Assembly (NCBI RefSeq): GCF_023502235.1
Contig: NZ_JAMFLY010000001.1
Span: 682,001 to 746,000 of the forward strand
DNA length: 64,000 nt
From: Flagellimonas myxillae
Lineage (GTDB): Bacteria; Bacteroidota; Bacteroidia; Flavobacteriales; Flavobacteriaceae
Direction of reading: 5' to 3'
Shown: piece by piece, positions 1-64,000 of the stretch
Layout: every line of letters starts with the position of its first letter
Numbering within the stretch: position 1 is the first letter of the stretch
Position numbers and translations under genes: made by a program
Notes under the pieces: model-generated
Told to the model about the DNA's origin: nothing
Seen by the model: only the letters and a program-made list of their open reading frames with translations
The model's database searches: none

Positions 1-1
1 C

Positions 2-1213
2 CTTTACAAAGGGACTGTGGCTATGGAAATCGAAGGACAAAAAAAACAAAACTTTGAATTGGCGTTGAAGGTCTTGGATAAAGTACTGCCACCTCCGTCC
101 GAGTGGGCGTTTCATCTGGATCTATGGCAAAACCCCTATGCCATCGCGAGGTATTACAATGTGGAACCATGGTCACCAGAACATTGGGAGTTGGTAAAAC
201 CAGGGATGAAGCGTTTGGCGGATGCCGGACAAAAAGTGATTACGGTGTCTTTGAACAAAAGACCTTGGGGCGGACAGACCTTTGATCAATTTGAAGGGAT
301 GATCGAATGGAAAAAACAGAAGGATGGAACTTGGAACTACGATTTTACCCATTTTGACAATTGGGTGCAGTTTATGATGGACCTTGGGGTGAAAAACCAG
401 ATCAATTGCTATTCCATGGTGCCATGGGGCAATGAGATTTACTATTTCGATGAAAAGGAGAACAAGGAGATCAAAGTAAAAGCTGCTCCGGGAAGTGAGG
501 AATATGAAGCCTTGTGGGTACCTTTCTTAAAGCAATTCAAAACCCACTTAGCAGAAAAGGGATGGTATACCATTACTAGAATGGCGATGGATGAACGCGG
601 ACCTGAAGAAATGAAGGCGATGTTGGGACTACTGGAAGCGCATGCCCCGGAACTTGGGTTTTCACTTGCGGACAATCATAAAAGCTATAAGCTCTATCCG
701 AACCAAATGAAAGATCTGTCCGTGGCTTTTGGGGCTACGGTGGATGCAGAGGATTTGGACCTGAGAAAAGAAAGGGGTTACATAAGTACCCACTACGTAT
801 GTTGTGCGGATAAATTCCCGAATGTATTTACTTTTTCGGACCCTTCCGAAGGTGTTTTTATTGGATGGTACAGCATAGCTGCCGAGTTTGATGGATTCTT
901 GCATTGGTCTTACAACAGTTGGGTAGAAAACCCATTACAGGATTCCCGATTTAGGGCTTGGCCTGCCGGAGATACCTACCTGGTTTATCCCGATAACCGG
1001 ACTTCGATTCGTTTTGAGACTCTAAGGGAAGGAATCCAGGATGCTGAGAAAATTCGGGTTCTCAGGGAAGATTTCACAAAAAGAAACTTGGAAGGTGAGC
1101 TGGACAAGTTGAACAAGATTGTGGAGGCTTTCAATATCACGGAGAAACCGGAAAACTTGGAACAGATGCTAAATGATGCCAAGAAGGAATTGAATGAATT
1201 GGCAAGTAAATAG
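2..1213 (+). CDS. GH123-like (DUF4091) glycoside hydrolase, 3' part
   Basis: C-terminal part of a secreted-type glycoside hydrolase of the DUF4091/GH123-like group; the frame is open to the left edge, so the N-terminus, with any signal peptide and beta-sandwich domain, lies outside the window. An internal GTG at 17 and ATG at 23 are not convincing starts because residues encoded before them continue a domain end. A TIM-barrel-like region carries the adjacent Asp-Glu pair in MAMDERGPEE (590-595); GH123 enzymes use an adjacent Asp-Glu for substrate-assisted hydrolysis of N-acetylgalactosaminides, so a retaining activity on an N-acetyl or similar sugar is plausible but the substrate is not shown. 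The tail after about residue 330 is helical and charged, including a FETLREGIQDAE segment typical of DUF4091. It converges on the TRAP genes and may belong to the same utilisation locus. Confidence 0.75.
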   Translation, partial: LYKGTVAMEIEGQKKQNFELALKVLDKVLPPPSEWAFHLDLWQNPYAIARYYNVEPWSPEHWELVKPGMKRLADAGQKVITVSLNKRPWGGQTFDQFEGMIEWKKQKDGTWNYDFTHFDNWVQFMMDLGVKNQINCYSMVPWGNEIYYFDEKENKEIKVKAAPGSEEYEALWVPFLKQFKTHLAEKGWYTITRMAMDERGPEEMKAMLGLLEAHAPELGFSLADNHKSYKLYPNQMKDLSVAFGATVDAEDLDLRKERGYISTHYVCCADKFPNVFTFSDPSEGVFIGWYSIAAEFDGFLHWSYNSWVENPLQDSRFRAWPAGDTYLVYPDNRTSIRFETLREGIQDAEKIRVLREDFTKRNLEGELDKLNKIVEAFNITEKPENLEQMLNDAKKELNELASK

Positions 1214-1271
1214 TGATTGATAAAAGACGATTTTACACTGAATTATAAAGTAGCCAAAATAAGAGGAAATC

Positions 1272-1304
1272 TTGGATGGGCACTATCCAAAATCTATTTT
1301 CTAT
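1272..1304. terminator. Weak hairpin between convergent genes
   Basis: TTGGAT (1272-1277) and ATCCAA (1285-1290) form a perfect 6-bp stem with a 7-nt loop, followed by a U-rich stretch on the + strand. It lies between the end of the hydrolase and the end of the TRAP permease gene and could stop transcription of the former. The stem is AT-rich, so this is tentative. Confidence 0.35.
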
Positions 1305-1320
1305 AGGAATTGAACTGAGC

Positions 1321-2595
1321 TTAGTCCATAAATAAACGAGGCAGATAAAGCGATAGGTCTGGTAATAGGGTTACCAAAATCAAAATAAAAATGCTTACGA
1401 GCAAGAAGGGAAGTCCTGCCTTACTCACTTTTCCTATGGAAACCTTTCCAATACTGGAAGATACAAATAGGCATACTCCCAAAGGTGGGGTGGTCAGCCC
1501 TATCATGAGGTTTAACAGGGCGATCACCGCAAAATGGATGGGATCAACTTCTACCGCCACTGCCACTTTTAAAAGGATGGGAAATAGGATTAGGAGTGCT
1601 GCTATGGTTTCCATGAACGTGCCCACAAAAATCAGGAGTAAATTGATCAACAGCAGCACCACATATTTGTTTTCTGAAAAATTAATGATCTCGGTGGAAA
1701 TCAATTGCGGTAGTTGTTCGGTGATCAAAATCCAACCAAAAAGATTGGCGAATCCGATCAGGACCATTAACGAGGCGGAAGTTTTCATGGAATCCAGAAC
1801 CACCACCATAACATTTTTGAAATTGAGCTTTTTATAGACCAAGCTTCCCACCAATAGGGCATAAATAACCGCGATGATGGACGCTTCGGTAGGGGTAAAC
1901 ACCCCGCCTATGATTCCAAATAGGATGATGAAGGTCATTAAAAGGGACCAAAACGTATCTATAAATCCTTTAAGGATTTCCTTGGGCTTACTGCGCTCCA
2001 ACTTGGGGTATTTCCTTTTTTTGGCGATGAAATAGGTCAAGACCATCAAACTAAAACCCAATAAAAATCCAGGAAGCGCCCCGGCCAAAAAGAGTTTTCC
2101 AACAGAAAGCCCACTAAGGGTAGCGGCAATGATCATAGGAACGCTTGGTGGTATAATCGGCCCTACAGTGGACGAAGATGCGGTAATGGCACAGGAAAAA
2201 TCGGCATCATATCCCTCTTTTTTCATAGCTGGAATCATAACTGAACCTATACTGGCCGTATCGGAAATTGCCGTTCCAGAAATTCCAGCAAATAGCATGG
2301 ATGCGCCAATGTTCCCCAAGGCAAGTCCACCCCTTACGTGTCCTATAAGGTGATTACAGAAGCTTATGATTTTTTCCGTCAATCCGCCATGATTCATCAA
2401 ATTTCCTGCTATGATAAAGCCTGGTATGCTCAGTAGGACAAAAACATCGATACCGGAGTACATTTTCATGGGCATAATGATCAACGGCACCCCTTTTACA
2501 ATCAAAAAAACCAAACAGGAAAGTCCAAGGCAGAAAGCGATGGGAAACCTCAGCAATAGACATAGAATAAAAACGGTAATCAAAATCCAGATCAT
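1321..2595 (-). CDS. dctM: TRAP transporter large permease (DctM family)
   Basis: The 424-residue protein is the large membrane subunit of a tripartite ATP-independent periplasmic transporter, which couples Na+ entry to uptake of a carboxylate-bearing solute. Nearly the whole sequence is hydrophobic with about 12 segments. Family hallmarks are the N-terminal segment with PGFIIAGNLMNHGG, the GTAISDTASIGSVMIPAM region and the ITASSSTVGPIIPPSVP motif around residues 137-153, with an equivalent LTTPPLGVCLFV repeat in the C-terminal half, as expected for the DctM pseudo-duplicated elevator fold. It is the last gene of a dctP-dctQ-dctM operon, 6 bp after dctQ. Substrate is not evident; the neighbouring hydrolase and oxidoreductase suggest a uronate or other sugar acid (inference). 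Confidence 0.93.
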   Translation of the reverse strand: MIWILITVFILCLLLRFPIAFCLGLSCLVFLIVKGVPLIIMPMKMYSGIDVFVLLSIPGFIIAGNLMNHGGLTEKIISFCNHLIGHVRGGLALGNIGASMLFAGISGTAISDTASIGSVMIPAMKKEGYDADFSCAITASSSTVGPIIPPSVPMIIAATLSGLSVGKLFLAGALPGFLLGFSLMVLTYFIAKKRKYPKLERSKPKEILKGFIDTFWSLLMTFIILFGIIGGVFTPTEASIIAVIYALLVGSLVYKKLNFKNVMVVVLDSMKTSASLMVLIGFANLFGWILITEQLPQLISTEIINFSENKYVVLLLINLLLIFVGTFMETIAALLILFPILLKVAVAVEVDPIHFAVIALLNLMIGLTTPPLGVCLFVSSSIGKVSIGKVSKAGLPFLLVSIFILILVTLLPDLSLYLPRLFMD

Positions 2596-2601
2596 ATCGA
2601 C

Positions 2602-3066
2602 TTATCTATTTTTAAAAAGTGAAAGCAACTTAACTACGGCATAGTAAGAGATTCCCAATCCCATAATGGTAACTCCCACAAATGCTATGGCCATGGGGAA
2701 TCGCAAACTTGGGGATTTCTCGACCCATCCGTCCGAAACAAATTGAAAGCTGTGATACATAAAAATGACAAATAGCACCAGAATCAGTAGGTAAATTACC
2801 TTCATGATCATCAATTGCAATTTTTGGGGAAGTTTTTCATGCAAGAAGTCGAAATGCACATAATAGTTGCCCCTCATGGCCAATCCCGATGCGAAGCCAA
2901 CTGCAAAAATAAAGAACAGGCGGGCCGCTTCTTCGGTCCATGAAGGTGCTTGTTCCATAAAAAAGCGGGCATAGATCTGAATTAGGGTGGAGGCCACAAA
3001 ACCGAAGGTACTGAACAGGGTGCCCAGCTTCAACAATTTTCCAATCCTACGATGTACTGCTTTCAT
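2602..3066 (-). CDS. dctQ: TRAP transporter small permease (DctQ family)
   Basis: The 154-residue protein has four predicted membrane segments (about residues 15-35, 45-65, 85-110 and 125-148) and the conserved WTEEAARLFFIFAVGF motif after the first helix, typical of DctQ. It is the small membrane partner that scaffolds DctM. The ATG overlaps the stop of the upstream binding-protein gene (ATGA), indicating translational coupling, and the downstream dctM begins 6 bp later. Length matches the family. Confidence 0.92.
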   Translation of the reverse strand: MKAVHRRIGKLLKLGTLFSTFGFVASTLIQIYARFFMEQAPSWTEEAARLFFIFAVGFASGLAMRGNYYVHFDFLHEKLPQKLQLMIMKVIYLLILVLFVIFMYHSFQFVSDGWVEKSPSLRFPMAIAFVGVTIMGLGISYYAVVKLLSLFKNR

Positions 3067-4046
3067 TCTTTTAAATCGTTTCTAATTTTGGTATAAATTT
3101 CCTGCATTTCTGGAGAAAGGGTATCGTAAATGGCATCCCCACATTTGTCCATAAAGGCTTGCTTGTCCACTTCTACAAAGGTCATTCCCAATGCCTCAAG
3201 TTCTTGTCGTGCACTTTCTTCATACTCCCGGAAGAGCTTTCGCTCGTAAACTTGCATATCTGCTGCGGCCTGAAGAAATACCTCCTTAAGATCATTGGGG
3301 AATTTTTGGAACTGCTTTTCCCCAATAAGCGGGTAGACCCAACTGACCACGTGCCCCGTAAGGTTCACATAATCCTGTACCTCATAAAATCCAGAGACCT
3401 TTATTTGCGCCAAGGGATTTTCCTGCGCTTCTATGGTTCCCTGTTGCAAAGAGGTAAACACTTCGGAAAATGCCATCGGGGTGGCCTTGGCCCCCAAAGC
3501 TTCCCAGGCTTTGACAAAAGCCGGTACATTGGGTACCCTAATAATTAGCCCGTTTAAATCATCAGGATGTTTAATAGGTCTGTTGGAGGTAAGGTACCGG
3601 GTTCCCATTTGGAAGTACCCCACCGGACGTAGTCCGGCCTTGGATATCATTTCTTGGGAGATACGTTCCCCCAAGGGACCATTGACCAATTTGTCGACAT
3701 TATTTGGGTTCTGGATAAGGAAGGGCATTTCACAGAAAACCATTACCTCCACCCAACTGCTCAGTAAGGAACTGGTTACCGTCATATCAATAACTCCGGC
3801 CTGAATCATACGGATTGCCTCTACCTCTTTTGCCAACTGTTCCGAATGGTAGTTTTGAAGCACGATCCTTCCGTTGGAACGCTCCTCCAGGATTTCCCCA
3901 AAGTATAGAAATGCCTTGTACCAAGTATGGTCTTCTCCTACCAAATGACTGGCACGTAATACAAATTCAGGTTCATTTTTTGGCGTACATCCAACCAACA
4001 GGAGAACAAGCGCTAGACCAAAGAAGGTACAAAGGCTCTTTTTCAT
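3063..4046 (-). CDS. dctP: TRAP transporter solute-binding lipoprotein (DctP family)
   Basis: The 327-residue protein binds the solute and delivers it to the DctQM permease. Residues 1-20 form a lipoprotein signal (LALVLLLVGC), so the protein should be membrane-anchored rather than freely periplasmic. The mature part has the DctP fold, with the conserved GLIIRVPNVP segment whose Arg in SiaP/DctP relatives salt-bridges the substrate carboxylate, then AFSEVFTSLQQGTIEAQENP, the usual hinge and dimer region. First gene of the dctPQM operon, read away from the Gfo/Idh/MocA gene; the 234-bp gap between them must carry both promoters. The anchor resembles other Bacteroidota TRAP binding proteins, but the ligand cannot be read from sequence. 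Confidence 0.92.
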   Translation of the reverse strand: MKKSLCTFFGLALVLLLVGCTPKNEPEFVLRASHLVGEDHTWYKAFLYFGEILEERSNGRIVLQNYHSEQLAKEVEAIRMIQAGVIDMTVTSSLLSSWVEVMVFCEMPFLIQNPNNVDKLVNGPLGERISQEMISKAGLRPVGYFQMGTRYLTSNRPIKHPDDLNGLIIRVPNVPAFVKAWEALGAKATPMAFSEVFTSLQQGTIEAQENPLAQIKVSGFYEVQDYVNLTGHVVSWVYPLIGEKQFQKFPNDLKEVFLQAAADMQVYERKLFREYEESARQELEALGMTFVEVDKQAFMDKCGDAIYDTLSPEMQEIYTKIRNDLKE

Positions 4047-4280
4047 AAAAGGAAAGGTTGTTTATTCGGTTGGATTCCAAATTACAAAAAACAACGGGCT
4101 ATTTTCCCATGCTGGACATTTATAAAAGTTGTTCTTCAAGATGTTCGGGATTTAACAACGCCTTGGCCATATGTTTCAATTTTAAACAAAGTGTTGAGCC
4201 AGCGGCAATTTTGAGGGATTACCAACTAAATATCAGGTTATTTCCCAAATATTGAGTAGCTTCAGAACAAACTAAATATC

Positions 4281-5588
4281 ATGGCCAAAACATCACAGAA
4301 GAGCAACGAAACCAATAGGAGAAAATTTATAAAACAAACAGGTTTGGCCGTTGGGGCATTTAGCTTGATACCCCGGCACGTTTTGGGGAAAGGATTCGTG
4401 GCCCCAAGTGACAAGATTAATATTGGGGTAATTGGCCTGGGCAAGCAATCGCATGGTTTGGCCAAGGCTTTTATCAGAAATGAGAATTGCCAGGTGGTTG
4501 CGGGCTGTGACGTTTGGACAACCAAAAACGAGTGGTTTAAACAAATGGTGCAATCGGAATACGCTACCACCAAGGGAAGTAACTCCTATAAAGGAACCCG
4601 AACCTATTTGGATTACAAGGAGTTATTGGAGCGTAGCGACATTGATGCTGTGGTCGTGGTTTCTCCAGACCATTGGCATGCTGCACAGTCCATAGATGCG
4701 ATGAAATCTGGAAAGGATGTGTATTGTGAAAAACCGTTGGCACATAATATAAAGGAAGGTCGGGCCATGGCCAAGACCGCCCAAAAAACAGGTAAGATAT
4801 TGCAAACCGGAAGTATGCAGCGGTCGGGCAAGAATTTCCTAAAGGCCTGCGAGCTGGTTCGGAACGGATATTTGGGAGAGATCAAACAGGTTTTGGTCAA
4901 TGTTGGCGATCCGGCTATTACGTATAATATGCAAGAAGAACCCATGCCTGCTGAGGTAAACTGGAACCAATGGTGCGGACCAGCGCCCTTACTGGCTTAT
5001 AACCACAGATTAGCACCTTCTAGGAACAACGTGGACTTCTGGCCAGATTGGAGGCTCTTTAAGGAAGTAGGAGGAGGGATACTGTCCGATTGGGGTGCCC
5101 ATATGTTCGATATTGCACAATGGGCCTTGGGTATGGACAAGACCGGCCCTGTTAGATTGGTTCCTCCATCTGATGCTTCTGCAGTTCGTGGTATGAAATT
5201 CTACTATGACAATGGCATTGAAATGATACATAAAGACTTTGGTAGGGGATGGGGTGTTCGATTTATTGGGACTGAAGGAATAATGGATATAAGCCGCAGC
5301 TATTTTGAAACGGATCCAGAAAATTTGACCACGGCGGCGTTGAAGCCTACCGATGTGAGGCTTTACGATACCAATGGGGACCATTACCAAGATTGGCTAT
5401 CGGCCATTAAAACCAGAAAACAGCCTATCTGCGATGTGGAAACGGGCCATAGATCTGCCTCTGTCTGCCATTTGGCCAATATCGGTTACCAGTTGAACAG
5501 ACCTTTGGAATGGAACCCAGTAAAGGAAAAATTCAAAGGGGATTCCGAAGCAAATAAGCTAAGGGGCAGAAAAGCACGAAAATTTTAA
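4281..5588 (+). CDS. Tat-exported Gfo/Idh/MocA family oxidoreductase
   Basis: The 435-residue NAD(P)-dependent oxidoreductase carries a twin-arginine signal: NRRKFIKQTG at residues 12-21 followed by a hydrophobic stretch ending near VLGKG. The Rossmann fold begins INIGVIGLGKQSHG (dinucleotide motif near residues 49-54), and the catalytic EKP of the family is at residues 150-152 (YCEKPLAHN). The C-terminal domain has GGGILSDWGAHMFDIAQW, the usual substrate/catalytic His region. Tat export implies folding with bound cofactor before export, as in other periplasmic Gfo/Idh/MocA proteins of Bacteroidota polysaccharide loci. It is divergent from the TRAP operon, which suggests joint use in sugar or sugar-acid metabolism. 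Exact substrate unknown. Confidence 0.9.
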   Translation: MAKTSQKSNETNRRKFIKQTGLAVGAFSLIPRHVLGKGFVAPSDKINIGVIGLGKQSHGLAKAFIRNENCQVVAGCDVWTTKNEWFKQMVQSEYATTKGSNSYKGTRTYLDYKELLERSDIDAVVVVSPDHWHAAQSIDAMKSGKDVYCEKPLAHNIKEGRAMAKTAQKTGKILQTGSMQRSGKNFLKACELVRNGYLGEIKQVLVNVGDPAITYNMQEEPMPAEVNWNQWCGPAPLLAYNHRLAPSRNNVDFWPDWRLFKEVGGGILSDWGAHMFDIAQWALGMDKTGPVRLVPPSDASAVRGMKFYYDNGIEMIHKDFGRGWGVRFIGTEGIMDISRSYFETDPENLTTAALKPTDVRLYDTNGDHYQDWLSAIKTRKQPICDVETGHRSASVCHLANIGYQLNRPLEWNPVKEKFKGDSEANKLRGRKARKF

Positions 5589-5606
5589 CGGATTGGTAAA
5601 ACAAAC

Positions 5607-6086
5607 CTAACGGTTACTCTGTACTTTCATGGTAGGTTTATGGTGAATGGGGAAATTGCAGGAGTTGGCAATAAAACACATTTCATTCGCTTTTTTATGG
5701 ATTTGTTCGAGTAGTTCTTGGTCAACGGGTTCAGCAACGGTGATTTCCGGATGCAAGGTAACCTCCTTGAACTTTCCACTGCCATCCTTGGCTTCCAGCA
5801 TGGTGCCTGTGGCTCGGTCGTGGTAACCCATTACCACAATTTTATGGGTGCTGCACAAATGTAAAAACCACAACATGTGGCATGAGGCAATGGAAGAAAC
5901 AAAAACATCTTCCGGATTGTACCTTGTCTTATCTCCCCTAAAACTTGGGTCGGATGAACCTTGGATATTATGGCTTTTACCCATGCCCAATACTTCAAAA
6001 TCCCGACTATAGGAGCGGTAATCTTTGGTGCCCACCCCGAGGCTTCCGGTCCACTTAAGGTCAATTTGGTAATTGTGTTCCTTCAT
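5607..6086 (-). CDS. OsmC family protein
   Basis: The 159-residue protein belongs to the OsmC/Ohr fold, usually thiol peroxidases acting on organic hydroperoxides. Visible features are the N-terminal strand region with WTGSLGVGTKDYRSYSRDF, PEDVFVSSIASCHMLWFL with one conserved Cys in the central helix, and the C-terminal ANEMCFIANSCNFPI segment with two more Cys. The latter places it with the YhfA-like side of the family more than classic OsmC. It converges on the oxidoreductase gene with 18 bp between stops. A second, different OsmC protein is encoded at 31909-32460. Confidence 0.85.
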   Translation of the reverse strand: MKEHNYQIDLKWTGSLGVGTKDYRSYSRDFEVLGMGKSHNIQGSSDPSFRGDKTRYNPEDVFVSSIASCHMLWFLHLCSTHKIVVMGYHDRATGTMLEAKDGSGKFKEVTLHPEITVAEPVDQELLEQIHKKANEMCFIANSCNFPIHHKPTMKVQSNR

Positions 6087-6335
6087 TAAGGTTGTCTATT
6101 TATGGGATGGAACGCCACAATAATAAAGAAAAAGGCGCCCTCTAATTCATCTCTGCTTTTAATGATTTTCCAATTTTTGGGTTAAGCCAATCAAATTGGA
6201 CGACAATTTTAAAATTTTCACCTAAAGATACTACGATCATTTTTGCAACCATTGATCCAGAAGCATCATTCGTCAATGCAAAAGGGCCATTGATCCATTG
6301 GGGGCACATTTTGATTGACGGGCACACTATGTTTG

Positions 6336-6585
6336 TGGAAGAAATAATGAACGATCATTGAAATCAAGAAACAAACCTCGACAGGCCAGATACAAAGTAT
6401 TCTGAGAACACTTTTAAGCGTTCCTTACCTAAATCTGGTACCTGAGAGGTTTCCGTTGTGCTAAGGGGTTTTGAGGTTGAGCCCCTTGGCCGGCGGTTTT
6501 TGATAACATTATAACATATCTTCATTCACTTAACCTGCATGTTTGGACAAAGAGTCGAGACCCGGACTCTTTTCCTTTTTTGTCT
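6336..6585 (+). ncRNA. Candidate small RNA ending at an orphan terminator
   Basis: A perfect Bacteroidota -7 box, TATGTTTG (6328-6335), is followed about 215 bp later by a terminator-like hairpin on the same strand with no open reading frame between them. The segment contains another hairpin (6463-6487). No Rfam family is recognised: it does not look like tmRNA, SRP RNA or RNase P. The -33 element is not clear. The transcript is inferred from signals alone. Confidence 0.3.
6549..6585 (+). terminator. Rho-independent terminator-like hairpin
   Basis: AAAGAGTC (6549-6556) pairs perfectly with GACTCTTT (6565-6572) across an 8-nt loop, and the + strand continues TTCCTTTTTTG. No + strand coding gene precedes it, so it either ends a noncoding transcript or acts in the trxB upstream region. 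Confidence 0.55.
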
Positions 6586-6677
6586 TATCCCCCCTGTTGG
6601 ATTACCATCCATCTATAATTGTGTAAAACTACTTGCAATTCGAGTATGCCCCCGTGTAAGTTTCTGCTCAAAAAACC

Positions 6678-6685
6678 TACTTTTG
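6678..6685 (+). promoter_or_regulatory. -7 promoter box of trxB
   Basis: TACTTTTG fits the Bacteroidota -7 consensus TAnnTTTG exactly and lies 28 bp before the trxB ATG, placing the transcript start near 6692. No good -33 TTG was found at normal spacing. Confidence 0.55.
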
Positions 6686-6713
6686 TAAAACGAATTTTAG
6701 TAGAAACTTTGTT

Positions 6714-7682
6714 ATGTCAGAACAGATTGAAAGAATAAAGACGCTTATTATTGGTTCCGGGCCGGCAGGATATACTGCTGCCATTTATGCCTCTAGGGCA
6801 GATTTGAAACCTGTACTTTATACAGGAATGGAACCTGGGGGACAATTGACCACTACAACCGAGGTGGACAACTTTCCAGGATATCCGGAAGGGGTAGATG
6901 GCCCAACAATGATGGTGCAGTTACAGCAACAGGCCGAGCGTTTTGGAACTGAGGTGAGAATTGGGATGGTTACTGAAGTGGAATTTAGCGACGAACCAGG
7001 AGGCATTCATAAAATTACGGTGGATGATAGCAAGCAAATTGAAGCAGAATCCGTGATTATTTCCACAGGCGCTACCGCCAAATACCTTGGATTGCCGAGT
7101 GAACAGCGTTTGCGTGGCGGAGGAGTATCTGCCTGTGCGGTCTGTGATGGGTTCTTTTATAAAGGGCAGGAAGTTGCCATTGTAGGTGCTGGGGATACTG
7201 CCGCAGAAGAGGCTTCCTATTTGGCCAACATCTGTGAAAAGGTAACCATGTTGGTACGTAAAGATTATATGCGGGCTTCCAAAGCCATGCAACATCGGGT
7301 GAACAGCCTGGAAAATATCGAGATAAAATATAACACCGAAGTTGATGAGGTTTTGGGTGATCAGGTGGTTGAAGGACTCCGCATGGTGAACAACCAAACA
7401 GGAGAAAAAGAGGAAATCGCCATAACAGGACTTTTCATAGCGATAGGACATAAACCCAATACTGACATTTTTAAGGGGCAGTTGGACATGGACGATACGG
7501 GATATATCATTACCGAAGGGAAATCCACCAAGACCAACAAGCCAGGTGTCTTTGCCAGTGGGGATGTGCAGGATAAAGAATACAGACAGGCTGTTACCGC
7601 TGCGGGAACCGGCTGTATGGCGGCTCTGGATGCAGAACGCTATTTGGCCTCTGTGGAGAGCAAGGAAACTGTGGCTTCATAA
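6714..7682 (+). CDS. trxB: Thioredoxin reductase
   Basis: NADPH-dependent flavoenzyme that reduces thioredoxin, cytoplasmic. The 322-residue length is standard. FAD-binding GSGPAGYTAAIYASRA lies near the N-terminus, the redox-active pair is C141/C144 in SACAVCDGFF, the NADPH Rossmann motif is GAGDTAAEEASYL, and the C-terminal FAD motif is GVFASGDVQDKEYRQAVTAAGTGC. The gene is monocistronic: its own -7 box upstream and a strong terminator downstream. Confidence 0.98.
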   Translation: MSEQIERIKTLIIGSGPAGYTAAIYASRADLKPVLYTGMEPGGQLTTTTEVDNFPGYPEGVDGPTMMVQLQQQAERFGTEVRIGMVTEVEFSDEPGGIHKITVDDSKQIEAESVIISTGATAKYLGLPSEQRLRGGGVSACAVCDGFFYKGQEVAIVGAGDTAAEEASYLANICEKVTMLVRKDYMRASKAMQHRVNSLENIEIKYNTEVDEVLGDQVVEGLRMVNNQTGEKEEIAITGLFIAIGHKPNTDIFKGQLDMDDTGYIITEGKSTKTNKPGVFASGDVQDKEYRQAVTAAGTGCMAALDAERYLASVESKETVAS

Positions 7683-7702
7683 GTTGGAAGAATTACAATA
7701 AC

Positions 7703-7737
7703 AAAAAGGGGCAACGCAAAGCGTTGCCCCTTTTTTT
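7703..7737 (+). terminator. Strong terminator after trxB
   Basis: GGGGCAACGC and GCGTTGCCCC form a perfect GC-rich stem around an AAA loop, preceded by five A and followed by seven T. The symmetrical A/T flanks mean it can serve both trxB (+) and the convergent minus-strand gene at 7755-8204. Confidence 0.93.
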
Positions 7738-7754
7738 GTGGAATGCTAATTCAA

Positions 7755-8204
7755 TTAATCTATGCGTTTGTAATTTTCGGAGAAGGTTCTGTGACCCTCC
7801 TCGTCAAAACTTATTTGACTATAAGTGTCATCGGTCATTTTCAATTCAAACCTAAAAACCCGAAGTGTGTCTAGTGCTGACATCATGGGAGCAGAACCAT
7901 ATTCCAATGTCTCTATCAGGGAATCCGCGGTGATTTTGTAGGTACCATACCCAAACCACTCTCGCGGATCTTGAGGTGAATGCCGGGTCCACATTATTTT
8001 GCCGTTATAGTACATTTTAACTTGGCGGTATCCCTCCGCAGTTGGAACTGTATCTGATATGTTGATGCCATCATCATAATTGTAAAAACTCTGAAGCTCC
8101 CAGGTTCCTTCAATGGAATGCATGGCGGCAGGCTTGGGAGAAGCTATTTCCGTCGCCGACATCAGAAAGAACATTAACAAGGCCAATCCGAATAATTTTT
8201 TCAT
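7755..8204 (-). CDS. Small secreted lipocalin-like protein, function unknown
   Basis: The 149-residue protein has a signal peptide (about residues 1-22, ending near ATEIASP) and a mature part rich in beta strands, with SIEGTWELQSFYNY near the start and FSENYKRID at the end. The G-T-W-x-L opening and alternating strands resemble small lipocalin-like or DUF4488-type periplasmic proteins of Bacteroidota. No catalytic motif is seen. It stands alone, convergent with trxB, sharing its terminator. Confidence 0.7.
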   Translation of the reverse strand: MKKLFGLALLMFFLMSATEIASPKPAAMHSIEGTWELQSFYNYDDGINISDTVPTAEGYRQVKMYYNGKIMWTRHSPQDPREWFGYGTYKITADSLIETLEYGSAPMMSALDTLRVFRFELKMTDDTYSQISFDEEGHRTFSENYKRID

Positions 8205-8370
8205 GGAAGTGTGTTTAGTGTTAGAATTCCGTTTTCACATATAAGGTATGATTTTTTTAACAAATAATCAATAAATACCCTTCAGAATTGACAATATGAA
8301 AACGAGGCTTCTTAAAACCTTGAAAGAAACTTAATCAGGCTTTTACTTGGGTGTTGGACGAAGTCAATAA

Positions 8371-9570
8371 TTAGAACACCTTGCGCTCTGTCAAATACAG
8401 AATTCCCTCATCTTTTTGATTTAGGAGACGTTTGGTCTTGAGGTAACGGTTGTGGTTGAATTCATCAAAATGTTCAGCATTCTGCTCCATGCTACTGATG
8501 TGTACATCGCCTGCCGCGTGTATAAATTCATTGTTGCCGATCCACATGCCCACATGGGTCGCTTTTTCCAAGGTGGAATCCGTGGCCTTTCGTCCAAAAA
8601 AGAGTAAATCTCCAGGAAGCAGTTTACTGAAATCCCCATCAGCATCAACCAATACCCCTTCATGGACTTGTTGGGAAGCATCTCTGGGAATAATCATTCC
8701 GTTCATAAAAAAAACGGTTTTGGTAAAGCCGCTACAATCGACCCCTTTGGCCGAGGTTCCTCCCCAGAGGTAGGGAACACCAAGCATTTTCTTTGAGGTT
8801 GCTACCAAGGCTTCGTTGCTGAATGGAAGTTGTGTTTTCCAATCTTGGTATGGAGCTGCCTCGGCTTTGGAGATATAGGCTTTTTTGCCATCGGCGTAGG
8901 TAGCCTCAAAAAAGTCCCCTTGCTCCCCGTTCAATTGCAAAATGTTGCCGAAAACCAAATCGGACACAACTTGGGAAGTCCTATCCGCTTTCTCAAAGGA
9001 ATTTCCAAATGTTTTCGTATAGATCAATTTATCCGAACCCTGCCAATCTTCAAACTGACTTTTGTCCATTAAAGCGACACCACCGCTGTCCACCCAACCC
9101 AAGTAATGGTCCGGCGTTTGTATACGGTACCAGCTTTTATTTTTTTGAAAGATTTTTACCGGGGTTCCCATAATCGCTTGGGTGACCATTTCGGCAGAAT
9201 GCGCAGGTCGTCCACGCAGGTTGGCGACTGAAACCTTGATAACGCCATGTATGTTGCCCTCGAGCGCTTGGGACGGAAGAACTTCAACACTATCAACATA
9301 GCTAATTTGGTGTTTTTCCAATTCTAATTGAAGCGCCTTTAGGGCTTCGGGAAGGTTGGTGGAGCCTTTCAAAATATAGCCATCATTGTTCGGTTCGGCC
9401 CCAATTTCAAAAATGGCGATTCGCTTATCAGGCACATGGGCCTTAGCTACCGTGGAAATAGCAGTCTCAATGGCTTGGTGTTGTGAAGACGAATTCGTAT
9501 TACAGGAGGCGAAAAACAGGGTGAGACCAATTAGTAGTGGTATTTCTTTTCGGAAAAATGGATACTTCAT
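8371..9570 (-). CDS. NlpC/P60 peptidase lipoprotein with SH3 domains
   Basis: The 399-residue lipoprotein (signal ending LTLFFASC) is a probable cell-wall peptide endopeptidase cutting between gamma-D-Glu and the diamino acid. Two bacterial SH3-like domains occupy about residues 110-240 (for example RGRPAHSAEMVTQAIMG), followed by the NlpC/P60 domain with the triad Cys279 (GVDCSGFT), His339 (ATHVGMWIG) and His351 (EFIHAAGD). All catalytic residues are present. It lies 63 bp after the BioF-like gene in the same direction, and the nearby epimerase acts on L-Ala-D/L-Glu, the dipeptide such an enzyme would release, so the three genes form a plausible murein-peptide salvage group. Confidence 0.92.
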   Translation of the reverse strand: MKYPFFRKEIPLLIGLTLFFASCNTNSSSQHQAIETAISTVAKAHVPDKRIAIFEIGAEPNNDGYILKGSTNLPEALKALQLELEKHQISYVDSVEVLPSQALEGNIHGVIKVSVANLRGRPAHSAEMVTQAIMGTPVKIFQKNKSWYRIQTPDHYLGWVDSGGVALMDKSQFEDWQGSDKLIYTKTFGNSFEKADRTSQVVSDLVFGNILQLNGEQGDFFEATYADGKKAYISKAEAAPYQDWKTQLPFSNEALVATSKKMLGVPYLWGGTSAKGVDCSGFTKTVFFMNGMIIPRDASQQVHEGVLVDADGDFSKLLPGDLLFFGRKATDSTLEKATHVGMWIGNNEFIHAAGDVHISSMEQNAEHFDEFNHNRYLKTKRLLNQKDEGILYLTERKVF

Positions 9571-9633
9571 AGGTTCAGTTTGTATTTTACTTCATTGGAC
9601 ACGTACAAGGTACACAATTGACGCAACTCAATT

Positions 9634-10683
9634 TTAAAGGATAAAATTATTCAGACAATCCACTAGATCTTGTACATCCTGTTTTTTGTGATAGGCGCTC
9701 AGAACAATTCTACTGACAATGGGACCCTTATGGTCAGGATAATTGAAATTGGTAAAAATAAACCCCTTCCCTTCCAAGTAGTTGGCCAATTCCAGATTAC
9801 GGAATTCAAAAGTTGGATGTCCGTTGATATGGGTGAAAAGTTGCAAAATATCGGGCAGACTTTCCAAATAATCCAGATGTTCGAACAGGCGAGCCCTTCT
9901 TTCCTTGTAAATATCCCCAGCATATAAAAGTGTGCTAAGGAAAGCTGGGGCTGCCGGGCTTGCTCCCCCAAAAAAAGCTGTATCCCGGAGTACATCCACC
10001 GTACTTTTGGTGCCAAAAATGGCCCCGGCCTGTATACCCAAACCTTTTCCAAGGGAGCAGCAGACAATGAGTTGAGCGGGTTGTAGTTCCTTTAATGTGC
10101 TATAGCAGCCGTTGCCATTGGCTCCTACCAATCCGATACCATGCGAATCATCTCCCACCAGGATAACTTTGTCTAATGGCAATTGCCGTAACATCGCGAA
10201 ATCTGGATATTGTCCTTTGGAAAAGTCGATGGTGTCAAAAAGGATAGCTGGGACAGCATCCTTTCCCAAGTTCAACATTTCGTTCAGCTTTGCATGAAAT
10301 TCTTCTGGGCTGGACGTGTTGATCACATTATCCGTTGATAGCGCTATATGCGCATTGGGTACTGCAATTGTAGGGTGCCCCTGCTGTACAAGGGTCTGTA
10401 CCACCAACTGCGCGGCCAAATATCCTGAGGAAAGCGTTATACAGGCTTGGCTACCCACCATGTTGGCCAAATGGGCCTCCGCTTTTTCAAAGATGCTTAG
10501 CTGAATGTTGGATTTTCGCGAAGCGCCATAATTGGTGCCATAGCGTTTTAGATTTTTGATGTATAGGTCTTGAAACTCTTTGTCCAATTGAAGTCCTAAA
10601 TAGCTTGTTCCCCCAAAATAGAGGTATTCTTTGCCGTTTTTATGAATCGTACGCCCTGGGAAAGAATCAATGGTGATTGCCAT
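9634..10683 (-). CDS. BioF/KBL-like PLP-dependent acyltransferase/aminotransferase family protein
   Basis: The 349-residue fold-type I PLP enzyme resembles 8-amino-7-oxononanoate synthase and glycine C-acetyltransferase (alpha-oxoamine synthases). Seen are the N-terminal LYFGGTSYLGLQ, SRKSNIQLSIFEKAEAHLA, VGDDSHGIGLVG (the Asp-x-x-His binding the PLP ring) and the Schiff-base Lys213 in CCSLGKGLGIQAG. It is somewhat shorter than BioF (about 385). It starts 2 bp after the epimerase stop and precedes the peptidase, so a role on amino acids or peptides released from peptidoglycan is more likely than biotin synthesis; no other bio genes are nearby. The true reaction is unknown. Confidence 0.8.
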   Translation of the reverse strand: MAITIDSFPGRTIHKNGKEYLYFGGTSYLGLQLDKEFQDLYIKNLKRYGTNYGASRKSNIQLSIFEKAEAHLANMVGSQACITLSSGYLAAQLVVQTLVQQGHPTIAVPNAHIALSTDNVINTSSPEEFHAKLNEMLNLGKDAVPAILFDTIDFSKGQYPDFAMLRQLPLDKVILVGDDSHGIGLVGANGNGCYSTLKELQPAQLIVCCSLGKGLGIQAGAIFGTKSTVDVLRDTAFFGGASPAAPAFLSTLLYAGDIYKERRARLFEHLDYLESLPDILQLFTHINGHPTFEFRNLELANYLEGKGFIFTNFNYPDHKGPIVSRIVLSAYHKKQDVQDLVDCLNNFIL

Positions 10684-10685
10684 TA

Positions 10686-11693
10686 TTATAAAGTTACGCC
10701 ACTACCGGCTATGGTGGGGAATGTAATTTCTCCGTTGTTTTTAATGATTACCCCATTGGCAATGTCTTCCTTGAGCAACATGGCCCCATCCATGTCCACG
10801 TAATCCAATTGGGGAAGTAATTGGGCAATAGCGGAAATACCCACTGAGGATTCCGTCATACAGCCCACCATGATTTTAAGGCCCAAGTCCCTTCCCTTCT
10901 TGATCATACGTAGGGCAGGGGTAAGCCCTCCACACTTGGTCAATTTTATGTTGATGCCGTCGAAGAAACCGCTACACTTTTCGACATCACCTTCCTCGAT
11001 ACAGCTTTCATCCGCAATCACGGGAAGCACGCTTTCTTTTTTTACCTTTTCCATGCCTACCCAATCATCGGCTTTTAACGGTTGTTCCAAAAATTCCACC
11101 CCTAATTCTTTTAACAAAGGTGCATTTGCGATAGTTTGTGCTGCGGTCCAGGCACAATTGGCATCAATGCGGAAAACACTATCGGTATGTTTTCGGAGTT
11201 CCCTCACAATGGCCACATCATCGGGTGTGCCCAGTTTTATTTTATAGACCGGCCACGGTTTTTCGTTCAGTTTTTCAACCATTTTTGAAATCGTATCAAT
11301 GCCAATGGTGTAGTTGGTGATGGGATATTTTGAAGATTCGGTCCCCCAAATTTCATACAGCGGTTTATCCAATAGTTTACCGTAAAGGTCATGGGCTGCC
11401 AAATCCAAGGCACAAAGGGTAAAATTTTGAAGTCCCAACTTTTCCAGATAGCTGTAAAAGCGCTCTGGAGTGTCAAAATCATAGGCTTCGATTTGGTTTT
11501 GGACCGCCCCTATTTCTGCCCTCATGCTTTCTACCGTAATGTCGTAGTACGGATTGGAAGTGGATTCACCATATCCCGTTTTTTCGTTGTGGGACAAGCA
11601 GACTATCATAGTGTCTTGGGTTATATGGGTCTCCCTAGAGATACTGAAAGGGTGCTGCAATTGCAACGCGTACTTCCTAATTTCAATGCGCAT
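10686..11693 (-). CDS. L-Ala-D/L-Glu dipeptide epimerase
   Basis: The enolase-superfamily enzyme (335 residues from the ATG at 11693) most resembles dipeptide epimerases that convert L-Ala-D-Glu from murein to L-Ala-L-Glu. The start is chosen because MRIEIRKYALQLQHPFSI begins the capping domain; an upstream in-frame start would add about 29 residues of unrelated sequence. Catalytic pieces are the KxK of VYKIKLG (K151/K153), RIDANCAWT (metal Asp), EFLEQPL (metal Glu), VIADESC (metal Asp) and INIKLTKCGG (second catalytic Lys). Related epimerases in Bacteroides sit next to NlpC/P60 genes, as here. Substrate specificity among dipeptides is inferred. Confidence 0.88.
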   Translation of the reverse strand: MRIEIRKYALQLQHPFSISRETHITQDTMIVCLSHNEKTGYGESTSNPYYDITVESMRAEIGAVQNQIEAYDFDTPERFYSYLEKLGLQNFTLCALDLAAHDLYGKLLDKPLYEIWGTESSKYPITNYTIGIDTISKMVEKLNEKPWPVYKIKLGTPDDVAIVRELRKHTDSVFRIDANCAWTAAQTIANAPLLKELGVEFLEQPLKADDWVGMEKVKKESVLPVIADESCIEEGDVEKCSGFFDGINIKLTKCGGLTPALRMIKKGRDLGLKIMVGCMTESSVGISAIAQLLPQLDYVDMDGAMLLKEDIANGVIIKNNGEITFPTIAGSGVTL

Positions 11694-11739
11694 GCGTATG
11701 ATGGTTTTGAACCTACTAAGATAACCACAACAAGTATTG

Positions 11740-11776
11740 GAAAAACAAAAAACCCGCTGATATTTCAACGGGTTTT
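11740..11776 (-). terminator. Terminator of the DUF2807 gene
   Basis: AACCCGCTGA (11751-11760) and TCAACGGGTT (11765-11774) form a stem with one mismatch around TATT. Read on the minus strand the hairpin is followed by TTTTTTGTTTTT, so it should end transcription coming from the gene at 11848-12570. Confidence 0.8.
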
Positions 11777-11847
11777 CCAAGTTTTGGATAACTTGATTTG
11801 TCTGCTAAAACAACCGAAAACTTCGGAATTTCTGTATATAGATTAAA

Positions 11848-12570
11848 TCAATATTTATGGACACTGCCAGAAACTGATTTCTTTGTATGTACCTTGGCAT
11901 CCCCGGTATAGGATATATCCGCTCCGCTACTTGCATCTGCGGTGAGCTTTTCTGACACATTTACCGAGATTCCAGAACCGCTGCTAGCGTCTGCGTTGCA
12001 GGTTTTTGCCAAAAGTTCCCGGGCACGGATATCAGCTCCGCTGCTGGCGTCTGCGTAAAGCGCCTCCACCGAACCGGATATTTTAATGTCCGCACCACTA
12101 CTTGCGTCTGCCGACACTTCGGAAGCAACAAGCTCAATAAGCAGGTCGGAACCACTGCTGGCGTCCAACTCCAATTTTTCGGACTCGATGACGTTCTGCG
12201 CGATAAGGTCGGCTCCACTTGAACTTTTTAAACCAGTTACCACAGGGAGGGAAACATATACTTTCTTAGTGGCCCTGCCAATGTTTTCAATGGCGTGTAT
12301 TCTTAGTTTTCCATCTCTGATATCGGTGCCAATAAGGTCGATGATGTTCTCGTCCGCTTCCACCGAAATACTGAAATCTTGGTCTTGGGTTACAAATACG
12401 TCCAAACCTTCCGAGGCGGAAACCACGGTGAAATCTCCTGTTACCTTGCGGGTTTCCTCCACTACTTGTCCATTACCTTTTTTACCGCTCCCAAAGTTGA
12501 TGTCCATCACACAGGAGGAGGCAAAAAGTGCCATTAAAACTGCGATTGCGATTCTTGCTAAAGTTGTCAT
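11848..12570 (-). CDS. DUF2807 (GIN-domain) lipoprotein with beta-helix repeats
   Basis: The 240-residue lipoprotein (signal ending LMALFASSC) belongs to the DUF2807 family, predicted to form a right-handed beta-helix. After residue about 120 the sequence is a run of imperfect repeats built on DASSGADI (LDASSGSDLLI, ADASSGADIKI, ADASSGADIRA, ADASSGSGISV, ADASSGADISY), spaced 19-20 residues, one helix turn each. The repeats are visible in the DNA too. Last gene of the padR-pspC-DUF2807 series; association with PspC and PadR is common in Flavobacteriia and suggests an envelope-related role. No enzymatic motif. Confidence 0.9.
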   Translation of the reverse strand: MTTLARIAIAVLMALFASSCVMDINFGSGKKGNGQVVEETRKVTGDFTVVSASEGLDVFVTQDQDFSISVEADENIIDLIGTDIRDGKLRIHAIENIGRATKKVYVSLPVVTGLKSSSGADLIAQNVIESEKLELDASSGSDLLIELVASEVSADASSGADIKISGSVEALYADASSGADIRARELLAKTCNADASSGSGISVNVSEKLTADASSGADISYTGDAKVHTKKSVSGSVHKY

Positions 12571-12653
12571 GATTGTTCTTTTTGATTGATTAAAATTCGT
12601 GTTTATGATTGTTGTTTTCTATTAAAGCATTCCCAATTGTCAAAAAATTGGAT

Positions 12654-14384
12654 TCAATTGTTGTTTTCCCCTGCTTTTATCTCCAGGCCGTCCTCGTCCA
12701 GTTTCATTTGGAACTGTTCGTTCCTGTCTTTGATGTTTATGTTCACCCCATCTTCATCGATAATGATCTTACCACCTTCCTCGGTCTCTTCCAATTCGGG
12801 TTCTTCGGGGCAATCCAAACATTTTAGTTCCCCATCTTCGCCCATTACCCAGGTATGGCCTATAATGTCACTTCGATAGTAATCCCTATCATTTTTGATT
12901 CCTCTGCCTACATGCCCCCTTGTGGATTCTTGGAATTGGACAAATTTGCCCTCCGGCAGGTAGATTGTCGAGGTAACTTCTTGGTTTCTGGCCTTGCTCG
13001 ATGTTGGAGTAGTCAAATAATCGTCCAGGATGATCTGATTGTCGGACAACTCATACCCATAACTGATTTGTTTGGCCCTCTCCCTTGCCGCCAAAGTGGT
13101 TCTTCCGTGCGAATCTTTCCTAACATTTAGGGAAACGATGCTGTCTTCGGCCTTTCTCAATCTAATGTCCACTTCGTCCGAGATTAGGATACGGGTATCG
13201 TTTTCATCATAGGTAAAGCGCATTCTTCCAAAGTGTACTTCTTCCATATTAAATTCCAATTCGGAGTCACGCATTTTTATGACCAAGGTATCTGAAGTGT
13301 TATCCGCCACTAGTTGCTCCCGAACATTTACACTTCCCACGTTGGTAAACTCAGCAGCCTGACGGATACCCAAAGCAAACAACGTACCGATGGAAATTAG
13401 CCATAATCCCAATAAGGAGAACTTGGCAATATTACCAATGGATTTCAGGTTGTTCACCAAGATTTTCAATCCCAAGTACATAAGGAAGAAGAAGGGGATG
13501 CCAATCGTGAAAAATATAAGGATGGACATGACCCAAACAGGAGTTCCTGTTGTACCGACAATTTCATAAAAGTCTACGCCGGGAATATGTACTGCATTGG
13601 AAATACCTACGGTAAACATGGCAATGAATAAACTGATCATGGCAGATGCCCCAATGATGATCAATAAAATCCCAATGAATTTGCCAATGATTTTAAAGAA
13701 GAACATAATAATGTCCCCTATTGTATCAAAAAAGGTCTTGGAGCCGCTCTTGACCTTGTTGCCCACTTTTTCGTAGTCAACATTTTTTACTTTGTCTGCA
13801 ACATCATCAAACCCCTCTTTAACTTTGCGTTCTATATTGCTGATGTTGATGGGCTCTCCCGACATATCCAGTTTTTGGGAGGTTGTAGTCGCTTCGGGAA
13901 CCAAAATCCAAAGTAGAATGTAGGCCACCAATCCAAAACCGCTGAAAATGGTCAAAATGATGAAGAGCAATCTAACCCAAAGGGCATCTATACCGAGGTA
14001 GTGCTCCAAACCGGCACAAACTCCACCAATGTACTTTTGGTCAATATCCCTGTACAATTTTTTAGTTCTGCGAGTGCCTTGTTCCTGCGATTTTCGTGGT
14101 TCATCTTCAAAGATGTCCTCGTCCACCATATAATCCTCGGGTTGTCCCATTATATTAATGACTTCATCCACTTCCTTTTGGGTAATGACCTGTCGCTCAT
14201 TTTCCATTTTTTCGAGGAAAAGCTCGGCCACCCGGGCTTCAATGTCGGCTATGATCTCGTCGCTACCCGCCGTCCCGGAAAAGGACCGTTTTATGGATTC
14301 CAGGTATCGCCTAAGCCTGTTATACGCCTCATCATCGATGTGAAACAGGGTATTTGCTAGATTTATATTTACTGTCTTGTTCAT
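12654..14384 (-). CDS. PspC-domain membrane protein
   Basis: The 576-residue membrane protein has an N-terminal helical region (NINLANTLFHIDDEAYNRL, typical of flavobacterial PspC proteins), the PspC domain at about residues 105-170 (RTKKLYRDIDQKYIGGVCAGLEHYLG followed by two membrane helices; the first 20 residues of this motif are the linker), a linker with helices, three or four further membrane segments around 220-350, and a C-terminal soluble domain ending in acidic, DUF-like beta strands. PspC proteins in proteobacteria regulate envelope stress responses; here the architecture is larger. It starts 8 bp after padR and precedes the DUF2807 gene, one operon. Confidence 0.9.
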   Translation of the reverse strand: MNKTVNINLANTLFHIDDEAYNRLRRYLESIKRSFSGTAGSDEIIADIEARVAELFLEKMENERQVITQKEVDEVINIMGQPEDYMVDEDIFEDEPRKSQEQGTRRTKKLYRDIDQKYIGGVCAGLEHYLGIDALWVRLLFIILTIFSGFGLVAYILLWILVPEATTTSQKLDMSGEPINISNIERKVKEGFDDVADKVKNVDYEKVGNKVKSGSKTFFDTIGDIIMFFFKIIGKFIGILLIIIGASAMISLFIAMFTVGISNAVHIPGVDFYEIVGTTGTPVWVMSILIFFTIGIPFFFLMYLGLKILVNNLKSIGNIAKFSLLGLWLISIGTLFALGIRQAAEFTNVGSVNVREQLVADNTSDTLVIKMRDSELEFNMEEVHFGRMRFTYDENDTRILISDEVDIRLRKAEDSIVSLNVRKDSHGRTTLAARERAKQISYGYELSDNQIILDDYLTTPTSSKARNQEVTSTIYLPEGKFVQFQESTRGHVGRGIKNDRDYYRSDIIGHTWVMGEDGELKCLDCPEEPELEETEEGGKIIIDEDGVNINIKDRNEQFQMKLDEDGLEIKAGENNN

Positions 14385-14392
14385 TGCGTGAT

Positions 14393-14722
14393 TTATTTTG
14401 TGTTGGTTACCAGATTGACTGCATTTCTAAGTTCGTCCCAGGTGCCATTGAGTTCGTTTAGGAACAGGCGGCCAGTTTCGGTAAGGGCATAATATTTTCT
14501 TGGCGGTCCCGATGTGGATTCTTCCCAACGATAGTTGAGCAAACCGGCATTTTTTAACCTCGTGAGAAGCGGATAAATCGTGCCTTCCACCACTAGCATC
14601 TTTGCGTCTTTTAGGGCACCGAGTATCTCTGAGGCATACTTGTCCTTATCACTCAGGATAGAGAGAATGCAATACTCCAGAACCCCCTTGCGCATTTGTG
14701 CTTTTGTGTTTTCTATGTTCAT
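14393..14722 (-). CDS. PadR family transcriptional regulator
   Basis: The 109-residue winged-helix regulator has the standard PadR form: KGVLEYCILSILSDKDKYAS, then ILGALKDAKMLVVEGTIYPL (recognition region), GLLNYRWEESTSGPPRKYYA wing, TETGRLFLNEL, and a short C-terminal dimerisation helix. It heads the padR-pspC-DUF2807 operon and probably regulates it; a perfect 15-bp palindrome lies 22 bp before its ATG. The inducer is unknown. Confidence 0.92.
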   Translation of the reverse strand: MNIENTKAQMRKGVLEYCILSILSDKDKYASEILGALKDAKMLVVEGTIYPLLTRLKNAGLLNYRWEESTSGPPRKYYALTETGRLFLNELNGTWDELRNAVNLVTNTK

Positions 14723-14743
14723 AATTTCATGATTCTAATTTTG

Positions 14744-14758
14744 CCGAACCAGGTTCGG
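14744..14758. promoter_or_regulatory. Candidate PadR operator
   Basis: CCGAACC-A-GGTTCGG is a perfect 15-bp palindrome with 7-bp arms lying 22-36 bp upstream of the padR start. Its position and symmetry fit an autoregulatory operator. It has no T run, so it is not a terminator. No clear TAnnTTTG box was found between it and padR. Confidence 0.5.
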
Positions 14759-14802
14759 TGTCCGATTAACTGCTCGTTTTTTGTCGACTTTAATTCGACC
14801 TT

Positions 14803-14852
14803 GTTTCCGTACCGTCCCGCTTTGATGAGAAGCGGGTACGGAAACGTTTTTT
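14803..14852 (+). terminator. Large hairpin between DUF4870 gene and padR
   Basis: GTTTCCGTA (14803-14811) pairs with TACGGAAAC (14837-14845), and inside it CCCGCTT pairs with AAGCGGG. The + strand is followed by GTTTTTT, but the genes on both sides are on the minus strand, where no T run follows. It may instead be an attenuator or processing site in the transcript leaving the DUF4870 gene. Confidence 0.5.
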
Positions 14853-14910
14853 GATTGATGATTGTTTTGATTGATGTTTTGTTTTTTGATTGTTGATTAA
14901 ACTCCTTATG

Positions 14911-15393
14911 CTATTTGATGAATTTTATGGTTATGGGATATTTGAACACTTCCCCCTCGTTGGTCTTGATAGTTGCCAAGATGGTATAGACCACATTGAT
15001 CACTACGAGGGCCAATTGTAACAGTCCTGTGATTCCTGCCGGCCAAAAGAGGCGTCCAAGCCTGAAATCATCACTGTTTATATGGATGTTCAGGTTATTA
15101 AAATCGTTCAGGCGATGAAATCCGAACCAGTTCCAATCGAAAATATCTGGTAAAAACCCGATAAAGAAGGGAATGCTTACCAATCCTACCAAAATGGAAT
15201 ACAAGAACATGCTAATCTGAAAATTCAGGGCCTGCTTCCCATTGTAATCCACAAAATCGTAATCCTTTTTGTTGGCCGTCCACAGAATTAGTGGAAGGAT
15301 AAAATTTCCAAAGGGAATAAAGTATTTGGAAAAGGTAGACGCGTGTATGATCGCGGATAAATTTCGTTCGTGTTTGGTTAATGTTGTCGCCAT
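14911..15393 (-). CDS. DUF4870 membrane protein
   Basis: The 160-residue integral membrane protein has the DUF4870 pattern: KHERNLSAIIHASTFSKYFI, a first helix, WTANKKDYDFVDYNGKQALN (the conserved turn), then two or three more helices ending near NVVYTILATIKTNEGE. The soluble insert FDWNWFGFHRLNDFNNLNIH separates helices. Function unknown; this family is often near PadR/PspC genes in Bacteroidota. It has its own promoter and a candidate operator upstream, and reads toward padR across a 188-bp gap. Confidence 0.87.
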   Translation of the reverse strand: MATTLTKHERNLSAIIHASTFSKYFIPFGNFILPLILWTANKKDYDFVDYNGKQALNFQISMFLYSILVGLVSIPFFIGFLPDIFDWNWFGFHRLNDFNNLNIHINSDDFRLGRLFWPAGITGLLQLALVVINVVYTILATIKTNEGEVFKYPITIKFIK

Positions 15394-15446
15394 TTTTAAT
15401 TGATGATTTTTGATAGTAACAATAGTTTGCCTATTAGCTTACGATG

Positions 15447-15454
15447 CAAATATA
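15447..15454 (-). promoter_or_regulatory. -7 promoter box of the DUF4870 gene
   Basis: On the minus strand the sequence is TATATTTG, a perfect TAnnTTTG. A TTTG at 15476-15479 (minus strand) lies 21 bp upstream as a possible -33 element. Transcription should start near 15440, about 47 nt before the ATG. Confidence 0.55.
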
Positions 15455-15467
15455 TATCCAAAAGATG

Positions 15468-15488
15468 GTACTATGCAAAACAAAGTAC
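15468..15488. promoter_or_regulatory. Candidate operator over the DUF4870 -33 region
   Basis: GTACTATG-CAAAA-CAAAGTAC is an inverted repeat with 7 of 8 arm positions matching. It covers the TTTG expected as the -33 element of the DUF4870 promoter, so a bound regulator, possibly the neighbouring PadR protein, would block it. Confidence 0.4.
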
Positions 15489-15525
15489 TAAATATTAACA
15501 TTTATTTAACAAATATCCATGGAAA

Positions 15526-15533
15526 TATTTTTG
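15526..15533 (+). promoter_or_regulatory. -7 promoter box of the DUF4442 gene
   Basis: TATTTTTG fits TAnnTTTG and lies 29 bp before the ATG at 15563. No -33 element is obvious. Confidence 0.5.
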
Positions 15534-15562
15534 CCTATTTTTAAGGGTTCAAAACTCAAGAT

Positions 15563-16018
15563 ATGGCTCTTAAACCCAGTAAATTCAATACATTCACTTT
15601 TTTTAATTTACCGTCTGCATGGTGGTGTGGTGTTCGACTTCGGTACATCGATGAACAAAAAGCCGTAACCACAGTGAAACACCGATGGTTCAATCAGAAC
15701 CCATTTAAATCCATGTTTTGGGCGGTTCAGGGCATGGCCGCGGAACTAAGTACCGGGGCCATGGTCATTAGTCAAATTCAGAAAAGTGGTAAGAAAATCT
15801 CCATGTTGGTTGCCAATAACAAGGCAACATTTACCAAAAAGGCTACGGGTAAAATTACGTTTACGTGTGAGGATGGTCATTTAATCGGGGAGGCCATCGA
15901 AAAAACGATTGCCACAGGACAGGGGCAAACCTTCTGGATGAAGTCTGTAGGAGTAAATCGGGATGGGGTTGAAGTTTCCACCTTCAACTTCGAGTGGACG
16001 GTGAAGATTAAAGGGTGA
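15563..16018 (+). CDS. DUF4442 domain protein (hotdog-fold, thioesterase-like)
   Basis: The 151-residue cytoplasmic protein matches DUF4442, a hotdog-fold group related to acyl-CoA thioesterases (PaaI/YiiD-like). Diagnostic segments are LPSAWWCGVRLRYIDEQKAV, HRWFNQNPFKSMFWAVQGMA and AELSTGAMVISQI, where the hotdog central helix carries the Glu and Ser/Thr region. No signal peptide. It is divergent from the DUF4870 gene and alone; the acyl substrate is unknown. Confidence 0.85.
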   Translation: MALKPSKFNTFTFFNLPSAWWCGVRLRYIDEQKAVTTVKHRWFNQNPFKSMFWAVQGMAAELSTGAMVISQIQKSGKKISMLVANNKATFTKKATGKITFTCEDGHLIGEAIEKTIATGQGQTFWMKSVGVNRDGVEVSTFNFEWTVKIKG

Positions 16019-16211
16019 GGGCCAATAGTGTTCTAGATAGCCTGGGATTTGCCGATTTTGTGGGATTTAACGTCATTCGTCTAAACAATTTTCCTTACCA
16101 TATTTAAAAAGGTACATTAGGGTAACTGAATTACCACTATGATTTTCCACAAATGGGTTCGCCCTTCTGATAGATTCTCCTGTAACCAAGACAATCTTTT
16201 AAATAGCGGTC

Positions 16212-16946
16212 GTGGTAAAAACTAGCACTTCTTTTATCCCTTATATATTGTCCTTTACTTTTTTGGGAATCGGGTTTGGTCAAACTTCGGTTCCGGAACA
16301 GGAGTATTACCGCTGGTTCGATACTGCCACAGGTTGGGAAAGTTCCAATTTGTTTGAAGGCACCTTGACCACGGAGAAGTATGGTACTTTGGACGGAAAC
16401 CATAAATATTACGATTCCAACGATTATCTAACCGGCCATATCGTCTTTGATGGCGCAACCTATTTTGACGTAAAATTAAGGTACGACATCTATGAAGATG
16501 AACTGCTGCTGCCGCTACGGAGCGACTCCAGGGCAATGATGCTGAAATTGGTAAAGGAGCGAATTGCCGAATTTCAAATTGGCGGACATAGATTTATTGG
16601 GGTAAGCAATGAAGACCATGAAAATGGACAGGTCTATGGTTTTTATGAAGTCTTAAAACAAACTTCGTTGTTGTCGCTGCTTAAAAAGCATAAAAAGGTT
16701 GGCTTTGCCAATTATAAAAAGAATTACGTCCGCTATAGGTTTGTGGACAAAAGCGAATACTATGTTGATCATACCGGCGAGCTCTTTAAAATCAAAAACA
16801 AAAAGGATATCCTCAAGATTTTCCCCCAACTCCGGGGTAAGCTAAACAAGCAATCCTTTGAATCCCTCCGAAAAAAGGATATGGATACCTACCTGATAAA
16901 AATGATAGAGGTTGTTCATCAATTCCTATCCCAAAAAACACTGTGA
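16212..16946 (+). CDS. Secreted protein of unknown function, first gene of a TonB-receptor operon
   Basis: The 244-residue protein begins at a GTG (the frame is closed 10 bp upstream and no ATG lies near the start); residues 1-23 form a signal peptide ending GIGFGQ. The mature part is mixed, with a strand-rich half (EGTLTTEKYGTLDGNHKYY) and a basic C-terminal half (LLKKHKKVGFANYKKNYVRY). It resembles nothing I can name. The stop is only 4 bp before the start of the TonB-dependent receptor gene, so it should be cotranscribed and act at the same outer-membrane complex. Confidence 0.72.
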   Translation: MVKTSTSFIPYILSFTFLGIGFGQTSVPEQEYYRWFDTATGWESSNLFEGTLTTEKYGTLDGNHKYYDSNDYLTGHIVFDGATYFDVKLRYDIYEDELLLPLRSDSRAMMLKLVKERIAEFQIGGHRFIGVSNEDHENGQVYGFYEVLKQTSLLSLLKKHKKVGFANYKKNYVRYRFVDKSEYYVDHTGELFKIKNKKDILKIFPQLRGKLNKQSFESLRKKDMDTYLIKMIEVVHQFLSQKTL

Positions 16947-16950
16947 TAAC

Positions 16951-19728
16951 ATGAAAGCTGTATTGAGCATTTGTATTTTATTCAGTTTTTATTTGGGCTT
17001 GGCACAAAATCAGGAGAACCGGATAAGCGTGCAATTTGATAATTTGCCACTTAAGGAAGCCATTGTTAAGCTTCAAACGTCCACGACCTATACCTTTTAT
17101 TATATTGATGATTGGATGGGCTCCAAACGTGTTTCCGGAAACTTTGAACGAGCGTCTATTGGTGAGGTATTGGATCATCTTTTCGCAGAAACTGACCTTA
17201 ACTACCATATCATGGAAGGTAGACGGGTGATCTTGACCAAGGGCAGCGTAATTTATGATCAACTTCCAGATAATTTCTTTCCATCCACGGTAATTGATAG
17301 TACGCAATCCCTTGTAGTGGAAAACATAGCTGCCGATGATATGTTGCCCATTCTTCAGGGCACCAGTCAAGAAGCGATCCGAAAAAGCAATGCGATCATT
17401 AAAATTGGAAGAGAGGATAGAAATAGCTCAAGACGGTCTGCAACCCTACAAGGCCGTGCCATGAATAGAGCTACCCAAAGGCCCATTTTGGATTTGGCCG
17501 TTGTGGTAAAACAGACGGGGAGTGGTACAACCACCAACGCCCAAGGTTATTATTCCATTGAGGTACCCTTGGGAAGGAATCAGATAACCGTAAGTGGCTT
17601 GGGGTATCGAGGGGAACAAAAAGAGCTTATGGTTTACGGGGATGGCCAATTGAATTTTGAACTTACTGAGAGTTTTGAAGTGCTGGATGAAGTGGTCGTT
17701 GAAGGCAATCGAAACAGGAATATAGAACAGACCATTGGCGGGGTGCTGCAACTTGAGATGAAAGAGATCAAGAACATTCCCTTAGTATTGGGCGAACGGG
17801 ATATTTTTAAGGTGGCCACGGCCTTACCTGGGGTGACAACCGCTGGAGAGGGGGCTGCAGGTTTCAACGTGAGGGGTGGAAAAACAGACCAGAACTTGAT
17901 TCTACTGGATCATGCGGTTATTTACAACCCTGCGCACTTTTTTGGACTATTTTCCGCAATCAACCCTTTTACGACCAGCAATGTGGAAATCTACAAAGGC
18001 AATGTTCCCGCAGAGTTTGGTGGACGACTGTCATCCGTTTTCGATATCCAGACCAAGGATGGTAATGATCAAAAGTTTACTGGGGAGGCCTCCATTGGCC
18101 CAGTTACCAGTAACTTAATGTTGGAAACACCGGTGGTCAAGGATAAATCTTCGCTCCTGATCGGAGGAAGAGCCACTTATTCCAACTGGATTTTACGGTC
18201 TTTGGATGATGAGACCTTAAAGAACAGCGAGGCTTCTTTTTTTGACGTAATAGCCAAATACAATCATAAAATCAACGAGAACAACGATGTTAAGGTGATG
18301 GGCTATTACAGTGATGATGCCTTTAACATTACCAGGGATTCGGTGCAGTCCTATAGTAACCGTGCTGCATCGGTACAGTGGAACCATAAGTTTAGCGAAC
18401 GAAGCAAAGGGGCACTGATTTTTACCAATAGCCAATACAAATTTGACATAAACTTCGATGCCAATTCAGTGAACGACTTCGATTTAAAATACAATATCGA
18501 AGAGACTTTGTTGAAATTGAAAATGAAGTATTTGCACAATTCCGACCATAATTTTGATTACGGATTTTCCGGGAAGCTTTATCGCGTTAACCCCGGAAGT
18601 ATTGAGCCATTATCTGGAGAATCGGTGATCAACCCCATATTTCTTCCCAAGGAAAGGGGCTTGGAAACAGCGGTGTTTATTTCGGATGATTTTAAGATCA
18701 ACGAGAAATTGTCGATCCATGCAGGGTTGAGATATTCCTTATATGCCGCCTTGGGGGCCTCGTCGCAACGCATTTACGAGCCCGGGCAACCCCTAAGCGA
18801 GGAAACCCTTGTTGAAACACAAACCTTTGATAAGAATGAGGTAATCAAAACCTATGGTGGTGCGGAAGCCAGGATTTCAGCACGATATTTTTTAAACCCA
18901 AGTTTATCAGTAAAGGCTAGTTTCAACAATACCTACCAATACGTCCATACCTTGAGCAACAACACCACTGCATCCCCTACGGACACCTGGAAACTATCGG
19001 ACATCAATATAGCGCCCCAACGGGCCGATCAATTTGCCTTAGGGATTCATAGGAACATCAATGATAGCGAATACGAGTTGAGCATAGAAAGCTACTTCAA
19101 AAAGTTTGATAACATTTTAGATTACAAGACCGGGGCCAACTTGCTGCTCAATGAAGCGGTGGAGACCAACGTTCTGCAAGGAGAGGGAAAATCGTATGGA
19201 GTTGAATTGCTGATAAAAAAGAACCAGGGGAAATTGAATGGATGGCTGGGCTATACGTACTCCCGTTCCCTGATAAAGTTTGATGGGGCCTTGGAGGAGG
19301 AACGTATAAATGGCGGATCCTATTTTGCTTCAAATTACGATAAGCCACATGACCTGAGCCTAGTGACCAACTTTAAATTCAATAGGCGTTACAGTCTTTC
19401 GGCCAACTTTGCCTACCAAACAGGGAGGCCGGTCACCTATCCTGTTGGCAACTATGTGTACGAGGGCAAGGAATACACTTTTTATAGTGACAGAAATAAA
19501 TTTAGGATACCGGACTACTACCGTCTGGATGTTAGTTTCAATATCGAAGGAAACCATAAGATCAAGAAGTTCGCCCACAGTTTTTGGAATATTTCTATAT
19601 ATAATGTGTTGGGAAGGAACAACCCTTTTTCCGTCTTCTTTGTGACCGAAGAGGGGCAGATAAAAGCATATAAAAGCTCAATATTTTCCATTCCAATCCC
19701 AACCATTACCTATAATTTTAAGTTTTGA
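16951..19728 (+). CDS. TonB-dependent receptor with STN domain, DUF4249 type
   Basis: The 925-residue outer-membrane receptor begins at the ATG at 16951, directly before its signal peptide (ILFSFYLGLAQ); an earlier frame start would misplace the signal. Order: STN domain (about 20-90, ISVQFDNLPLKEAIVKLQ), carboxypeptidase-regulatory-like beta-sandwich (about 165-245, LQGRAMNRATQRPILDLAVV), plug (about 265-400, with TALPGVTTAGEGAAGFNVRG), then a 22-strand-type barrel ending in TITYNFKF. The STN domain usually signals to an anti-sigma factor, but none is encoded here. It overlaps the DUF4249 gene (TGATG), the standard pairing; ligand unknown. The plug closely resembles that of the receptor at 52621-55020. 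Confidence 0.93.
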   Translation: MKAVLSICILFSFYLGLAQNQENRISVQFDNLPLKEAIVKLQTSTTYTFYYIDDWMGSKRVSGNFERASIGEVLDHLFAETDLNYHIMEGRRVILTKGSVIYDQLPDNFFPSTVIDSTQSLVVENIAADDMLPILQGTSQEAIRKSNAIIKIGREDRNSSRRSATLQGRAMNRATQRPILDLAVVVKQTGSGTTTNAQGYYSIEVPLGRNQITVSGLGYRGEQKELMVYGDGQLNFELTESFEVLDEVVVEGNRNRNIEQTIGGVLQLEMKEIKNIPLVLGERDIFKVATALPGVTTAGEGAAGFNVRGGKTDQNLILLDHAVIYNPAHFFGLFSAINPFTTSNVEIYKGNVPAEFGGRLSSVFDIQTKDGNDQKFTGEASIGPVTSNLMLETPVVKDKSSLLIGGRATYSNWILRSLDDETLKNSEASFFDVIAKYNHKINENNDVKVMGYYSDDAFNITRDSVQSYSNRAASVQWNHKFSERSKGALIFTNSQYKFDINFDANSVNDFDLKYNIEETLLKLKMKYLHNSDHNFDYGFSGKLYRVNPGSIEPLSGESVINPIFLPKERGLETAVFISDDFKINEKLSIHAGLRYSLYAALGASSQRIYEPGQPLSEETLVETQTFDKNEVIKTYGGAEARISARYFLNPSLSVKASFNNTYQYVHTLSNNTTASPTDTWKLSDINIAPQRADQFALGIHRNINDSEYELSIESYFKKFDNILDYKTGANLLLNEAVETNVLQGEGKSYGVELLIKKNQGKLNGWLGYTYSRSLIKFDGALEEERINGGSYFASNYDKPHDLSLVTNFKFNRRYSLSANFAYQTGRPVTYPVGNYVYEGKEYTFYSDRNKFRIPDYYRLDVSFNIEGNHKIKKFAHSFWNISIYNVLGRNNPFSVFFVTEEGQIKAYKSSIFSIPIPTITYNFKF

Positions 19729-20921
19729 TGCAAGAAAAGATGTTACATAGGACGCAATTGGGCATGCTTCGAACTGCAGTATTACTGCTGATGGGATTTG
19801 GGCTCAACAGTTGCATCGAGTCTTTTGTGCCCGAAACGGAAACCTTTGAAGATGCGTTGGTTATCGAAGCAACTATAACTGACGAAGTGAAGCAACAGCA
19901 AGTAATTTTAAGCAGGGCCTTTCCCTTGGAAGAATTGGTTCCAACACCGGAGACCAATGCCAATGTCACCATTGTTGATGATCTTGATAATGAATATGTT
20001 TTTCAGGAAATGAATCCAGGTGTTTATGGGTCAGCAATAGATTTTGGAATAGAATCAGGGAGGAGATATCAACTTTTGGTGAGGACCAACGACGGTCGGG
20101 CATACGAATCTGACGCTGTCCTGGGATTGGACCCTACGCCGATGAATGACTTAACGGTTACCAGAACAACCATTGATGAAACCGAAGGCCTGGAAATAAC
20201 AGTGAACTACGACAATTCGCAGCTCTCAAAGCACTTTCGTTATAAATATGAGGAGACCTATAAGATAATTGCTCCTTCTTGGAGCGGTCAAACTTTAAGA
20301 CTGCTAGGTGGTGAGCTTGTGCCTTGGCCCATATATGGTAGCGTGGGACGAACATGTTACAATACCGATTTATCCAATGATATCATCTTGAACAGGCCAC
20401 AGGAATCAAACTCAGGTAACCTTCAAAGATTTCCCATACGTTTTATTGATAGAAGTAATTTCATTATATCACATCGTTACAGCATATTGGTCAAACAACT
20501 TGTTATCTCACAGGAATCATATAGTTATTTGCAGACCTTGGGTGAATCAACAGCGGAAGACGATTTATTTTCACCCAGTCAACCGGGTTTTTTTAGAGGG
20601 AACGTTAGATCAACAAGCAATTCAAACGAAAAAGTACTTGGGTTCTTTCATGTGGCATCGGTAACATCCCAGAGGATATTCTTCAATTATACAGACTTTT
20701 TTCCTGATGAGGAGTTACCTCCTTATGTAGATGCCTGTTTGCCATTTGTTCCTCCTTTGGAAACCAACGATGGTACTCCAGATATTTTTGATCTATTGGC
20801 ATCTGATGCTGTGAGGTACCACAGTTCAACCCCAACAGGAGATATTGCTGTGGTTACAACCGTTTGTGCAGATTGTTCTGTGATGTGGGATACAACTTTA
20901 CCTGAATTTTGGGAAGAATAA
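19728..20921 (+). CDS. DUF4249 lipoprotein partner of the TonB receptor
   Basis: The 397-residue lipoprotein (Cys29 after LLLMGFGLNS) is a DUF4249 member, a beta-rich surface or periplasmic protein nearly always encoded beside this class of TonB receptor. Seen are the immunoglobulin-like N-terminal region (FEDALVIEATITDEVKQQQV), the middle region with CYNTDLSNDIILNRP, and C-terminal cysteines in CLPFVPP and CADCSVMWD, typical of the family. The ATG overlaps the receptor stop. By analogy to SusD it may capture the ligand (inference). Confidence 0.9.
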   Translation: MQEKMLHRTQLGMLRTAVLLLMGFGLNSCIESFVPETETFEDALVIEATITDEVKQQQVILSRAFPLEELVPTPETNANVTIVDDLDNEYVFQEMNPGVYGSAIDFGIESGRRYQLLVRTNDGRAYESDAVLGLDPTPMNDLTVTRTTIDETEGLEITVNYDNSQLSKHFRYKYEETYKIIAPSWSGQTLRLLGGELVPWPIYGSVGRTCYNTDLSNDIILNRPQESNSGNLQRFPIRFIDRSNFIISHRYSILVKQLVISQESYSYLQTLGESTAEDDLFSPSQPGFFRGNVRSTSNSNEKVLGFFHVASVTSQRIFFNYTDFFPDEELPPYVDACLPFVPPLETNDGTPDIFDLLASDAVRYHSSTPTGDIAVVTTVCADCSVMWDTTLPEFWEE

Positions 20922-20935
20922 CTAGTGTGGAGCAA

Positions 20936-22705
20936 ATGGAGATGATAAAAAAGAATTTTGGTTTTTGGGTCGCGAGTTTCGCGTTTTTGCTTTCGCTTAA
21001 CTTGATGGGACAAGTTGGAAGTACCAATACACCGCGAAGCGCCTATCAGGAAATAGTGTACCTGCACCATAACAAGGCCCTAGTATTTGCCGGTGAGCAG
21101 CTGTATTATAAGATGTATGTTTTGCAATCCGGGACCAAGGCTATGAGTAACTTTAGTAAAATAGGGTATGTGGAATTGGTGGGAGAGGATTCCAATGTGG
21201 TGTTTCGTCACAAGATACGGTTGAATAATGGTATTGGGCAAGGGGAGTTCTTCATCCCGGTGACGGTGCCTTCAGGGAACTACAAGCTTATTGGATACAC
21301 CCAATGGATGAAGAATTCTGACATGGACCACTTTTTTAAAAGTGACATCGGATTGATCAACCCGTTCCAAAATAATCAAACATCCATTGCACAAAATCTC
21401 GATGAGTCAAATAGCCCGTCTCCTGATACCGATCCTGGAAACTATGAAACGGAAAATACCCAAAACAGAATCTTCACTTTTGCCCTCAACAAAAAGACTT
21501 TCACTTTCCGTGACCAAGGGATTTTGACAATTAAGGCACTTCAAAAAAACTCGGGAAGTTATTCCCTATCCATTAGTAAGCTTGACACCATTGGAAAAAC
21601 ACCGCTGTTGTCTGCCCAAGGGTATATGTTGCAACAACGTGCAGCAGATGGTCAAAAAATAATCGGCTCAACAAATCCCGATAACCTACCAGAGCTTAGG
21701 GGCGAACTGGTGTCCGGAAGAATAATTCCAAAAGACCCCAATCTTAAATTGGAGGAGGAAGTGGTTGCTCTATCCCTTCCAGGAGAGCAATTCGTTCTTA
21801 AACTGACTCGGACCAACGGCAATGGCGAGTTTTATTTTAACCTTAACCAAGAATACCAAAACAACGGGGCCTTTGTCCAGATTTTAGGAGAGAACAAGGA
21901 TGCATTTGCTATTGAACTGGACGAGCAATCTTCCATAAACTACGCAGATTTGAAGTTTGACCAATTGGTCATAACGCCCCAAATGACCGATTTGATCCTA
22001 AAACGTAGTGTGCACAATCAAGTAGAGAATGCTTTTATTGAGATGAAGCGGGATACCGTGCAACCCATTCAACAAATCCTACCCGTGTACCGCAATTTTT
22101 CCAAAGTGTATGATTTGGACGATTATACCCGATTTTCCACCATTAGGGAAACAGCCTCAGAAGTTTTGGAACATGTATGGATACATCGGGGAAACAAGGA
22201 TGGGGAACAATTGAAAATCAGGGGAGCGGAAGACGAGATCGATCCCAATTCCATTCCCTTGGTGTTGATGGACGGATTGCTGATCCAGCGACACAGTGAT
22301 ATTATCGATTTTGATGCCAAGCGAATTAAAAAAGTAAATCTCTCCCGGGAAGATTGCGTTATCAATTCCATTGTTTACAAAGGAATAATTGCAATGGAAA
22401 CCATAGATGGAAACTTTCACCAGGAATTTAGTAGGGATTTTATTCTCGAAACTGAACTGTTTTCTCCTTTACCTTCCAAAAGGTATTTCAATCAGCAGTA
22501 TACAGCTCGCAACACATCAAAATCAGCCCAAATCCCAGATTTCAGGGAACAACTTCTTTGGTTACCAGAGGTGACGTTGGAAGAAGAAACCACCAAAATA
22601 GAGTTCTATACCTCAGATGTAGCCGGAACGTATGAGGTGTATCTGGAAGGATTCACTGAACAGGGAGACCCAGTATCTTGGAAGGAAACTTTCGTCGTAA
22701 AATAA
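20936..22705 (+). CDS. Large secreted protein with macroglobulin-like N-terminus
   Basis: The 589-residue protein has a signal peptide ending LNLMGQ; the start is placed at the ATG at 20936 (20942 is also possible). The first 110 residues, with YLHHNKALVFAGEQLYYKMY and VPSGNYKLIGYTQWMKN, match the MG2-type domain of bacterial alpha-2-macroglobulin-like proteins and the usual third partner of TonB/DUF4249 operons. The rest is beta-rich, with a plug-like segment DPNSIPLVLMDGLLI seen in TonB-receptor plugs, and an EYKGIIAMET-like stretch. No thioester motif is seen. It follows the DUF4249 gene by 14 bp. Confidence 0.82.
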   Translation: MEMIKKNFGFWVASFAFLLSLNLMGQVGSTNTPRSAYQEIVYLHHNKALVFAGEQLYYKMYVLQSGTKAMSNFSKIGYVELVGEDSNVVFRHKIRLNNGIGQGEFFIPVTVPSGNYKLIGYTQWMKNSDMDHFFKSDIGLINPFQNNQTSIAQNLDESNSPSPDTDPGNYETENTQNRIFTFALNKKTFTFRDQGILTIKALQKNSGSYSLSISKLDTIGKTPLLSAQGYMLQQRAADGQKIIGSTNPDNLPELRGELVSGRIIPKDPNLKLEEEVVALSLPGEQFVLKLTRTNGNGEFYFNLNQEYQNNGAFVQILGENKDAFAIELDEQSSINYADLKFDQLVITPQMTDLILKRSVHNQVENAFIEMKRDTVQPIQQILPVYRNFSKVYDLDDYTRFSTIRETASEVLEHVWIHRGNKDGEQLKIRGAEDEIDPNSIPLVLMDGLLIQRHSDIIDFDAKRIKKVNLSREDCVINSIVYKGIIAMETIDGNFHQEFSRDFILETELFSPLPSKRYFNQQYTARNTSKSAQIPDFREQLLWLPEVTLEEETTKIEFYTSDVAGTYEVYLEGFTEQGDPVSWKETFVVK

Positions 22706-22726
22706 AAATCAAAATAAATTATTAGA

Positions 22727-24304
22727 ATGCTTAAAAACCTAACCCTTGCACTTTCGTTGCTTGTTGGATTGGCCGCACAGGCCCAAACAGGAAATAATTG
22801 GCCTCAACCCTCGGGCCCAATTGGCGATTGGACTATAAAAACTGATGATAAGGTTCCAGTTGAATTCAGCGTGACCACGGGAAAGAACATTCTTTGGAAA
22901 GCGGAGTTGCCAGAAGGAGGGCAAAGTGGCATTACAATTTGGGAGGATGCCATCTTTCTTACCGTCATGAAACCCGTACAAAAAATTGAGGAAGGCCAGC
23001 CAATCAAGGGAGCGGATGTATTGGCCTTGCACATCGATGCCAAGGATGGCCGCATCCTATGGCAGAAAGAATTGAAAGGAAGCGCGGATAGCGAGTATAT
23101 GTATGGATTCAGCGATTCGTCCACCCCTGGGCCAGTGACCGATGGGAAGCATGTGTGGTTTTACAATGCAAGTGGAAACCTAAGCTGTTTTGATTTTGAT
23201 GGGAACCGAGTTTGGGAACGCACCTGGAACCCGGTTGAGGAATTGGATGGGGTCCATTTTCCATTCAACAAGCAATTTGAACCTGTGGTTGTGGGAGCGC
23301 TGATCATCAATATGGAAACCTATTGGGAAAAGGATGGTGACCGCGTTTATGGATGGAACTATTTGTATGGAATTGACAAGGCTACCGGAAAAGTACGCTG
23401 GATATCCCAGGACGGGCTAACACATTACAATACGCCCTTTTTGTCCACGACCTCCGATGGAAAACCCGCTATGATGATAGGTAGGGGGGGACATCACGAT
23501 GTTCCCGAAACTCCAGTGGGATATTCCTTGATCGACTTGGAAAATGGGAAAAGGATTTGGAAATACGATGCGGACGAAGGTTTGGCCCTATACAATGCAA
23601 CCTGGAACGAGGATTATGCGGTCTGGTATACCGAAAAGGAATGTGTGGTTCATCTTGTGGATTCCAAAACCGGGAAATTGCAAAGAAAGGTTTCCTTGAC
23701 GGCAAATGCCGATATCCGGAGCTACGATACCGAAACTGATTCCTATATGGTCCAAAAAAATGTAGATATCCAAAAAGACATGGGAATTAATGTGTTCCCG
23801 GCTTGGTTTACCAACATCGTTGTGGAGGACAAACTCTTTTTCCTCTGTTTTAAATCTGGGAACTATCGCAAGGACATCGGGCCTGAATACTCCATCGCCC
23901 GTGTAGACCTGAACACCGGAAAGGCAGAATACTTGCAGCTTCCGGTTCAGGTGGCATACGCTGGTAATGATAAATCTTATATCTGGAACAAGGAAATGTC
24001 TACCCAAACCATTAATGCTAGGGGATTGGATGTATCCAATGACAAAAGATCCCGAAGGGATGGATGGCACTGGAATTTTAACGGAAACCCCATCGCTGTG
24101 AACGGAAAGATTTTTTTCACAACCATGCTGGGGGTTGTATATTGTATAGATGCCACAACGGATGTTTTTGACGAAACCGCCTTTATCAGCCTCAACGACC
24201 TTGGTCCCCAGGGAAATACGTGGTCTGTGAACACCCCATCCTTTGCCCAGGGCCGATTGTACCATAGAACCTTAAAACATCTTATTTGTATTGCGGAAAA
24301 GTAG
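22727..24304 (+). CDS. Secreted PQQ-type beta-propeller protein
   Basis: The 525-residue protein has a signal peptide (about 1-20, AAQAQ) and repeated propeller blades of the PQQ-binding-like family: LHIDAKDGRILWQKEL, LSCFDFDGNRVWERTW, YGIDKATGKVRWISQD, SLIDLENGKRIWKYDA and VHLVDSKTGKLQRKVS. These are the W-containing blades found in polysaccharide-locus and quinoprotein-like proteins; the PQQ-binding cofactor residues of dehydrogenases are not evident, so it is more likely a binding or scaffold protein. It follows the MG2-like gene by 21 bp and may be the end of that operon. Confidence 0.86.
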   Translation: MLKNLTLALSLLVGLAAQAQTGNNWPQPSGPIGDWTIKTDDKVPVEFSVTTGKNILWKAELPEGGQSGITIWEDAIFLTVMKPVQKIEEGQPIKGADVLALHIDAKDGRILWQKELKGSADSEYMYGFSDSSTPGPVTDGKHVWFYNASGNLSCFDFDGNRVWERTWNPVEELDGVHFPFNKQFEPVVVGALIINMETYWEKDGDRVYGWNYLYGIDKATGKVRWISQDGLTHYNTPFLSTTSDGKPAMMIGRGGHHDVPETPVGYSLIDLENGKRIWKYDADEGLALYNATWNEDYAVWYTEKECVVHLVDSKTGKLQRKVSLTANADIRSYDTETDSYMVQKNVDIQKDMGINVFPAWFTNIVVEDKLFFLCFKSGNYRKDIGPEYSIARVDLNTGKAEYLQLPVQVAYAGNDKSYIWNKEMSTQTINARGLDVSNDKRSRRDGWHWNFNGNPIAVNGKIFFTTMLGVVYCIDATTDVFDETAFISLNDLGPQGNTWSVNTPSFAQGRLYHRTLKHLICIAEK

Positions 24305-24401
24305 GTTTCAATTGAAAGTTTGCTGGCGAGATGTTACCTTTCCATTGTAACAAAAACTAGAAACGCCCAACTTATAGGTGTCAACAAAAAACAAAGGAGC
24401 A

Positions 24402-25199
24402 ATGAACGCACACGAAATAGATTATCAGATTTACGGAGAGGAAATGCAATATGTGGAAATAGAGCTGGATCCGCAAGAGGCCGTTGTTGCCGAAGCGGGA
24501 AGCTTTATGATGATGGATACCGATATAAAAATGGACACCATTTTTGGTGATGGGTCCGGTCAGGATTCCGGGGTGCTGGGGAAATTATTTTCTGCTGGTA
24601 AAAGGTTATTGACAGGCGAAAGCCTTTTTATGACTGCTTTTTTAAATATAGGTCAAGGTAAAAAGCAAGTAAGTTTCGCTTCACCATATCCAGGTAAAAT
24701 TGTCCCAATAGACCTATCGGAGAAGGGAGGCAAGTTCATTTGCCAAAAAGATGCCTTTTTATGTGCGGCCAAAGGAGTTTCCGTGGGGATTGAATTCTCT
24801 AAACGTCTTGGGCGCGGACTTTTTGGTGGCGAAGGCTTTATTATGCAAAAACTGGAGGGGGACGGCCTTGCTTTTGTACATGCGGGAGGAACCATGGCCA
24901 AAAAAGAACTGGCTCCTGGAGAAGTCCTTAAGGTGGATACAGGTTGTATCGTCGGTTTCTCCCACACGGTGGATTATAATATTGAGTTTGTCGGCGGAAT
25001 CAAGAATACCGTTTTTGGCGGAGAAGGCCTATTTTTCGCAACCCTACGAGGACCTGGAACAGTGTATGTCCAGTCATTGCCATTCAGTAGATTGGCAGGA
25101 AGGGTTCTTGCATCCATTCCAAGAGGGGGCAAGGACAAAGGAGAGGGCAGTATCCTCGGCGGACTGGGTGATATTGTGATGGGGGATAATAGATTCTAG
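24402..25199 (+). CDS. AIM24 family protein (TIGR00266)
   Basis: The 265-residue protein starts at the ATG at 24402, preceded by AGGAG at a good distance. The family is a double-stranded beta-helix of unknown biochemistry, related to mitochondrial AIM24. Seen are the opening [20 protein letters not shown], the central glycine-rich [40 protein letters not shown] and a repeat [20 protein letters not shown], then a Gly-rich tail. No signal peptide. Function unknown. Confidence 0.9.
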
Positions 25200-25210
25200 A
25201 GATTAGATTC

Positions 25211-25238
25211 AAGACCCAAGACCCAAGACTCAAGACGA
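25211..25238 (+). repeat. Degenerate heptanucleotide repeat (AAGACCC type)
   Basis: Four consecutive 7-bp units AAGACCC, AAGACCC, AAGACTC, AAGACGA, followed by TAGATATTAGA. The reverse complement of a similar array is found at 60980-61015. Confidence 0.8.
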
Positions 25239-25291
25239 TAGATATTAGATGAGGGGAAAATAGTTTTATTTTAGTCTCTTAATATCTGCAC

Positions 25292-25945
25292 ATGGACTTT
25301 TCAGCTTTATTCGACTTCCTTGGCAATCTCCAAAAAAACAACTCCAAAGAATGGATGGATGCTAACCGAAAATGGTATAAGTCCCTTCGCGAGGATTTTA
25401 TCCTTTGGTTGGATGGATTGGATATGGCCATGGCACAAGTGGACGATGATTATTACCCAACGCCAGGTAAAAAAGGGATTAATCGAATCAATAATAATTT
25501 GATGTTCCATCCCCATAAACCTATTTATAAGGATCATTTTGGAGCAGGCCTGGACAAGGCACCCCATTCGGCGGATTTTTATATTGAAATAGGGGTAAAG
25601 CAATGCTTGTTGGCAGGGGGATTTTGGCGCCCGGACCCAATGACGCTGCGGAGTATTCGGGAAGGGATAGACTATAATGGGGAGGAACTACAGGAAATTC
25701 TTGATAAACCCTCCTTCAGGAAAACCTTTGGAACCCTCTATGAAGATGAAAAACTGACAAATGCCCCAAAAGGATTTGTCAATGATCATCCGCATATTCA
25801 TCTACTTAGGAACAAAACCTTTGCTGTCGTCCATGAATTGGACCCCAAAGAAGTATTGAGTAAGAATTTTGATAAAAAAATTAAAACGGTCTATATGGAG
25901 ATGCTCCCCTTTCGGCGCTATTTAAACAATGCTGCTTCTGTATAA
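25292..25945 (+). CDS. DUF2461 domain protein
   Basis: The 217-residue cytoplasmic protein matches DUF2461 (TIGR02453). Diagnostic parts are the start FSALFDFLGNLQKNNSKEWM, the conserved INRINNNLMFHPHKPIYKDH, and DFYIEIGVKQCLLAGGFWRP. The residues NRDxRF-like of the family appear as RINNNLMF. Function unknown. A seven-copy CTAACCA repeat lies between it and the next gene. Confidence 0.9.
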   Translation: MDFSALFDFLGNLQKNNSKEWMDANRKWYKSLREDFILWLDGLDMAMAQVDDDYYPTPGKKGINRINNNLMFHPHKPIYKDHFGAGLDKAPHSADFYIEIGVKQCLLAGGFWRPDPMTLRSIREGIDYNGEELQEILDKPSFRKTFGTLYEDEKLTNAPKGFVNDHPHIHLLRNKTFAVVHELDPKEVLSKNFDKKIKTVYMEMLPFRRYLNNAASV

Positions 25946-25964
25946 AATAGTACATTGCCTCCCG

Positions 25965-26013
25965 CTAACCACTAACCACTAACCACTAACCTCTAACCAC
26001 TAACCACTAACCA
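25965..26013 (+). repeat. Heptanucleotide tandem repeat CTAACCA
   Basis: Seven exact-length units, six CTAACCA and one CTAACCT, without interruption, followed by a degenerate ACAACCA. The array ends 14 bp before the ATG of nudK, so it lies in its leader. Confidence 0.95.
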
Positions 26014-26027
26014 ACAACCAATAGCCC

Positions 26028-26612
26028 ATGAAAAATGGAAAAGTCAAGAACATAAAACAAGAATTGCTCTCCGATAATTGGTATACCCTTAATAAGGTTA
26101 CATTTGAATACCACCGGGAAGATGGCGAATGGGAAACCCAGGTTAGGGAAGCCTACGACCGGGGTAATGGGGCTGTGATTCTATTGTACAATAAGGAAAA
26201 TAAGTCCATTGTATTGACCCGGCAATTTAGAATGCCTACCTATTTGAATGGCAATACGGATGGCATGATGATCGAAGCCTGTGCCGGTATACTGGAAAAA
26301 GGAAATGCTGAACAGACCATTCGAATGGAAGTCGAGGAAGAAACAGGGTATAAAATCGACAAGGTGGAAAAGGTTTTTGAATCCTACATGTCCCCAGGTT
26401 CGGTTACAGAGATATTGTACTTTTTTATCGGAGAATATCACAAGGACATGAAAGTTAGCGAGGGGGGTGGGGCCGACGACGAAACGGAAAATATTGAAGT
26501 ACTCGAAATGTCGTTTGAACAGGCACTTCAAATGATGGGCGCCGGTGAAATTAGGGACGCCAAGACCATCATGCTGTTACAGTATGCCCAAATACATAAG
26601 TTATTCGGTTAG
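26028..26612 (+). CDS. nudK: NUDIX hydrolase, GDP-mannose pyrophosphatase (NudK) type
   Basis: The 194-residue Mg-dependent pyrophosphatase resembles E. coli NudK, which cleaves GDP-mannose and related sugar nucleotides. The Nudix region is GILEKGNAEQTIRMEVEEET (residue ~87 on), in the NudK register, followed by the subgroup signature YMSPGSVTEILYFF. An N-terminal dimerisation domain (TFEYHREDGEWETQVREAYD) is also NudK-like. The heptamer array in its leader may affect expression. Confidence 0.9.
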   Translation: MKNGKVKNIKQELLSDNWYTLNKVTFEYHREDGEWETQVREAYDRGNGAVILLYNKENKSIVLTRQFRMPTYLNGNTDGMMIEACAGILEKGNAEQTIRMEVEEETGYKIDKVEKVFESYMSPGSVTEILYFFIGEYHKDMKVSEGGGADDETENIEVLEMSFEQALQMMGAGEIRDAKTIMLLQYAQIHKLFG

Positions 26613-26633
26613 GGGTTTTACGACCAATACCAT

Positions 26634-27152
26634 ATGGAACTCAAGAAAATTGCCTTGGGTGGAGGATGCCACTGGTGTACCGAAGCCGTTTTTCAATCGT
26701 TGGTAGGTGTGGATAAAGTGGAGCAGGGTTTTGTTTCCACGCAAAAGGAATTGGATGCCTATTCCGAAGCCGTAATTGTTCACTTTAGCCCCAGCTTGAT
26801 TACATTACAGGATTTGATCGAAGTGCACTTGCATACCCATAAGAGTACTAGTAATCATTCCTTTCGAAAAAAATACCGTTCTGCCATCTATGCTTTTAAT
26901 GAAATGGACCTTCAGCAATCTGAAATCCATTTAAGGGATTTGCAGAAGGGTTTTGAGGCCAAGTTGGTAACCCAAGTTTTTCGTTTTGGAAAGTTTAAGT
27001 CCTCCGAGGTCCAATTTCACGATTATTATTTCAACAATCCTGAGAAGCCGTTTTGTGAAACTTATATCTCTCCAAAATTGCAAGTGCTAATGCAAAACTT
27101 TGGCAAACTCGTAGACCATGGGAAAATCAATAAGTCCCATGAATTGTCTTAA
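26634..27152 (+). CDS. msrA: Peptide-methionine (S)-S-oxide reductase MsrA
   Basis: The 172-residue enzyme reduces the S epimer of methionine sulfoxide in proteins. The catalytic motif is GGGCHWCTEA with the nucleophile Cys12 and a second Cys15; the usual Phe after the Cys is His. Conserved VEVGFS-like and HFDPS-like positions appear as VIVHFSPS, and TSNHSFRKKYRSAIYAF is the substrate loop. No signal peptide, so cytosolic. The gene overlaps the convergent dacB end by 26 bp. Confidence 0.9.
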   Translation: MELKKIALGGGCHWCTEAVFQSLVGVDKVEQGFVSTQKELDAYSEAVIVHFSPSLITLQDLIEVHLHTHKSTSNHSFRKKYRSAIYAFNEMDLQQSEIHLRDLQKGFEAKLVTQVFRFGKFKSSEVQFHDYYFNNPEKPFCETYISPKLQVLMQNFGKLVDHGKINKSHELS

Positions 27153-28425
27153 GGGTTTCAAATATTTGCCTCCGGATTTCCTGTGAGGGAACTCTAAAGT
27201 GATTGTTCATAAAACTAAAAATCAGCAACTTCCCCGATTTGGTTTTAAGATAGCCACTAAGGTTGTAGTGGTTACCAAACGAACCGGATTTGGCAAAAAT
27301 AAAAGGAGGGACATCCGTATGATTCCATTCCGCAACGGTTCCGGTAGCATCCCACATGGGGAAAAGTTGAAACAGTCGTTCTTCGGGAACTTGGCGGTGA
27401 AGTTTTTGAAGAATCTGTACCAAGGAATTAGGAGTGAAAAGGTTGTAACGGGAAAGTCCGGAACCATCCACCCATCGTGGAGGTAGGTGCAAATCTTTTA
27501 AGTCTCCATCCAACATATGGGAGATTGCTTTTTTGGTGCCAAGGGTGTCCGATAAGGTAGACGAGGCCAGCAGTAGGATTTGTTCTGCCAAAAAGTTATC
27601 ACTTCGGTGCATCATCCTTTTATAAATGGAATCCATCTGCGCTCCATAAAGTACCTTTTTCTCAGCCTCAGGGAATTGTGGAACAGTGTGCACATCTTTT
27701 CCGGTAACCTCCGACAACAAATTCGTTACGACCTGGTCGTTGATCACAAAAGGCACCTCCAAGGTGTCCGCAATATTGGGTGGTAGATAAAACCGATTTT
27801 CAAATTCAGCTCTCCGGAATTTTTGCTTGACAATTTCAACATCATCCTTGAAAAATTTGGGAGACACCAAAATTTCAGGGGAACTGGATAGGGTCACTAC
27901 ATTGCCAAAGAGAGGTAGCGTACTTTTTTCAGGGGAAAAGTAAGTGTCGAAATCTTCCCATGCCCATCCTGGACCATAACGGTCTTCGGTGGCATTATTG
28001 GGATGCCAATAAAGAACGTTGTGTTTTTGTATCAACCCAAGAGCAGTACTATCCTTGAAAAAGGGATGTAAAAATGTAGGGTCACCTGTTCCCTCAAAAT
28101 ATAGGGTGTCGTTTTGCGAAACGTACTTTAGGGCCGGTACTTGCTCAGGCAATAACTGAATCCCGGTATAAAGGGTAACGATTTTGACATTACTGGCCGG
28201 GGTAAAATAGCGGTGTCCGTTGTGGTTGTAAATCTCCTTTTGGGTCTCTGCATTGAGGACGACCAATCCATGAAAAGAACTGTTGAGTGGCTCGGAATTT
28301 ACCTTGGATTTAAAATGGGCGAAGCGGGATGAAGAGCACCCGGATAGCAGGAAAAGGACTACGAACGGCATGACTGCCAGATAGTTAACTACTTGATTGT
28401 ATGAACGGTACATTTTGCGGTTCAT
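27127..28425 (-). CDS. dacB: PBP4-type D-Ala-D-Ala carboxypeptidase/endopeptidase lipoprotein
   Basis: The 432-residue class C penicillin-binding protein trims or cuts peptidoglycan crosslinks in the periplasm. Start chosen at the ATG at 28425; a GTG at 28437 and ATG at 28413 are alternatives. Lipoprotein signal ends LFLLSGC. Motifs: SxxK as SNVK with Ser78/Lys81, SxN as SDN in MMHRSDNFLAEQ, and KTG as KSG in FAKSGSFGN. Some PBP4 insert domains appear shortened relative to E. coli (about 480). The 3' end overlaps msrA convergently. Confidence 0.9.
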   Translation of the reverse strand: MNRKMYRSYNQVVNYLAVMPFVVLFLLSGCSSSRFAHFKSKVNSEPLNSSFHGLVVLNAETQKEIYNHNGHRYFTPASNVKIVTLYTGIQLLPEQVPALKYVSQNDTLYFEGTGDPTFLHPFFKDSTALGLIQKHNVLYWHPNNATEDRYGPGWAWEDFDTYFSPEKSTLPLFGNVVTLSSSPEILVSPKFFKDDVEIVKQKFRRAEFENRFYLPPNIADTLEVPFVINDQVVTNLLSEVTGKDVHTVPQFPEAEKKVLYGAQMDSIYKRMMHRSDNFLAEQILLLASSTLSDTLGTKKAISHMLDGDLKDLHLPPRWVDGSGLSRYNLFTPNSLVQILQKLHRQVPEERLFQLFPMWDATGTVAEWNHTDVPPFIFAKSGSFGNHYNLSGYLKTKSGKLLIFSFMNNHFRVPSQEIRRQIFETLKTIHGTY

Positions 28426-28530
28426 CGATTTTAACACGAAATTATTTAATTTTTAACTCTGAGTCCATGCATAGCGTGTTGTTTTTTTATATTTTAGGAG
28501 GACAACCTTTTAATCCAAATCAAAATTTCT

Positions 28531-28731
28531 ATGCCTAGAGCAATGTTAGATTACACCAAAACCGTCTTACAAAAGGTGAGTTTTGATGCTAAACTATTCG
28601 CTAAAGAACTGAAAAAAGCCGTATCAAGGCTACTACCAAGTGAAATTGAAGAACTTAAAATCTGGTTGCAATTCTTTATTTTGGATAAACCGGAATTACG
28701 ACCCACTTTATTATTAGTGGAAGCAAATTAA
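28531..28731 (+). CDS. Small conserved-looking protein of unknown function
   Basis: The 66-residue protein (begins PRAMLDYTKTVLQKVSFDAK) is basic and helical, without signal or membrane segment. It has a strong terminator directly after its stop and a perfect AGGAGG 30 bp before the ATG, too far to be the ribosome site. Coding is supported by its clean start, stop and terminator. Similar short proteins are common in flavobacterial genomes, but I assign no function. Confidence 0.75.
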   Translation: MPRAMLDYTKTVLQKVSFDAKLFAKELKKAVSRLLPSEIEELKIWLQFFILDKPELRPTLLLVEAN

Positions 28732-28733
28732 AG

Positions 28734-28763
28734 AAGGCCGCGAAAGCGGCCTTTTTTTTTTTT
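28734..28763 (+). terminator. Strong terminator after the 66-aa gene
   Basis: AAGGCCGC-GAAA-GCGGCCTT perfect stem with a GNRA tetraloop, followed by an uninterrupted run of eleven or more T on the + strand. It lies 2 bp after the stop. Confidence 0.95.
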
Positions 28764-28776
28764 ATTCCTAGTGCCC

Positions 28777-29718
28777 TTAATTCTTTGACAAGGGACTGAT
28801 AATCTTCACATCCTGAAACGCGATTGCACCCTTCACAATACTTGATATCACTTCCTTTAAGGCTTCCGTAATCTGTATCTTCAGTTCGCTCTTGTGATAA
28901 ATAAGGCTGATTTCACGGGCAGGTGACGGGTTTTTAAAAGGCCTCAATTGTTGTGTTTTGGCTTTGTCCAGTTCCAAGGTATTCAGATAGGGGAGAAGGG
29001 TCATGCCCATACCTTCGTCAGAAAGACTGACCAAGGTTTCAAAACTTCCACTTTCAATTTTAAATTGCTCGTCCTTCATATTTTTGGGGGTCTTGCAAAG
29101 ATTAATGACCCCATCCCGAAAACAATGGCCATCCTGGAGTAATAGGATGTCATTGACATCTAGGTCCTCAATTCCCAACTCTTTATGCTGGGATAGCCGG
29201 TGGTTTATTGGCACGTAACCCACGAACGGCTCATAATACAGCGGACGTTCCTTTATAAATTCAATTTCAAGAGGTGTGGCCGCAATTCCGGCGTCCAAAT
29301 GCCCATCCAGAATATTGCGAATCAGGGCTTCTGTGGGCTGTTCCTTTATAATAAGGTTGACCTTGGGATATTTCTTTATAAAAGTATTGAGGAACATGGG
29401 CAGCAAAGTGGGCATAACGGTAGGGATGATTCCAATGGTAAAATCCCCGCCAATAAATCCCTTGTCTTGATCCACAATATCCTTAATGCGTTCTGCTTCG
29501 GCGACTATGTTCTTGGCTTGGGCCACAATTTTCTTTCCCACCTCGGTAATCATGATGGGTTTTTTTCCGCGATCAAAAATCAAAACATCCAGTTCGTCCT
29601 CCAATTTTTGCACCTGCATGCTCAATGTGGGCTGGGTAACATAACTCTTTTCCGCAGCCAAGGTGAAGTTTCGATGTTCGGCGACTGCTAGAACATACTG
29701 CAATTGTGTTATCGTCAT
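28777..29718 (-). CDS. oxyR: Hydrogen-peroxide-sensing LysR regulator OxyR
   Basis: LysR-family activator that senses H2O2 through a reversible disulfide. The N-terminal winged helix is QLQYVLAVAEHRNFTLAAEK with SYVTQPTLSMQVQKLE. The redox pair is in DGHCFRDGVINLCKTP, nine residues apart; counting from the Met at 29718 they are Cys199 and Cys208, the numbers of the E. coli pair. Length 313 is standard. A preceding ATG at 29721 is also possible. Divergent from the sigma54 activator gene. Confidence 0.95.
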   Translation of the reverse strand: MTITQLQYVLAVAEHRNFTLAAEKSYVTQPTLSMQVQKLEDELDVLIFDRGKKPIMITEVGKKIVAQAKNIVAEAERIKDIVDQDKGFIGGDFTIGIIPTVMPTLLPMFLNTFIKKYPKVNLIIKEQPTEALIRNILDGHLDAGIAATPLEIEFIKERPLYYEPFVGYVPINHRLSQHKELGIEDLDVNDILLLQDGHCFRDGVINLCKTPKNMKDEQFKIESGSFETLVSLSDEGMGMTLLPYLNTLELDKAKTQQLRPFKNPSPAREISLIYHKSELKIQITEALKEVISSIVKGAIAFQDVKIISPLSKN

Positions 29719-29723
29719 CAATA

Positions 29724-29731
29724 TAAATTTG
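29724..29731 (+). promoter_or_regulatory. Possible -7 box of the sigma54 activator gene
   Basis: TAAATTTG fits TAnnTTTG on the + strand in the oxyR/activator gap. It is 150 bp before the ATG at 29882, which is long, so the assignment is tentative. Confidence 0.35.
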
Positions 29732-29881
29732 TAAAATAAAAATATAAAAAACCATCAATAAAATCTATAGTGGAAAGAAAGATAAAACTGGCCTTTTTCC
29801 CCCGCAATCTTAATGGACCAAGGGAAAATTTAAATTTCAAATCTGTATATTTATTTTATTCCTAACCTTCATAGGGGAACA

Positions 29882-31732
29882 ATGACCACATCCACACCCG
29901 ACCAACTTGTAGATTTCCTTACCGGGGTTACCTTCTTTTCGGAAGTATCCAAACCTTCATTGTTGCAATTATGCAAAAATCTAAAGCAGGAACATTACGG
30001 AAAAAAGGACACCATTATCCAAAAGGGCGATGTGGGGGATGCCATGTATGTGATATTGGAGGGGGAAGTGAAGGTCCATGATAAGGACCACTTATACATT
30101 ATGCTTTCCCAGACCGATTGTTTTGGGGAATATGCCCTTATTGATGACGAACCCCGCTCTGCATCAGTAACCGCGGTTGAGGATACCAGCTTGCTAAAGA
30201 TTGAGACCAAGCATTTTGTGGAATTGATTACCACGGATAGAGGTTTTGCGCAAGGGATTTTGTCCGTACTTATCAAAAGGCACCGCGAATTGGATATCAT
30301 ACAGGAACGTTTGACTGTTTCTAAACGGGAGTTGGAATTGGCCAATTCCAAAATGATGGGCTTGATAAATGGGGCCATGGATGCCATAATCATGTTCGAT
30401 AGTAACTTCAGAATACTAGTGGCCAACGATTCGGCCAAGGAAGTCCTGGAGAACGAAGATGTTATCCAAAGAAACATTCTGTTCTTTTTGGACGAGGCGG
30501 GAGCCGACCTATTGGAATCTTTGGTCTCCGCGGATTTGTCCGGGAATGGAAAAGGGATGAATACCTATCTGCCCAAAGTGGTGAAGGTTATTGGCTCAGA
30601 TGAAAGGGAAACCTTAAATGAAGGAACGATTAGCCGTTATGGGAACGATCAGAGTACTTTTTACACTTTGATTCTTAGGAATATTGAAGAACGCTTGCAG
30701 GCTGAATCCAAGATCACTTCCCTTACCAACCAGACCAAGTACTTACAAGAGGAAATTAAGGAGTTGACCAGTGGCTATGGGATAATTGGTCAAGATAAAT
30801 CCATGATAAAAGTGCTTAACCTTATTGAGCAAGTAGCCCAGACCAGGGCGACCGTATTGATTCAGGGGGAGACAGGAACCGGAAAGGAATTGGTGGCAAG
30901 GGCCATTCACTTGGCAAGTGAACGCAGTGAAAAACCCTTGATCCGAATAAATTGTGGGGCTATTCCGGAAAATCTTATAGAAAGTGAACTATTCGGACAC
31001 GAAAAAGGCGCCTTTACCGGGGCCACGGCTAGCCGAAAGGGAAGGTTTCTCTTAGCAGACAAAGGAACCATATTTCTTGATGAGATTGGAGAATTGCCAT
31101 TGGCCCTTCAGCCCAAACTGCTCAGGGTTATCCAGGAGGGGGAGTTTGATCCTGTGGGAAGTTCCACAACGGTAAAGGTGGATGTGCGCATCATCGCCGC
31201 CACGCATCGCGATTTGTTCGAATTTTCCAAAGAAGGTAAATTCAGGGAAGACCTGTTTTATCGGTTGAACGTTTTTCCTATTCAAGTTCCCGCCCTAAGG
31301 GACCGGGGAACCGATGTCTGTTTAATCGCCAACCAAATGGTACTGCAGTATGGTAAAAAGCTTAATAAAGAGGTAGGGCCATTGACCGAACAACAGGAAA
31401 ACCTTTTCCTTGACTACGATTGGCCTGGGAATGTAAGGGAACTGCAGAACCTCGTAGAGCGTGCCATCATAGTATCTCAAAGTGGCGGGGTGGATTGGTC
31501 CAGCATCATTCCAAATCCCAATCGAACCCAAAACCCAATGCAGGAAACGCAAACCGAGCAAATCTTTACCGCCCAAGAATGGATGGAACTGGAGAAGTCC
31601 AATATTTTGAGGGCCCTGAAGCGAACCAACTGGAAAATTTCCGGGGAAAAAGGAGCAGCTGCACTATTAGGATTAAAGCCTACAACCCTCACTTCCAAAA
31701 TAAAGGCCATGGGTATCTCTCGGCCCGTCTAA
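29882..31732 (+). CDS. Sigma54-dependent activator with cNMP-binding-like and PAS-like domains
   Basis: The 616-residue bacterial enhancer-binding protein drives RpoN-dependent transcription. Order: cNMP-binding/CAP_ED-like domain (about 1-120, [20 protein letters not shown]), helical linker, PAS-like domain (about 155-280, [20 protein letters not shown]), AAA+ domain with Walker A GETGTGKE (329-336), sigma54-contact GAFTGA (376-381), Walker [11 protein letters not shown], and a C-terminal Fis-type HTH (about 570-612, [20 protein letters not shown]-like with [13 protein letters not shown]). All motifs for ATP hydrolysis and RpoN contact are intact. Next to OxyR and just upstream of a sigma54 promoter and inverted repeat for OsmC. 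Signal sensed unknown. Confidence 0.95.
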
Positions 31733-31755
31733 ATTCACGAGATTTCATAAATCTA

Positions 31756-31791
31756 CTAACGATATTTCGTTAATTAGCGAAATATCGTTAG
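31756..31791. promoter_or_regulatory. Candidate enhancer (UAS) inverted repeat
   Basis: CTAACGATATTTCG (31756-31769) and CGAAATATCGTTAG (31778-31791) are perfect 14-bp arms around an 8-bp spacer TTAATTAG. No T run follows, so not a terminator. It is centred about 100 bp upstream of the expected start of the sigma54 promoter at 31848-31863, the normal position for an activator binding site. Confidence 0.65.
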
Positions 31792-31847
31792 CATTCCATG
31801 CTTCTGATTTTGATGTAATAAGCTGAAATTCATTTGATTATAAGTTT

Positions 31848-31863
31848 TGGCACGCCAAATGCA
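31848..31863 (+). promoter_or_regulatory. Sigma54 (-24/-12) promoter of the OsmC gene
   Basis: TGGCACG-CCAA-ATGCA matches TGGCACG-N4-TTGCA at all but one position; the invariant GG (31849-31850) and GC (31861-31862) are 10 bp apart as required. Start expected near 31874, 35 nt before the ATG at 31909. No TAnnTTTG box is seen in the gap. Confidence 0.8.
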
Positions 31864-31908
31864 TCCTTTATGGCAAATGCGAAATAATTAATCTTAAAAA
31901 CAAAAAAA

Positions 31909-32460
31909 ATGATTACAACAGCAAACATTAAAAACGGAGTAAACGTAGATCAATTGGTAGATACTATCAATGCAGTACAAGGAAACCCAGAATTGGCCAA
32001 ATTCGAATTTAGGGCCAAGAACAATTGGATCACTGGAGGACATTGTGTAACCAGTGCTAAAGGATTCTACGGTGTTGGACAAGAAGACACCACAAGACAA
32101 GAAACTTTTACCATGGAGTGTGATCATCCAAGTGTTCTTTTGGGTGAAGATAAAGCTGCAACCCCAGTTGAAGTTGTTCTTCATGCATTGGGATCTTGCC
32201 TTACTGCTGCAATGACTTACCATGCTGCCGCCCACGGTATCGACATCGAGGGTATGGAATCTACCTTGGAAGGTGGTATCGATTTGCAGGGATTTTTGGG
32301 ATTGGATCCTGAAATCAGAAAAGGATACGATGGTATAACTGTAAAGTTCAAAGTGAAGTCTGATGCTTCTGAGGAGCAATTGAGAGCCTTGGCGCAATTC
32401 TCTCCTGTCTTTGACATTATCAGTAATCCAACTCCAGTATCTATTGAGTTTGAAAAGTAA
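31909..32460 (+). CDS. OsmC family peroxidase-like protein
   Basis: The 183-residue OsmC/Ohr-fold protein probably reduces organic hydroperoxides. Residues TAKFEFRAKNNW-type strand region (KFEFRAKNNWITGGHCVTSA), then TMECDHPSVLLGEDKAATPV with the conserved Cys and Glu region, and VVLHALGSCLTAAMTYHAAA with the central Cys. This is unlike the protein at 5607-6086 and closer to the OsmC subgroup with TPVEVVLHALGSCL. It is the single gene after the sigma54 promoter and ends at a strong terminator. Confidence 0.88.
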   Translation: MITTANIKNGVNVDQLVDTINAVQGNPELAKFEFRAKNNWITGGHCVTSAKGFYGVGQEDTTRQETFTMECDHPSVLLGEDKAATPVEVVLHALGSCLTAAMTYHAAAHGIDIEGMESTLEGGIDLQGFLGLDPEIRKGYDGITVKFKVKSDASEEQLRALAQFSPVFDIISNPTPVSIEFEK

Positions 32461-32466
32461 GAATGA

Positions 32467-32505
32467 AACAAGCCGCCGTTTAGGCGGCTTGTTCACTTCA
32501 TTTTT
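32467..32505 (+). terminator. Terminator after the OsmC gene
   Basis: AACAAGCCGCC (32467-32477) and GGCGGCTTGTT (32483-32493) form a perfect 11-bp stem around GTTTA, followed by CACTTCATTTTT. The weak T run leaves some read-through to the next gene possible. Confidence 0.85.
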
Positions 32506-32529
32506 GTAAAAGTGACAATCCCTCCCAAA

Positions 32530-35500
32530 ATGAAAAGTCAGCAATACATCACCGTAAATGGAAATCAGGCAGTGGCCCATGTAGCCTATCGTGTTAACGA
32601 GGTCTGTGCCATTTATCCTATTACCCCATCCTCCGAAATGTCCGAATTGGTCGAGGCATGGAGTGCAGATGGGCAAGAAAATATTTTTGGTGATGTTCCT
32701 TCTGTATTTGAAATGCAGGGAGAAGGAGGGGTGGCCGGGGCCATGCACGGATCGTTACAAACTGGTGCCCTGTCCACCACCTTTACAGCATCCCAGGGTC
32801 TTTTGCTGATGATGCCGAACATGTACAAAATTGCCGGGGAACTTACCTCTAATGTAATCCACGTGGCCACTAGGTCGGTTGCGACCCATGCCTTATCGGT
32901 TTTTGGAGACCATAGTGATATTATGGCGGTAAGGAACACCGGATATGCATTCTTAGGGGCGGCATCGGTACAAGAAGCCATGGATTTTGCACTGATATCA
33001 CAAACAGCAACCTTGCTTTCCAGAATACCCTTTGTACACTTTTTTGACGGCTTTCGAACTTCACATGAGACCTCAAAAATTGAAAAAGTAACGGATCAGG
33101 TCATAAGTGCCATGATCCCACAAGATATTGTAGCTGCCCATGCCAATCGGGCGCTAAACCCAAACACCCCTGTAATTCGGGGAACTTCACAAGGACCGGA
33201 TGTGTTCTTTCAAAGTAGGGAGGCCGTAAATCCATTTTACAATGTCTGCCCCAATATAGTCCAGGAACAAATGGACAAATTTGCCCAACTTACCGGAAGG
33301 CAATACCATTTATTCGATTATGTTGGACATCCAAAAGCGGAACAGGTGGTCATCGCCATGGCTTCGGCCACCGAGACCGTGGAGGAAACTATACTTCATT
33401 TAAATTCGAAAGGCGAAAAAATTGGACTGATAAAGGTTCGATTGTTCCGACCTTTTAGCACGGATCATTTATTAAATAGCATTCCAAAGACCTGCAAATC
33501 CATAGCCGTATTGGATCGTACCAAAGAACCTGGGGGAACCGGGGAGCCACTTTATTTGGATGTATTGCAATCCGTGGTGCATAAGGGGCATTCTAAATTT
33601 AAAAGCACCCCCAAACTTGTTGGAGGGCGCTACGGTCTTTCTTCTAAAGAGCTAACACCTGCCATGGTCAAAGCTGTAGTGAACAACCTAAAAAGAAAGC
33701 AGCCCAAAAACAATTTCACCATTGGAATTACAGATGATGTAACCCAATTAAGCTTGGAATTTGATTCCGATTTTACATTTTCCCAGGGTAGCCATCAGGC
33801 TTTGTTTTACGAAACCAAGGAGGTGGGCACCCAACACCATTTCAATTCCATCTTAAAATTGGTAGGGAACAACACGGATCATTTTGTTCAAGGGTATATG
33901 GAATGTGACTATAAAAAATCAAATTCCAGAAGTGTCGGAAACTTGCGTATTGCCAACAGCCCTATAAAAGCACCGTATATGGTTGATAAAGCAGATTTTG
34001 TGGTTTGTGGGTCCAGCAAATTTGTGGAACAGGATTCTGCCATTGCAAAACTTGTTGAAGCGGGTGCCCTGTTGGTTAATTCGAACTTAGGACCTGACGA
34101 ATTTTGGATAGGCCTTTCGGATGCAATCCGGAAAAATATCCAGAAAAAGAACATAGCGGTTTATCTCGTGGATTTGGAAACGCTTCCAGAAACAATCAGC
34201 GTCAACGGCCTTGCAGTTTCAGCCTTGCACGCTTGCTATTTTGCAATGACCGACCATTTGCCTAGCCATCTATTTTCCGATGAGGTAATGGGAAGGATCA
34301 GAAAGGTAGAAACCGATAAGATCCATCAAGAAGAACAGCCTTTGGAGATGGATGCTGAATTTGCAGACACTCTTTTGGGCAGATTACTTGCGGGGAAGGG
34401 CGATCAAGTTCCTGTTAGTATGCTTCCTGTTGATGGTACTTTTGAAACGGGCACTTCCAAATTCAACAAGCGGGATGCAGATCACGAAATCCCTGTTTGG
34501 GACAAAGATCTGTGTATTCAATGCGGGGTTTGCAGTATGGCTTGTCCACAAGGGGCAATTCGAGTCAAAGCTTATCCGCGGGAAATACTAAATGGCGCTC
34601 CGACGCAATTCAAATCAACACTTTTTCTAGAAGGTATCGAGGGCTTTGATTTGCTCAATTACACGGTTCAGGTGAACCCTGATCAGTGTACAGGTTGTAA
34701 CAATTGCGTGGATGCATGTCCTGCCAAGGCATTGACCATGAAAAAATCAACCTTTAAACAAGAAATTGAAAAGAAGAACTGGGAATTTTTCACTTCGATT
34801 CCCGAGTTCGACCGCACAAAGATTGATAATAACAAAGTGGCGCAACAGCAGCTTCAAGAGCCCTTATTTACCTATGCCATGGGGGTCGATGGGTGCGGGG
34901 AAGCGCCCTATTTGAAAGTGTTATCGCAACTTTTTGGAGATCGGATGTTAGTGGCAAATGCTACGGGTGCCAGTTCCATTTTTGGTGGGGCATTGCCCAC
35001 CACGCCATGGTCAAAGAATGGTGCGGGTAGAGGTCCGGCTTGGTCCAATTCCTTATTTGAGGACAACGCAGAATTTGGTTTAGGATTTAGACTGTCCCTT
35101 GATCACAAGGAAAATAGGGCTAAAAACCTACTATCAAAATTGTCGGACCAATTGGAGGTTGGTTTGGCAGATAAAATACTACATGCTTCACAGCGAACAG
35201 ATCAGGAGATTTCAGAACAACGAGTGCGTGTGGAGCAACTAAATAAACAACTAAACAACCTAAATAACAACGATGCCGAAAAACTCTTGGAGGTTTCGGA
35301 TCATTTGATCAAAAAAAGCATTTGGATTGTGGGGGGCGACGGCTGGGCCTATGATATTGGTTATGGGGGATTAGACCATGTCTTGGCATCTGGCAAAAAT
35401 GTGAACATTTTAGTTTTGGACAACGAGGTATATTCAAATACCGGGGGACAAATGTCCAAAGCAACGCCCTTCGCAGCCAAAGCAAAATTTGCCGCAAAAG

Positions 35501-35982
35501 GAAAGCAAAAACAAAAGAAAGACATGGGACTTTTAGCGATGGGTTATCCTGATGTTTACGTGGCCTCTGTAGCCATTGGAGCTGATCAAGAACAGACCTT
35601 AAAAGCTTTTGTCGAAGCCGAACAACACGATGGCCCTTCAATCATCATTGCATATTGCCACAGTCCGGCACATGGAATAGATATGAAGAATCCATCACAG
35701 TACCATAAAGCCGCGGTCGATTCCGGTCAATGGATGCTCTATCGGAGAGACCCTAAAAGCATAAAGGCCCTGGAATTGGATTCCCAAGAACCCTTTCTTC
35801 CCATCCAGGATTATTTGAGAATGGAAAAACGGTTTGAAAATTTGTTTGATCAGCATCCCTTGCATTATGCCGAATTGATTCAAAAAGCGCAGCAGACTAT
35901 CGATGAAAAGTATCGCGCGTACAAGGTCAAAAGCTCAAGGCTAAATGCTTCGGAAGTCTTTGAAATCGCACAATTGAATTAG
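32530..35982 (+). CDS. nifJ: Pyruvate:ferredoxin/flavodoxin oxidoreductase
   Basis: Single-chain 1150-residue PFOR/NifJ oxidising pyruvate to acetyl-CoA with reduction of ferredoxin or flavodoxin. Start is the ATG at 32530 ([20 protein letters not shown]); an earlier GTG would add six residues. Order: PFOR N-terminal domains (NPITPSS-like [17 protein letters not shown]), gamma domain, ferredoxin-type domain with two 4Fe-4S motifs (from Cys662, [12 protein letters not shown], and Cys720, [12 protein letters not shown]), and C-terminal TPP domain with [20 protein letters not shown] and [17 protein letters not shown]. All clusters are intact. Often low-oxygen metabolism; oddly placed beside OxyR and OsmC. 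Ends 5 bp before a convergent gene. Confidence 0.96.
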   Translation: [1150 protein letters not shown]

Positions 35983-35986
35983 CCCA

Positions 35987-38900
35987 TTACTTCTCGTGCA
36001 TTACCGTGACGGACTGCCAGTTGCCGGGAGCACCTGAAATGGCATAAATATTCGCTTTATTTTGAAAATAAACGGCGACCGTATCTTCTGGATTTTGGGC
36101 AAGCACTTTTTCAAAAAGCTTGGCGGCTTCCTCAAACTGCTGATCAAAGAACAGCTTTACTCCTTCGTCGTAATCTTTTTTGGTCTTTAGTTTCAAGGAA
36201 ATGCTTTCCACCGAATCCCCATCGATACATTCATAGATTCCCATCACTTTCTGTTTGCCCTTGACCTTGACCTTACCCAGGTACCTAAAGTTAAACCCAC
36301 TGGAATCCTTCATAGAGGTCAAACAACTCTCACTAATAATGATGTTGGCGCCATAATGCTTGGTTACCCCCTCCACCCGTGCGCCGCTGTTTACAGTATC
36401 GGCGATAACCGCAGGATCATTTCTTTTGGTATCTCCGATGATTCCCATGACCAGGGGGCCGGAGTGTAGACCCATACCTACTGTTATGGGTTTATATCCC
36501 TTTTCCTCAATTCTTCTTTTGTTGTAGAGGGCCAAGGTACGTTGCATCTCAATGGCTGCATCGAGGGCATTTTCGGGTTCATCGGTAAACAATGCCATGA
36601 TTCCATCTCCCAAATATTGGTTTACAAAACCTTTATTTTCCTTGATAATGGGACCCATTCGACCTACGTAGGCATTTACAAACTTGAAGTTCTGGGTTGG
36701 GGTCATGCTCTCGGCCAAAGTGGTGTAATCCCGTATATCGCTAAAAAGTACAGTCACATTTTTTTCTACGTGATCACCCAATCGTACGTCGGTAATGGAT
36801 TCTTTTCCAACAGATTGCACAAACTCTAGAGGCACAAACTTGGAAGTGGCCCTATGTATGGTGTTGAGGTTTACATGGGTGCGGATACGGCTCAACAATT
36901 CGTTTTTGGAAAAGGGTTTGGTCAAGTAGTCATTTGCGCCGGCATCAAAACCTGCCACCAATTCATTTATCCGATTTTTGGCGGTCAACAAAATAATGGG
37001 CAGTTCGCTTGCCGGTATATCTTCTCTAATTTTTTTGCAGACCTCGTATCCAGAAAGGCCGGGCATCATTACATCCAGGAGAATTAAGCTAAAGTTGGTC
37101 CCGGAATCCAAGATTTTCAGGGCTTCTTTACCAGAACTTGCCTCAAATATGCTGTAGCCGGCCACGGTGAGATGGTTTTCCAAAACCCGTCGGTTCACAG
37201 GTTCATCGTCTACGATCAAAATATTGATGCCCTGCGTATCCAGCTTGGGTTTATCTTCGGCCAGTAGCTCTTCTTTGTAGGTGTTCAAATTTTGTACAAA
37301 ATCCATGGAAGCATCAAATTTAGCCTTCGTTTTTTTGCGTTTTTCAGCGCTTATGGGAAGGGTGAAGGTGAAAATGGAACCCTTACCTTCCTCCGAAGTC
37401 GCCTGAATGGTTCCCCCATGCAATTCTACAAGTTTTTTGGTTACAGAAAGCCCCAGGCCGGTTCCACCATATTCCCGTTGGGTGGAGCCATCGACCTGTT
37501 CGAAGGAATTGAAGATGGTCTCGAGCTTGTCCTTGGGAATACCGATTCCTGTATCGGAAACCACAACCGACAACATATCGTTTTTGGGTTCGGCCAGCAA
37601 GGTAATATACCCCTTGGGAGTAAATTTTATGGCATTACCGAGGAGGTTGTACATAATCTGTTGGAGTCGGTTTTCATCGGCATCCACTAAGACCACTTCC
37701 TTTGGAATGGAGTTGATCAATTTCACCTGCTTGCCCTGCAACAGTGGCTTGGACAACTGCAGTACGATGTTGGCCACGGCATAGATATCCACCGGTCTTT
37801 TGGAAAGTATCAGGTCCTTGTTCTTCAATTTGGAAAAATCAAGAATGTCATTGACCAAATGGGACAATCGTTTTCCGCTGTTGGCGATCATATCCAAATT
37901 TTCAATGGCCTTTGGCGGCAAGGCCCCTGCAATTCCATCCTTTAAGGATTCGGTTAAACCGATAATACCCACAAGCGGGGTTCGCAGTTCATGGGAGGTA
38001 TTGGCCAAAAATTCATCCTTTAATTGGTCAATTTTCTGAAGCTCGCTAACCCTTTGTTTTTCAATTTCTGTTCGCTCACGCTCCTCCAAGATGGCACGCT
38101 TTTTTTCCTCGTCTTCCCGTTTTACCCTTTGGGCGTGTCGGTATCGGTTAAAGGCAAACAATAGAAAAAGGACAATGGCAACGGCTACTCCTATAATAAT
38201 GTTTCGAAGGGTGGCCTGTTGTTTCAGCTGCAATTCAATTATTTCAGCATCTTTCTCCAATGCAGTTATGGCATCTTGTTTTTTTTGGGTGTCGAAACGT
38301 ACTTGCAGCTCCTCAATTTGTTGGGATTTTGCCTCATTGTATAGGCTGTCCTTTAGGCTTACAGATTGGTTTTTGAAGGTGAGGGCCTTCTGAAAGTCCC
38401 CTTTTTTTTCATAGAGATTGGAAAGGAGACCATAATTCGTTTGCAGTTCGGATTTTGCTCCAATTTTCCTTGAAATCTCTATGGCAGTAATCAAACTTTT
38501 TTCGGCCTGACCGTAGTTGCCCGATTCCAAATGGACCTTTCCTATTTCGGTATGGCTCATGGAAAGCTCGCGTTGTAAACCTAATTTTTCCCTAAGCTCC
38601 AATGCTTGTTTTTGATAATTCAGGGATTCACCGAAATTCTTTTGGAAGGCATATACTTTACCAATGGCTGCATAATCGTAGGCAAGACCCCATTCGTTTT
38701 GGGTTTCCAGATCAAGTTCCAATGCCCTTTGAAAATGGCCGAGGGCCATGTCGTAGGCTTCCATTTGTAAATGTGCGTCTCCAATATTGTACAGACAATT
38801 GGCAATTTCTCCTTTATCGCCCAACTGGGTGAAAATGGTCATGGCCTTGGTATAGGTCTCCATGGCCTTTTCTTTTTTTCCTGTTTTTTTTAGGACCTCG

Positions 38901-39496
38901 CCAATGGCGTTCAAGGTGGATGCCTCTCCAAAACGATCACCCTCATCCTCATAGATTTTTAGGATGTCGTAGTAGATTTCCAAACTTTTTTCAAAGTCCC
39001 CAAGATCATCCAGGGTCAATGCTTTTTGATACAGGCCATTGGCCATTGTAAAAGGTTGGTTTCTGGACTCATAATAATCCAGATAATTTTGGATATGGTT
39101 CAAGGCCTCCCCATAGTTGCCCCGCTGTCTTTCAAGAACAGCATATTGATAATGGGCCAATTGGATTCCCCCATTGGAATTAATGCGTTGGCTAATAGTA
39201 TGGAAGCTATCAATATGCTTTTCGGCCAGCTCCAGGTTCCGGCTGTTGTTCAGATACTGCCAAGAAATGTTTTTTAAAACCTTGATTCGCGATGAGTCCT
39301 CTTTTACGGTCTTATAGTGTTTTTGAAGACTATCCAGTACGCTGTTCTGTGCGCCCAGTTGTGCGGCCGCAAGGCATAATACTATTAGTATGTATAGTTT
39401 TTTTTTGATGGATGTGGTTTTGATGGTTGATAAACAGGTAATTAAATGTAGCGTTTTAAAAGTTAATGTTCCAAAAACCATCACTTCAAACTTCAA
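35987..39496 (-). CDS. TPR-hybrid histidine kinase-receiver-class III cyclase fusion
   Basis: The 1169-residue protein combines, in order: a signal/anchor (about 30-50, LYILIVLCLAAAQLGAQ), TPR-like repeats (about 60-420, periplasmic), a membrane segment (about 432-455), HisKA with His502 (ANTSHELRTPLVGI), HATPase (about 600-720), receiver with Asp808 (LILLDVMMPG), and a class III cyclase with metal Asp920 (LFSDIRDYT) and Asp964 (LGDGIMALF), then a short TPR. So phosphotransfer could be linked to cyclic-nucleotide synthesis. The N-terminal 30 residues before the signal are unusual; the true start may be internal. ATP or GTP use cannot be told. Confidence 0.9.
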   Translation of the reverse strand: MKFEVMVFGTLTFKTLHLITCLSTIKTTSIKKKLYILIVLCLAAAQLGAQNSVLDSLQKHYKTVKEDSSRIKVLKNISWQYLNNSRNLELAEKHIDSFHTISQRINSNGGIQLAHYQYAVLERQRGNYGEALNHIQNYLDYYESRNQPFTMANGLYQKALTLDDLGDFEKSLEIYYDILKIYEDEGDRFGEASTLNAIGEVLKKTGKKEKAMETYTKAMTIFTQLGDKGEIANCLYNIGDAHLQMEAYDMALGHFQRALELDLETQNEWGLAYDYAAIGKVYAFQKNFGESLNYQKQALELREKLGLQRELSMSHTEIGKVHLESGNYGQAEKSLITAIEISRKIGAKSELQTNYGLLSNLYEKKGDFQKALTFKNQSVSLKDSLYNEAKSQQIEELQVRFDTQKKQDAITALEKDAEIIELQLKQQATLRNIIIGVAVAIVLFLLFAFNRYRHAQRVKREDEEKKRAILEERERTEIEKQRVSELQKIDQLKDEFLANTSHELRTPLVGIIGLTESLKDGIAGALPPKAIENLDMIANSGKRLSHLVNDILDFSKLKNKDLILSKRPVDIYAVANIVLQLSKPLLQGKQVKLINSIPKEVVLVDADENRLQQIMYNLLGNAIKFTPKGYITLLAEPKNDMLSVVVSDTGIGIPKDKLETIFNSFEQVDGSTQREYGGTGLGLSVTKKLVELHGGTIQATSEEGKGSIFTFTLPISAEKRKKTKAKFDASMDFVQNLNTYKEELLAEDKPKLDTQGINILIVDDEPVNRRVLENHLTVAGYSIFEASSGKEALKILDSGTNFSLILLDVMMPGLSGYEVCKKIREDIPASELPIILLTAKNRINELVAGFDAGANDYLTKPFSKNELLSRIRTHVNLNTIHRATSKFVPLEFVQSVGKESITDVRLGDHVEKNVTVLFSDIRDYTTLAESMTPTQNFKFVNAYVGRMGPIIKENKGFVNQYLGDGIMALFTDEPENALDAAIEMQRTLALYNKRRIEEKGYKPITVGMGLHSGPLVMGIIGDTKRNDPAVIADTVNSGARVEGVTKHYGANIIISESCLTSMKDSSGFNFRYLGKVKVKGKQKVMGIYECIDGDSVESISLKLKTKKDYDEGVKLFFDQQFEEAAKLFEKVLAQNPEDTVAVYFQNKANIYAISGAPGNWQSVTVMHEK

Positions 39497-39591
39497 ATTA
39501 AGCTATAGCTTACGATAGTGCGCTTTTGCATATTATAGAGTTGGCATGTTTTTTGAAAGCTGTCATTCAGTGTTTTACGTTGCTTACTTAA

Positions 39592-40653
39592 ATGTATCAA
39601 ACCATGTTTCAATCCCTTTTTCGACTATCTGTTTTATGTTTGATTATCATCGGATGTAGTAAAAACAATCCCGACGGCGATAATAACCTTCCTGATAACC
39701 CGGAAAATTCCATAAAAAATGGATTGGATACGTCCTTATTGGATATTGCTGCGCAAAACGCCTCCAAAGCCGAAAATTTTCAAGCCTTGTACATTGTTAA
39801 AAATGGTGAGGTTATGGTTGAAGAATACTTTAATGGGAATGCATCGGATACAAAATTTCACCTTCGTTCAATTACAAAGAACATAACCTCAGTTTTGGTT
39901 GGAATAGCAATTGAGGATGGGGTGTTGGATGGATTGGATTATGGTATCAAGGAACTGTATCAGGATTTATTGATTGGAGAAAAGGAATCATTGACCATTA
40001 GGAATCTATTGAATATGACTGCTGGACTGCCCTGGGACGAACAAACCGAAGTGCTGGATTTGATTGAGGGAAGAATGTCAAATCCAATTGAAAATCTTCT
40101 TTCAAGAGCACTTGAATCCGAACCAGGCAGTACATTTAATTACAATACATTACTTACTCATCTTACAGGTGAAATCATTGGCAGAAAATCAAACAGTTCG
40201 ATGGCAGATTATGCAAATTCCAAGTTGTTTATACCTCTTGATATTGGTTCATTTGAATGGGAAAAAGATTTGGAAGGCAATGTTTGGGGAGGAACAGGAT
40301 TGCAACTAACCATGGAAGACTTAGCAAAATTTGGGCAATTGTTTCTTGATAAAGGTCGTTGGGACGGGGAACAACTTGTTTCACAAGAATGGATAGAACA
40401 ATCTTCCACAGTACAATTGCAAATTCCCCAATCAAGCTCTGGTTACAGTCTACATTGGTACGTGGCCGATAATTTGGACAAAAAAGTTGTTTTTGGTCAA
40501 GGTTATGGAGGACAATATCTGATGCTTATTCCTGATGAAAACATGATGATTATTGCTGCCCAGGAACATTTGGTAACGTATAGTCAGAATACCCAACAAT
40601 CAAACAACTTCCTGAACAATGTATTCCCCGTGATTTATCAATCCATTCAATAA
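39592..40653 (+). CDS. Serine hydrolase lipoprotein (beta-lactamase/PBP fold)
   Basis: The 353-residue protein has a lipoprotein signal ending LIIIGC and a class C beta-lactamase fold. The nucleophile motif is SITK with Ser93/Lys96, a Tyr motif appears in FNYNTLLTHLTG, and VFGQGYGGQYLM is near the usual third motif. Members act as esterases or D-aminopeptidases rather than antibiotic-resistance enzymes. A weak -24/-12-like site upstream was rejected. Stands alone; substrate unknown. The second Met at 39604 is an alternative start. Confidence 0.88.
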   Translation: MYQTMFQSLFRLSVLCLIIIGCSKNNPDGDNNLPDNPENSIKNGLDTSLLDIAAQNASKAENFQALYIVKNGEVMVEEYFNGNASDTKFHLRSITKNITSVLVGIAIEDGVLDGLDYGIKELYQDLLIGEKESLTIRNLLNMTAGLPWDEQTEVLDLIEGRMSNPIENLLSRALESEPGSTFNYNTLLTHLTGEIIGRKSNSSMADYANSKLFIPLDIGSFEWEKDLEGNVWGGTGLQLTMEDLAKFGQLFLDKGRWDGEQLVSQEWIEQSSTVQLQIPQSSSGYSLHWYVADNLDKKVVFGQGYGGQYLMLIPDENMMIIAAQEHLVTYSQNTQQSNNFLNNVFPVIYQSIQ

Positions 40654-40760
40654 CTTTCCATATTTCGGCAATTCATCACCAAAAATCCACAACTGGGTAT
40701 ATAGGATTGGTGTTGGCTGGGTTTTGATGGCATTTTTGGACCATCAAACAACGAACAGTC

Positions 40761-42923
40761 ATGAAAAACCGAATCCTATTTTTCCTTTTTGTTATCCATC
40801 TAACTGCTTTGATGGGGCAGACCACAGTGTCTGGAACCGTTACGGATCATAAAAATGTCCCTATAGCAGGCGCCAATGTGTATTTGGAGGGAACTTATGA
40901 TGGAGGATCCACTGGAGAGGATGGCACTTTTGAATTTGAGACTACTGAAACCGGAACCCAAACCTTGGTCATTTCAATACTTTCCTATGACCCACATTAT
41001 GAGGTTGGGGACGTGTCCTATTTTAAAGACCTGACCATTGCATTACAGGAATCGATAAACGCCTTAACCGGAGTAACCCTTACTGCTGGGACCTTCGAAG
41101 CTGGGGACAATTCCAAAGTATCCGTTTTGAAGCCTTTGGACATCGTGACGACGGCAGGAGCCGCAGGGGATTTTGTGGCCGCTTTACAAACCTTGCCAGG
41201 AACCACCACCGTAAATGAAGATGGTCGCCTGTTTGTTAGGGGCGGGGAGGCCGGAGAGACCCAGGTATTTATAGATGGCCTTCGCGTTTTCCAACCCTTT
41301 AACGCCACGGCCAATAATATTCCAACCCGGGGTAGGTTTTCCCCATTTTTGTTCAAGGGAATAACCTTTAGCACCGGGGGGTATTCCGCGGAATACGGGC
41401 AGGCCTTGTCCAGCGTGCTGCTCTTGAACACCACGGACGTTCCCGTCCAGGATAAAACGGATATTTCTGTCATGTCCGTTGGTGGAGGCTTGGGGCACAC
41501 CAAAATTTGGGGCAATGAATCCTTGAGCATCAATACCAACTACATCAACCTGTCCCCCTATGAATCGTTGATTCCATCTACCCAAGGGGTGCGATGGAAT
41601 AGTCCTTACGAGTCCGTTTCCGGCGAAGCGGTCTTTCGGAGTAAGCGGGACAAAAGTATATTTAAGCTGTACACGGGTTTTAACCATGCGAAATTGGATA
41701 TTGAACAAGAAGACATCAACTTTGAGGACTTTGTTCGCTTTGGGTTGACCAACAACAACCTATATTTCAATTCTTCCTACAAATATTATTTCGACAATGA
41801 TTGGAGCCTTAGCACCGGAGGTGCCATTTCTTGGGACACCAATACTATTGGTCTGCAAGGGAATGCAATTGAAAACAAGGAAACTGCATCGCATTTTAAA
41901 GTAAAGGCCCGTAAGAACTTCAGCAGCAGGTTTAACCTGAATTTGGGCGCTGAATTCTTTACTACCAATTATGATGAGACGTTTTCGACTCCAGAAAACT
42001 TCTCTTTCGAAAATAAGATCAAAGACCGCTTATGGGCCGGATTTTCGGAAGCGGACATTTTCTTGAGCAACGCCTTTGCCATGAAATTGGGGGCTAGGGT
42101 GGAACACAGTTCGCTCTTAAATCAATTTGAGCTGATGCCCAGGGTTTCCTTGGCATACAAACCTGGTGACAAGGGGCAGTTCTCTCTTGCTTATGGCGAT
42201 TTTTATCAGAACCCGCTAGCCGAGGTGGCTAAATTTGGACAGGCCCTAGGGTCCGAAAAAACCTCCCATTACATCTTAAACTATCAACGAACAGGAGATG
42301 GGAAGACCTTTAGGGCCGAAGCGTATTACAAAGACTATGACAACCTCGTTAAATATGACACCGAGCTGCCTCAGTTCAACTCCAATTTTAATAACGCTGG
42401 AAGTGGATATGCCACTGGGTTGGATGTTTTCTGGAGGGATAACCAAAGCATTAGCCAACTGGATTACTGGATTTCATACTCCTATTTGAACACAGAAAGG
42501 GATTATCGAAATTTTTCGGAAAGGGCAACCCCAAACTTTGCCCCGGAACACAGTCTATCTGTAGTTACGAAATATTTTGTGACCAAATTGAGGTCCCAAA
42601 TAGGGATGTCGTATTCGTATGGTTCTGGAAGGCCCTATGATAATCCCAATACTCCGGATTTCTTGGCTGAAAAAACTAAGGCCTATAACAATTTAAGTTT
42701 CAATTGGGCCTACCTCATTGATCAACAGAAGATTCTCTACTTTTCTGTGAACAATGTGCTTGGGTTTAGAAATGTCAACAATTATCAATACTCGGACACC
42801 CCCAATGTAGATGGTATATTTGATAGACGGGCCATTACGCCCGCGGCGGACAGGTTCTTTTTTGTGGGGTTCTTTTGGACCATCAGTACCGATGGCCGAA
42901 GCAACCAATTGGACAACCTTTAG
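40761..42923 (+). CDS. TonB-dependent receptor with carboxypeptidase-regulatory-like domain
   Basis: The 720-residue outer-membrane receptor has a signal peptide ending ALMGQ, a carboxypeptidase-regulatory-like domain (about 22-95, VSGTVTDHKNVPIAGANVYL), a plug (about 105-220, with LQTLPGTTTVNEDGRLFVRG) and a barrel ending WTISTDGRSNQLDNL. It lacks the STN domain and no DUF4249 or SusD-like gene follows, unlike the other two receptors here. Ligand unknown. It converges on DoxX with 7 bp between stops. Confidence 0.9.
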   Translation: MKNRILFFLFVIHLTALMGQTTVSGTVTDHKNVPIAGANVYLEGTYDGGSTGEDGTFEFETTETGTQTLVISILSYDPHYEVGDVSYFKDLTIALQESINALTGVTLTAGTFEAGDNSKVSVLKPLDIVTTAGAAGDFVAALQTLPGTTTVNEDGRLFVRGGEAGETQVFIDGLRVFQPFNATANNIPTRGRFSPFLFKGITFSTGGYSAEYGQALSSVLLLNTTDVPVQDKTDISVMSVGGGLGHTKIWGNESLSINTNYINLSPYESLIPSTQGVRWNSPYESVSGEAVFRSKRDKSIFKLYTGFNHAKLDIEQEDINFEDFVRFGLTNNNLYFNSSYKYYFDNDWSLSTGGAISWDTNTIGLQGNAIENKETASHFKVKARKNFSSRFNLNLGAEFFTTNYDETFSTPENFSFENKIKDRLWAGFSEADIFLSNAFAMKLGARVEHSSLLNQFELMPRVSLAYKPGDKGQFSLAYGDFYQNPLAEVAKFGQALGSEKTSHYILNYQRTGDGKTFRAEAYYKDYDNLVKYDTELPQFNSNFNNAGSGYATGLDVFWRDNQSISQLDYWISYSYLNTERDYRNFSERATPNFAPEHSLSVVTKYFVTKLRSQIGMSYSYGSGRPYDNPNTPDFLAEKTKAYNNLSFNWAYLIDQQKILYFSVNNVLGFRNVNNYQYSDTPNVDGIFDRRAITPAADRFFFVGFFWTISTDGRSNQLDNL

Positions 42924-42930
42924 TGGTGGA

Positions 42931-43353
42931 TCATTGCTGCATCTTTAGATAATAATCTGCTGAATGCTTTCCAGAACCATACACCACAAAGAAAATACAG
43001 ACCAACAAGGTGATGGTTGCCAAAATAAGGTTGGTCGTATTCATCACCCCAAGGAAATTGGTTAACACGGCACCCACAAGAATGGGCAGTTGTGCCAAGG
43101 CGGCCCAACGGGTAAGCAATCCTACAACAATCAAAAATCCACCAACAAAATGGGCGGGGGCAATGTAATGTAGCAGAATCATACCTCCAGGCATATCCTG
43201 GAAGGGCCTAACCACCTCTGCCATTTGCTCATGGTTGGTCATAAATTCCACGCCTTTCATAAATAGAAAAACGCCCAAAGCAATACGGACAAGATCAAGG
43301 GGATAATAGGTATGGGCATTGGCCCATTTGTTCAATCTTTTAACGGTTCCCAT
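42931..43353 (-). CDS. DoxX family membrane protein
   Basis: The 140-residue integral membrane protein has four hydrophobic segments and the DoxX-type LVRIALGVFLFMKGVEFMTN opening, then HYIAPAHFVGGFLIVVGLLT. Family members are often oxidoreductase-associated or of unknown function; no cofactor is evident. Stands alone between a convergent receptor gene and a codirectional GNAT gene. Confidence 0.85.
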   Translation of the reverse strand: MGTVKRLNKWANAHTYYPLDLVRIALGVFLFMKGVEFMTNHEQMAEVVRPFQDMPGGMILLHYIAPAHFVGGFLIVVGLLTRWAALAQLPILVGAVLTNFLGVMNTTNLILATITLLVCIFFVVYGSGKHSADYYLKMQQ

Positions 43354-43452
43354 GGCTTTAACTTTTAAGATGACTCTTATAAGTTACTCATTTTTAACGG
43401 GATGTAAAAATCAGAGGGAGCATATCATCAAGGATATTTTTTGTGGTTGAAA

Positions 43453-43932
43453 CTAAGATTTAGACAGATCCAGCTCCATTTGAATATCGCTGCGTTCGTA
43501 TGGGGAACTTGCCCCAACGATTTCGACAAAACCAAGTTTTCGATATAAATTCAAGGCAGGAAGGAGAATGCGATTGCTCTCCAAATACAGCCGTTTGGCT
43601 CCCAACGATTTGGCCTTTGCAATAATGTGTTGCCCCAATAATTTTCCAATTCCCTTTCCCTGGGTATGTGGGGATACACCCATTTTGGCCAGCTCAAAAT
43701 CGAAACCGTCACGATCGCTTGGAATTAGGGCGCATACCCCTACGGCTTCACCATTTAGGAGGGCTACCCCTATGTACCCCCCTTTATCAATAATGTATTC
43801 TCTGGGATGGTTGAGTGAAATTCTATCCATTTCCTCCATCTTGAAATATTTCCTGATCCATTCTTCATTGAGCGATCTAAACGCATCTGAATAAGCATTG
43901 GAGAAGGGAACTATTTGTACGGTATTGCTCAT
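43453..43932 (-). CDS. GNAT family N-acetyltransferase
   Basis: The 159-residue acetyltransferase has the acetyl-CoA loop KMGVSPHTQGKGIGKLLGQH and the later NRILLPALNLYRKLGFVEI. Acceptor unknown. Cytoplasmic, no signal. A start at the ATG just before SNTVQIVPFSNAYSDA fits the family length. Confidence 0.9.
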   Translation of the reverse strand: MSNTVQIVPFSNAYSDAFRSLNEEWIRKYFKMEEMDRISLNHPREYIIDKGGYIGVALLNGEAVGVCALIPSDRDGFDFELAKMGVSPHTQGKGIGKLLGQHIIAKAKSLGAKRLYLESNRILLPALNLYRKLGFVEIVGASSPYERSDIQMELDLSKS

Positions 43933-44012
43933 TATGCTATGAAAAATGCTAAAATTGATTGAACAATAAAAGTACTATGAATTGCCAAAATTTCCGAAGG
44001 TGGGGCGACCCT

Positions 44013-44020
44013 TATTTTTG
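44013..44020 (+). promoter_or_regulatory. -7 promoter box of the PorP/SprF-like gene
   Basis: TATTTTTG matches TAnnTTTG. It lies 226 bp before the ATG at 44247, so a long leader is implied; no -33 element at normal spacing. Confidence 0.4.
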
Positions 44021-44122
44021 CAAAATAATTAGCTAATAAGCTCGTTTTTAAAGTGTTGACTTGTAAATTGTCGCTTAAAGTATGCAGTTGAACGATAAAA
44101 TTGGTTTTTTACCGATAATATA

Positions 44123-44134
44123 TGTAATATTACA
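44123..44134. promoter_or_regulatory. Palindrome in the PorP/SprF leader
   Basis: TGTAATATTACA is a perfect 12-bp palindrome about 110 bp before the ATG. Possible operator; AT-rich, so chance is not excluded. Confidence 0.35.
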
Positions 44135-44246
44135 ATTAAGTTAATAGTAAAACTCTTACAAGAATCCCAAATCTTGCTAATGAGAACCAACAAAACACAC
44201 AAACCTGTACCAAACAGGCCCTTTAACCTACTAACACCATTTGGCT

Positions 44247-46007
44247 ATGGAAGTACAACTACCCCTATTCTCCCAAAGCAAAAATTCAGCACCCTTTAAG
44301 TACGTCGTTTATGTACTTTTATTCTGTTTGCTTGTTCCCAAATTGAGCGCGCAGGAAAGCAATCCGTACGTGAGTTATGATGTACCCTTTCAAAATTTGC
44401 TGAAATTTAATCGCTTCCTGATCAATCCCACATTTTCTTCGGTTCGTGAAGACAAGTCTTATGTGAACTTGTTCCACCGAAGTCAGGGAGCTGATTTTAA
44501 TGACAATAACCAAAACTACTTTTTGAGTTATAGCGGCCGACTAAATGATCGGGTCGGTCTGGGCGTAAGCCTTTATAACCAGCAAGAAGGCGTTATCTCC
44601 AACTTGGGGATCATGGCCAACTATGCACATGGCATCCAATTGGGACAAAAAAGTAAATTGAGTTTTGGGGTGAACATACCTTATTATGTGAGCAGTTTTG
44701 ATCCCGACAGGGCGGTTGCCTTGGATGATGACCCCATCTTGAACTCCTCCACGCAGAATTCGATTATTTCCTTTCAGCCCGGATTAAACCTTTCTTTGGG
44801 CAAATTTGATTTTGGGGTATTCGCCCAAAATTTAGTGGATTATAACATCAAGACGGGAAAATCCTTAAGCGAATTCAATGAAAAGACGTTTTCCGGACAT
44901 ATCCAGTTTGCCCATGATTTTGAAAACGCTGCCGGGATATTTGAAGACGGACGCTTGTTACCTTTGGCGAGGGCCAGGTTTGAAGCTGAACAAGACCCCA
45001 TTTTTGGAGGAGGACTGATTCTGGATCTTCCCAAACTGGGTTGGATTCAAGGCGGATATGATCAATTCTACGGAGCCTCTGCCGGTACTGGGTTCAATCT
45101 AAACCGGAGACTTTCCTTTGGATACAACTTTGAAAAGAACATCAACAGAAACCTTTCCTATCTAGGGGTCACCCATGAGGTGTCCATTGCATTTTCATTC
45201 GTGCCCAGCATGTCCCGCAACATTTTGGCCTCTAATGAAACACCAGAGCGCAAGCCTATCGAGGGAACTTTTATAGCCGATATCAAGGAGAGTAAAAAGG
45301 AAAAGAAAAACAAACTGAACGCAAAAACCACTTTAAGACCTACCAACAAAGAGGATTTGGCATTCTGGGAGGCGCAAGTCAAAGAGTTAAAGGCGCAACA
45401 GGAAGATAACTACGCCGTGATCAATGAACTGATCTTTAAAATGGACTCCTTAGAGCAGAATCGACAAAGGGATTTGGAAAAACGCTTTGAGATGGTGATG
45501 CGCATGGTCAAGAGACAGACCGATAACAAGAGACCTGATATAGAACAACAAGCGCAAAAGCTTTATTTGGCGCAAAGCACGGATTTGGATTCTTTGGCAA
45601 GCGCAATGAACAATACTAGCGTGGCAGCAAATTCCCCCAAGCCCGAGAAAGCGGCCAAACCTAAGGGAACCTTTACTGGGGGAGCCTATAAACCTATCGA
45701 AAAATTCATCAACTTGGATGGGGTAGGGAAGGGCCACTATATCGTTGCCAATGTGTTCAAGAACGAAACTTATTTAAAAAACTTCATGGCGGACCTTAAA
45801 AAGCGCGGTTTGGAAGCGAAGTATTTTAAAAATCCAGACAACGGGCTCAACTACGTTTACCTGGCCAAATATGAGGAGAACGAACTCGCCTATGCGGCCT
45901 ATCGTTCGCAAATGGAGGGCGAATACAAAGGTGAGCTGTGGATAATGCATGTGGATAATCCGCGATATTCCAATTGGGCGGATACCAAGTTCCAGGACAA
46001 CGAATAA
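44247..46007 (+). CDS. PorP/SprF family protein fused to coiled coil and SPOR-like domain
   Basis: The 586-residue outer-membrane protein has a signal peptide ending LVPKLSAQES and a PorP/SprF type IX secretion barrel (about 37-335, with QNLLKFNRFLINPTFSS and GVGVSLYNQQ-type NDRVGLGVSLYNQQEGVISN). The C-terminal part is a charged coiled coil (about 345-430) and a SPOR-like domain (about 475-575, GKGHYIVANVFKNETYLKNF). Ordinary SprF proteins are about 330 residues and pair with a gliding adhesin; no adhesin gene is adjacent. The added parts may bind peptidoglycan (inference). Start at the ATG 44247, not the upstream TTG. Confidence 0.88.
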   Translation: MEVQLPLFSQSKNSAPFKYVVYVLLFCLLVPKLSAQESNPYVSYDVPFQNLLKFNRFLINPTFSSVREDKSYVNLFHRSQGADFNDNNQNYFLSYSGRLNDRVGLGVSLYNQQEGVISNLGIMANYAHGIQLGQKSKLSFGVNIPYYVSSFDPDRAVALDDDPILNSSTQNSIISFQPGLNLSLGKFDFGVFAQNLVDYNIKTGKSLSEFNEKTFSGHIQFAHDFENAAGIFEDGRLLPLARARFEAEQDPIFGGGLILDLPKLGWIQGGYDQFYGASAGTGFNLNRRLSFGYNFEKNINRNLSYLGVTHEVSIAFSFVPSMSRNILASNETPERKPIEGTFIADIKESKKEKKNKLNAKTTLRPTNKEDLAFWEAQVKELKAQQEDNYAVINELIFKMDSLEQNRQRDLEKRFEMVMRMVKRQTDNKRPDIEQQAQKLYLAQSTDLDSLASAMNNTSVAANSPKPEKAAKPKGTFTGGAYKPIEKFINLDGVGKGHYIVANVFKNETYLKNFMADLKKRGLEAKYFKNPDNGLNYVYLAKYEENELAYAAYRSQMEGEYKGELWIMHVDNPRYSNWADTKFQDNE

Positions 46008-46013
46008 TTGGTG

Positions 46014-46625
46014 CTAAGGGTTTAGCTTCTTCATTTTTTTAGAAATGGCTTTACTGCCGGCATCTTCCCTTTGCCCGAGCTCCTGTATGATTTCTGCATG
46101 ATCTTCAGGTCTGCCCTGGGACAGCTTGTATGCCGCCTGGATATCAATGATCTTAATTTGAAAGCCGACAACTCCCTTGACCTGCCTTAAAGTCTTGGGA
46201 GATAAATCGTTTAGGGACAAGGGTTTTTTTGAATCTTTTTCATACTTGTCCACCAACCTGTGCAAGGACGCCATAGTGCCCGATTCATCCAGAATTTTCA
46301 ACCTACCGTAAATGTGAACTGCTATATAGTTCCAGGTAGTTACCTCTTCCTCTTGGTACCAAGAAGAAGAAACATAGGCGTGGGGTCCGTTAAATATGCA
46401 CAACACCTCGGCCTCGTCTTGGAATGCCTTCCATTGCGGATTGGCTTTGGCAAGATGGCCCTCTAGTAGATGGGCGCCGTTGTCGTCGGTCCAAAGCTCT
46501 AGGGGAAGGTGCGTGGCCCAGGGTTTGCCCTCCAGTTGGTTAATTAGTATACCGAAACTGTTGTGTTTTAAAAATTCCTTGATTTCCTCAAGGTTCTCGT
46601 TTTTATAAATATGGGGAATGTACAT
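46014..46625 (-). CDS. FMN-binding PaiB-like transcriptional regulator family protein
   Basis: The 203-residue protein matches PaiB (FMN-binding split barrel), as in YIPHIYKNENLEEIKEFLKH, NSFGILINQLEGKPWATHLP and GPHAYVSSSWYQEEEVTTWN. PaiB of Bacillus represses sporulation and protease genes; in other bacteria function is unclear. It is convergent with the SprF fusion (6 bp apart). No DNA-binding helix is obvious. Confidence 0.85.
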   Translation of the reverse strand: MYIPHIYKNENLEEIKEFLKHNSFGILINQLEGKPWATHLPLELWTDDNGAHLLEGHLAKANPQWKAFQDEAEVLCIFNGPHAYVSSSWYQEEEVTTWNYIAVHIYGRLKILDESGTMASLHRLVDKYEKDSKKPLSLNDLSPKTLRQVKGVVGFQIKIIDIQAAYKLSQGRPEDHAEIIQELGQREDAGSKAISKKMKKLNP

Positions 46626-46730
46626 AATACTTCTTCTTCAGGTTTTTTGGTTCAGTTGTGATGTTGGAGATTAAGTCGAATTGACTAACAGATCAAGAGC
46701 AACTGCCCTTCGAAGTTACAATGGGATTTA

Positions 46731-46762
46731 AAATAAAAAAAGCGGACCTGAGTCCGCTTTTA
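46731..46762 (-). terminator. Terminator of the DUF4382 gene
   Basis: AGCGGAC (46741-46747) and GTCCGCT (46752-46758) form a perfect 7-bp stem around CTGA. On the minus strand a run TTTTTTTATTTT follows, so it ends the gene at 46785-47702. Confidence 0.85.
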
Positions 46763-46784
46763 TATATTGATTGCCATAAACTTT

Positions 46785-47702
46785 TCAATTCTCGGGATCT
46801 TCGATTACTTCCTTTTCCAATTGAAAATCCTGTATGGTCTTGTTCGCAACCACAATTTCCACATCAAGGGTGTCGCTGTTTATGTAACCCTCCAAAGCCG
46901 AAAAAACCTTATAAGTCCCAGCTTCCAATCCCATAATGGTATACTTTCCATCAGCATCGGTGAAACCCGAGGTGTTGAGGGTATCAGCTGCCCAGACCGA
47001 AATTTGTGCTCCCTCCAGCGGTACTTCGTTTTCGTCTTCCCATGTGGATACCAATCCGGTTAGACTTCCTGCTGTGGATATGTTGCATGCCTTAATTACT
47101 GGTTTGAAATTGAAACCGTGGATTCCATTTACGGATTTTGTATTTCCTTTTGCGATAAAGGAACGACTAACGTCAAAATCCAACAACAAATCTGCAGACA
47201 GGCCTCCCGCTACAGTAATCCCGGGTTTAATAAATATCTTGATTCCAGTTTGTTCTCCACTAGGAACTTTTAAATCGAAAACCCTACCATCCGTTAGGAC
47301 CACATTTACACCTCTAACATAAACTCGCACCAAATCGTAAGTTCCCACCGGAACTTCAATATCGGCAAGCATCTCAGTTGTTCCGTTGGTAAGTTCTAGT
47401 AGATTCACATCGATTTCATCTTCCATAAGGACAACAAATGGGGAATCGTTACCATTTTCCATGTCATCATCATTTTCATCTCCTGCTTCGCTGTCTTCAT
47501 CTTCGTGATCATCGCTCTTTCGTGCCTCCACTTTAAATATTGTGACATTAGCTTCTGCCACAAGCTCAAATGGAAAGGGAGCATCGGTTAACTGGACTGT
47601 CAATCTACCCATTTTATCTGCATCTGCATTGGGTTCCCCGGTGCAGCTTGCCATTAGAAAAGTTAGCGATAACAGTATTAGGGTGCAAAACTTAGTGTTC
47701 AT
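46785..47702 (-). CDS. DUF4382 lipoprotein with carboxypeptidase-regulatory-like domain
   Basis: The 305-residue lipoprotein (Cys20 after LSLTFLMAS) has a DUF4382 domain (about 32-200; RLTVQLTDAPFPFELVAEAN is its hallmark start), interrupted by an acidic insert about residues 63-86, and a carboxypeptidase-regulatory-like domain (about 215-290, LEGAQISVWAADTLNTSGFT). DUF4382 proteins are surface or periplasmic and of unknown function. The acidic loop may bind Ca2+ (inference). Stands alone. Confidence 0.88.
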   Translation of the reverse strand: MNTKFCTLILLSLTFLMASCTGEPNADADKMGRLTVQLTDAPFPFELVAEANVTIFKVEARKSDDHEDEDSEAGDENDDDMENGNDSPFVVLMEDEIDVNLLELTNGTTEMLADIEVPVGTYDLVRVYVRGVNVVLTDGRVFDLKVPSGEQTGIKIFIKPGITVAGGLSADLLLDFDVSRSFIAKGNTKSVNGIHGFNFKPVIKACNISTAGSLTGLVSTWEDENEVPLEGAQISVWAADTLNTSGFTDADGKYTIMGLEAGTYKVFSALEGYINSDTLDVEIVVANKTIQDFQLEKEVIEDPEN

Positions 47703-47867
47703 AACTATGGGGTTTAGTTAATTTTTTATAACCTACTGAAAATTAAGGGGTAGGGGTAGGTCAAAGATGCCAAGAGCTACCCAATAATCATAAAATTCCA
47801 CGAATTATTCGATGAACTACCGTAGTTTTTAATCCTATTCTTACAACCAGCTGGACAATGTAATACC

Positions 47868-49166
47868 TTAAGTATTTTTGAAAGGCTGTCTTTTCTTATA
47901 TGTCAAGGAACGCCAAAGCCATTCCGCAGGTCCAAATTGGAAATATTTGAACCAAATTGGACTATAGATCAACTGCACAATCCATATACCGCCAACAATA
48001 TAATAGAGTTCATGTCTCTCTAGTTGACCGAACAGTGAAAAGCCGAAGCCATAAAACAAAAATGCTGCAATTATGCTATGCACGAGATAATTCGTCAACG
48101 CCATTTTTCCAACCGCTGCCAATGCGTTTTGCAGAAATCTTAGCATCCCAGATTTAATAAATAACATAAACAGCCCAACATGACCTAGCGTTGTGAACAT
48201 CCGACCAAGCTGATAGGTCAGTCCAGCTTGTGAATTTGCCATAACGTCAAAATTTGCGCCGACCAGCAGGCAGGTTTCATAATAGTTGACAGAAAGACCA
48301 ATTAGGTAGCCTATCACTGCCATTAGGAGATAATACTTGGTGGTTCTTTCGCCATGGAAAATTCGCAACTTAAAAAATGCCATTCCTATCAGCATAAAGC
48401 TCATAAGGTCCCATGGCCAATATCTGTAAACGAACCAAGTTTGAAAAAGTTGATTGGTCTTGACTTTGCTTTTTACATTGGACCAATAACCTTTTTGTCG
48501 TTTATCAATTTCTTCCTGGACTTCTTCTGGGGTTTTCTTTTTTCTCTTCTTTTCCCATTTATCCAAGGCAGTTTGTTGCTTTTTGGTAAGCGAATCCCCA
48601 GTTTTCTGAATTGCAATAGCAGCCAATCCTTCTTCTTGTGTCACCAAGGAATTTTGGTAATCCGAGGAGTCCCAAAGCATGCCCAATAGTAAGAGAACTA
48701 GGCCATAACCAATTAGTTTCTTTGGAGTTGAATTTCTAAATGGAAACAACATCAAACCAAAGATGGCATAGGGATATAGAATGTCACCTTCCCATAAGAA
48801 AATGTAAACGTTGATGATTCCGAAAAGGAGTAGCCAAAGTAATCTTCGATAATAGATATCTGCGGTAATAATTCCAGCTCCCTTATTTTGAAGTCGAGAA
48901 GTAAGAAGTATCACCCCAGCACCAAAGAGCAAGGTGAACAAACCTCTCATGGTGCCCTCGAAAAGCATGTTGTTCACTACCCAAACATAAAGATTGGCCC
49001 CATCGGAGCCACCCGCAACCGAGGGGTCTCCATAGGCAAATGGGAGGCCCATGCCATTTATGTTCATTAATAGTATACCTAAAAGGGCAATGCCGCGGAT
49101 AACATCCAGGGAATTGATGCGGTCTTTCTTTTGGATTGGTTTAAAATTTTGGTTTGAAGTGGTCAT
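47868..49166 (-). CDS. DUF418 membrane protein (YeiB-like)
   Basis: The 432-residue membrane protein begins at the ATG at 49166 (TTSNQNFKPIQKKDRINSLD). The opening RINSLDVIRGIALLGILLMN and the C-terminal DUF418 region (VGKMALTNYLVHSIIAAFLF) identify the family. About ten membrane helices; a basic-charged soluble insert (about 205-245, KWEKKRKKKTPEEVQEEIDK) separates the halves. Function unknown, possibly export or an acyltransferase-like membrane protein. Codirectional with the gene before it, after its terminator. Confidence 0.88.
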   Translation of the reverse strand: MTTSNQNFKPIQKKDRINSLDVIRGIALLGILLMNINGMGLPFAYGDPSVAGGSDGANLYVWVVNNMLFEGTMRGLFTLLFGAGVILLTSRLQNKGAGIITADIYYRRLLWLLLFGIINVYIFLWEGDILYPYAIFGLMLFPFRNSTPKKLIGYGLVLLLLGMLWDSSDYQNSLVTQEEGLAAIAIQKTGDSLTKKQQTALDKWEKKRKKKTPEEVQEEIDKRQKGYWSNVKSKVKTNQLFQTWFVYRYWPWDLMSFMLIGMAFFKLRIFHGERTTKYYLLMAVIGYLIGLSVNYYETCLLVGANFDVMANSQAGLTYQLGRMFTTLGHVGLFMLFIKSGMLRFLQNALAAVGKMALTNYLVHSIIAAFLFYGFGFSLFGQLERHELYYIVGGIWIVQLIYSPIWFKYFQFGPAEWLWRSLTYKKRQPFKNT

Positions 49167-49189
49167 ATTTTGGTTGTTAAAGGTGAAAA

Positions 49190-49215
49190 CATAAAAAAGG
49201 GGCGATGAACGCCCC
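49190..49215 (-). terminator. Terminator of the 49236-50000 gene
   Basis: GGGGCG (49199-49204) and CGCCCC (49210-49215) pair around ATGAA, with CCTTTTTT following on the minus strand. It lies at the start side of the DUF418 gene, in whose leader it sits. Confidence 0.75.
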
Positions 49216-49235
49216 AATTCTAGGTTGGTTTTATA

Positions 49236-50000
49236 CTATTGCCGATTCGCAGACTCTACGGAACCGTCCGACCCGCTTAGATCCGGTCTAAATACCCAAA
49301 GTTCTTGTATGCTCTGATGGGTGGTGTCATCAAAGGCCGAAAGAAAATCCTTAAAGGACCCTTCTCCGTGGACCTCTTCGTACCATTGCGGAAATTTGTC
49401 TTCCCGAGACATCCACGAACTTTTATCATAGAAGTTGACCCAGGCCATATCCCTTCCATCAGCATTGGCGAGTTCGTTAAAATACACGCCCCATTGCTCG
49501 TTGCCGTCCTTAGCCTTGAAAACCTCGGTTACCTTATCCAATACTCCCGAAAACTCAGGCCCCTTAAATCTTTTAATATCCAGCATAAACACCGCCAAAT
49601 TTTTAAGGGTAAAATCCTGGGTGAAATTGGAACGCCTTGTATCTAGTTTCCAATAGGTAACATCGGATTCGGCCAGGGCGTTGGCAGCCACATTCTTGTT
49701 CCAATCGTCGTTGTGTCCGTTTTCTCCCTGTGGGGCATTGTCCATGGCGCTCCATGGATTTGGTCCCATGCTCCAAATATATTTACCAAAGTTCTTTCCA
49801 CTCATTACAAAGAATACATTCGCTTGAAAAGGTCCTTCGGAATGGAATTTTTTGTTGTGTGCCGCCAATCCCGCCTCAAATTCTGAAATTTTTTCTGGAT
49901 GTGCCGTTAGCATAAGATTGGTGAACATCCCGTACTCCTGTACCTCTTGAGCTGATATCATTAAAGGTATCAGCAGTGCTACTAAAAATAATTTTTTCAT
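49236..50000 (-). CDS. Secreted protein with two ferredoxin-like (dimeric alpha-beta barrel) halves
   Basis: The 254-residue protein has a signal peptide (LVALLIPLMISAQ) and two halves that look like tandem ferredoxin-like modules of the dimeric alpha-beta barrel type: EYGMFTNLMLTAHPEKISEF... and LKNLAVFMLDIKRFKGPEFS..., each a strand, helix, strand. A similar two-half layout occurs in the gene at 50600-51370. Substrate and function unknown. Last gene of a three-gene codirectional set. Confidence 0.72.
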   Translation of the reverse strand: MKKLFLVALLIPLMISAQEVQEYGMFTNLMLTAHPEKISEFEAGLAAHNKKFHSEGPFQANVFFVMSGKNFGKYIWSMGPNPWSAMDNAPQGENGHNDDWNKNVAANALAESDVTYWKLDTRRSNFTQDFTLKNLAVFMLDIKRFKGPEFSGVLDKVTEVFKAKDGNEQWGVYFNELANADGRDMAWVNFYDKSSWMSREDKFPQWYEEVHGEGSFKDFLSAFDDTTHQSIQELWVFRPDLSGSDGSVESANRQ

Positions 50001-50029
50001 TGTGTGTTGGTTTATAGTGATACTTACTT

Positions 50030-50542
50030 TTATTCTTCTTGGGACTCTTCCTTAGCCATTTTAGCAGCTTCTTCCAGCTCCCTAAGTGTCAGCACGATTT
50101 CCGTGGGATCCCAATAACCGTATTCCCGTACTATTTTTCCATCCACAAAACGGTAGGTGAGATGTAGTGGAACTTTAACTTCCTTACCATTGGCCGCAAG
50201 GGTCCCTTTCCACTCCACCCAGCAATTAACCCAGGTTTCTCCCTTATCGGTGACCACCATTTCAAAATCTTGATCTTCTGGATTGAATCCCCTGCTGGAA
50301 TAATTGGCATCGGTTTGTTTGTGGTATTCCATAGTCTCGGAAGGTGACATGCTCTTCGAACTGTTATAGTTGGTTTTAGAGGTGTCGGCATACATACTGG
50401 TATCGTAGCTCTTGCTATCGTAGTTGGCCAGCAGTTTTTTTACGGTGTCGATTTCTGGAGAGTTTTGGGTATATCTCGTGGGGCCTTGGTTGCAGGCTGC
50501 AAAAAGTGCAACCACTAAACCCAATACATATAATTTTTTCAT
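50030..50542 (-). CDS. SnoaL-like (NTF2-fold) lipoprotein
   Basis: The 170-residue lipoprotein (signal LVVALFAAC) has a region about 30-150 that resembles the NTF2-like/SnoaL fold, with TVKKLLANYDSKSYDTSMYA at the start, ETWVNCWVEWKGTLAANGKE and HLTYRFVDGKIVREYGYWDP near the end. A ligand pocket is typical but no catalytic residue is clear. It sits between the two barrel-type secreted genes, 29 and 57 bp away. Confidence 0.78.
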   Translation of the reverse strand: MKKLYVLGLVVALFAACNQGPTRYTQNSPEIDTVKKLLANYDSKSYDTSMYADTSKTNYNSSKSMSPSETMEYHKQTDANYSSRGFNPEDQDFEMVVTDKGETWVNCWVEWKGTLAANGKEVKVPLHLTYRFVDGKIVREYGYWDPTEIVLTLRELEEAAKMAKEESQEE

Positions 50543-50565
50543 TGTTTGTTGATTTTTTTGATTAA

Positions 50566-50593
50566 AAAAACCGCACCAAAATGGATGCGGGAT
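50566..50593 (-). terminator. Terminator-like hairpin of the 50600-51370 gene
   Basis: CCGCA (50571-50575) and TGCGG (50586-50590), with CCA/TGG inside, followed on the minus strand by TTTTTTT. Short stem, but the T run is good. Confidence 0.6.
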
Positions 50594-50599
50594 TAAAAA

Positions 50600-51370
50600 T
50601 TATTGTGGTGTATAGGCAAGGTCTGATCTCATTTCACCGGTAATTTCTTCCATTTTGGTCACATGTTTCAGCACCTTTCCGAACACAGCTTGTGCCTCTG
50701 GCCCAAGGAGTTTATCGTTGGCCTCACTGTTCATTTCAAAAGTAGTCCCATCCTTGGCGGCAACTGCAACCATGTAAAAACTTCCCATAGTGCCAAATGC
50801 ACTTCGGTAAACGCGATAATGGGTTTTGGAACCCTTTTCCTCAAACATTTTTTTAACGGCTTTCATTCCTTCTTTCATTCCTGCCATTTGTGCTGGGGTG
50901 GTGTGTAGGTAAAAGAAACGTCTGTAATCTTGGCCTTCGGGTGTCTGGGTTATACCACCTGGCATATAGGACAAACTTTTGTCGAGAACAATTACATAGT
51001 CGCCATGGGCCGTATAACAATCGTCCATGTCATCGAACAATTTGTCAAATGTATCTTCTCCCATTTTCTCCCGTAGGGTGCTAAAACCTTTGTTTGCCTT
51101 GGAAATGTCCGATAGCGAATCGATTGGGGAAATAAACAGATATCTAAAGTCATCTGTTTGTGCAGCAATCCAGGCCAAGGTTTGGATATTGTGCTTTTTG
51201 CATTGATCTGAGAGTTCCTTCGTTGCTTTTTCGTACTCTGCGACCATGGAGGGCATTACCCGGTCTTCATGGACCCAAAAGGCTTGCGTAGTTTTTTCCT
51301 GGGCGAATACCGAACAGGAGATTGCTGCGGCGAAAATAGTCACCAACAGCTTTGCTGATAGTTGTTTCAT
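50600..51370 (-). CDS. Secreted protein with two ferredoxin-like halves
   Basis: The 256-residue protein has a signal peptide (LVTIFAAAISCSVFAQ) and two modules similar in layout to the gene at 49236-50000: FWVHEDRVMPSMVAEYEKAT... and RFFYLHTTPAQMAGMKEGMK.... Dimeric alpha-beta barrel members include monooxygenases and haem proteins, but no cofactor motif can be seen. First gene of the three-gene set; the 400-bp upstream gap carries its promoter, not located. Confidence 0.72.
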   Translation of the reverse strand: MKQLSAKLLVTIFAAAISCSVFAQEKTTQAFWVHEDRVMPSMVAEYEKATKELSDQCKKHNIQTLAWIAAQTDDFRYLFISPIDSLSDISKANKGFSTLREKMGEDTFDKLFDDMDDCYTAHGDYVIVLDKSLSYMPGGITQTPEGQDYRRFFYLHTTPAQMAGMKEGMKAVKKMFEEKGSKTHYRVYRSAFGTMGSFYMVAVAAKDGTTFEMNSEANDKLLGPEAQAVFGKVLKHVTKMEEITGEMRSDLAYTPQ

Positions 51371-51770
51371 AAGGTTGAAATTAAATGTTGCTATTATGTT
51401 GAATTAGTCACAAAATGGATAAGCTACAACTTGCTTAATCTCAACCAACATGTATCCGCCTGCCTTTTGCAAGTAAAGGGCCTACTTCTTAGGGGAACGG
51501 ATAGGGAATGAAGAAGTGTAAAATGTTAAATTCCCAACCCTTTAATATAGTAAAAAACTGGTAATGAATGTATTAATGCTCTAACATTCTAATAAATGTT
51601 AATAAAATGACTAGAATATGACGCTTTTTCCTACAGCTGGAAATCTATAGTATCACAATAGGATATTTTTCCCTGTGGTAATTAATATCAATTCAATATT
51701 TAAAAAGGTTCTAACAAGTAAACCCCAAGGACAGCAAAACTGAACCTCGGGGTCTGCACCAACCAAAAAA
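51371..51770. other. 400-bp intergenic gap
   Basis: No coding gene is seen. It contains the AT-rich leader of the gene ending at 51370 and, near 51722-51753, the terminator of the DUF4249 gene. No clear TAnnTTTG box on the minus strand was found. Confidence 0.6.
51720..51753 (-). terminator. Terminator of the DUF4249 gene
   Basis: ACCCCAAGG and CCTCGGGGT pair with one mismatch across about 13 bases; the minus-strand run after it is TTTACTTGTT, moderately T-rich. Weak but in the expected place. Confidence 0.5.
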
Positions 51771-52616
51771 CTACTGAAATATATATGTCTCTTGCACCAT
51801 TTGGGTCACCCTAAAGTAGCCATATGGGGTATTGTCCGTATTGTCCAAATTAATGCAGTTTCCTACCAAGGGCACCGGGGTAGCACTAAAAGGATCTCCT
51901 GAACTTTCAAACTGTTCTATAAGCAGTTGCATGTAGTTATAATAGTTTCTGGAGATACCAAGAAGTTTGATGTCCACCACATCTCCAGGTTGAAATTCCG
52001 AGATATTGTCCTGTTCGTCCTCAATCTTTTCGTAATAGAAGGTGGCCTCATTACCATCAATGAATTCGTCCTTGATATCGAAAAGCTCAGGGAGCAGGTC
52101 ATTTTGGCTTTGGAACCGCAGGAAATAGTAATTTTCAATCCCTTCTGGATCTTCAAAAGAAACGTTTACTTCCAAGGCTTCGTCGTCCTCTCCATCCTCT
52201 GTGGATTGAGTAACTTCCGAAATGTCACTTACACTATACAAAGTTTCCGAACCTGTGTAGTGTTCTCCTTCATAATTGATATCCAAAGTGTAGGTGTCAC
52301 CAATCACAGGGACAAAAGCGTCCGTGGTGTATCTGCCGTCTTGCTGATCTGTGAATGCAAACACAGCACCTGAATCCACATTTGTCACTTGAACGGTTGC
52401 TCCGTTGACGGGGTTTGGGTTTTGATTGTCAAAAAATGGCGTAGAGGTACTTAAAAGAATGGTTTGGTTGTTCCCGAGCGTTCCCTTTTCCCAATCCAAG
52501 GACGCCTCTATGGTCAATCTTATTGGACCTTCCGGAACATCTACTTCGATGACATCCGTGCATGAAGTTGAGGTCAAAACCAATGCGCCAAGTATTATTT
52601 TATATATGATTTTCAT
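51771..52616 (-). CDS. DUF4249 lipoprotein partner of the second TonB receptor
   Basis: The 281-residue lipoprotein (Cys19 after ALVLTSTS) starts at the ATG at 52616, 4 bp after the receptor stop. DUF4249 features: PIRLTIEASLDWEKGTLGNN, NGATVQVTNVDSGAVFAFTD, then YTLDINYEGEHYTGSETLYS; shorter than the paralog at 19728. C-terminal Cys in VGNCINLDNTDNTPYGYFRV. It completes the receptor/DUF4249 pair. Confidence 0.9.
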   Translation of the reverse strand: MKIIYKIILGALVLTSTSCTDVIEVDVPEGPIRLTIEASLDWEKGTLGNNQTILLSTSTPFFDNQNPNPVNGATVQVTNVDSGAVFAFTDQQDGRYTTDAFVPVIGDTYTLDINYEGEHYTGSETLYSVSDISEVTQSTEDGEDDEALEVNVSFEDPEGIENYYFLRFQSQNDLLPELFDIKDEFIDGNEATFYYEKIEDEQDNISEFQPGDVVDIKLLGISRNYYNYMQLLIEQFESSGDPFSATPVPLVGNCINLDNTDNTPYGYFRVTQMVQETYIFQ

Positions 52617-52620
52617 GCTG

Positions 52621-55020
52621 TTAGAATTTAAAGTTATAGGTAAGCGATGGCACGATACCGAAAATTGCTGTTCTGGTTGCCTCATTGGCTCCGGTTTCAA
52701 AATTCTGTCCAAAGGAGATTGAGGCGGCATTTTTCCGGTTAAAAACATTGTAAACACTCAAGACCCATTCGCCTTTCCATTTTTTATGAGGCTTTTTGTT
52801 GGGTTTGTAGGTCGCTGAAACATCCAGCCTATAGTAATTAGGCAGGCGGTCTGCATTGCGTTCGGAGAAATTGGCCACGGAAACGCCTTCGTATTGGTAT
52901 TGCCCATTTGGATAGGTTACGGGTCTACCGGTTTGGTAAATGGCATTGGCCCCAAAACTCCATTTTTTGTTCAACTGATAGGCCCCAGTTACCGAAATAT
53001 CGTGGGTTCTGTCGTATGGAGTACTGTACCAATTTCCGTTATTGATACCCGGGCCGCCAGCTTTGCTGTCCGTGGTTCGCTGTTCCGATTTGGATAAGGT
53101 ATAGGCAATCCATCCCGTAAAATCCCCTTCGTTTTTTCGAAGTAATAACTCAAGCCCATAGGCACGGGATTCCCCATTTAGGATTTCCGTTTCAATAGTG
53201 TTGTTTCCTATAAGGTCCGAACCATCAATATAGTCGATTCGATTGTCTACAGTCTTATAATACAGCTCGGCTTCCAAGGAGTACATTTTGTCAGTGAAAT
53301 TCCTGAAATAGCCGAGGGCATATTGGTCGGAGAGCTGCGGTTTGATGTATTTTCCACTTGGGGTCCATACATCCAAAGGGGTAACCGAGGAAGTGTTGGA
53401 CAATAAATGAATGTACTGGGCAGCTCTGGAATACCCAGCCTTGAGGGATGAATTGTCATTTAGCTGATAGGCCAAGGACAGTCGAGGTTCAAAATTGGAA
53501 AACTTTTTAATGCTTTCACTTTTACTGAAGGTCACCTCGTCCACGGGATCTGTTCGTTCGTAAAATCGGAGCGTGGGATTGTAGACCAAGGGCTGATCGT
53601 TGGCATAAATGGACAAAGGTTGCCCACCCATTCTGTTGAAGTGACTAAAACGGATACCATACTGTGCCGTTAATCGGTCCGTTAGTTTATGCTCGGCATT
53701 GATATATGCTGCACTTTCCAAGGCCCTTTTCTGGTCCAATTGTAATTCATTGATGGCTGAGGTGGGACCAGTGGGCTTTATTTGTCCAGGATCAAACTCG
53801 TATTTTATGGTGCTCACCCCAAAATCCAATTTAAAGGCATCGCTGAAATAGTATTTAAGATCGTATTTGGCGTTGTAATTATTGATAGAGGAAATCCAGT
53901 CGAATTCAAAATCCGTTATTCCCAATTCATAATCGTACCTGCTGTAGATCAAGGAAAGGTTGGAAAACAATCTGTCATTGAAAATATGGTTCCACCTCAA
54001 GTTTCCAGAAGCATTCCCATAACTACTGCTGAACGAACCGTCAAAATCGAACACATCCCTTCCAAAATAACCGGAGAGATACAACTTGTTGTTTTTGTCG
54101 ATTGTGTAGTTGGTCTTTAGGTTTAGGTCGTAAAAACTGACACTGTTCTTCTCTCCTGCAAGTTTCATTAGTAGGTGGGCATAAGAGCCTCTTCCGGCCA
54201 CTAAAAAGGAACCACGATCATTAAACATGGGACCTTCGGCCGCTAATCTGCTTGATATTACACCGATTCCACCAGTCAAGGCAAAGTTTTTACTGTTGCC
54301 ATCTTTTTGCCGCACATCGAGTACAGAGGACACCCTTCCCCCGAACTTTGCCGGGATTCCTCCCTTGTACAGTTTTAGGTCCTTAACGGCATCGGCGTTA
54401 AATACGGAGAAAAAACCAAGCATATGGGAGGTGTTGTAGATGATGGCTTCGTCCAACAGAACCAGATTTTGGTCCACGGCTCCCCCGCGAACATGAAACC
54501 CACTTGAACCTTCGCCATTGCTTGTTACCCCGGGGAGGACCTGAAGGGATTTTATAACATCCACCTCGCCCAAGACCACTGGCATTTGCTTTACGGTTTT
54601 GATATTGAGTTTGGACACGCTCATTTCCGGTTTTCTGAGAATCGCCCTTTCGGGTTCTTCAGCCGTGACTTCCACTTCATCGAGGAGGGTTGAAAACTCC
54701 TCAATTTCCATGTCCAGCTTTTGATTTTGTTCCAAATTAATTTCCCTGGAAACTTCTTTGTAGCCCATATAGGAGAATACAATGGTATAGGTTCCGGCTG
54801 GAGCGCTCAGGGAATAAAAGCCGTATTCGTTGGTGACTGCCCCAATGGTGGTGCCTTTGAGGAAAATGGTGGCGCCAAATAGCGTTTCTCCATTGATTTT
54901 GTCGGCAACCTTACCACTAATGGTGAAATTTTGTTGTGCTTGGAGTGCCGTTGCTCCCAATAAAAGACATAGGCCCGTCCATATCCAGGGCAGGCTTCGC
55001 CTTTTTCTTTTTTGTTTCAT
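52621..55020 (-). CDS. TonB-dependent receptor, DUF4249 type
   Basis: The 799-residue receptor has a signal peptide ending GATALQAQ, a carboxypeptidase-regulatory-like domain (about 30-115, ISGKVADKINGETLFGATIF), a plug (about 140-280, LQVLPGVTSNGEGSSGFHVR) and a barrel ending SLTYNFKF. The plug and barrel are close to those of the receptor at 16951-19728 (shared LPGVT-x-GEG-x-x-GF-x-VRGG-x-x-DQN), but the STN domain is absent. The DUF4249 gene follows immediately. Ligand unknown. Confidence 0.92.
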   Translation of the reverse strand: MKQKRKRRSLPWIWTGLCLLLGATALQAQQNFTISGKVADKINGETLFGATIFLKGTTIGAVTNEYGFYSLSAPAGTYTIVFSYMGYKEVSREINLEQNQKLDMEIEEFSTLLDEVEVTAEEPERAILRKPEMSVSKLNIKTVKQMPVVLGEVDVIKSLQVLPGVTSNGEGSSGFHVRGGAVDQNLVLLDEAIIYNTSHMLGFFSVFNADAVKDLKLYKGGIPAKFGGRVSSVLDVRQKDGNSKNFALTGGIGVISSRLAAEGPMFNDRGSFLVAGRGSYAHLLMKLAGEKNSVSFYDLNLKTNYTIDKNNKLYLSGYFGRDVFDFDGSFSSSYGNASGNLRWNHIFNDRLFSNLSLIYSRYDYELGITDFEFDWISSINNYNAKYDLKYYFSDAFKLDFGVSTIKYEFDPGQIKPTGPTSAINELQLDQKRALESAAYINAEHKLTDRLTAQYGIRFSHFNRMGGQPLSIYANDQPLVYNPTLRFYERTDPVDEVTFSKSESIKKFSNFEPRLSLAYQLNDNSSLKAGYSRAAQYIHLLSNTSSVTPLDVWTPSGKYIKPQLSDQYALGYFRNFTDKMYSLEAELYYKTVDNRIDYIDGSDLIGNNTIETEILNGESRAYGLELLLRKNEGDFTGWIAYTLSKSEQRTTDSKAGGPGINNGNWYSTPYDRTHDISVTGAYQLNKKWSFGANAIYQTGRPVTYPNGQYQYEGVSVANFSERNADRLPNYYRLDVSATYKPNKKPHKKWKGEWVLSVYNVFNRKNAASISFGQNFETGANEATRTAIFGIVPSLTYNFKF

Positions 55021-55234
55021 GTTTTTTGATTTAATGAATTAGACAAATTCCTGTTTTAGGATTTGTTTGCCTAAAGGACAGAAGCATATAGGAAAAGGTT
55101 GCATCAAAGAAATGTTAAATGTTGGAATTGGGATTCTTTATTTTTATCGCAAAACGTATTGTGTTGATTGGTAATCAATTGGGAAGAATCGCCTTGTTGA
55201 AGTTTATGACGGACACTTAAGGATGTAAACAAAA

Positions 55235-55256
55235 AAAGGCCCCTCGAAGGGACCTG
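55235..55256 (-). terminator. Terminator of the 55279-57045 gene
   Basis: GGCCCC and GGGACC pair (one G-U) around TCGAA, and the minus strand continues CCTTTTTTTG. It ends the upstream gene and is 215 bp before the receptor start. Confidence 0.75.
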
Positions 55257-55278
55257 GTGAAATTTTTGAGCCAATTGG

Positions 55279-57045
55279 TCATTTGCAGGTTGGTGGGAGG
55301 TAGCGTTGTGTACCGTGAATAGTTCCGTGATAAGCGCCATCTACCATTTGAAAACCTTGTTCCAATCTTGAACCATTTGGCATTAAGGAAGTAATATATC
55401 CCTGGATTATGGAATACATAAAAACGCCTGTTATCTCATGATACACATTAATTGTTTCCGTATAAACTGCGGATTGTGGTTTCTCCTTCCACCCAGATTT
55501 TGAGGCCTCTCTTTTGACCGCTGCCAACAATTGACTGGCTAAATGGTTTTTTGCTCCTTTGATTGCACCATAATTTTTTCCACCACTATTACAAAAGGGT
55601 TTCCAGCTGTCTCGAGTAATCTGGACTTTAAGCTCACCGGACGTAGCCATTAATACTTCTAAAGGAAACTTGTTTTCGCCTTCTCCCGCATTCGTATCCG
55701 CCACGTTGTAATTTACAACCCATTTTTGAATTTCTAGAGTGTGCTCTCCATAACCTGGATTTAGTGCAAAAATTCCTTCAAAACCTTCTCTATATGGATC
55801 TTGGGCATTGCCATTCGGTTTAAACATGGCCTCTCTATAATTCGTAGCTTCGTTGGTTATTTTCACATCGTCCGGTTTGGTGCATCGAAGAAAATCTTGA
55901 CCTACTTCTTTCCCATCAAAAATTACCCTGGTTCTGATAGCCGCTCCTATTTTTCCGGCTGGAGGATACCCCGTTAGCTTTAGTAGCTCTATTGGGGTTC
56001 TATGGTCTTCAACAAAGGTGCGTGTCCACAAAGGATCACCTAAGGTAAATGAATCGGTTAAGGTAATATCTGTGCCACTAGAATGACCATCCCTTTTACC
56101 ATTGGCATAGATTGGACCTTCTGTTGAAACCAATATTTTGCCCAAGTTGTTTTTAGTAAATGTAGATAGATTGGCTTGTTCAATGCCTTCTGAGGTTCTT
56201 TCTGCCACGACCTCTTTTAATTCTTCTTCGGACATATTATTACCTAAATACATAATGGCCAAAATTTCTTCTCCGTTGAGAAGTGCCCATTGATATATTT
56301 TTCCTGACCCGGTTTCCGTTGGAACAGGGATAATAACTCCGTTGCCAAGTCCCTTTATTTCAAAAGTGAAATATTCTGGTTTTGTTTCATTGGAGGGAAA
56401 ACTCAGCTCCCCCTTAAGTGCAACATCAACTTCTTCAAGTGTAAAAGGTTGCTTGTTTTTGTCCCAGCTAAATTCAACGGCACCGTCAATTGTAAATTTT
56501 TTCCAAATACCCGTGGTCACATATGTCCCAACTTCCATGAAGGTTCCACTTCCTTTTTTCTCGTTGATGTAATTCTTGGCATCGCTGATTTCACCCTCGA
56601 GTTTCGAAGTGTCACAATTGGGATCTCTTGCTCGAATCTTCTCCAAGTAGTTGTTTACGCGCTCCAAAATTGTTTCCATATCAAAAGGTGAAGTGTCTAC
56701 AAGTCCATCTTTGTCGTCTTGTATTTTCTTCAAATCTTTGCGGGCATTTTTAAAAAAATATTCGGTGCTCTTGCAATTTTCTTCACCACCTATGCCAATG
56801 GATGAGGTTGCTGTTTTTGTAGTACCCATGTTTGAATTTTTGGAAATGTTTGAAATTTTATCAGTTTTTGTTTTAGGCAGTTTTCCAGTTTTTTCTGCAT
56901 TGTTTATGGTTTTTTTTATTTTTCTTTCTTCCATTTTTACCTTGTTTGACACCTTTTTTCCCAATTTTCCCAATTGGGCATGAACGTTTTGAATACTTCC
57001 CAATCCTAGAGATAGCATTAATACAATTATTGATAGTTTTTTCAT
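55279..57045 (-). CDS. Secreted protein of unknown function, 588 aa
   Basis: The protein has a signal peptide (LMLSLGLGSIQNVHAQ), a basic coiled-coil stretch (about 25-60, KKVSNKVKMEERKIKKTINN), a helical region with Cys residues (about 90-165), then a mixed beta-rich body. A C-terminal region includes GYGEHTLEIQKWVVNYNVAD and MVDGAYHGTIHGTQRYLPPT. It resembles nothing I recognise. Alone, with its own terminator. Coding is supported by consistent signal and length. Confidence 0.75.
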   Translation of the reverse strand: MKKLSIIVLMLSLGLGSIQNVHAQLGKLGKKVSNKVKMEERKIKKTINNAEKTGKLPKTKTDKISNISKNSNMGTTKTATSSIGIGGEENCKSTEYFFKNARKDLKKIQDDKDGLVDTSPFDMETILERVNNYLEKIRARDPNCDTSKLEGEISDAKNYINEKKGSGTFMEVGTYVTTGIWKKFTIDGAVEFSWDKNKQPFTLEEVDVALKGELSFPSNETKPEYFTFEIKGLGNGVIIPVPTETGSGKIYQWALLNGEEILAIMYLGNNMSEEELKEVVAERTSEGIEQANLSTFTKNNLGKILVSTEGPIYANGKRDGHSSGTDITLTDSFTLGDPLWTRTFVEDHRTPIELLKLTGYPPAGKIGAAIRTRVIFDGKEVGQDFLRCTKPDDVKITNEATNYREAMFKPNGNAQDPYREGFEGIFALNPGYGEHTLEIQKWVVNYNVADTNAGEGENKFPLEVLMATSGELKVQITRDSWKPFCNSGGKNYGAIKGAKNHLASQLLAAVKREASKSGWKEKPQSAVYTETINVYHEITGVFMYSIIQGYITSLMPNGSRLEQGFQMVDGAYHGTIHGTQRYLPPTCK

Positions 57046-57140
57046 TGGATGGATGATTTAGATTAAAAGGGAATATTAGAAGTAAATTTTCAAAAAAGAC
57101 CCTACCATTTGACGGATGGGTATTTTGGGTTTACGAATCC

Positions 57141-57148
57141 TACTTTTG
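57141..57148 (+). promoter_or_regulatory. -7 promoter box of the GHL10-type gene
   Basis: TACTTTTG fits TAnnTTTG and lies about 130 bp before the ATG at 57277; a -33 element at normal spacing is not found. Confidence 0.4.
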
Positions 57149-57276
57149 GCTGGACGGTTTCTTTTTTTCAATATGATTTGGTGTTCGTATCGTGAGCCAT
57201 GTCGTTTAGCTAAGAATCAAACGATTACCGAAAAAGTTTGGCTAAATTCAAATCCGAAAAACACAAAAACTCAAAA

Positions 57277-58386
57277 ATGAAGCGAATTTTCCTGATAATG
57301 CTTATGGCGATGGCCTTGGTTTCATGTACTGAAAAACATAAGATTCCGGTTTATGCTTGGACAGGTGGTCCTGGGGAAGAAACCGATGCCGAGATTTCTT
57401 CGAAATTTGAAGATTTTAAAGCCAAGGGTATAGACGGGTTGATGTACAATGGGGGACATGACCCAGCTACCTACAAACGCGTGGGGAAATTGGCAAAGCA
57501 AGCTGGATTGGAATTCCATACTTGGATTCCTACTATGGTACAGGGCAAAAATCCAAAGTTAAAAAAGGAGTGGTACGCCATTAATGGTAACGGGGAATCT
57601 GCTTTTGACAAACCGGCCTATGTTTCTCATTATACCTTTCTCTGCCCCAATAAGGATGGAGTCTACAATTTTTTGGCAGAACTCTACGGTAGCGTGGCCG
57701 AAGTAGAAGAAGTGGACGGAATTCATTTGGACTACATTCGTTTTCCAGATGTTATCTTGGCCCGAGGGCTTTGGGATAAATATGGCCTGGTCATGGATCG
57801 GGAATTTCCACAATTCGATTACTGTTATTGCGACCAATGTACTTCGGATTTCCAAAGTAAAACTGGGATAGACATCAAAGCGGCGGAAGACCCATCCCAA
57901 GTAGCTGAATGGAAGCAGTATAGATATGATTTAATCACCAGTATGGTCAACCGACTTACAGAAGTTGTCCATTCGAAGAACAAAAAAATAAATGCTGCGG
58001 TTTTCCCAGGCCCTTCCATCTCCAAAAAACTGGTTAGACAGGAATGGAACAATTGGAATCTGGATGCAGTATATCCCATGAACTACAATGATTTTTACCT
58101 AGAGGGTCCGGAATGGGTTGGCGAGATGATCACCGAGGAAGTAGCTGCTGCCAAAAACGGCGCCCCGGTTTACAGCGGGTTGTTCATTTGTCCAAACCCG
58201 GAAAAGAAGGGGAGTGAAAAAGATCCTGAAAACCACGGTCTGCTTCCGGAAGAAATAGGAACTGCCATAGCCACTTCCATGGAAAATGGCGCCACAGGGA
58301 TATGTCTGTTTACCCCTGGAAGAATGACAGATGCCCATTGGGAGGCTTTTGATGAGGCCATTCACAAAGATTATAGCAAGCGTTAG
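57277..58386 (+). CDS. GHL10-type glycoside hydrolase-like lipoprotein
   Basis: The 369-residue lipoprotein starts at the ATG at 57277 (signal MLMAMALVSC). The TIM-barrel resembles GHL10/DUF187-type hydrolases (YngK, FenI), with GIDGLMYNGG, the family hallmark VDGIHLDYIRFPD, CYCDQCTSDF and WNNWNLDAVYPMNYNDF. Asp and Tyr in HLDYIRFP are typical active-site residues. Substrate not known. It stands alone before the DUF2141 gene and is oriented with it. Confidence 0.83.
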   Translation: MKRIFLIMLMAMALVSCTEKHKIPVYAWTGGPGEETDAEISSKFEDFKAKGIDGLMYNGGHDPATYKRVGKLAKQAGLEFHTWIPTMVQGKNPKLKKEWYAINGNGESAFDKPAYVSHYTFLCPNKDGVYNFLAELYGSVAEVEEVDGIHLDYIRFPDVILARGLWDKYGLVMDREFPQFDYCYCDQCTSDFQSKTGIDIKAAEDPSQVAEWKQYRYDLITSMVNRLTEVVHSKNKKINAAVFPGPSISKKLVRQEWNNWNLDAVYPMNYNDFYLEGPEWVGEMITEEVAAAKNGAPVYSGLFICPNPEKKGSEKDPENHGLLPEEIGTAIATSMENGATGICLFTPGRMTDAHWEAFDEAIHKDYSKR

Positions 58387-58550
58387 TTTTTATATTTCAA
58401 TTGGGATACCCGGTAGTTTTTTGGCTATCGGGTATTTTTTTGCCCAAAAGTTACAGTCCATCCCCAGATTCATACAATTGAGTCATTGTTTTTACACTTC
58501 AACCGGACTTAGGCCCAAATTTGGGCTGAGAATCATTAAAACGAAAAGTG

Positions 58551-58970
58551 ATGAAAGCAATAATCTTGAGTCTGGGGTTTGTCCTCTGTACATCCGTATT
58601 CGCCACAGCGCAATCAAAGGCAACGCTAAGGGTGCAAATCCAAGACATCGCAAGTGATGAGGGAACCTTAAAGGTTGGCCTCTACAATTCCGCCGAGAAA
58701 TGGTTGGAAGAGGTCTATATGGGCGAAAGCTCCGACATCAAAGATGGCCAATGTGAGGTTGTGTTTGAAAACCTGCCCTTTGGGACCTATGGCATCTCCG
58801 TGTATCACGACGAAAACAACAATGGAAAAATGGACAAATACTTGGGCTTTTTTCCGAAGGAAGACTACGCTTGTAGCAATCAGGCGCCTGCAAAATATGG
58901 CCCTCCGGAATGGAAGGATGCCAAATTTATCATCAATCAAAAAACGAATCAGCAACTCATAAAACTCTAA
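58551..58970 (+). CDS. DUF2141 secreted protein
   Basis: The 139-residue protein has a signal peptide ending VFATAQS and a DUF2141 domain (TLRVQIQDIASDEGTLKVGL, VFENLPFGTYGISVYHDENN, NGKMDKYLGFFPKEDYACSN). The DENNNGKMD stretch resembles an EF-hand-like Ca site. Starts at the ATG at 58551 (a GTG precedes it). First of a tight gene series that leads to the LytS-type kinase. Confidence 0.88.
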   Translation: MKAIILSLGFVLCTSVFATAQSKATLRVQIQDIASDEGTLKVGLYNSAEKWLEEVYMGESSDIKDGQCEVVFENLPFGTYGISVYHDENNNGKMDKYLGFFPKEDYACSNQAPAKYGPPEWKDAKFIINQKTNQQLIKL

Positions 58971-58975
58971 TCATC

Positions 58976-59599
58976 ATGAAAAAAATTATCGTACTTGTTA
59001 TTTTTTGTATTTCCGGTTTAACCCATGCCCAGGACAAATATTCCAAAGGGATGGAGAAAGCATTTCAACTGTGGGGTGAACAAAAGCCTACAGAGGCCTC
59101 CAATCTATTTGAACGAATCGCCATGGCAGAACAGGACAACTGGATTCCCCATTACTACGTGGCACATGTGAATGCCATTTCTTCCTTTGGCGAAAAGGAT
59201 TTTGAAAAGCTGTCCAAACAATTGGAAAAGGCGAAGGAGTTTTTGGATTTGGCCAAGGCAATTTCAGAAAACAATCCAGAGTTAATGGTGCTCGAAGCTT
59301 TGATAAACACAGCATGGATTGCCTATGACGGTGCCACCTATGGAATGACACTTTCAGGAAAGAATTTTCAGTTGTATGAACAAGCGATGGCCATGTCACC
59401 CGAAAATCCAAGGGTAGTGTTGGCCAAGGCGGAATGGGAAATGGGAAGTGCCAGGTATTTTGGTAAGGACGTTTCTCCCTACTATAAAGATATTGAACGC
59501 TCCTTGGAACTTTTTGCTAATTTTAGCAACGACACCCCTTTTCACCCATCTTGGGGAAAGGATAGGGCAGAAGCATTATTAAAGCAACGCAGTGAATGA
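58976..59599 (+). CDS. Secreted TPR-like protein
   Basis: The 207-residue protein begins at the ATG at 58976 just before its signal peptide (IVLVIFCISGLTHAQ), 5 bp after the DUF2141 stop. The body is helical with TPR-like repeats (FQLWGEQKPTEASNLFERIA, EFLDLAKAISENNPELMVLE, NFQLYEQAMAMSPENPRVVL). Its stop overlaps the start of the kinase (ATGA), suggesting coupling; it could be the periplasmic partner of the kinase. Confidence 0.86.
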   Translation: MKKIIVLVIFCISGLTHAQDKYSKGMEKAFQLWGEQKPTEASNLFERIAMAEQDNWIPHYYVAHVNAISSFGEKDFEKLSKQLEKAKEFLDLAKAISENNPELMVLEALINTAWIAYDGATYGMTLSGKNFQLYEQAMAMSPENPRVVLAKAEWEMGSARYFGKDVSPYYKDIERSLELFANFSNDTPFHPSWGKDRAEALLKQRSE

Positions 59600-60939
59600 A
59601 ATTTACCTCAAAATATATCGGCAGATTATTGGCTGTATCGATTTTGATCGGAATCCTGATCGCAGGTATATTTATTGGACTTAGAGCACTTTCTGGAAGA
59701 TCGGTATCTTTTGATATTGACCTTCTACGAGAAATAGGATATAATGTTTTCTATTCTATCGTCTTAGGGCTGATCAATGGGATTTTTTACGATTATTTAA
59801 ATCACAAAGTGGTTTGGAAACGATACGGAAAGTATCGTCTGCTAATAGGCGGTCTTGGGAGTGTGGCGCTTACCATGTTGGGGATTTTTTGGATACGGAT
59901 CGTAATCAATCTGGGTTTTGAAGGAGAGTCTTGGGAGGAATTCATAGCAGGGGAAAGGGCGATTTACTATGCGGTTGCTCTGCTTATTACCTTGGTTATT
60001 TCCGTGTTTTTCCATGCATTTTACTTTTATAGGAGTTGGCAGGAAAAAAAGGTCAAGGAACAGAAGATCATTGCAGGAACGGCATCCGCGCGTTTTGACG
60101 CCCTGAAGAATCAACTTGATCCCCATTTCTTGTTCAACAGTCTAAATGTTTTGACGAGTTTGATCGAGGAAGACCCCGACCAGGCGCAACGGTTTACGAC
60201 CTCACTTTCAAAAGTCTATCGCTATGTGCTGGAACAGAAGAACAAGGATTTGGTTACTGTGGATGAGGAGCTCAACTTCGCCCGGACCTATGTACGTTTG
60301 TTGAAAATGCGGTTTGAGGATAGCATTGTCTTTGAGATTCCTGAAAAAAGCAGTGTTCCTGACGCCAAAATTGTTCCGCTGTCCCTTCAATTGTTATTGG
60401 AAAATGCAGTGAAGCACAACGTGGTCACCGCTGCCAAACCCCTACATATACATGTGGAAGAAAAGAACGGAATGCTTGTGGTCCGCAATAACCTTCAGGA
60501 GAAGCAAGTGGTCAAAAAAAGTAGTGGGGTCGGTCTACAGAACATTAAACAACGCTATGGGATTTTGACGGATAGAGCTGTGGAAATTGAAAAAAACCAT
60601 TCCCAATTTAGCGTGACATTGCCCATTTTGACCCAACAAGTGAGCGTGGTAGAAACGCAGCAAAGTTATATTGCCGAGAAACGATATCTAAAGGCCAAAG
60701 AGCGCGTAAAGGCGATTAAAGACTTTTATTCCAACCTTACAGCCTATTGTATTGTTATTCCTTTTCTATGGTGGCTCAATTTTAGGACCACGGATTTCCT
60801 ATGGGCCTTCTTTCCCACCTTCGGTTGGGGGATTGGGGTATTGGTCCATGGTATGGAAGCCCACGGATACAACCCACTTTGGGGCAAACGATGGGAGGAG
60901 CGAAAAATCCAGGAACTTATGGACAAGGAAGATTTTTAG
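59596..60939 (+). CDS. LytS-type histidine kinase with C-terminal 2TM domain
   Basis: The 447-residue sensor kinase has four N-terminal membrane segments (about 10-145), a His_kinase domain with His177 (QLDPHFLFNSLNVLTSLIEE), and a HATPase (LLLENAVKHNV, GVGLQNIKQRYGI). At about 360-447 a 2TM domain follows (YLKAKERVKAIKDFYSNLTA, WGIGVLVHGMEAHGYNPLWG), like the separate 2TM proteins encoded next. Such a kinase-2TM fusion is unusual to me. Paired regulator: the LytTR gene at 62419. Confidence 0.9.
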   Translation: MKFTSKYIGRLLAVSILIGILIAGIFIGLRALSGRSVSFDIDLLREIGYNVFYSIVLGLINGIFYDYLNHKVVWKRYGKYRLLIGGLGSVALTMLGIFWIRIVINLGFEGESWEEFIAGERAIYYAVALLITLVISVFFHAFYFYRSWQEKKVKEQKIIAGTASARFDALKNQLDPHFLFNSLNVLTSLIEEDPDQAQRFTTSLSKVYRYVLEQKNKDLVTVDEELNFARTYVRLLKMRFEDSIVFEIPEKSSVPDAKIVPLSLQLLLENAVKHNVVTAAKPLHIHVEEKNGMLVVRNNLQEKQVVKKSSGVGLQNIKQRYGILTDRAVEIEKNHSQFSVTLPILTQQVSVVETQQSYIAEKRYLKAKERVKAIKDFYSNLTAYCIVIPFLWWLNFRTTDFLWAFFPTFGWGIGVLVHGMEAHGYNPLWGKRWEERKIQELMDKEDF

Positions 60940-60979
60940 GTTTTGTGGAGCACAGTTCACGGCGTACCACGCAGTTATC

Positions 60980-61015
60980 AGTCTTGGGTCTAATGTCTTA
61001 AGTCTAACATCTATC
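60980..61015 (-). repeat. Degenerate heptanucleotide repeat, inverse of 25211-25238
   Basis: On the + strand AGTCTTG, GGTCTAA, TGTCTTA, AGTCTAA, CATCTATC run in 7-bp steps; the reverse complement reads as TTAGACT, TAAGACA, TTAGACC, CAAGACT, matching the units near 25211. It lies between the kinase and the first 2TM gene. Confidence 0.75.
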
Positions 61016-61131
61016 GCCCAACAACTCATCCCATAAAAACTACAATTGGATCCACCTCTTTTTTATTACCCCCGTTTGATACCGAAATTTGAATTGTAAT
61101 TAGAAACAAGTCAAACTAAAAAATAAAGAAA

Positions 61132-61410
61132 ATGGAAATCACCAACGATATCAAATACCAAAGGGCAAAGGAAAAGGTGGAATGCCTTAAGAGCTTTTAT
61201 TCCAATTTATTGGCCTATTGTTTGGTCATTCCCTTTCTGGCCTATATCAATTATATGACCACCAGTTTTCTGTGGGTCGTTTTTCCTGCCATAGGCTGGG
61301 GGATAGGGCTAACATTGCACTGGATCAATGCAACCGGCAACCATCCTTTTTTGGGAAAGGACTGGGAAGAACGTAAAATCCGGGAGTATATGAACAAGAA
61401 CGAATACTAA
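61132..61410 (+). CDS. 2TM-domain protein 1
   Basis: The 92-residue membrane protein has the 2TM pattern: YQRAKEKVECLKSFYSNLLA, two helices around FLAYINYMTTSFLWVVFPAI, then GWGIGLTLHWINATGNHPFL and GKDWEERKIREYMNKNEY. The C-terminal GKxWEERKIxxxM signature is shared by all members here. It follows the kinase gene after a 192-bp gap with the heptamer repeat. Confidence 0.88.
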   Translation: MEITNDIKYQRAKEKVECLKSFYSNLLAYCLVIPFLAYINYMTTSFLWVVFPAIGWGIGLTLHWINATGNHPFLGKDWEERKIREYMNKNEY

Positions 61411-61451
61411 CGAATCCGTATCTTTAAATACCTGTCTTAACACCAACTAAA

Positions 61452-61754
61452 ATGGAAAATCCAACTAAGGAAAGTAAGTATATAAGAGCCAAGGAGCGTG
61501 TAGAGGAGCTTAAAAAATTCTACGGGAATCTTTGGTCATATATAGTCGTTATCTCGGCGCTGGCAGTAATCAATTATTTAACCAATGAATTTAGGTATAT
61601 GTGGTTTTTATGGGCCGCATTTGGGTGGGGGATTGGACTTTTCTTCCACGCTTTGAGGACATTTAACTTGAATCCTTTCTTTGGAAAAAGCTGGGAGGAA
61701 CGCAAAATAAAGGAGATAATGGAAGAGGATGAGAACACTAATAAATGGACATGA
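61452..61754 (+). CDS. 2TM-domain protein 2
   Basis: The 100-residue membrane protein: YIRAKERVEELKKFYGNLWS, helices with VISALAVINYLTNEFRYMWF, then GWGIGLFFHALRTFNLNPFF and GKSWEERKIKEIMEEDENTN. It has the same signature as its neighbours. Confidence 0.88.
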   Translation: MENPTKESKYIRAKERVEELKKFYGNLWSYIVVISALAVINYLTNEFRYMWFLWAAFGWGIGLFFHALRTFNLNPFFGKSWEERKIKEIMEEDENTNKWT

Positions 61755-62062
61755 TCATGGAACACTTGGATCAAGAAAAATACAATAGGGCCAAAAAGAA
61801 AATCGAGGAAATCAAGGGCTTTTACATTCACCTTTTGATTTTTGTGGTCATCAACACCTTCATTTTGGTAAACATCTACCTGAATTCGGATAACTTTTGG
61901 CAATGGCCACACTTTGTCGCCTTTTTCGGCTGGGGTGTAGGGCTGTTGATCCATGCGGGTAAAACTTTCGGGTTTATTCTATTTTTTGGCAAGGACTGGG
62001 AAGAACGACAGATTCAGAAGTACATTGAGAAGGATAAAAAGGAAATGGATAAATACCGATAA
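61745..62062 (+). CDS. 2TM-domain protein 3
   Basis: The 105-residue membrane protein: YNRAKKKIEEIKGFYIHLLI, helices, FFGWGVGLLIHAGKTFGFIL and GKDWEERQIQKYIEKDKKEM. The start overlaps the end of the previous gene by 10 bp (several nearby ATGs at 61745, 61751, 61757; 61751 makes ATGA). Confidence 0.85.
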   Translation: MDMIMEHLDQEKYNRAKKKIEEIKGFYIHLLIFVVINTFILVNIYLNSDNFWQWPHFVAFFGWGVGLLIHAGKTFGFILFFGKDWEERQIQKYIEKDKKEMDKYR

Positions 62063-62397
62063 TGGAACCAACCCAAGTTCGACTGGAAAAAGCGCAGCAA
62101 AGGATACGGAAAATCCGAAGGTTTTATACCCATCTTGCAATATTTCTCGTGGTCAACATCATTTTGTATCTAGTAAAGGCAGATACAATGGCGCTGATCA
62201 TCGAGGAAACCGGCATACACGAAATAGGCTTTGTCAACTATTTGCACTGGCAATTTTGGACCATAACACTTAGTTGGGTCATTATTTTGCTGGTTCAAGG
62301 ATTGCAACTATTTGGTCGGCCCCTTATTGCCAAATGGGAACAACGAAAAATTAAAGAACTCATGGATAAGGAGGATCAAGACTTTCAATCCAATTAA
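62062..62397 (+). CDS. 2TM-domain protein 4
   Basis: The 111-residue membrane protein is the most divergent: RLEKAQQRIRKIRRFYTHLA, two helices, VNYLHWQFWTITLSWVIILL, then AKWEQRKIKELMDKEDQDF, where the GK before W is replaced by AK. Its ATG overlaps the previous stop (TAATG). Followed 21 bp later by the LytTR regulator. Confidence 0.85.
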   Translation: MEPTQVRLEKAQQRIRKIRRFYTHLAIFLVVNIILYLVKADTMALIIEETGIHEIGFVNYLHWQFWTITLSWVIILLVQGLQLFGRPLIAKWEQRKIKELMDKEDQDFQSN

Positions 62398-62418
62398 CCG
62401 CACAAGATTTAACATCAC

Positions 62419-63174
62419 ATGAACGTAATCATAATTGAAGATGAAAAACCGGCAGCACGAAGACTGAGCAGATTGCTATCCAACCTAAATGTTAGCGTTT
62501 CTACCATGTTGCATTCCGTTGAGGAGTCCATCGAATGGTTTCGGAACAATCCACACCCCGATTTAATATTTCTGGACATCCAATTGTCGGATGGTCTGTC
62601 CTTTGAAATTTTCGACGACATCGAGGTAAAAAGTGCCATCATTTTTACCACCGCTTACGATGAATATGTCCTTCAAGCTTTTAAGCTAAATAGCATTGAT
62701 TATTTGTTAAAACCAATAGACGAAGAAGAGCTGGAAAGTGCGGTGAAAAAGTACCGGAATTTTATGCCCAGTGAACAAAAAATTTCGATGGATTTTGACG
62801 ACATAAAAAAGCTGTTGGGAAATCCCTTGGAACGGGAATACAAAAAAAGGTTCACGGTGAAAGTGGGGCAACATCTTAAAATAATAAATGCGGATGAGGT
62901 CGAATGTTTTTATAGTGAGAACAAGGGAACTTATGCCGCTACCACCGAAGGTCGAAATTATTTGTTGGACACCACATTGGAACATTTGGAAGATGAGCTT
63001 TCTCCCAAGTTATTTTTTAGGGTCAGCCGAAAGTTTTACGTGAACGTAAACCACATCAAAGATATCATTTCCTATACCAATTCTAGGCTTCAGATCAAAC
63101 TAAATCGCTATAATGAGCAAGAAATCATTGTAAGTAGGGAACGTGTGAAGGACTTTAAGTTATGGTTGGAATAG
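62419..63174 (+). CDS. LytTR-type response regulator
   Basis: The 251-residue regulator has a receiver domain with Asp53 (DLIFLDIQLSDG) and Asp9/Asp10-type acidic pocket (IIEDEKPAARR), and a C-terminal LytTR DNA-binding domain (about 145-250, KIINADEVECFYSENKGTYA and LSPKLFFRVSRKFYVNVNHI). It is the likely partner of the LytS-type kinase at 59596 and probably regulates the operon. A terminator follows. Confidence 0.95.
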   Translation: MNVIIIEDEKPAARRLSRLLSNLNVSVSTMLHSVEESIEWFRNNPHPDLIFLDIQLSDGLSFEIFDDIEVKSAIIFTTAYDEYVLQAFKLNSIDYLLKPIDEEELESAVKKYRNFMPSEQKISMDFDDIKKLLGNPLEREYKKRFTVKVGQHLKIINADEVECFYSENKGTYAATTEGRNYLLDTTLEHLEDELSPKLFFRVSRKFYVNVNHIKDIISYTNSRLQIKLNRYNEQEIIVSRERVKDFKLWLE

Positions 63175-63222
63175 TTGACCGTAAAATTCTGGAATACAAA
63201 ATTATATACTACGTATAAAACT

Positions 63223-63251
63223 ACTATAAGTTTTCTTTATAGTGCTTTTTT
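63223..63251 (+). terminator. Terminator of the LytTR gene
   Basis: ACTATAA (63223-63229) and TTATAGT (63237-63243) pair, followed by GCTTTTTTT on the + strand. AT-rich stem, but T run is good. Confidence 0.6.
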
Positions 63252-63265
63252 TAGTCCTTTTTCCA

Positions 63266-64000
63266 CTAATTTTCTTCAATACGGTTGTCATCAAAAGCAG
63301 AAGGAAGAAGTTTTGGTATCAGCTTGATGAAAATGGGTAAAAGTACTGCTCCCCCAGGCAGCATAAATATCGCCAACGAAGGTACGCTTTTGAAAATATC
63401 CAAGAGCTGGTTTTGTACTTTTTTCTTTTCCTCGGCACTTAATTCCTTGACGGTTGATTTGGATAAAAGGGTTACCAATTCTTTACTTTCAGTCAGCTCT
63501 TTTTTGAGCCGCTTGCTATTTCGCAAAATTAATTTACTCACATTTTTGGACATCCCATCATAGAATTGTGAGGCCAGATTTTTGTCATTCAAATAAGAAA
63601 CTTTATCCCTGTTTTTATCAAAAAAAATCACCACACTATCCAAGGCCGATTTTACGTCGTTTTTGACCTTTCCTAGATGAGATGCCAAGCTAAAAATATA
63701 ATCGTATTCTGAACGGTTCAAAGCTTGGTCTTCCCAAATGGTCAAACATGCCATATCCAGAAAATAATTCTTTTCTTCCTCGGTAAAATTATCGTCCAAA
63801 AGTTCCTGTTGCCCATCCCTAAAATTGGCTTGGTCAAAATCCACATAAGTAAGGGAAGAAGCCAAAAGTTGCACCAATTTGTCCTCCTTTTTGTCCGCTC
63901 CCTTCGAATTCAAGGTTTGTAAAGCGATGTTCATGGTGGCATATTCCAATTTTTGGGCATGTTCCATAATAGATGGATATCCTTTTAAGTATACTTTGAA
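63266..64000 (-). CDS. LETM1-like protein, 3' part
   Basis: The frame continues open to the right edge, past an internal ATG at 63967, so only the C-terminal part (about 245 residues) is in the window. The end, FKSVPSLAIFMLPGGAVLLP followed by FIKLIPKLLPSAFDDN, is the LETM1-type motif seen in flavobacterial LETM1-related (biofilm-associated) proteins. The upstream helical region (NYFLDMACLTIWEDQALNRS) is like those proteins. Function unknown. Confidence 0.75.
   Translation of the reverse strand, partial: FKVYLKGYPSIMEHAQKLEYATMNIALQTLNSKGADKKEDKLVQLLASSLTYVDFDQANFRDGQQELLDDNFTEEEKNYFLDMACLTIWEDQALNRSEYDYIFSLASHLGKVKNDVKSALDSVVIFFDKNRDKVSYLNDKNLASQFYDGMSKNVSKLILRNSKRLKKELTESKELVTLLSKSTVKELSAEEKKKVQNQLLDIFKSVPSLAIFMLPGGAVLLPIFIKLIPKLLPSAFDDNRIEEN

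Follow-up and report, generated by a model that had tools for sequence, protein, structure and literature searches.

LytTR response regulators of the BtsS/BtsR and YpdA/YpdB type bind direct-repeat sites. The 2TM domain is a widespread membrane domain, and its Pfam family (PF13239) is established and, to our knowledge, of unknown function; no experimental function for it was found in the open-licence literature searched. As far as the consulted parts of their descriptions go, the LytS/LytTR systems BtsS/BtsR and YpdA/YpdB likewise combine a PF06580 kinase with a receiver-LytTR regulator; the putative direct-repeat site of the present locus is a further resemblance. In contrast, the kinase described here ends in a 2TM domain, free 2TM proteins are encoded next, and the predicted targets are envelope genes. 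In MgrB-PhoQ, according to the portions consulted of PMC2789325 and PMC8404706, a regulator-controlled small membrane protein (MgrB, 47 residues) acts on its kinase, as is proposed here; however, the small proteins of the present locus are relatives of a kinase domain and occur in arrays, and their feedback is predicted. In the sections of PMC6193735 consulted, the HdrRM and BrsRM systems likewise place a LytTR regulator beside membrane proteins, with direct repeats upstream of the promoter, and comprise two genes, a regulator and a membrane inhibitor, without a kinase. Membership of this LytTR Regulatory System was rejected because a receiver domain is present in the regulator here and the operon encodes a kinase. 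A Riemerella two-component system with TonB receptors was set aside as being of another type (OmpR/BaeS), the "2TM domain" of PMC9425974 is DUF4191, and the 2TM mentions of PMC11237479 belong to other contexts, each as judged from the part of the source consulted.

For the locus described here, we propose, with a probability of roughly 0.6, an autoregulated LytS/LytTR envelope-type system that induces small membrane proteins related to the 2TM domain of its kinase. The kinase, through its four TM helices, would sense the state of the envelope or membrane, and the phosphorylated regulator would bind the repeats and activate. The new 2TM proteins would insert beside the kinase and pair with its fused 2TM domain, the core pair probably being an H-type free unit and an N-type fused unit. 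The free proteins may then modulate the kinase, most probably in a feedback loop in which the response would depend on how many free units there are and of which type. If the subunits feed back on the kinase, this would be a two-component system altering the make-up of its own receptor. The conserved repeat beside the genes suggests that the system governs its own small membrane proteins along with envelope genes; such control would be a new form of sensor tuning. What can be read from the sequences themselves is the order of kinase-2TM, 2TM array, and LytTR regulator, the two types of 2TM, and a repeat at the kinase, the array, and the predicted targets. The PF13239 family was already known; the present analysis adds its division into two types, the direct repeat, and a probable partnership with the kinase.

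Operon organization and distribution

The window, which is the whole stretch of 64,000 nucleotides of DNA from the marine bacterium Flagellimonas myxillae that was analysed, contains the features collected in Table 1.

Table 1. Genes, domains, and putative operators in the window.
Feature	Coordinates	Strand	Evidence
Putative operator 1 (direct repeat with 21-bp period)	58452..58485	+	PWM score 31.5; 5' of DUF2141 gene
DUF2141 protein, presumed first operon gene	58548..58970	+	PF09912 6.7e-30; signal peptide (read by eye)
TPR-like protein	58973..59599	+	TPR_19 4.8e-5; signal peptide (read by eye)
LytS-type histidine kinase, 447 aa	59596..60939	+	PF06580 5.3e-26 and PF13239
2TM domain fused to kinase, residues 366-443, N-type	60691..60924	+	PF13239 2.9e-27
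Putative operator 2, inside kinase/2TM-1 gap	61020..61053	+	PWM; TTTG at +68
2TM protein 1, 92 aa, N-type	61132..61410	+	PF13239 8.6e-29; groups with kinase 2TMs
2TM protein 2, 100 aa, N-type	61452..61754	+	PF13239 2.8e-30
2TM protein 3, 105 aa, H-type (His29 in TM1, His70 in TM2)	61745..62062	+	PF13239 1e-23
2TM protein 4, 111 aa, divergent	62062..62397	+	PF13239 2.3e-17
LytTR response regulator, 251 aa	62419..63174	+	Receiver PF00072 2.4e-14; LytTR PF04397 1.7e-21
Putative operator 5' of TonB-dependent receptor	40667..40700	+	Score 21.7; 94 bp before start; TTTG +68
TonB-dependent receptor, predicted target	40761..42923	+	CarbopepD_reg_2 4.9e-14; Plug 2.9e-7
Putative operator 5' of DUF2807 gene	12629..12662	-	Score 20.1; 92 bp before start; without TTTG +68
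DUF2807 (head GIN) protein, predicted target	11848..12570	-	PF10988 2.3e-42

The first-pass annotation had placed a kinase with a C-terminal 2TM domain before four free 2TM proteins and a LytTR regulator, and this order was confirmed, as were the coordinates and, by Pfam, the domains. The five units were also correctly called paralogous, all of them scoring above the PF13239 cut-off (63.3-104.6 bits against 24.8); among one another they share 23-52% identity. The GK-x-WEERKI ending ascribed to them was found in the kinase and in proteins 1 and 2; it reads WEERQI in protein 3 and takes a weaker form in protein 4 (KWEQRKI, without GK-x). The junctions from kinase to regulator measure a 192-bp gap, a 41-bp gap, a 10-bp overlap, a 1-bp overlap, and a 21-bp gap, so three of the five overlap or are close, as had been stated. 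The operon start seems to lie further 5', with the DUF2141 and TPR-like genes ahead of the kinase. The stop of the TPR-like gene (59599) overlaps the kinase start (59596), and the TPR_19 score of its product, 24 bits, is slightly below the cut-off of 25.

For comparison, we used 81 loci, namely the window and 80 loci picked for the kinase-2TM fusion (a match in a kinase-size frame), 75 of which came from a sample of 119 Flavobacteriaceae genomes and five from order and phylum samples; the presence of the fused kinase in every locus is therefore due to the selection. The 2TM domain is carried by 110 of the 119 Flavobacteriaceae genomes, and the fused-kinase system was confirmed in 75 of the 119 genera sampled. 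Free 2TM frames lie 3' of the fused kinase in all 81 loci, and a LytTR regulator lies downstream in 78. Ahead of the kinase, a TPR-like gene is often found (a relative in 58 of 81 loci, phmmer) and a DUF2141 gene sometimes (21 of 81, phmmer). One to seven free frames occur in 23, 25, 19, 10, 1, 2, and 1 loci, respectively, with two short frames (57 and 62 aa, in L053 and L081) counted; four free units are thus no special number across genera. L120 and L399 denote one and the same place. The corresponding domain counts are 22, 25, 20, 10, 1, 2, and 1. They differ from the frame counts on account of two natural fusions: the kinase frame of L091 contains a second 2TM domain, and a single frame of L102 is a 2TM-2TM fusion. 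Within the genus, 34 of 35 other genomes have 5-7 2TM matches (27 of these have 6), and the exception, with one match, is a genome 75% complete. With these genus-wide counts, a run of members from one curated family is more than chance.

Two types of 2TM unit and the kinase

The five units had been treated as equivalent; the sequences instead reveal two types. In free units, a His is generally present in each of the two TM helices, as it is in all 22 single-copy free units, whereas fused units are usually without the TM1 His, which is present in only 11 of the 81 kinases. An additional unit with the TM1 His retained occurs in 78 of 81 loci. The types blur at the edges, given those 11 kinases and the 5 of 81 loci with no further His/His unit. 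In the window, protein 4 retains the TM1 His and has Gln in place of the TM2 His. The tree of 277 units was poorly resolved, with 21 of 274 inner branches starred, and therefore clustering and anchor residues were used to type the units. The pattern yields a prediction, open to test, of which 2TM units would pair with the kinase.

The array could also be largely neutral tandem duplication of a generic membrane anchor, as would be allowed by the varying free-unit counts and by 2TM fusions with dihydrofolate reductase in two genomes and with a helix-turn-helix domain in another. However, 5-7 matches are kept in nearly all genomes of the genus, and the further unit with TM1 His is kept in nearly all loci. 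Additionally, units of other genera share 81% identity with protein 2 and 80% with the fused domain. We regard neutral duplication as very improbable.

In the single-chain AF2 model of protein 3 (pLDDT 87.5), His29 and His70 are about equidistant from the hairpin turn. The invariance of His29 in the alignment used for this model is by selection, since its protein rows were picked for carrying FYxH, which does not apply to His70. A profile search found no solved 2TM relatives at E up to 1, and Foldseek with the 2TM model gave no match at E<=0.001, an empty result that is expected because 2TM is a helical hairpin. A mixed intramembrane sensor complex, with a fused docking copy that lost its TM1 His and H-type sensing units around the kinase, is conceivable and appears distinctly unlikely. 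The sensing site would then consist of two His placed equally deep in the two arms of an antiparallel TM hairpin, perhaps with haem, metal, or a quinone-like ligand bound between them. Each activation would rewrite the sensor subunits, and the receptor would be tuned by inducing paralogous membrane subunits.

The hydropathy scan placed four TM helices at the N-terminus of the kinase, ahead of the phosphoacceptor region, the kinase core, and the C-terminal 2TM domain, which the scan did not flag. No Pfam HATPase model matched the kinase, even at E up to 10; the core was recognised by structure, through a match (E 1e-8) of the model to the kinase domain of GanS, and the single-chain AF2 model has a pLDDT of 85.4. 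The motif DPHFLFNSLN is invariant across 60 aligned kinases. The PF06580-type kinase and the receiver-LytTR regulator of LytS/LytTR systems were both found. A PSP/Lia envelope stress system was rejected, the operon being without its components: no PspA or PspC/LiaF family matched any of the eight operon proteins at E up to 1.

The direct repeat and its predicted targets

The LytTR-like direct repeat has a period of 21 bp (9-bp cores 12 bp apart) and is well supported as a DNA site by sequence comparison. A PWM trained on gaps only detects it ahead of the kinase at 79 of the 81 loci; the other two upstream stretches have no site above threshold. It also precedes the first free 2TM gene in 28 of the 29 loci with a gap of at least 60 bp. 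Held-out gaps beat all 200 shuffles in 25 of 29 cases, and the 21-bp period is conspicuous when no motif model is applied. The kinase/2TM gap is shorter than 60 bp in 52 of 81 loci, and only one of these (L066) has a gap site; therefore, the array there is usually without its own promoter. At operator 1, TTTG, the presumed -7 box, lies at +68 from the first base of the repeat. The same holds for 92 of 111 sites. By location, TTTG lies exactly at +68 in 73 of the 79 sites upstream of the kinase and in 19 of the 29 within gaps (background 0.94% per position). The next annotated gene follows the upstream site by 80-200 bp in 54 of 79 cases. The repeat and the fixed TTTG distance define a concrete, testable regulon. 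The regulator would bind the repeat and probably activate rather than repress, and the 2TM proteins would contact the kinase.

In a further explanation, the 2TM proteins would retain the LytTR regulator at the membrane or inhibit it there, independently of the kinase, like the inhibitors of the LytTR Regulatory System. The regulator gene does follow the array in those 78 loci, and the direct repeats, with a spacing of about 12 bp, are similar to the ones given for these systems in the part of PMC6193735 consulted. Unlike in those systems, however, a receiver domain is part of the regulator and the operon includes a kinase, and the common domain sits on the kinase, not on the regulator. We regard this explanation as very improbable.

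Operator 2 scored 24.6 with the gap-trained PWM, 21.0 when held out, and 22.6 with the enlarged PWM. A simulated 1.2-Mb sequence yielded one site scoring 23.1, and therefore a score of 20-22 could by itself arise by chance; operator 2 and the receptor and DUF2807 sites of the window rest on position and conservation, not on score. The scan for the repeat covered about 1.2 Mb of the genome, which has 3.94 Mb in total.

Conservation of the two outside sites was scanned in 30 of 35 genus genomes and in 29 high-ranking family loci out of 73 (receptor) or 93 (DUF2807) other genomes matched. The receptor site scored over 12 in all 30 genus loci, that of the window included, and is present in 28 of 29 family loci. 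Its TTTG lies at +68 in 29 of 29 genus and 25 of 28 family sites. The receptor gene and the kinase domain are no more than 4 kb apart in 30 of 58 genomes; these are 58 of the 59 genomes with both coordinates, the count omitting by oversight G082, whose receptor is on another contig. The DUF2807 site also scored over 12 in all 30 genus loci, that of the window included, and is present in 20 of 29 family loci, the other nine having no site above threshold. In this family scan the higher-scoring strand was used, and all 20 matches were on the gene strand. TTTG at +68 is mostly absent before DUF2807, being present in 5 of 29 genus and 5 of 20 family sites. The DUF2807 gene adjoins a PspC-family gene.

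These targets bear on whether the 2TM proteins are outputs, with a membrane-stabilising or envelope-repair function, instead of modulators, the kinase copy being merely a membrane anchor. The array lies behind its own repeat in all but one of the loci where a gap exists, the remaining predicted targets are envelope genes, and a copy number of 1-7 is as expected of effector dose. We consider this explanation possible, though on the unlikely side. Against it, the direct neighbour of an unfused kinase is a 2TM frame in 7 of 8 loci from another family, outside Flavobacteriaceae, and the kinase of one genus carries a second fused 2TM; both observations point to work with the kinase. The tie of the 2TM proteins to the kinase system, drawn in the first-pass annotation, is well supported by gene order, the common repeat, natural fusions, and these other-family pairs; the 2TM proteins may also physically assemble with the kinase or buffer it, as was suggested there. 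Among the eight other-family loci, two are without a site and six have the repeat, and all eight clear 2TM units are His/His.

Operon build and distribution

The first-pass annotation had placed a kinase, four small proteins and a regulator in one operon, and these positions were confirmed; its extent was not, as the operon appears longer, with DUF2141 and TPR-like genes ahead of the kinase. All five 2TM units, the one fused to the kinase C-terminus and the four free proteins, carry the Pfam name PF13239 2TM, each above cut-off. The signal peptides of the DUF2141 and TPR-like proteins were judged by eye.

Features and their positions (window coordinates unless a fetched locus, L, is named)
Feature	Position	Remark
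DUF2807 gene and PspC-LiaF-Toastrack protein (weak HAAS match)	11848-14384 (-)	the two adjoin each other
Four repeat sites scoring over 16	12629-61053	full span
DUF2141 protein	58548-58970	5' of kinase
TPR-like protein	58973-59599	5' of kinase, overlaps kinase start codon; TPR_19 scores 24 bits, cut-off 25
LytS-type kinase with fused 2TM	59596-60939	
LytTR regulator	62419-63174	
LETM1-like protein gene	63266-63967 (-)	converges on operon; opposite-strand relatives in 44 of 81 loci
Sixth 2TM frame with dihydrofolate reductase gene, window organism's genome	L005:1240-2318	the two overlap by 4 bases
In-frame fusion of 2TM with dihydrofolate reductase (PF00186), two genomes	L133:3907-4824; L134:3980-4846	E 8e-60 and 3e-56
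HTH_3 helix-turn-helix (9.5e-13) fused to 2TM (8.2e-9)	L402:1225-1737	other family of the same class

With E allowed to reach 10, the Pfam scan of the kinase still returned no HATPase model; the core was identified by structure, the model matching GanS and DesK. In this model (pLDDT 85.4), four N-terminal helices of membrane-spanning length precede the core, and the 2TM part comprises helices 354-398, 405-422, and 431-443. By hydropathy each free protein has two segments; in the kinase the method finds four at the N-terminus and does not flag the fused 2TM.

The genome of the window organism holds six 2TM matches, five in the operon and one beside the dihydrofolate reductase gene. Among 35 further genomes of the genus, 34 have five to seven matches (27 exactly six), and at least one match was found in 110 of 119 genomes of the family. 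The phylum sample, with this family counted in, had 2TM in 31 of 148 genomes. We fetched 80 loci chosen for a kinase-size frame, 81 with the window. Free 2TM frames lie 3' of the kinase in all 81, numbering one (23 loci), two (25), three (19), four (10), five (1), six (2), or seven (1), and 78 have a regulator match downstream inside the fetched stretch. Relatives of the TPR-like protein occur in at least 58 of the 81 loci and of DUF2141 in at least 21, both lower bounds because they come from single-sequence searches over short flanks. A named set, the best 80 of 575 loci found with the kinase alignment, covers among others Allomuricauda, Flagellimonas, Maribacter, Winogradskyella, Arenibacter, and Flavobacterium. 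These names point to a Flagellimonas/Allomuricauda-like source for the window and, on the same grounds, to Flavobacteriaceae as its family. It showed the same build, with the fusion in 80/80, as the query would predict, a free unit on the same strand as the kinase in 78/80, and a regulator match in 76/80. In these respects the operon is ordinary: it is conserved in the family and its domain is already catalogued.

Two types of 2TM unit

Average-linkage clustering, cut at 0.65, put the units into two groups. Group one holds all 81 kinase-fused domains together with 46 of the 59 first units and includes window proteins 1 and 2; group two comprises 41 of 59 last units and 21 of 22 single units (arrays of one), with window protein 3. 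At a tighter cut of 0.6, group two retains just 26 of the 59 last units. TM1 starts mostly with FYxNL or FYxSL in group one and with FYxHL in group two, whose units bear a second His near the TM2 end. The TM1 His was present in 11/81 fused, 55/59 last, and 22/22 single units, the single units all carrying the second His as well. When single units were compared with fused ones, Fisher's test gave 1.3e-14, although the true strength is lower because the genera are related. A further unit bearing the TM1 His was found in 78 of the 81 loci and one bearing both in 76, leaving five exceptions; window protein 4 has lost its second His. Among the fused frames of the named loci (n = 82), 62 read N, 13 S, and 5 H, and two were unread. 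The model of protein 3 (pLDDT 87.5) has a long helix at 2-47, a helix at 54-75, and a terminal helix at 84-104; His29 and His70 would lie at similar depth in it, since they are about equally distant from the turn.

Outside the operon, the His pair is frequent yet not universal: all five Flavobacteriaceae units have it, as do 5 of 14 sequences belonging to other families and phyla. Another family of the same class has 2TM in 10 of 61 genomes, eight of them with clear free units (L394-L401), all His/His. The kinase directly adjoins the 2TM in seven of these eight loci, followed by the start of a regulator match, and the seven adjoining kinase frames gave no 2TM profile match. The simplest history would begin with a His/His subunit beside an unfused kinase, a copy of which was fused to the kinase and lost its first His before tandem growth; this order is our inference. 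Natural fusions also tie the 2TM and kinase parts together: in L091 one kinase frame bears two 2TM domains, and in L102 a 214-residue frame contains two.

A putative operator repeat

The gap between the kinase and the first free 2TM is 60 bases or more in 29 loci. A LytTR-like direct repeat, tACAaTTCAtcc - 8 - tACAaTTggGtAa, was found in 26 of these gaps, with a period of 21 bp in 25. In held-out scoring, 25/29 gaps scored above all 200 shuffles; a full scan recovered the site in L046, L061, and L078, starting two bases before the gap, for a total of 28/29, and L042 was the sole gap locus without a site by both. In a motif-free test, 10 loci showed matches of at least 8 of 9 bases at period 21; for the remaining periods between 12 and 31 the number was 0-2. 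Where the gap is below 60 bp (52/81 loci), only L066 has a gap site. The repeat is also present in six of the eight loci of the other family and was not found in L395 and L397.

Trained on gap sites alone, the matrix located a site 5' of the kinase in 79 of the 81 loci, L068 and L111 having none over threshold. Fifty-four of the 79 sit 80-200 bp before the next annotated gene; for the remainder, this gene may lack annotation or have a misplaced start. TTTG is the core of the Bacteroidetes -7 box. It stands exactly at +68 from the first base of the site in 92 of 111 sites (upstream 73/79, gap 19/29, other 0/3), against a background of 0.94% per position. In LytTR systems elsewhere, as described in PMC6193735, direct repeats are mostly 12 bp apart and often 10 bp upstream of the -35. 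By this analogy, spacing and placement are consistent with an activator, and the regulator would presumably bind the repeat and act positively.

Predicted targets and the role of the 2TM subunits

The repeat scan covered the window plus 1.2 Mb of its contig, 1.264 of 3.94 Mb in all. Of the five sites that scored over 16, four fall inside the window: two at the operon, one 94 bp ahead of a TonB-dependent receptor gene, and one 92 bp ahead of a DUF2807 gene. With four of the five in one 64-kb stretch, the predicted regulon appears clustered. Scores of 20-22 alone are weak proof, because a simulated sequence of 1.2 Mb yielded one site above 16, with a score of 23.1, and false periods gave 0-4; for these predicted targets, conservation does more. 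At threshold 12 on the gene strand, the receptor and DUF2807 sites were each found in 30/30 genus loci fetched, the window organism's genome included, and in 28/29 and 20/29 family loci, compared with 20 of 632 background stretches in those family loci, among which there may be real sites. For the receptor site, TTTG stands at +68 in 29/29 genus and 25/28 family loci; for the DUF2807 site it does so in only 5/29 and 5/20. Among 58 genomes for which both coordinates were listed, the distance between receptor and kinase domain is at most 4 kb in 30 and at most 10 kb in 36; in 10 the two are on different contigs.

The PspC/LiaF/Toastrack neighbor of the DUF2807 gene, DUF2141, and the receptor suggest an envelope role. 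The main rival explanation is that the 2TM proteins are themselves envelope effectors. We favor a reading in which the regulator would induce 2TM subunits, and these would pair with the 2TM domain of the kinase itself and act back on the kinase. Known parallels are MgrB acting on PhoQ for the feedback, and LytTR Regulatory Systems (PMC6193735). No study of this 2TM/kinase/LytTR system was found in a literature search conducted mostly outside subscription journals; as far as that search goes, what is new is the division into two unit types, the layout of repeat and promoter, and the envelope regulon predicted here.

Additionally, 24 of the 30 genus loci (L230, L233-L255) have a second site, absent from the window, on the opposite strand some 143-186 bases ahead of the receptor start, which suggests a divergent co-regulated gene.
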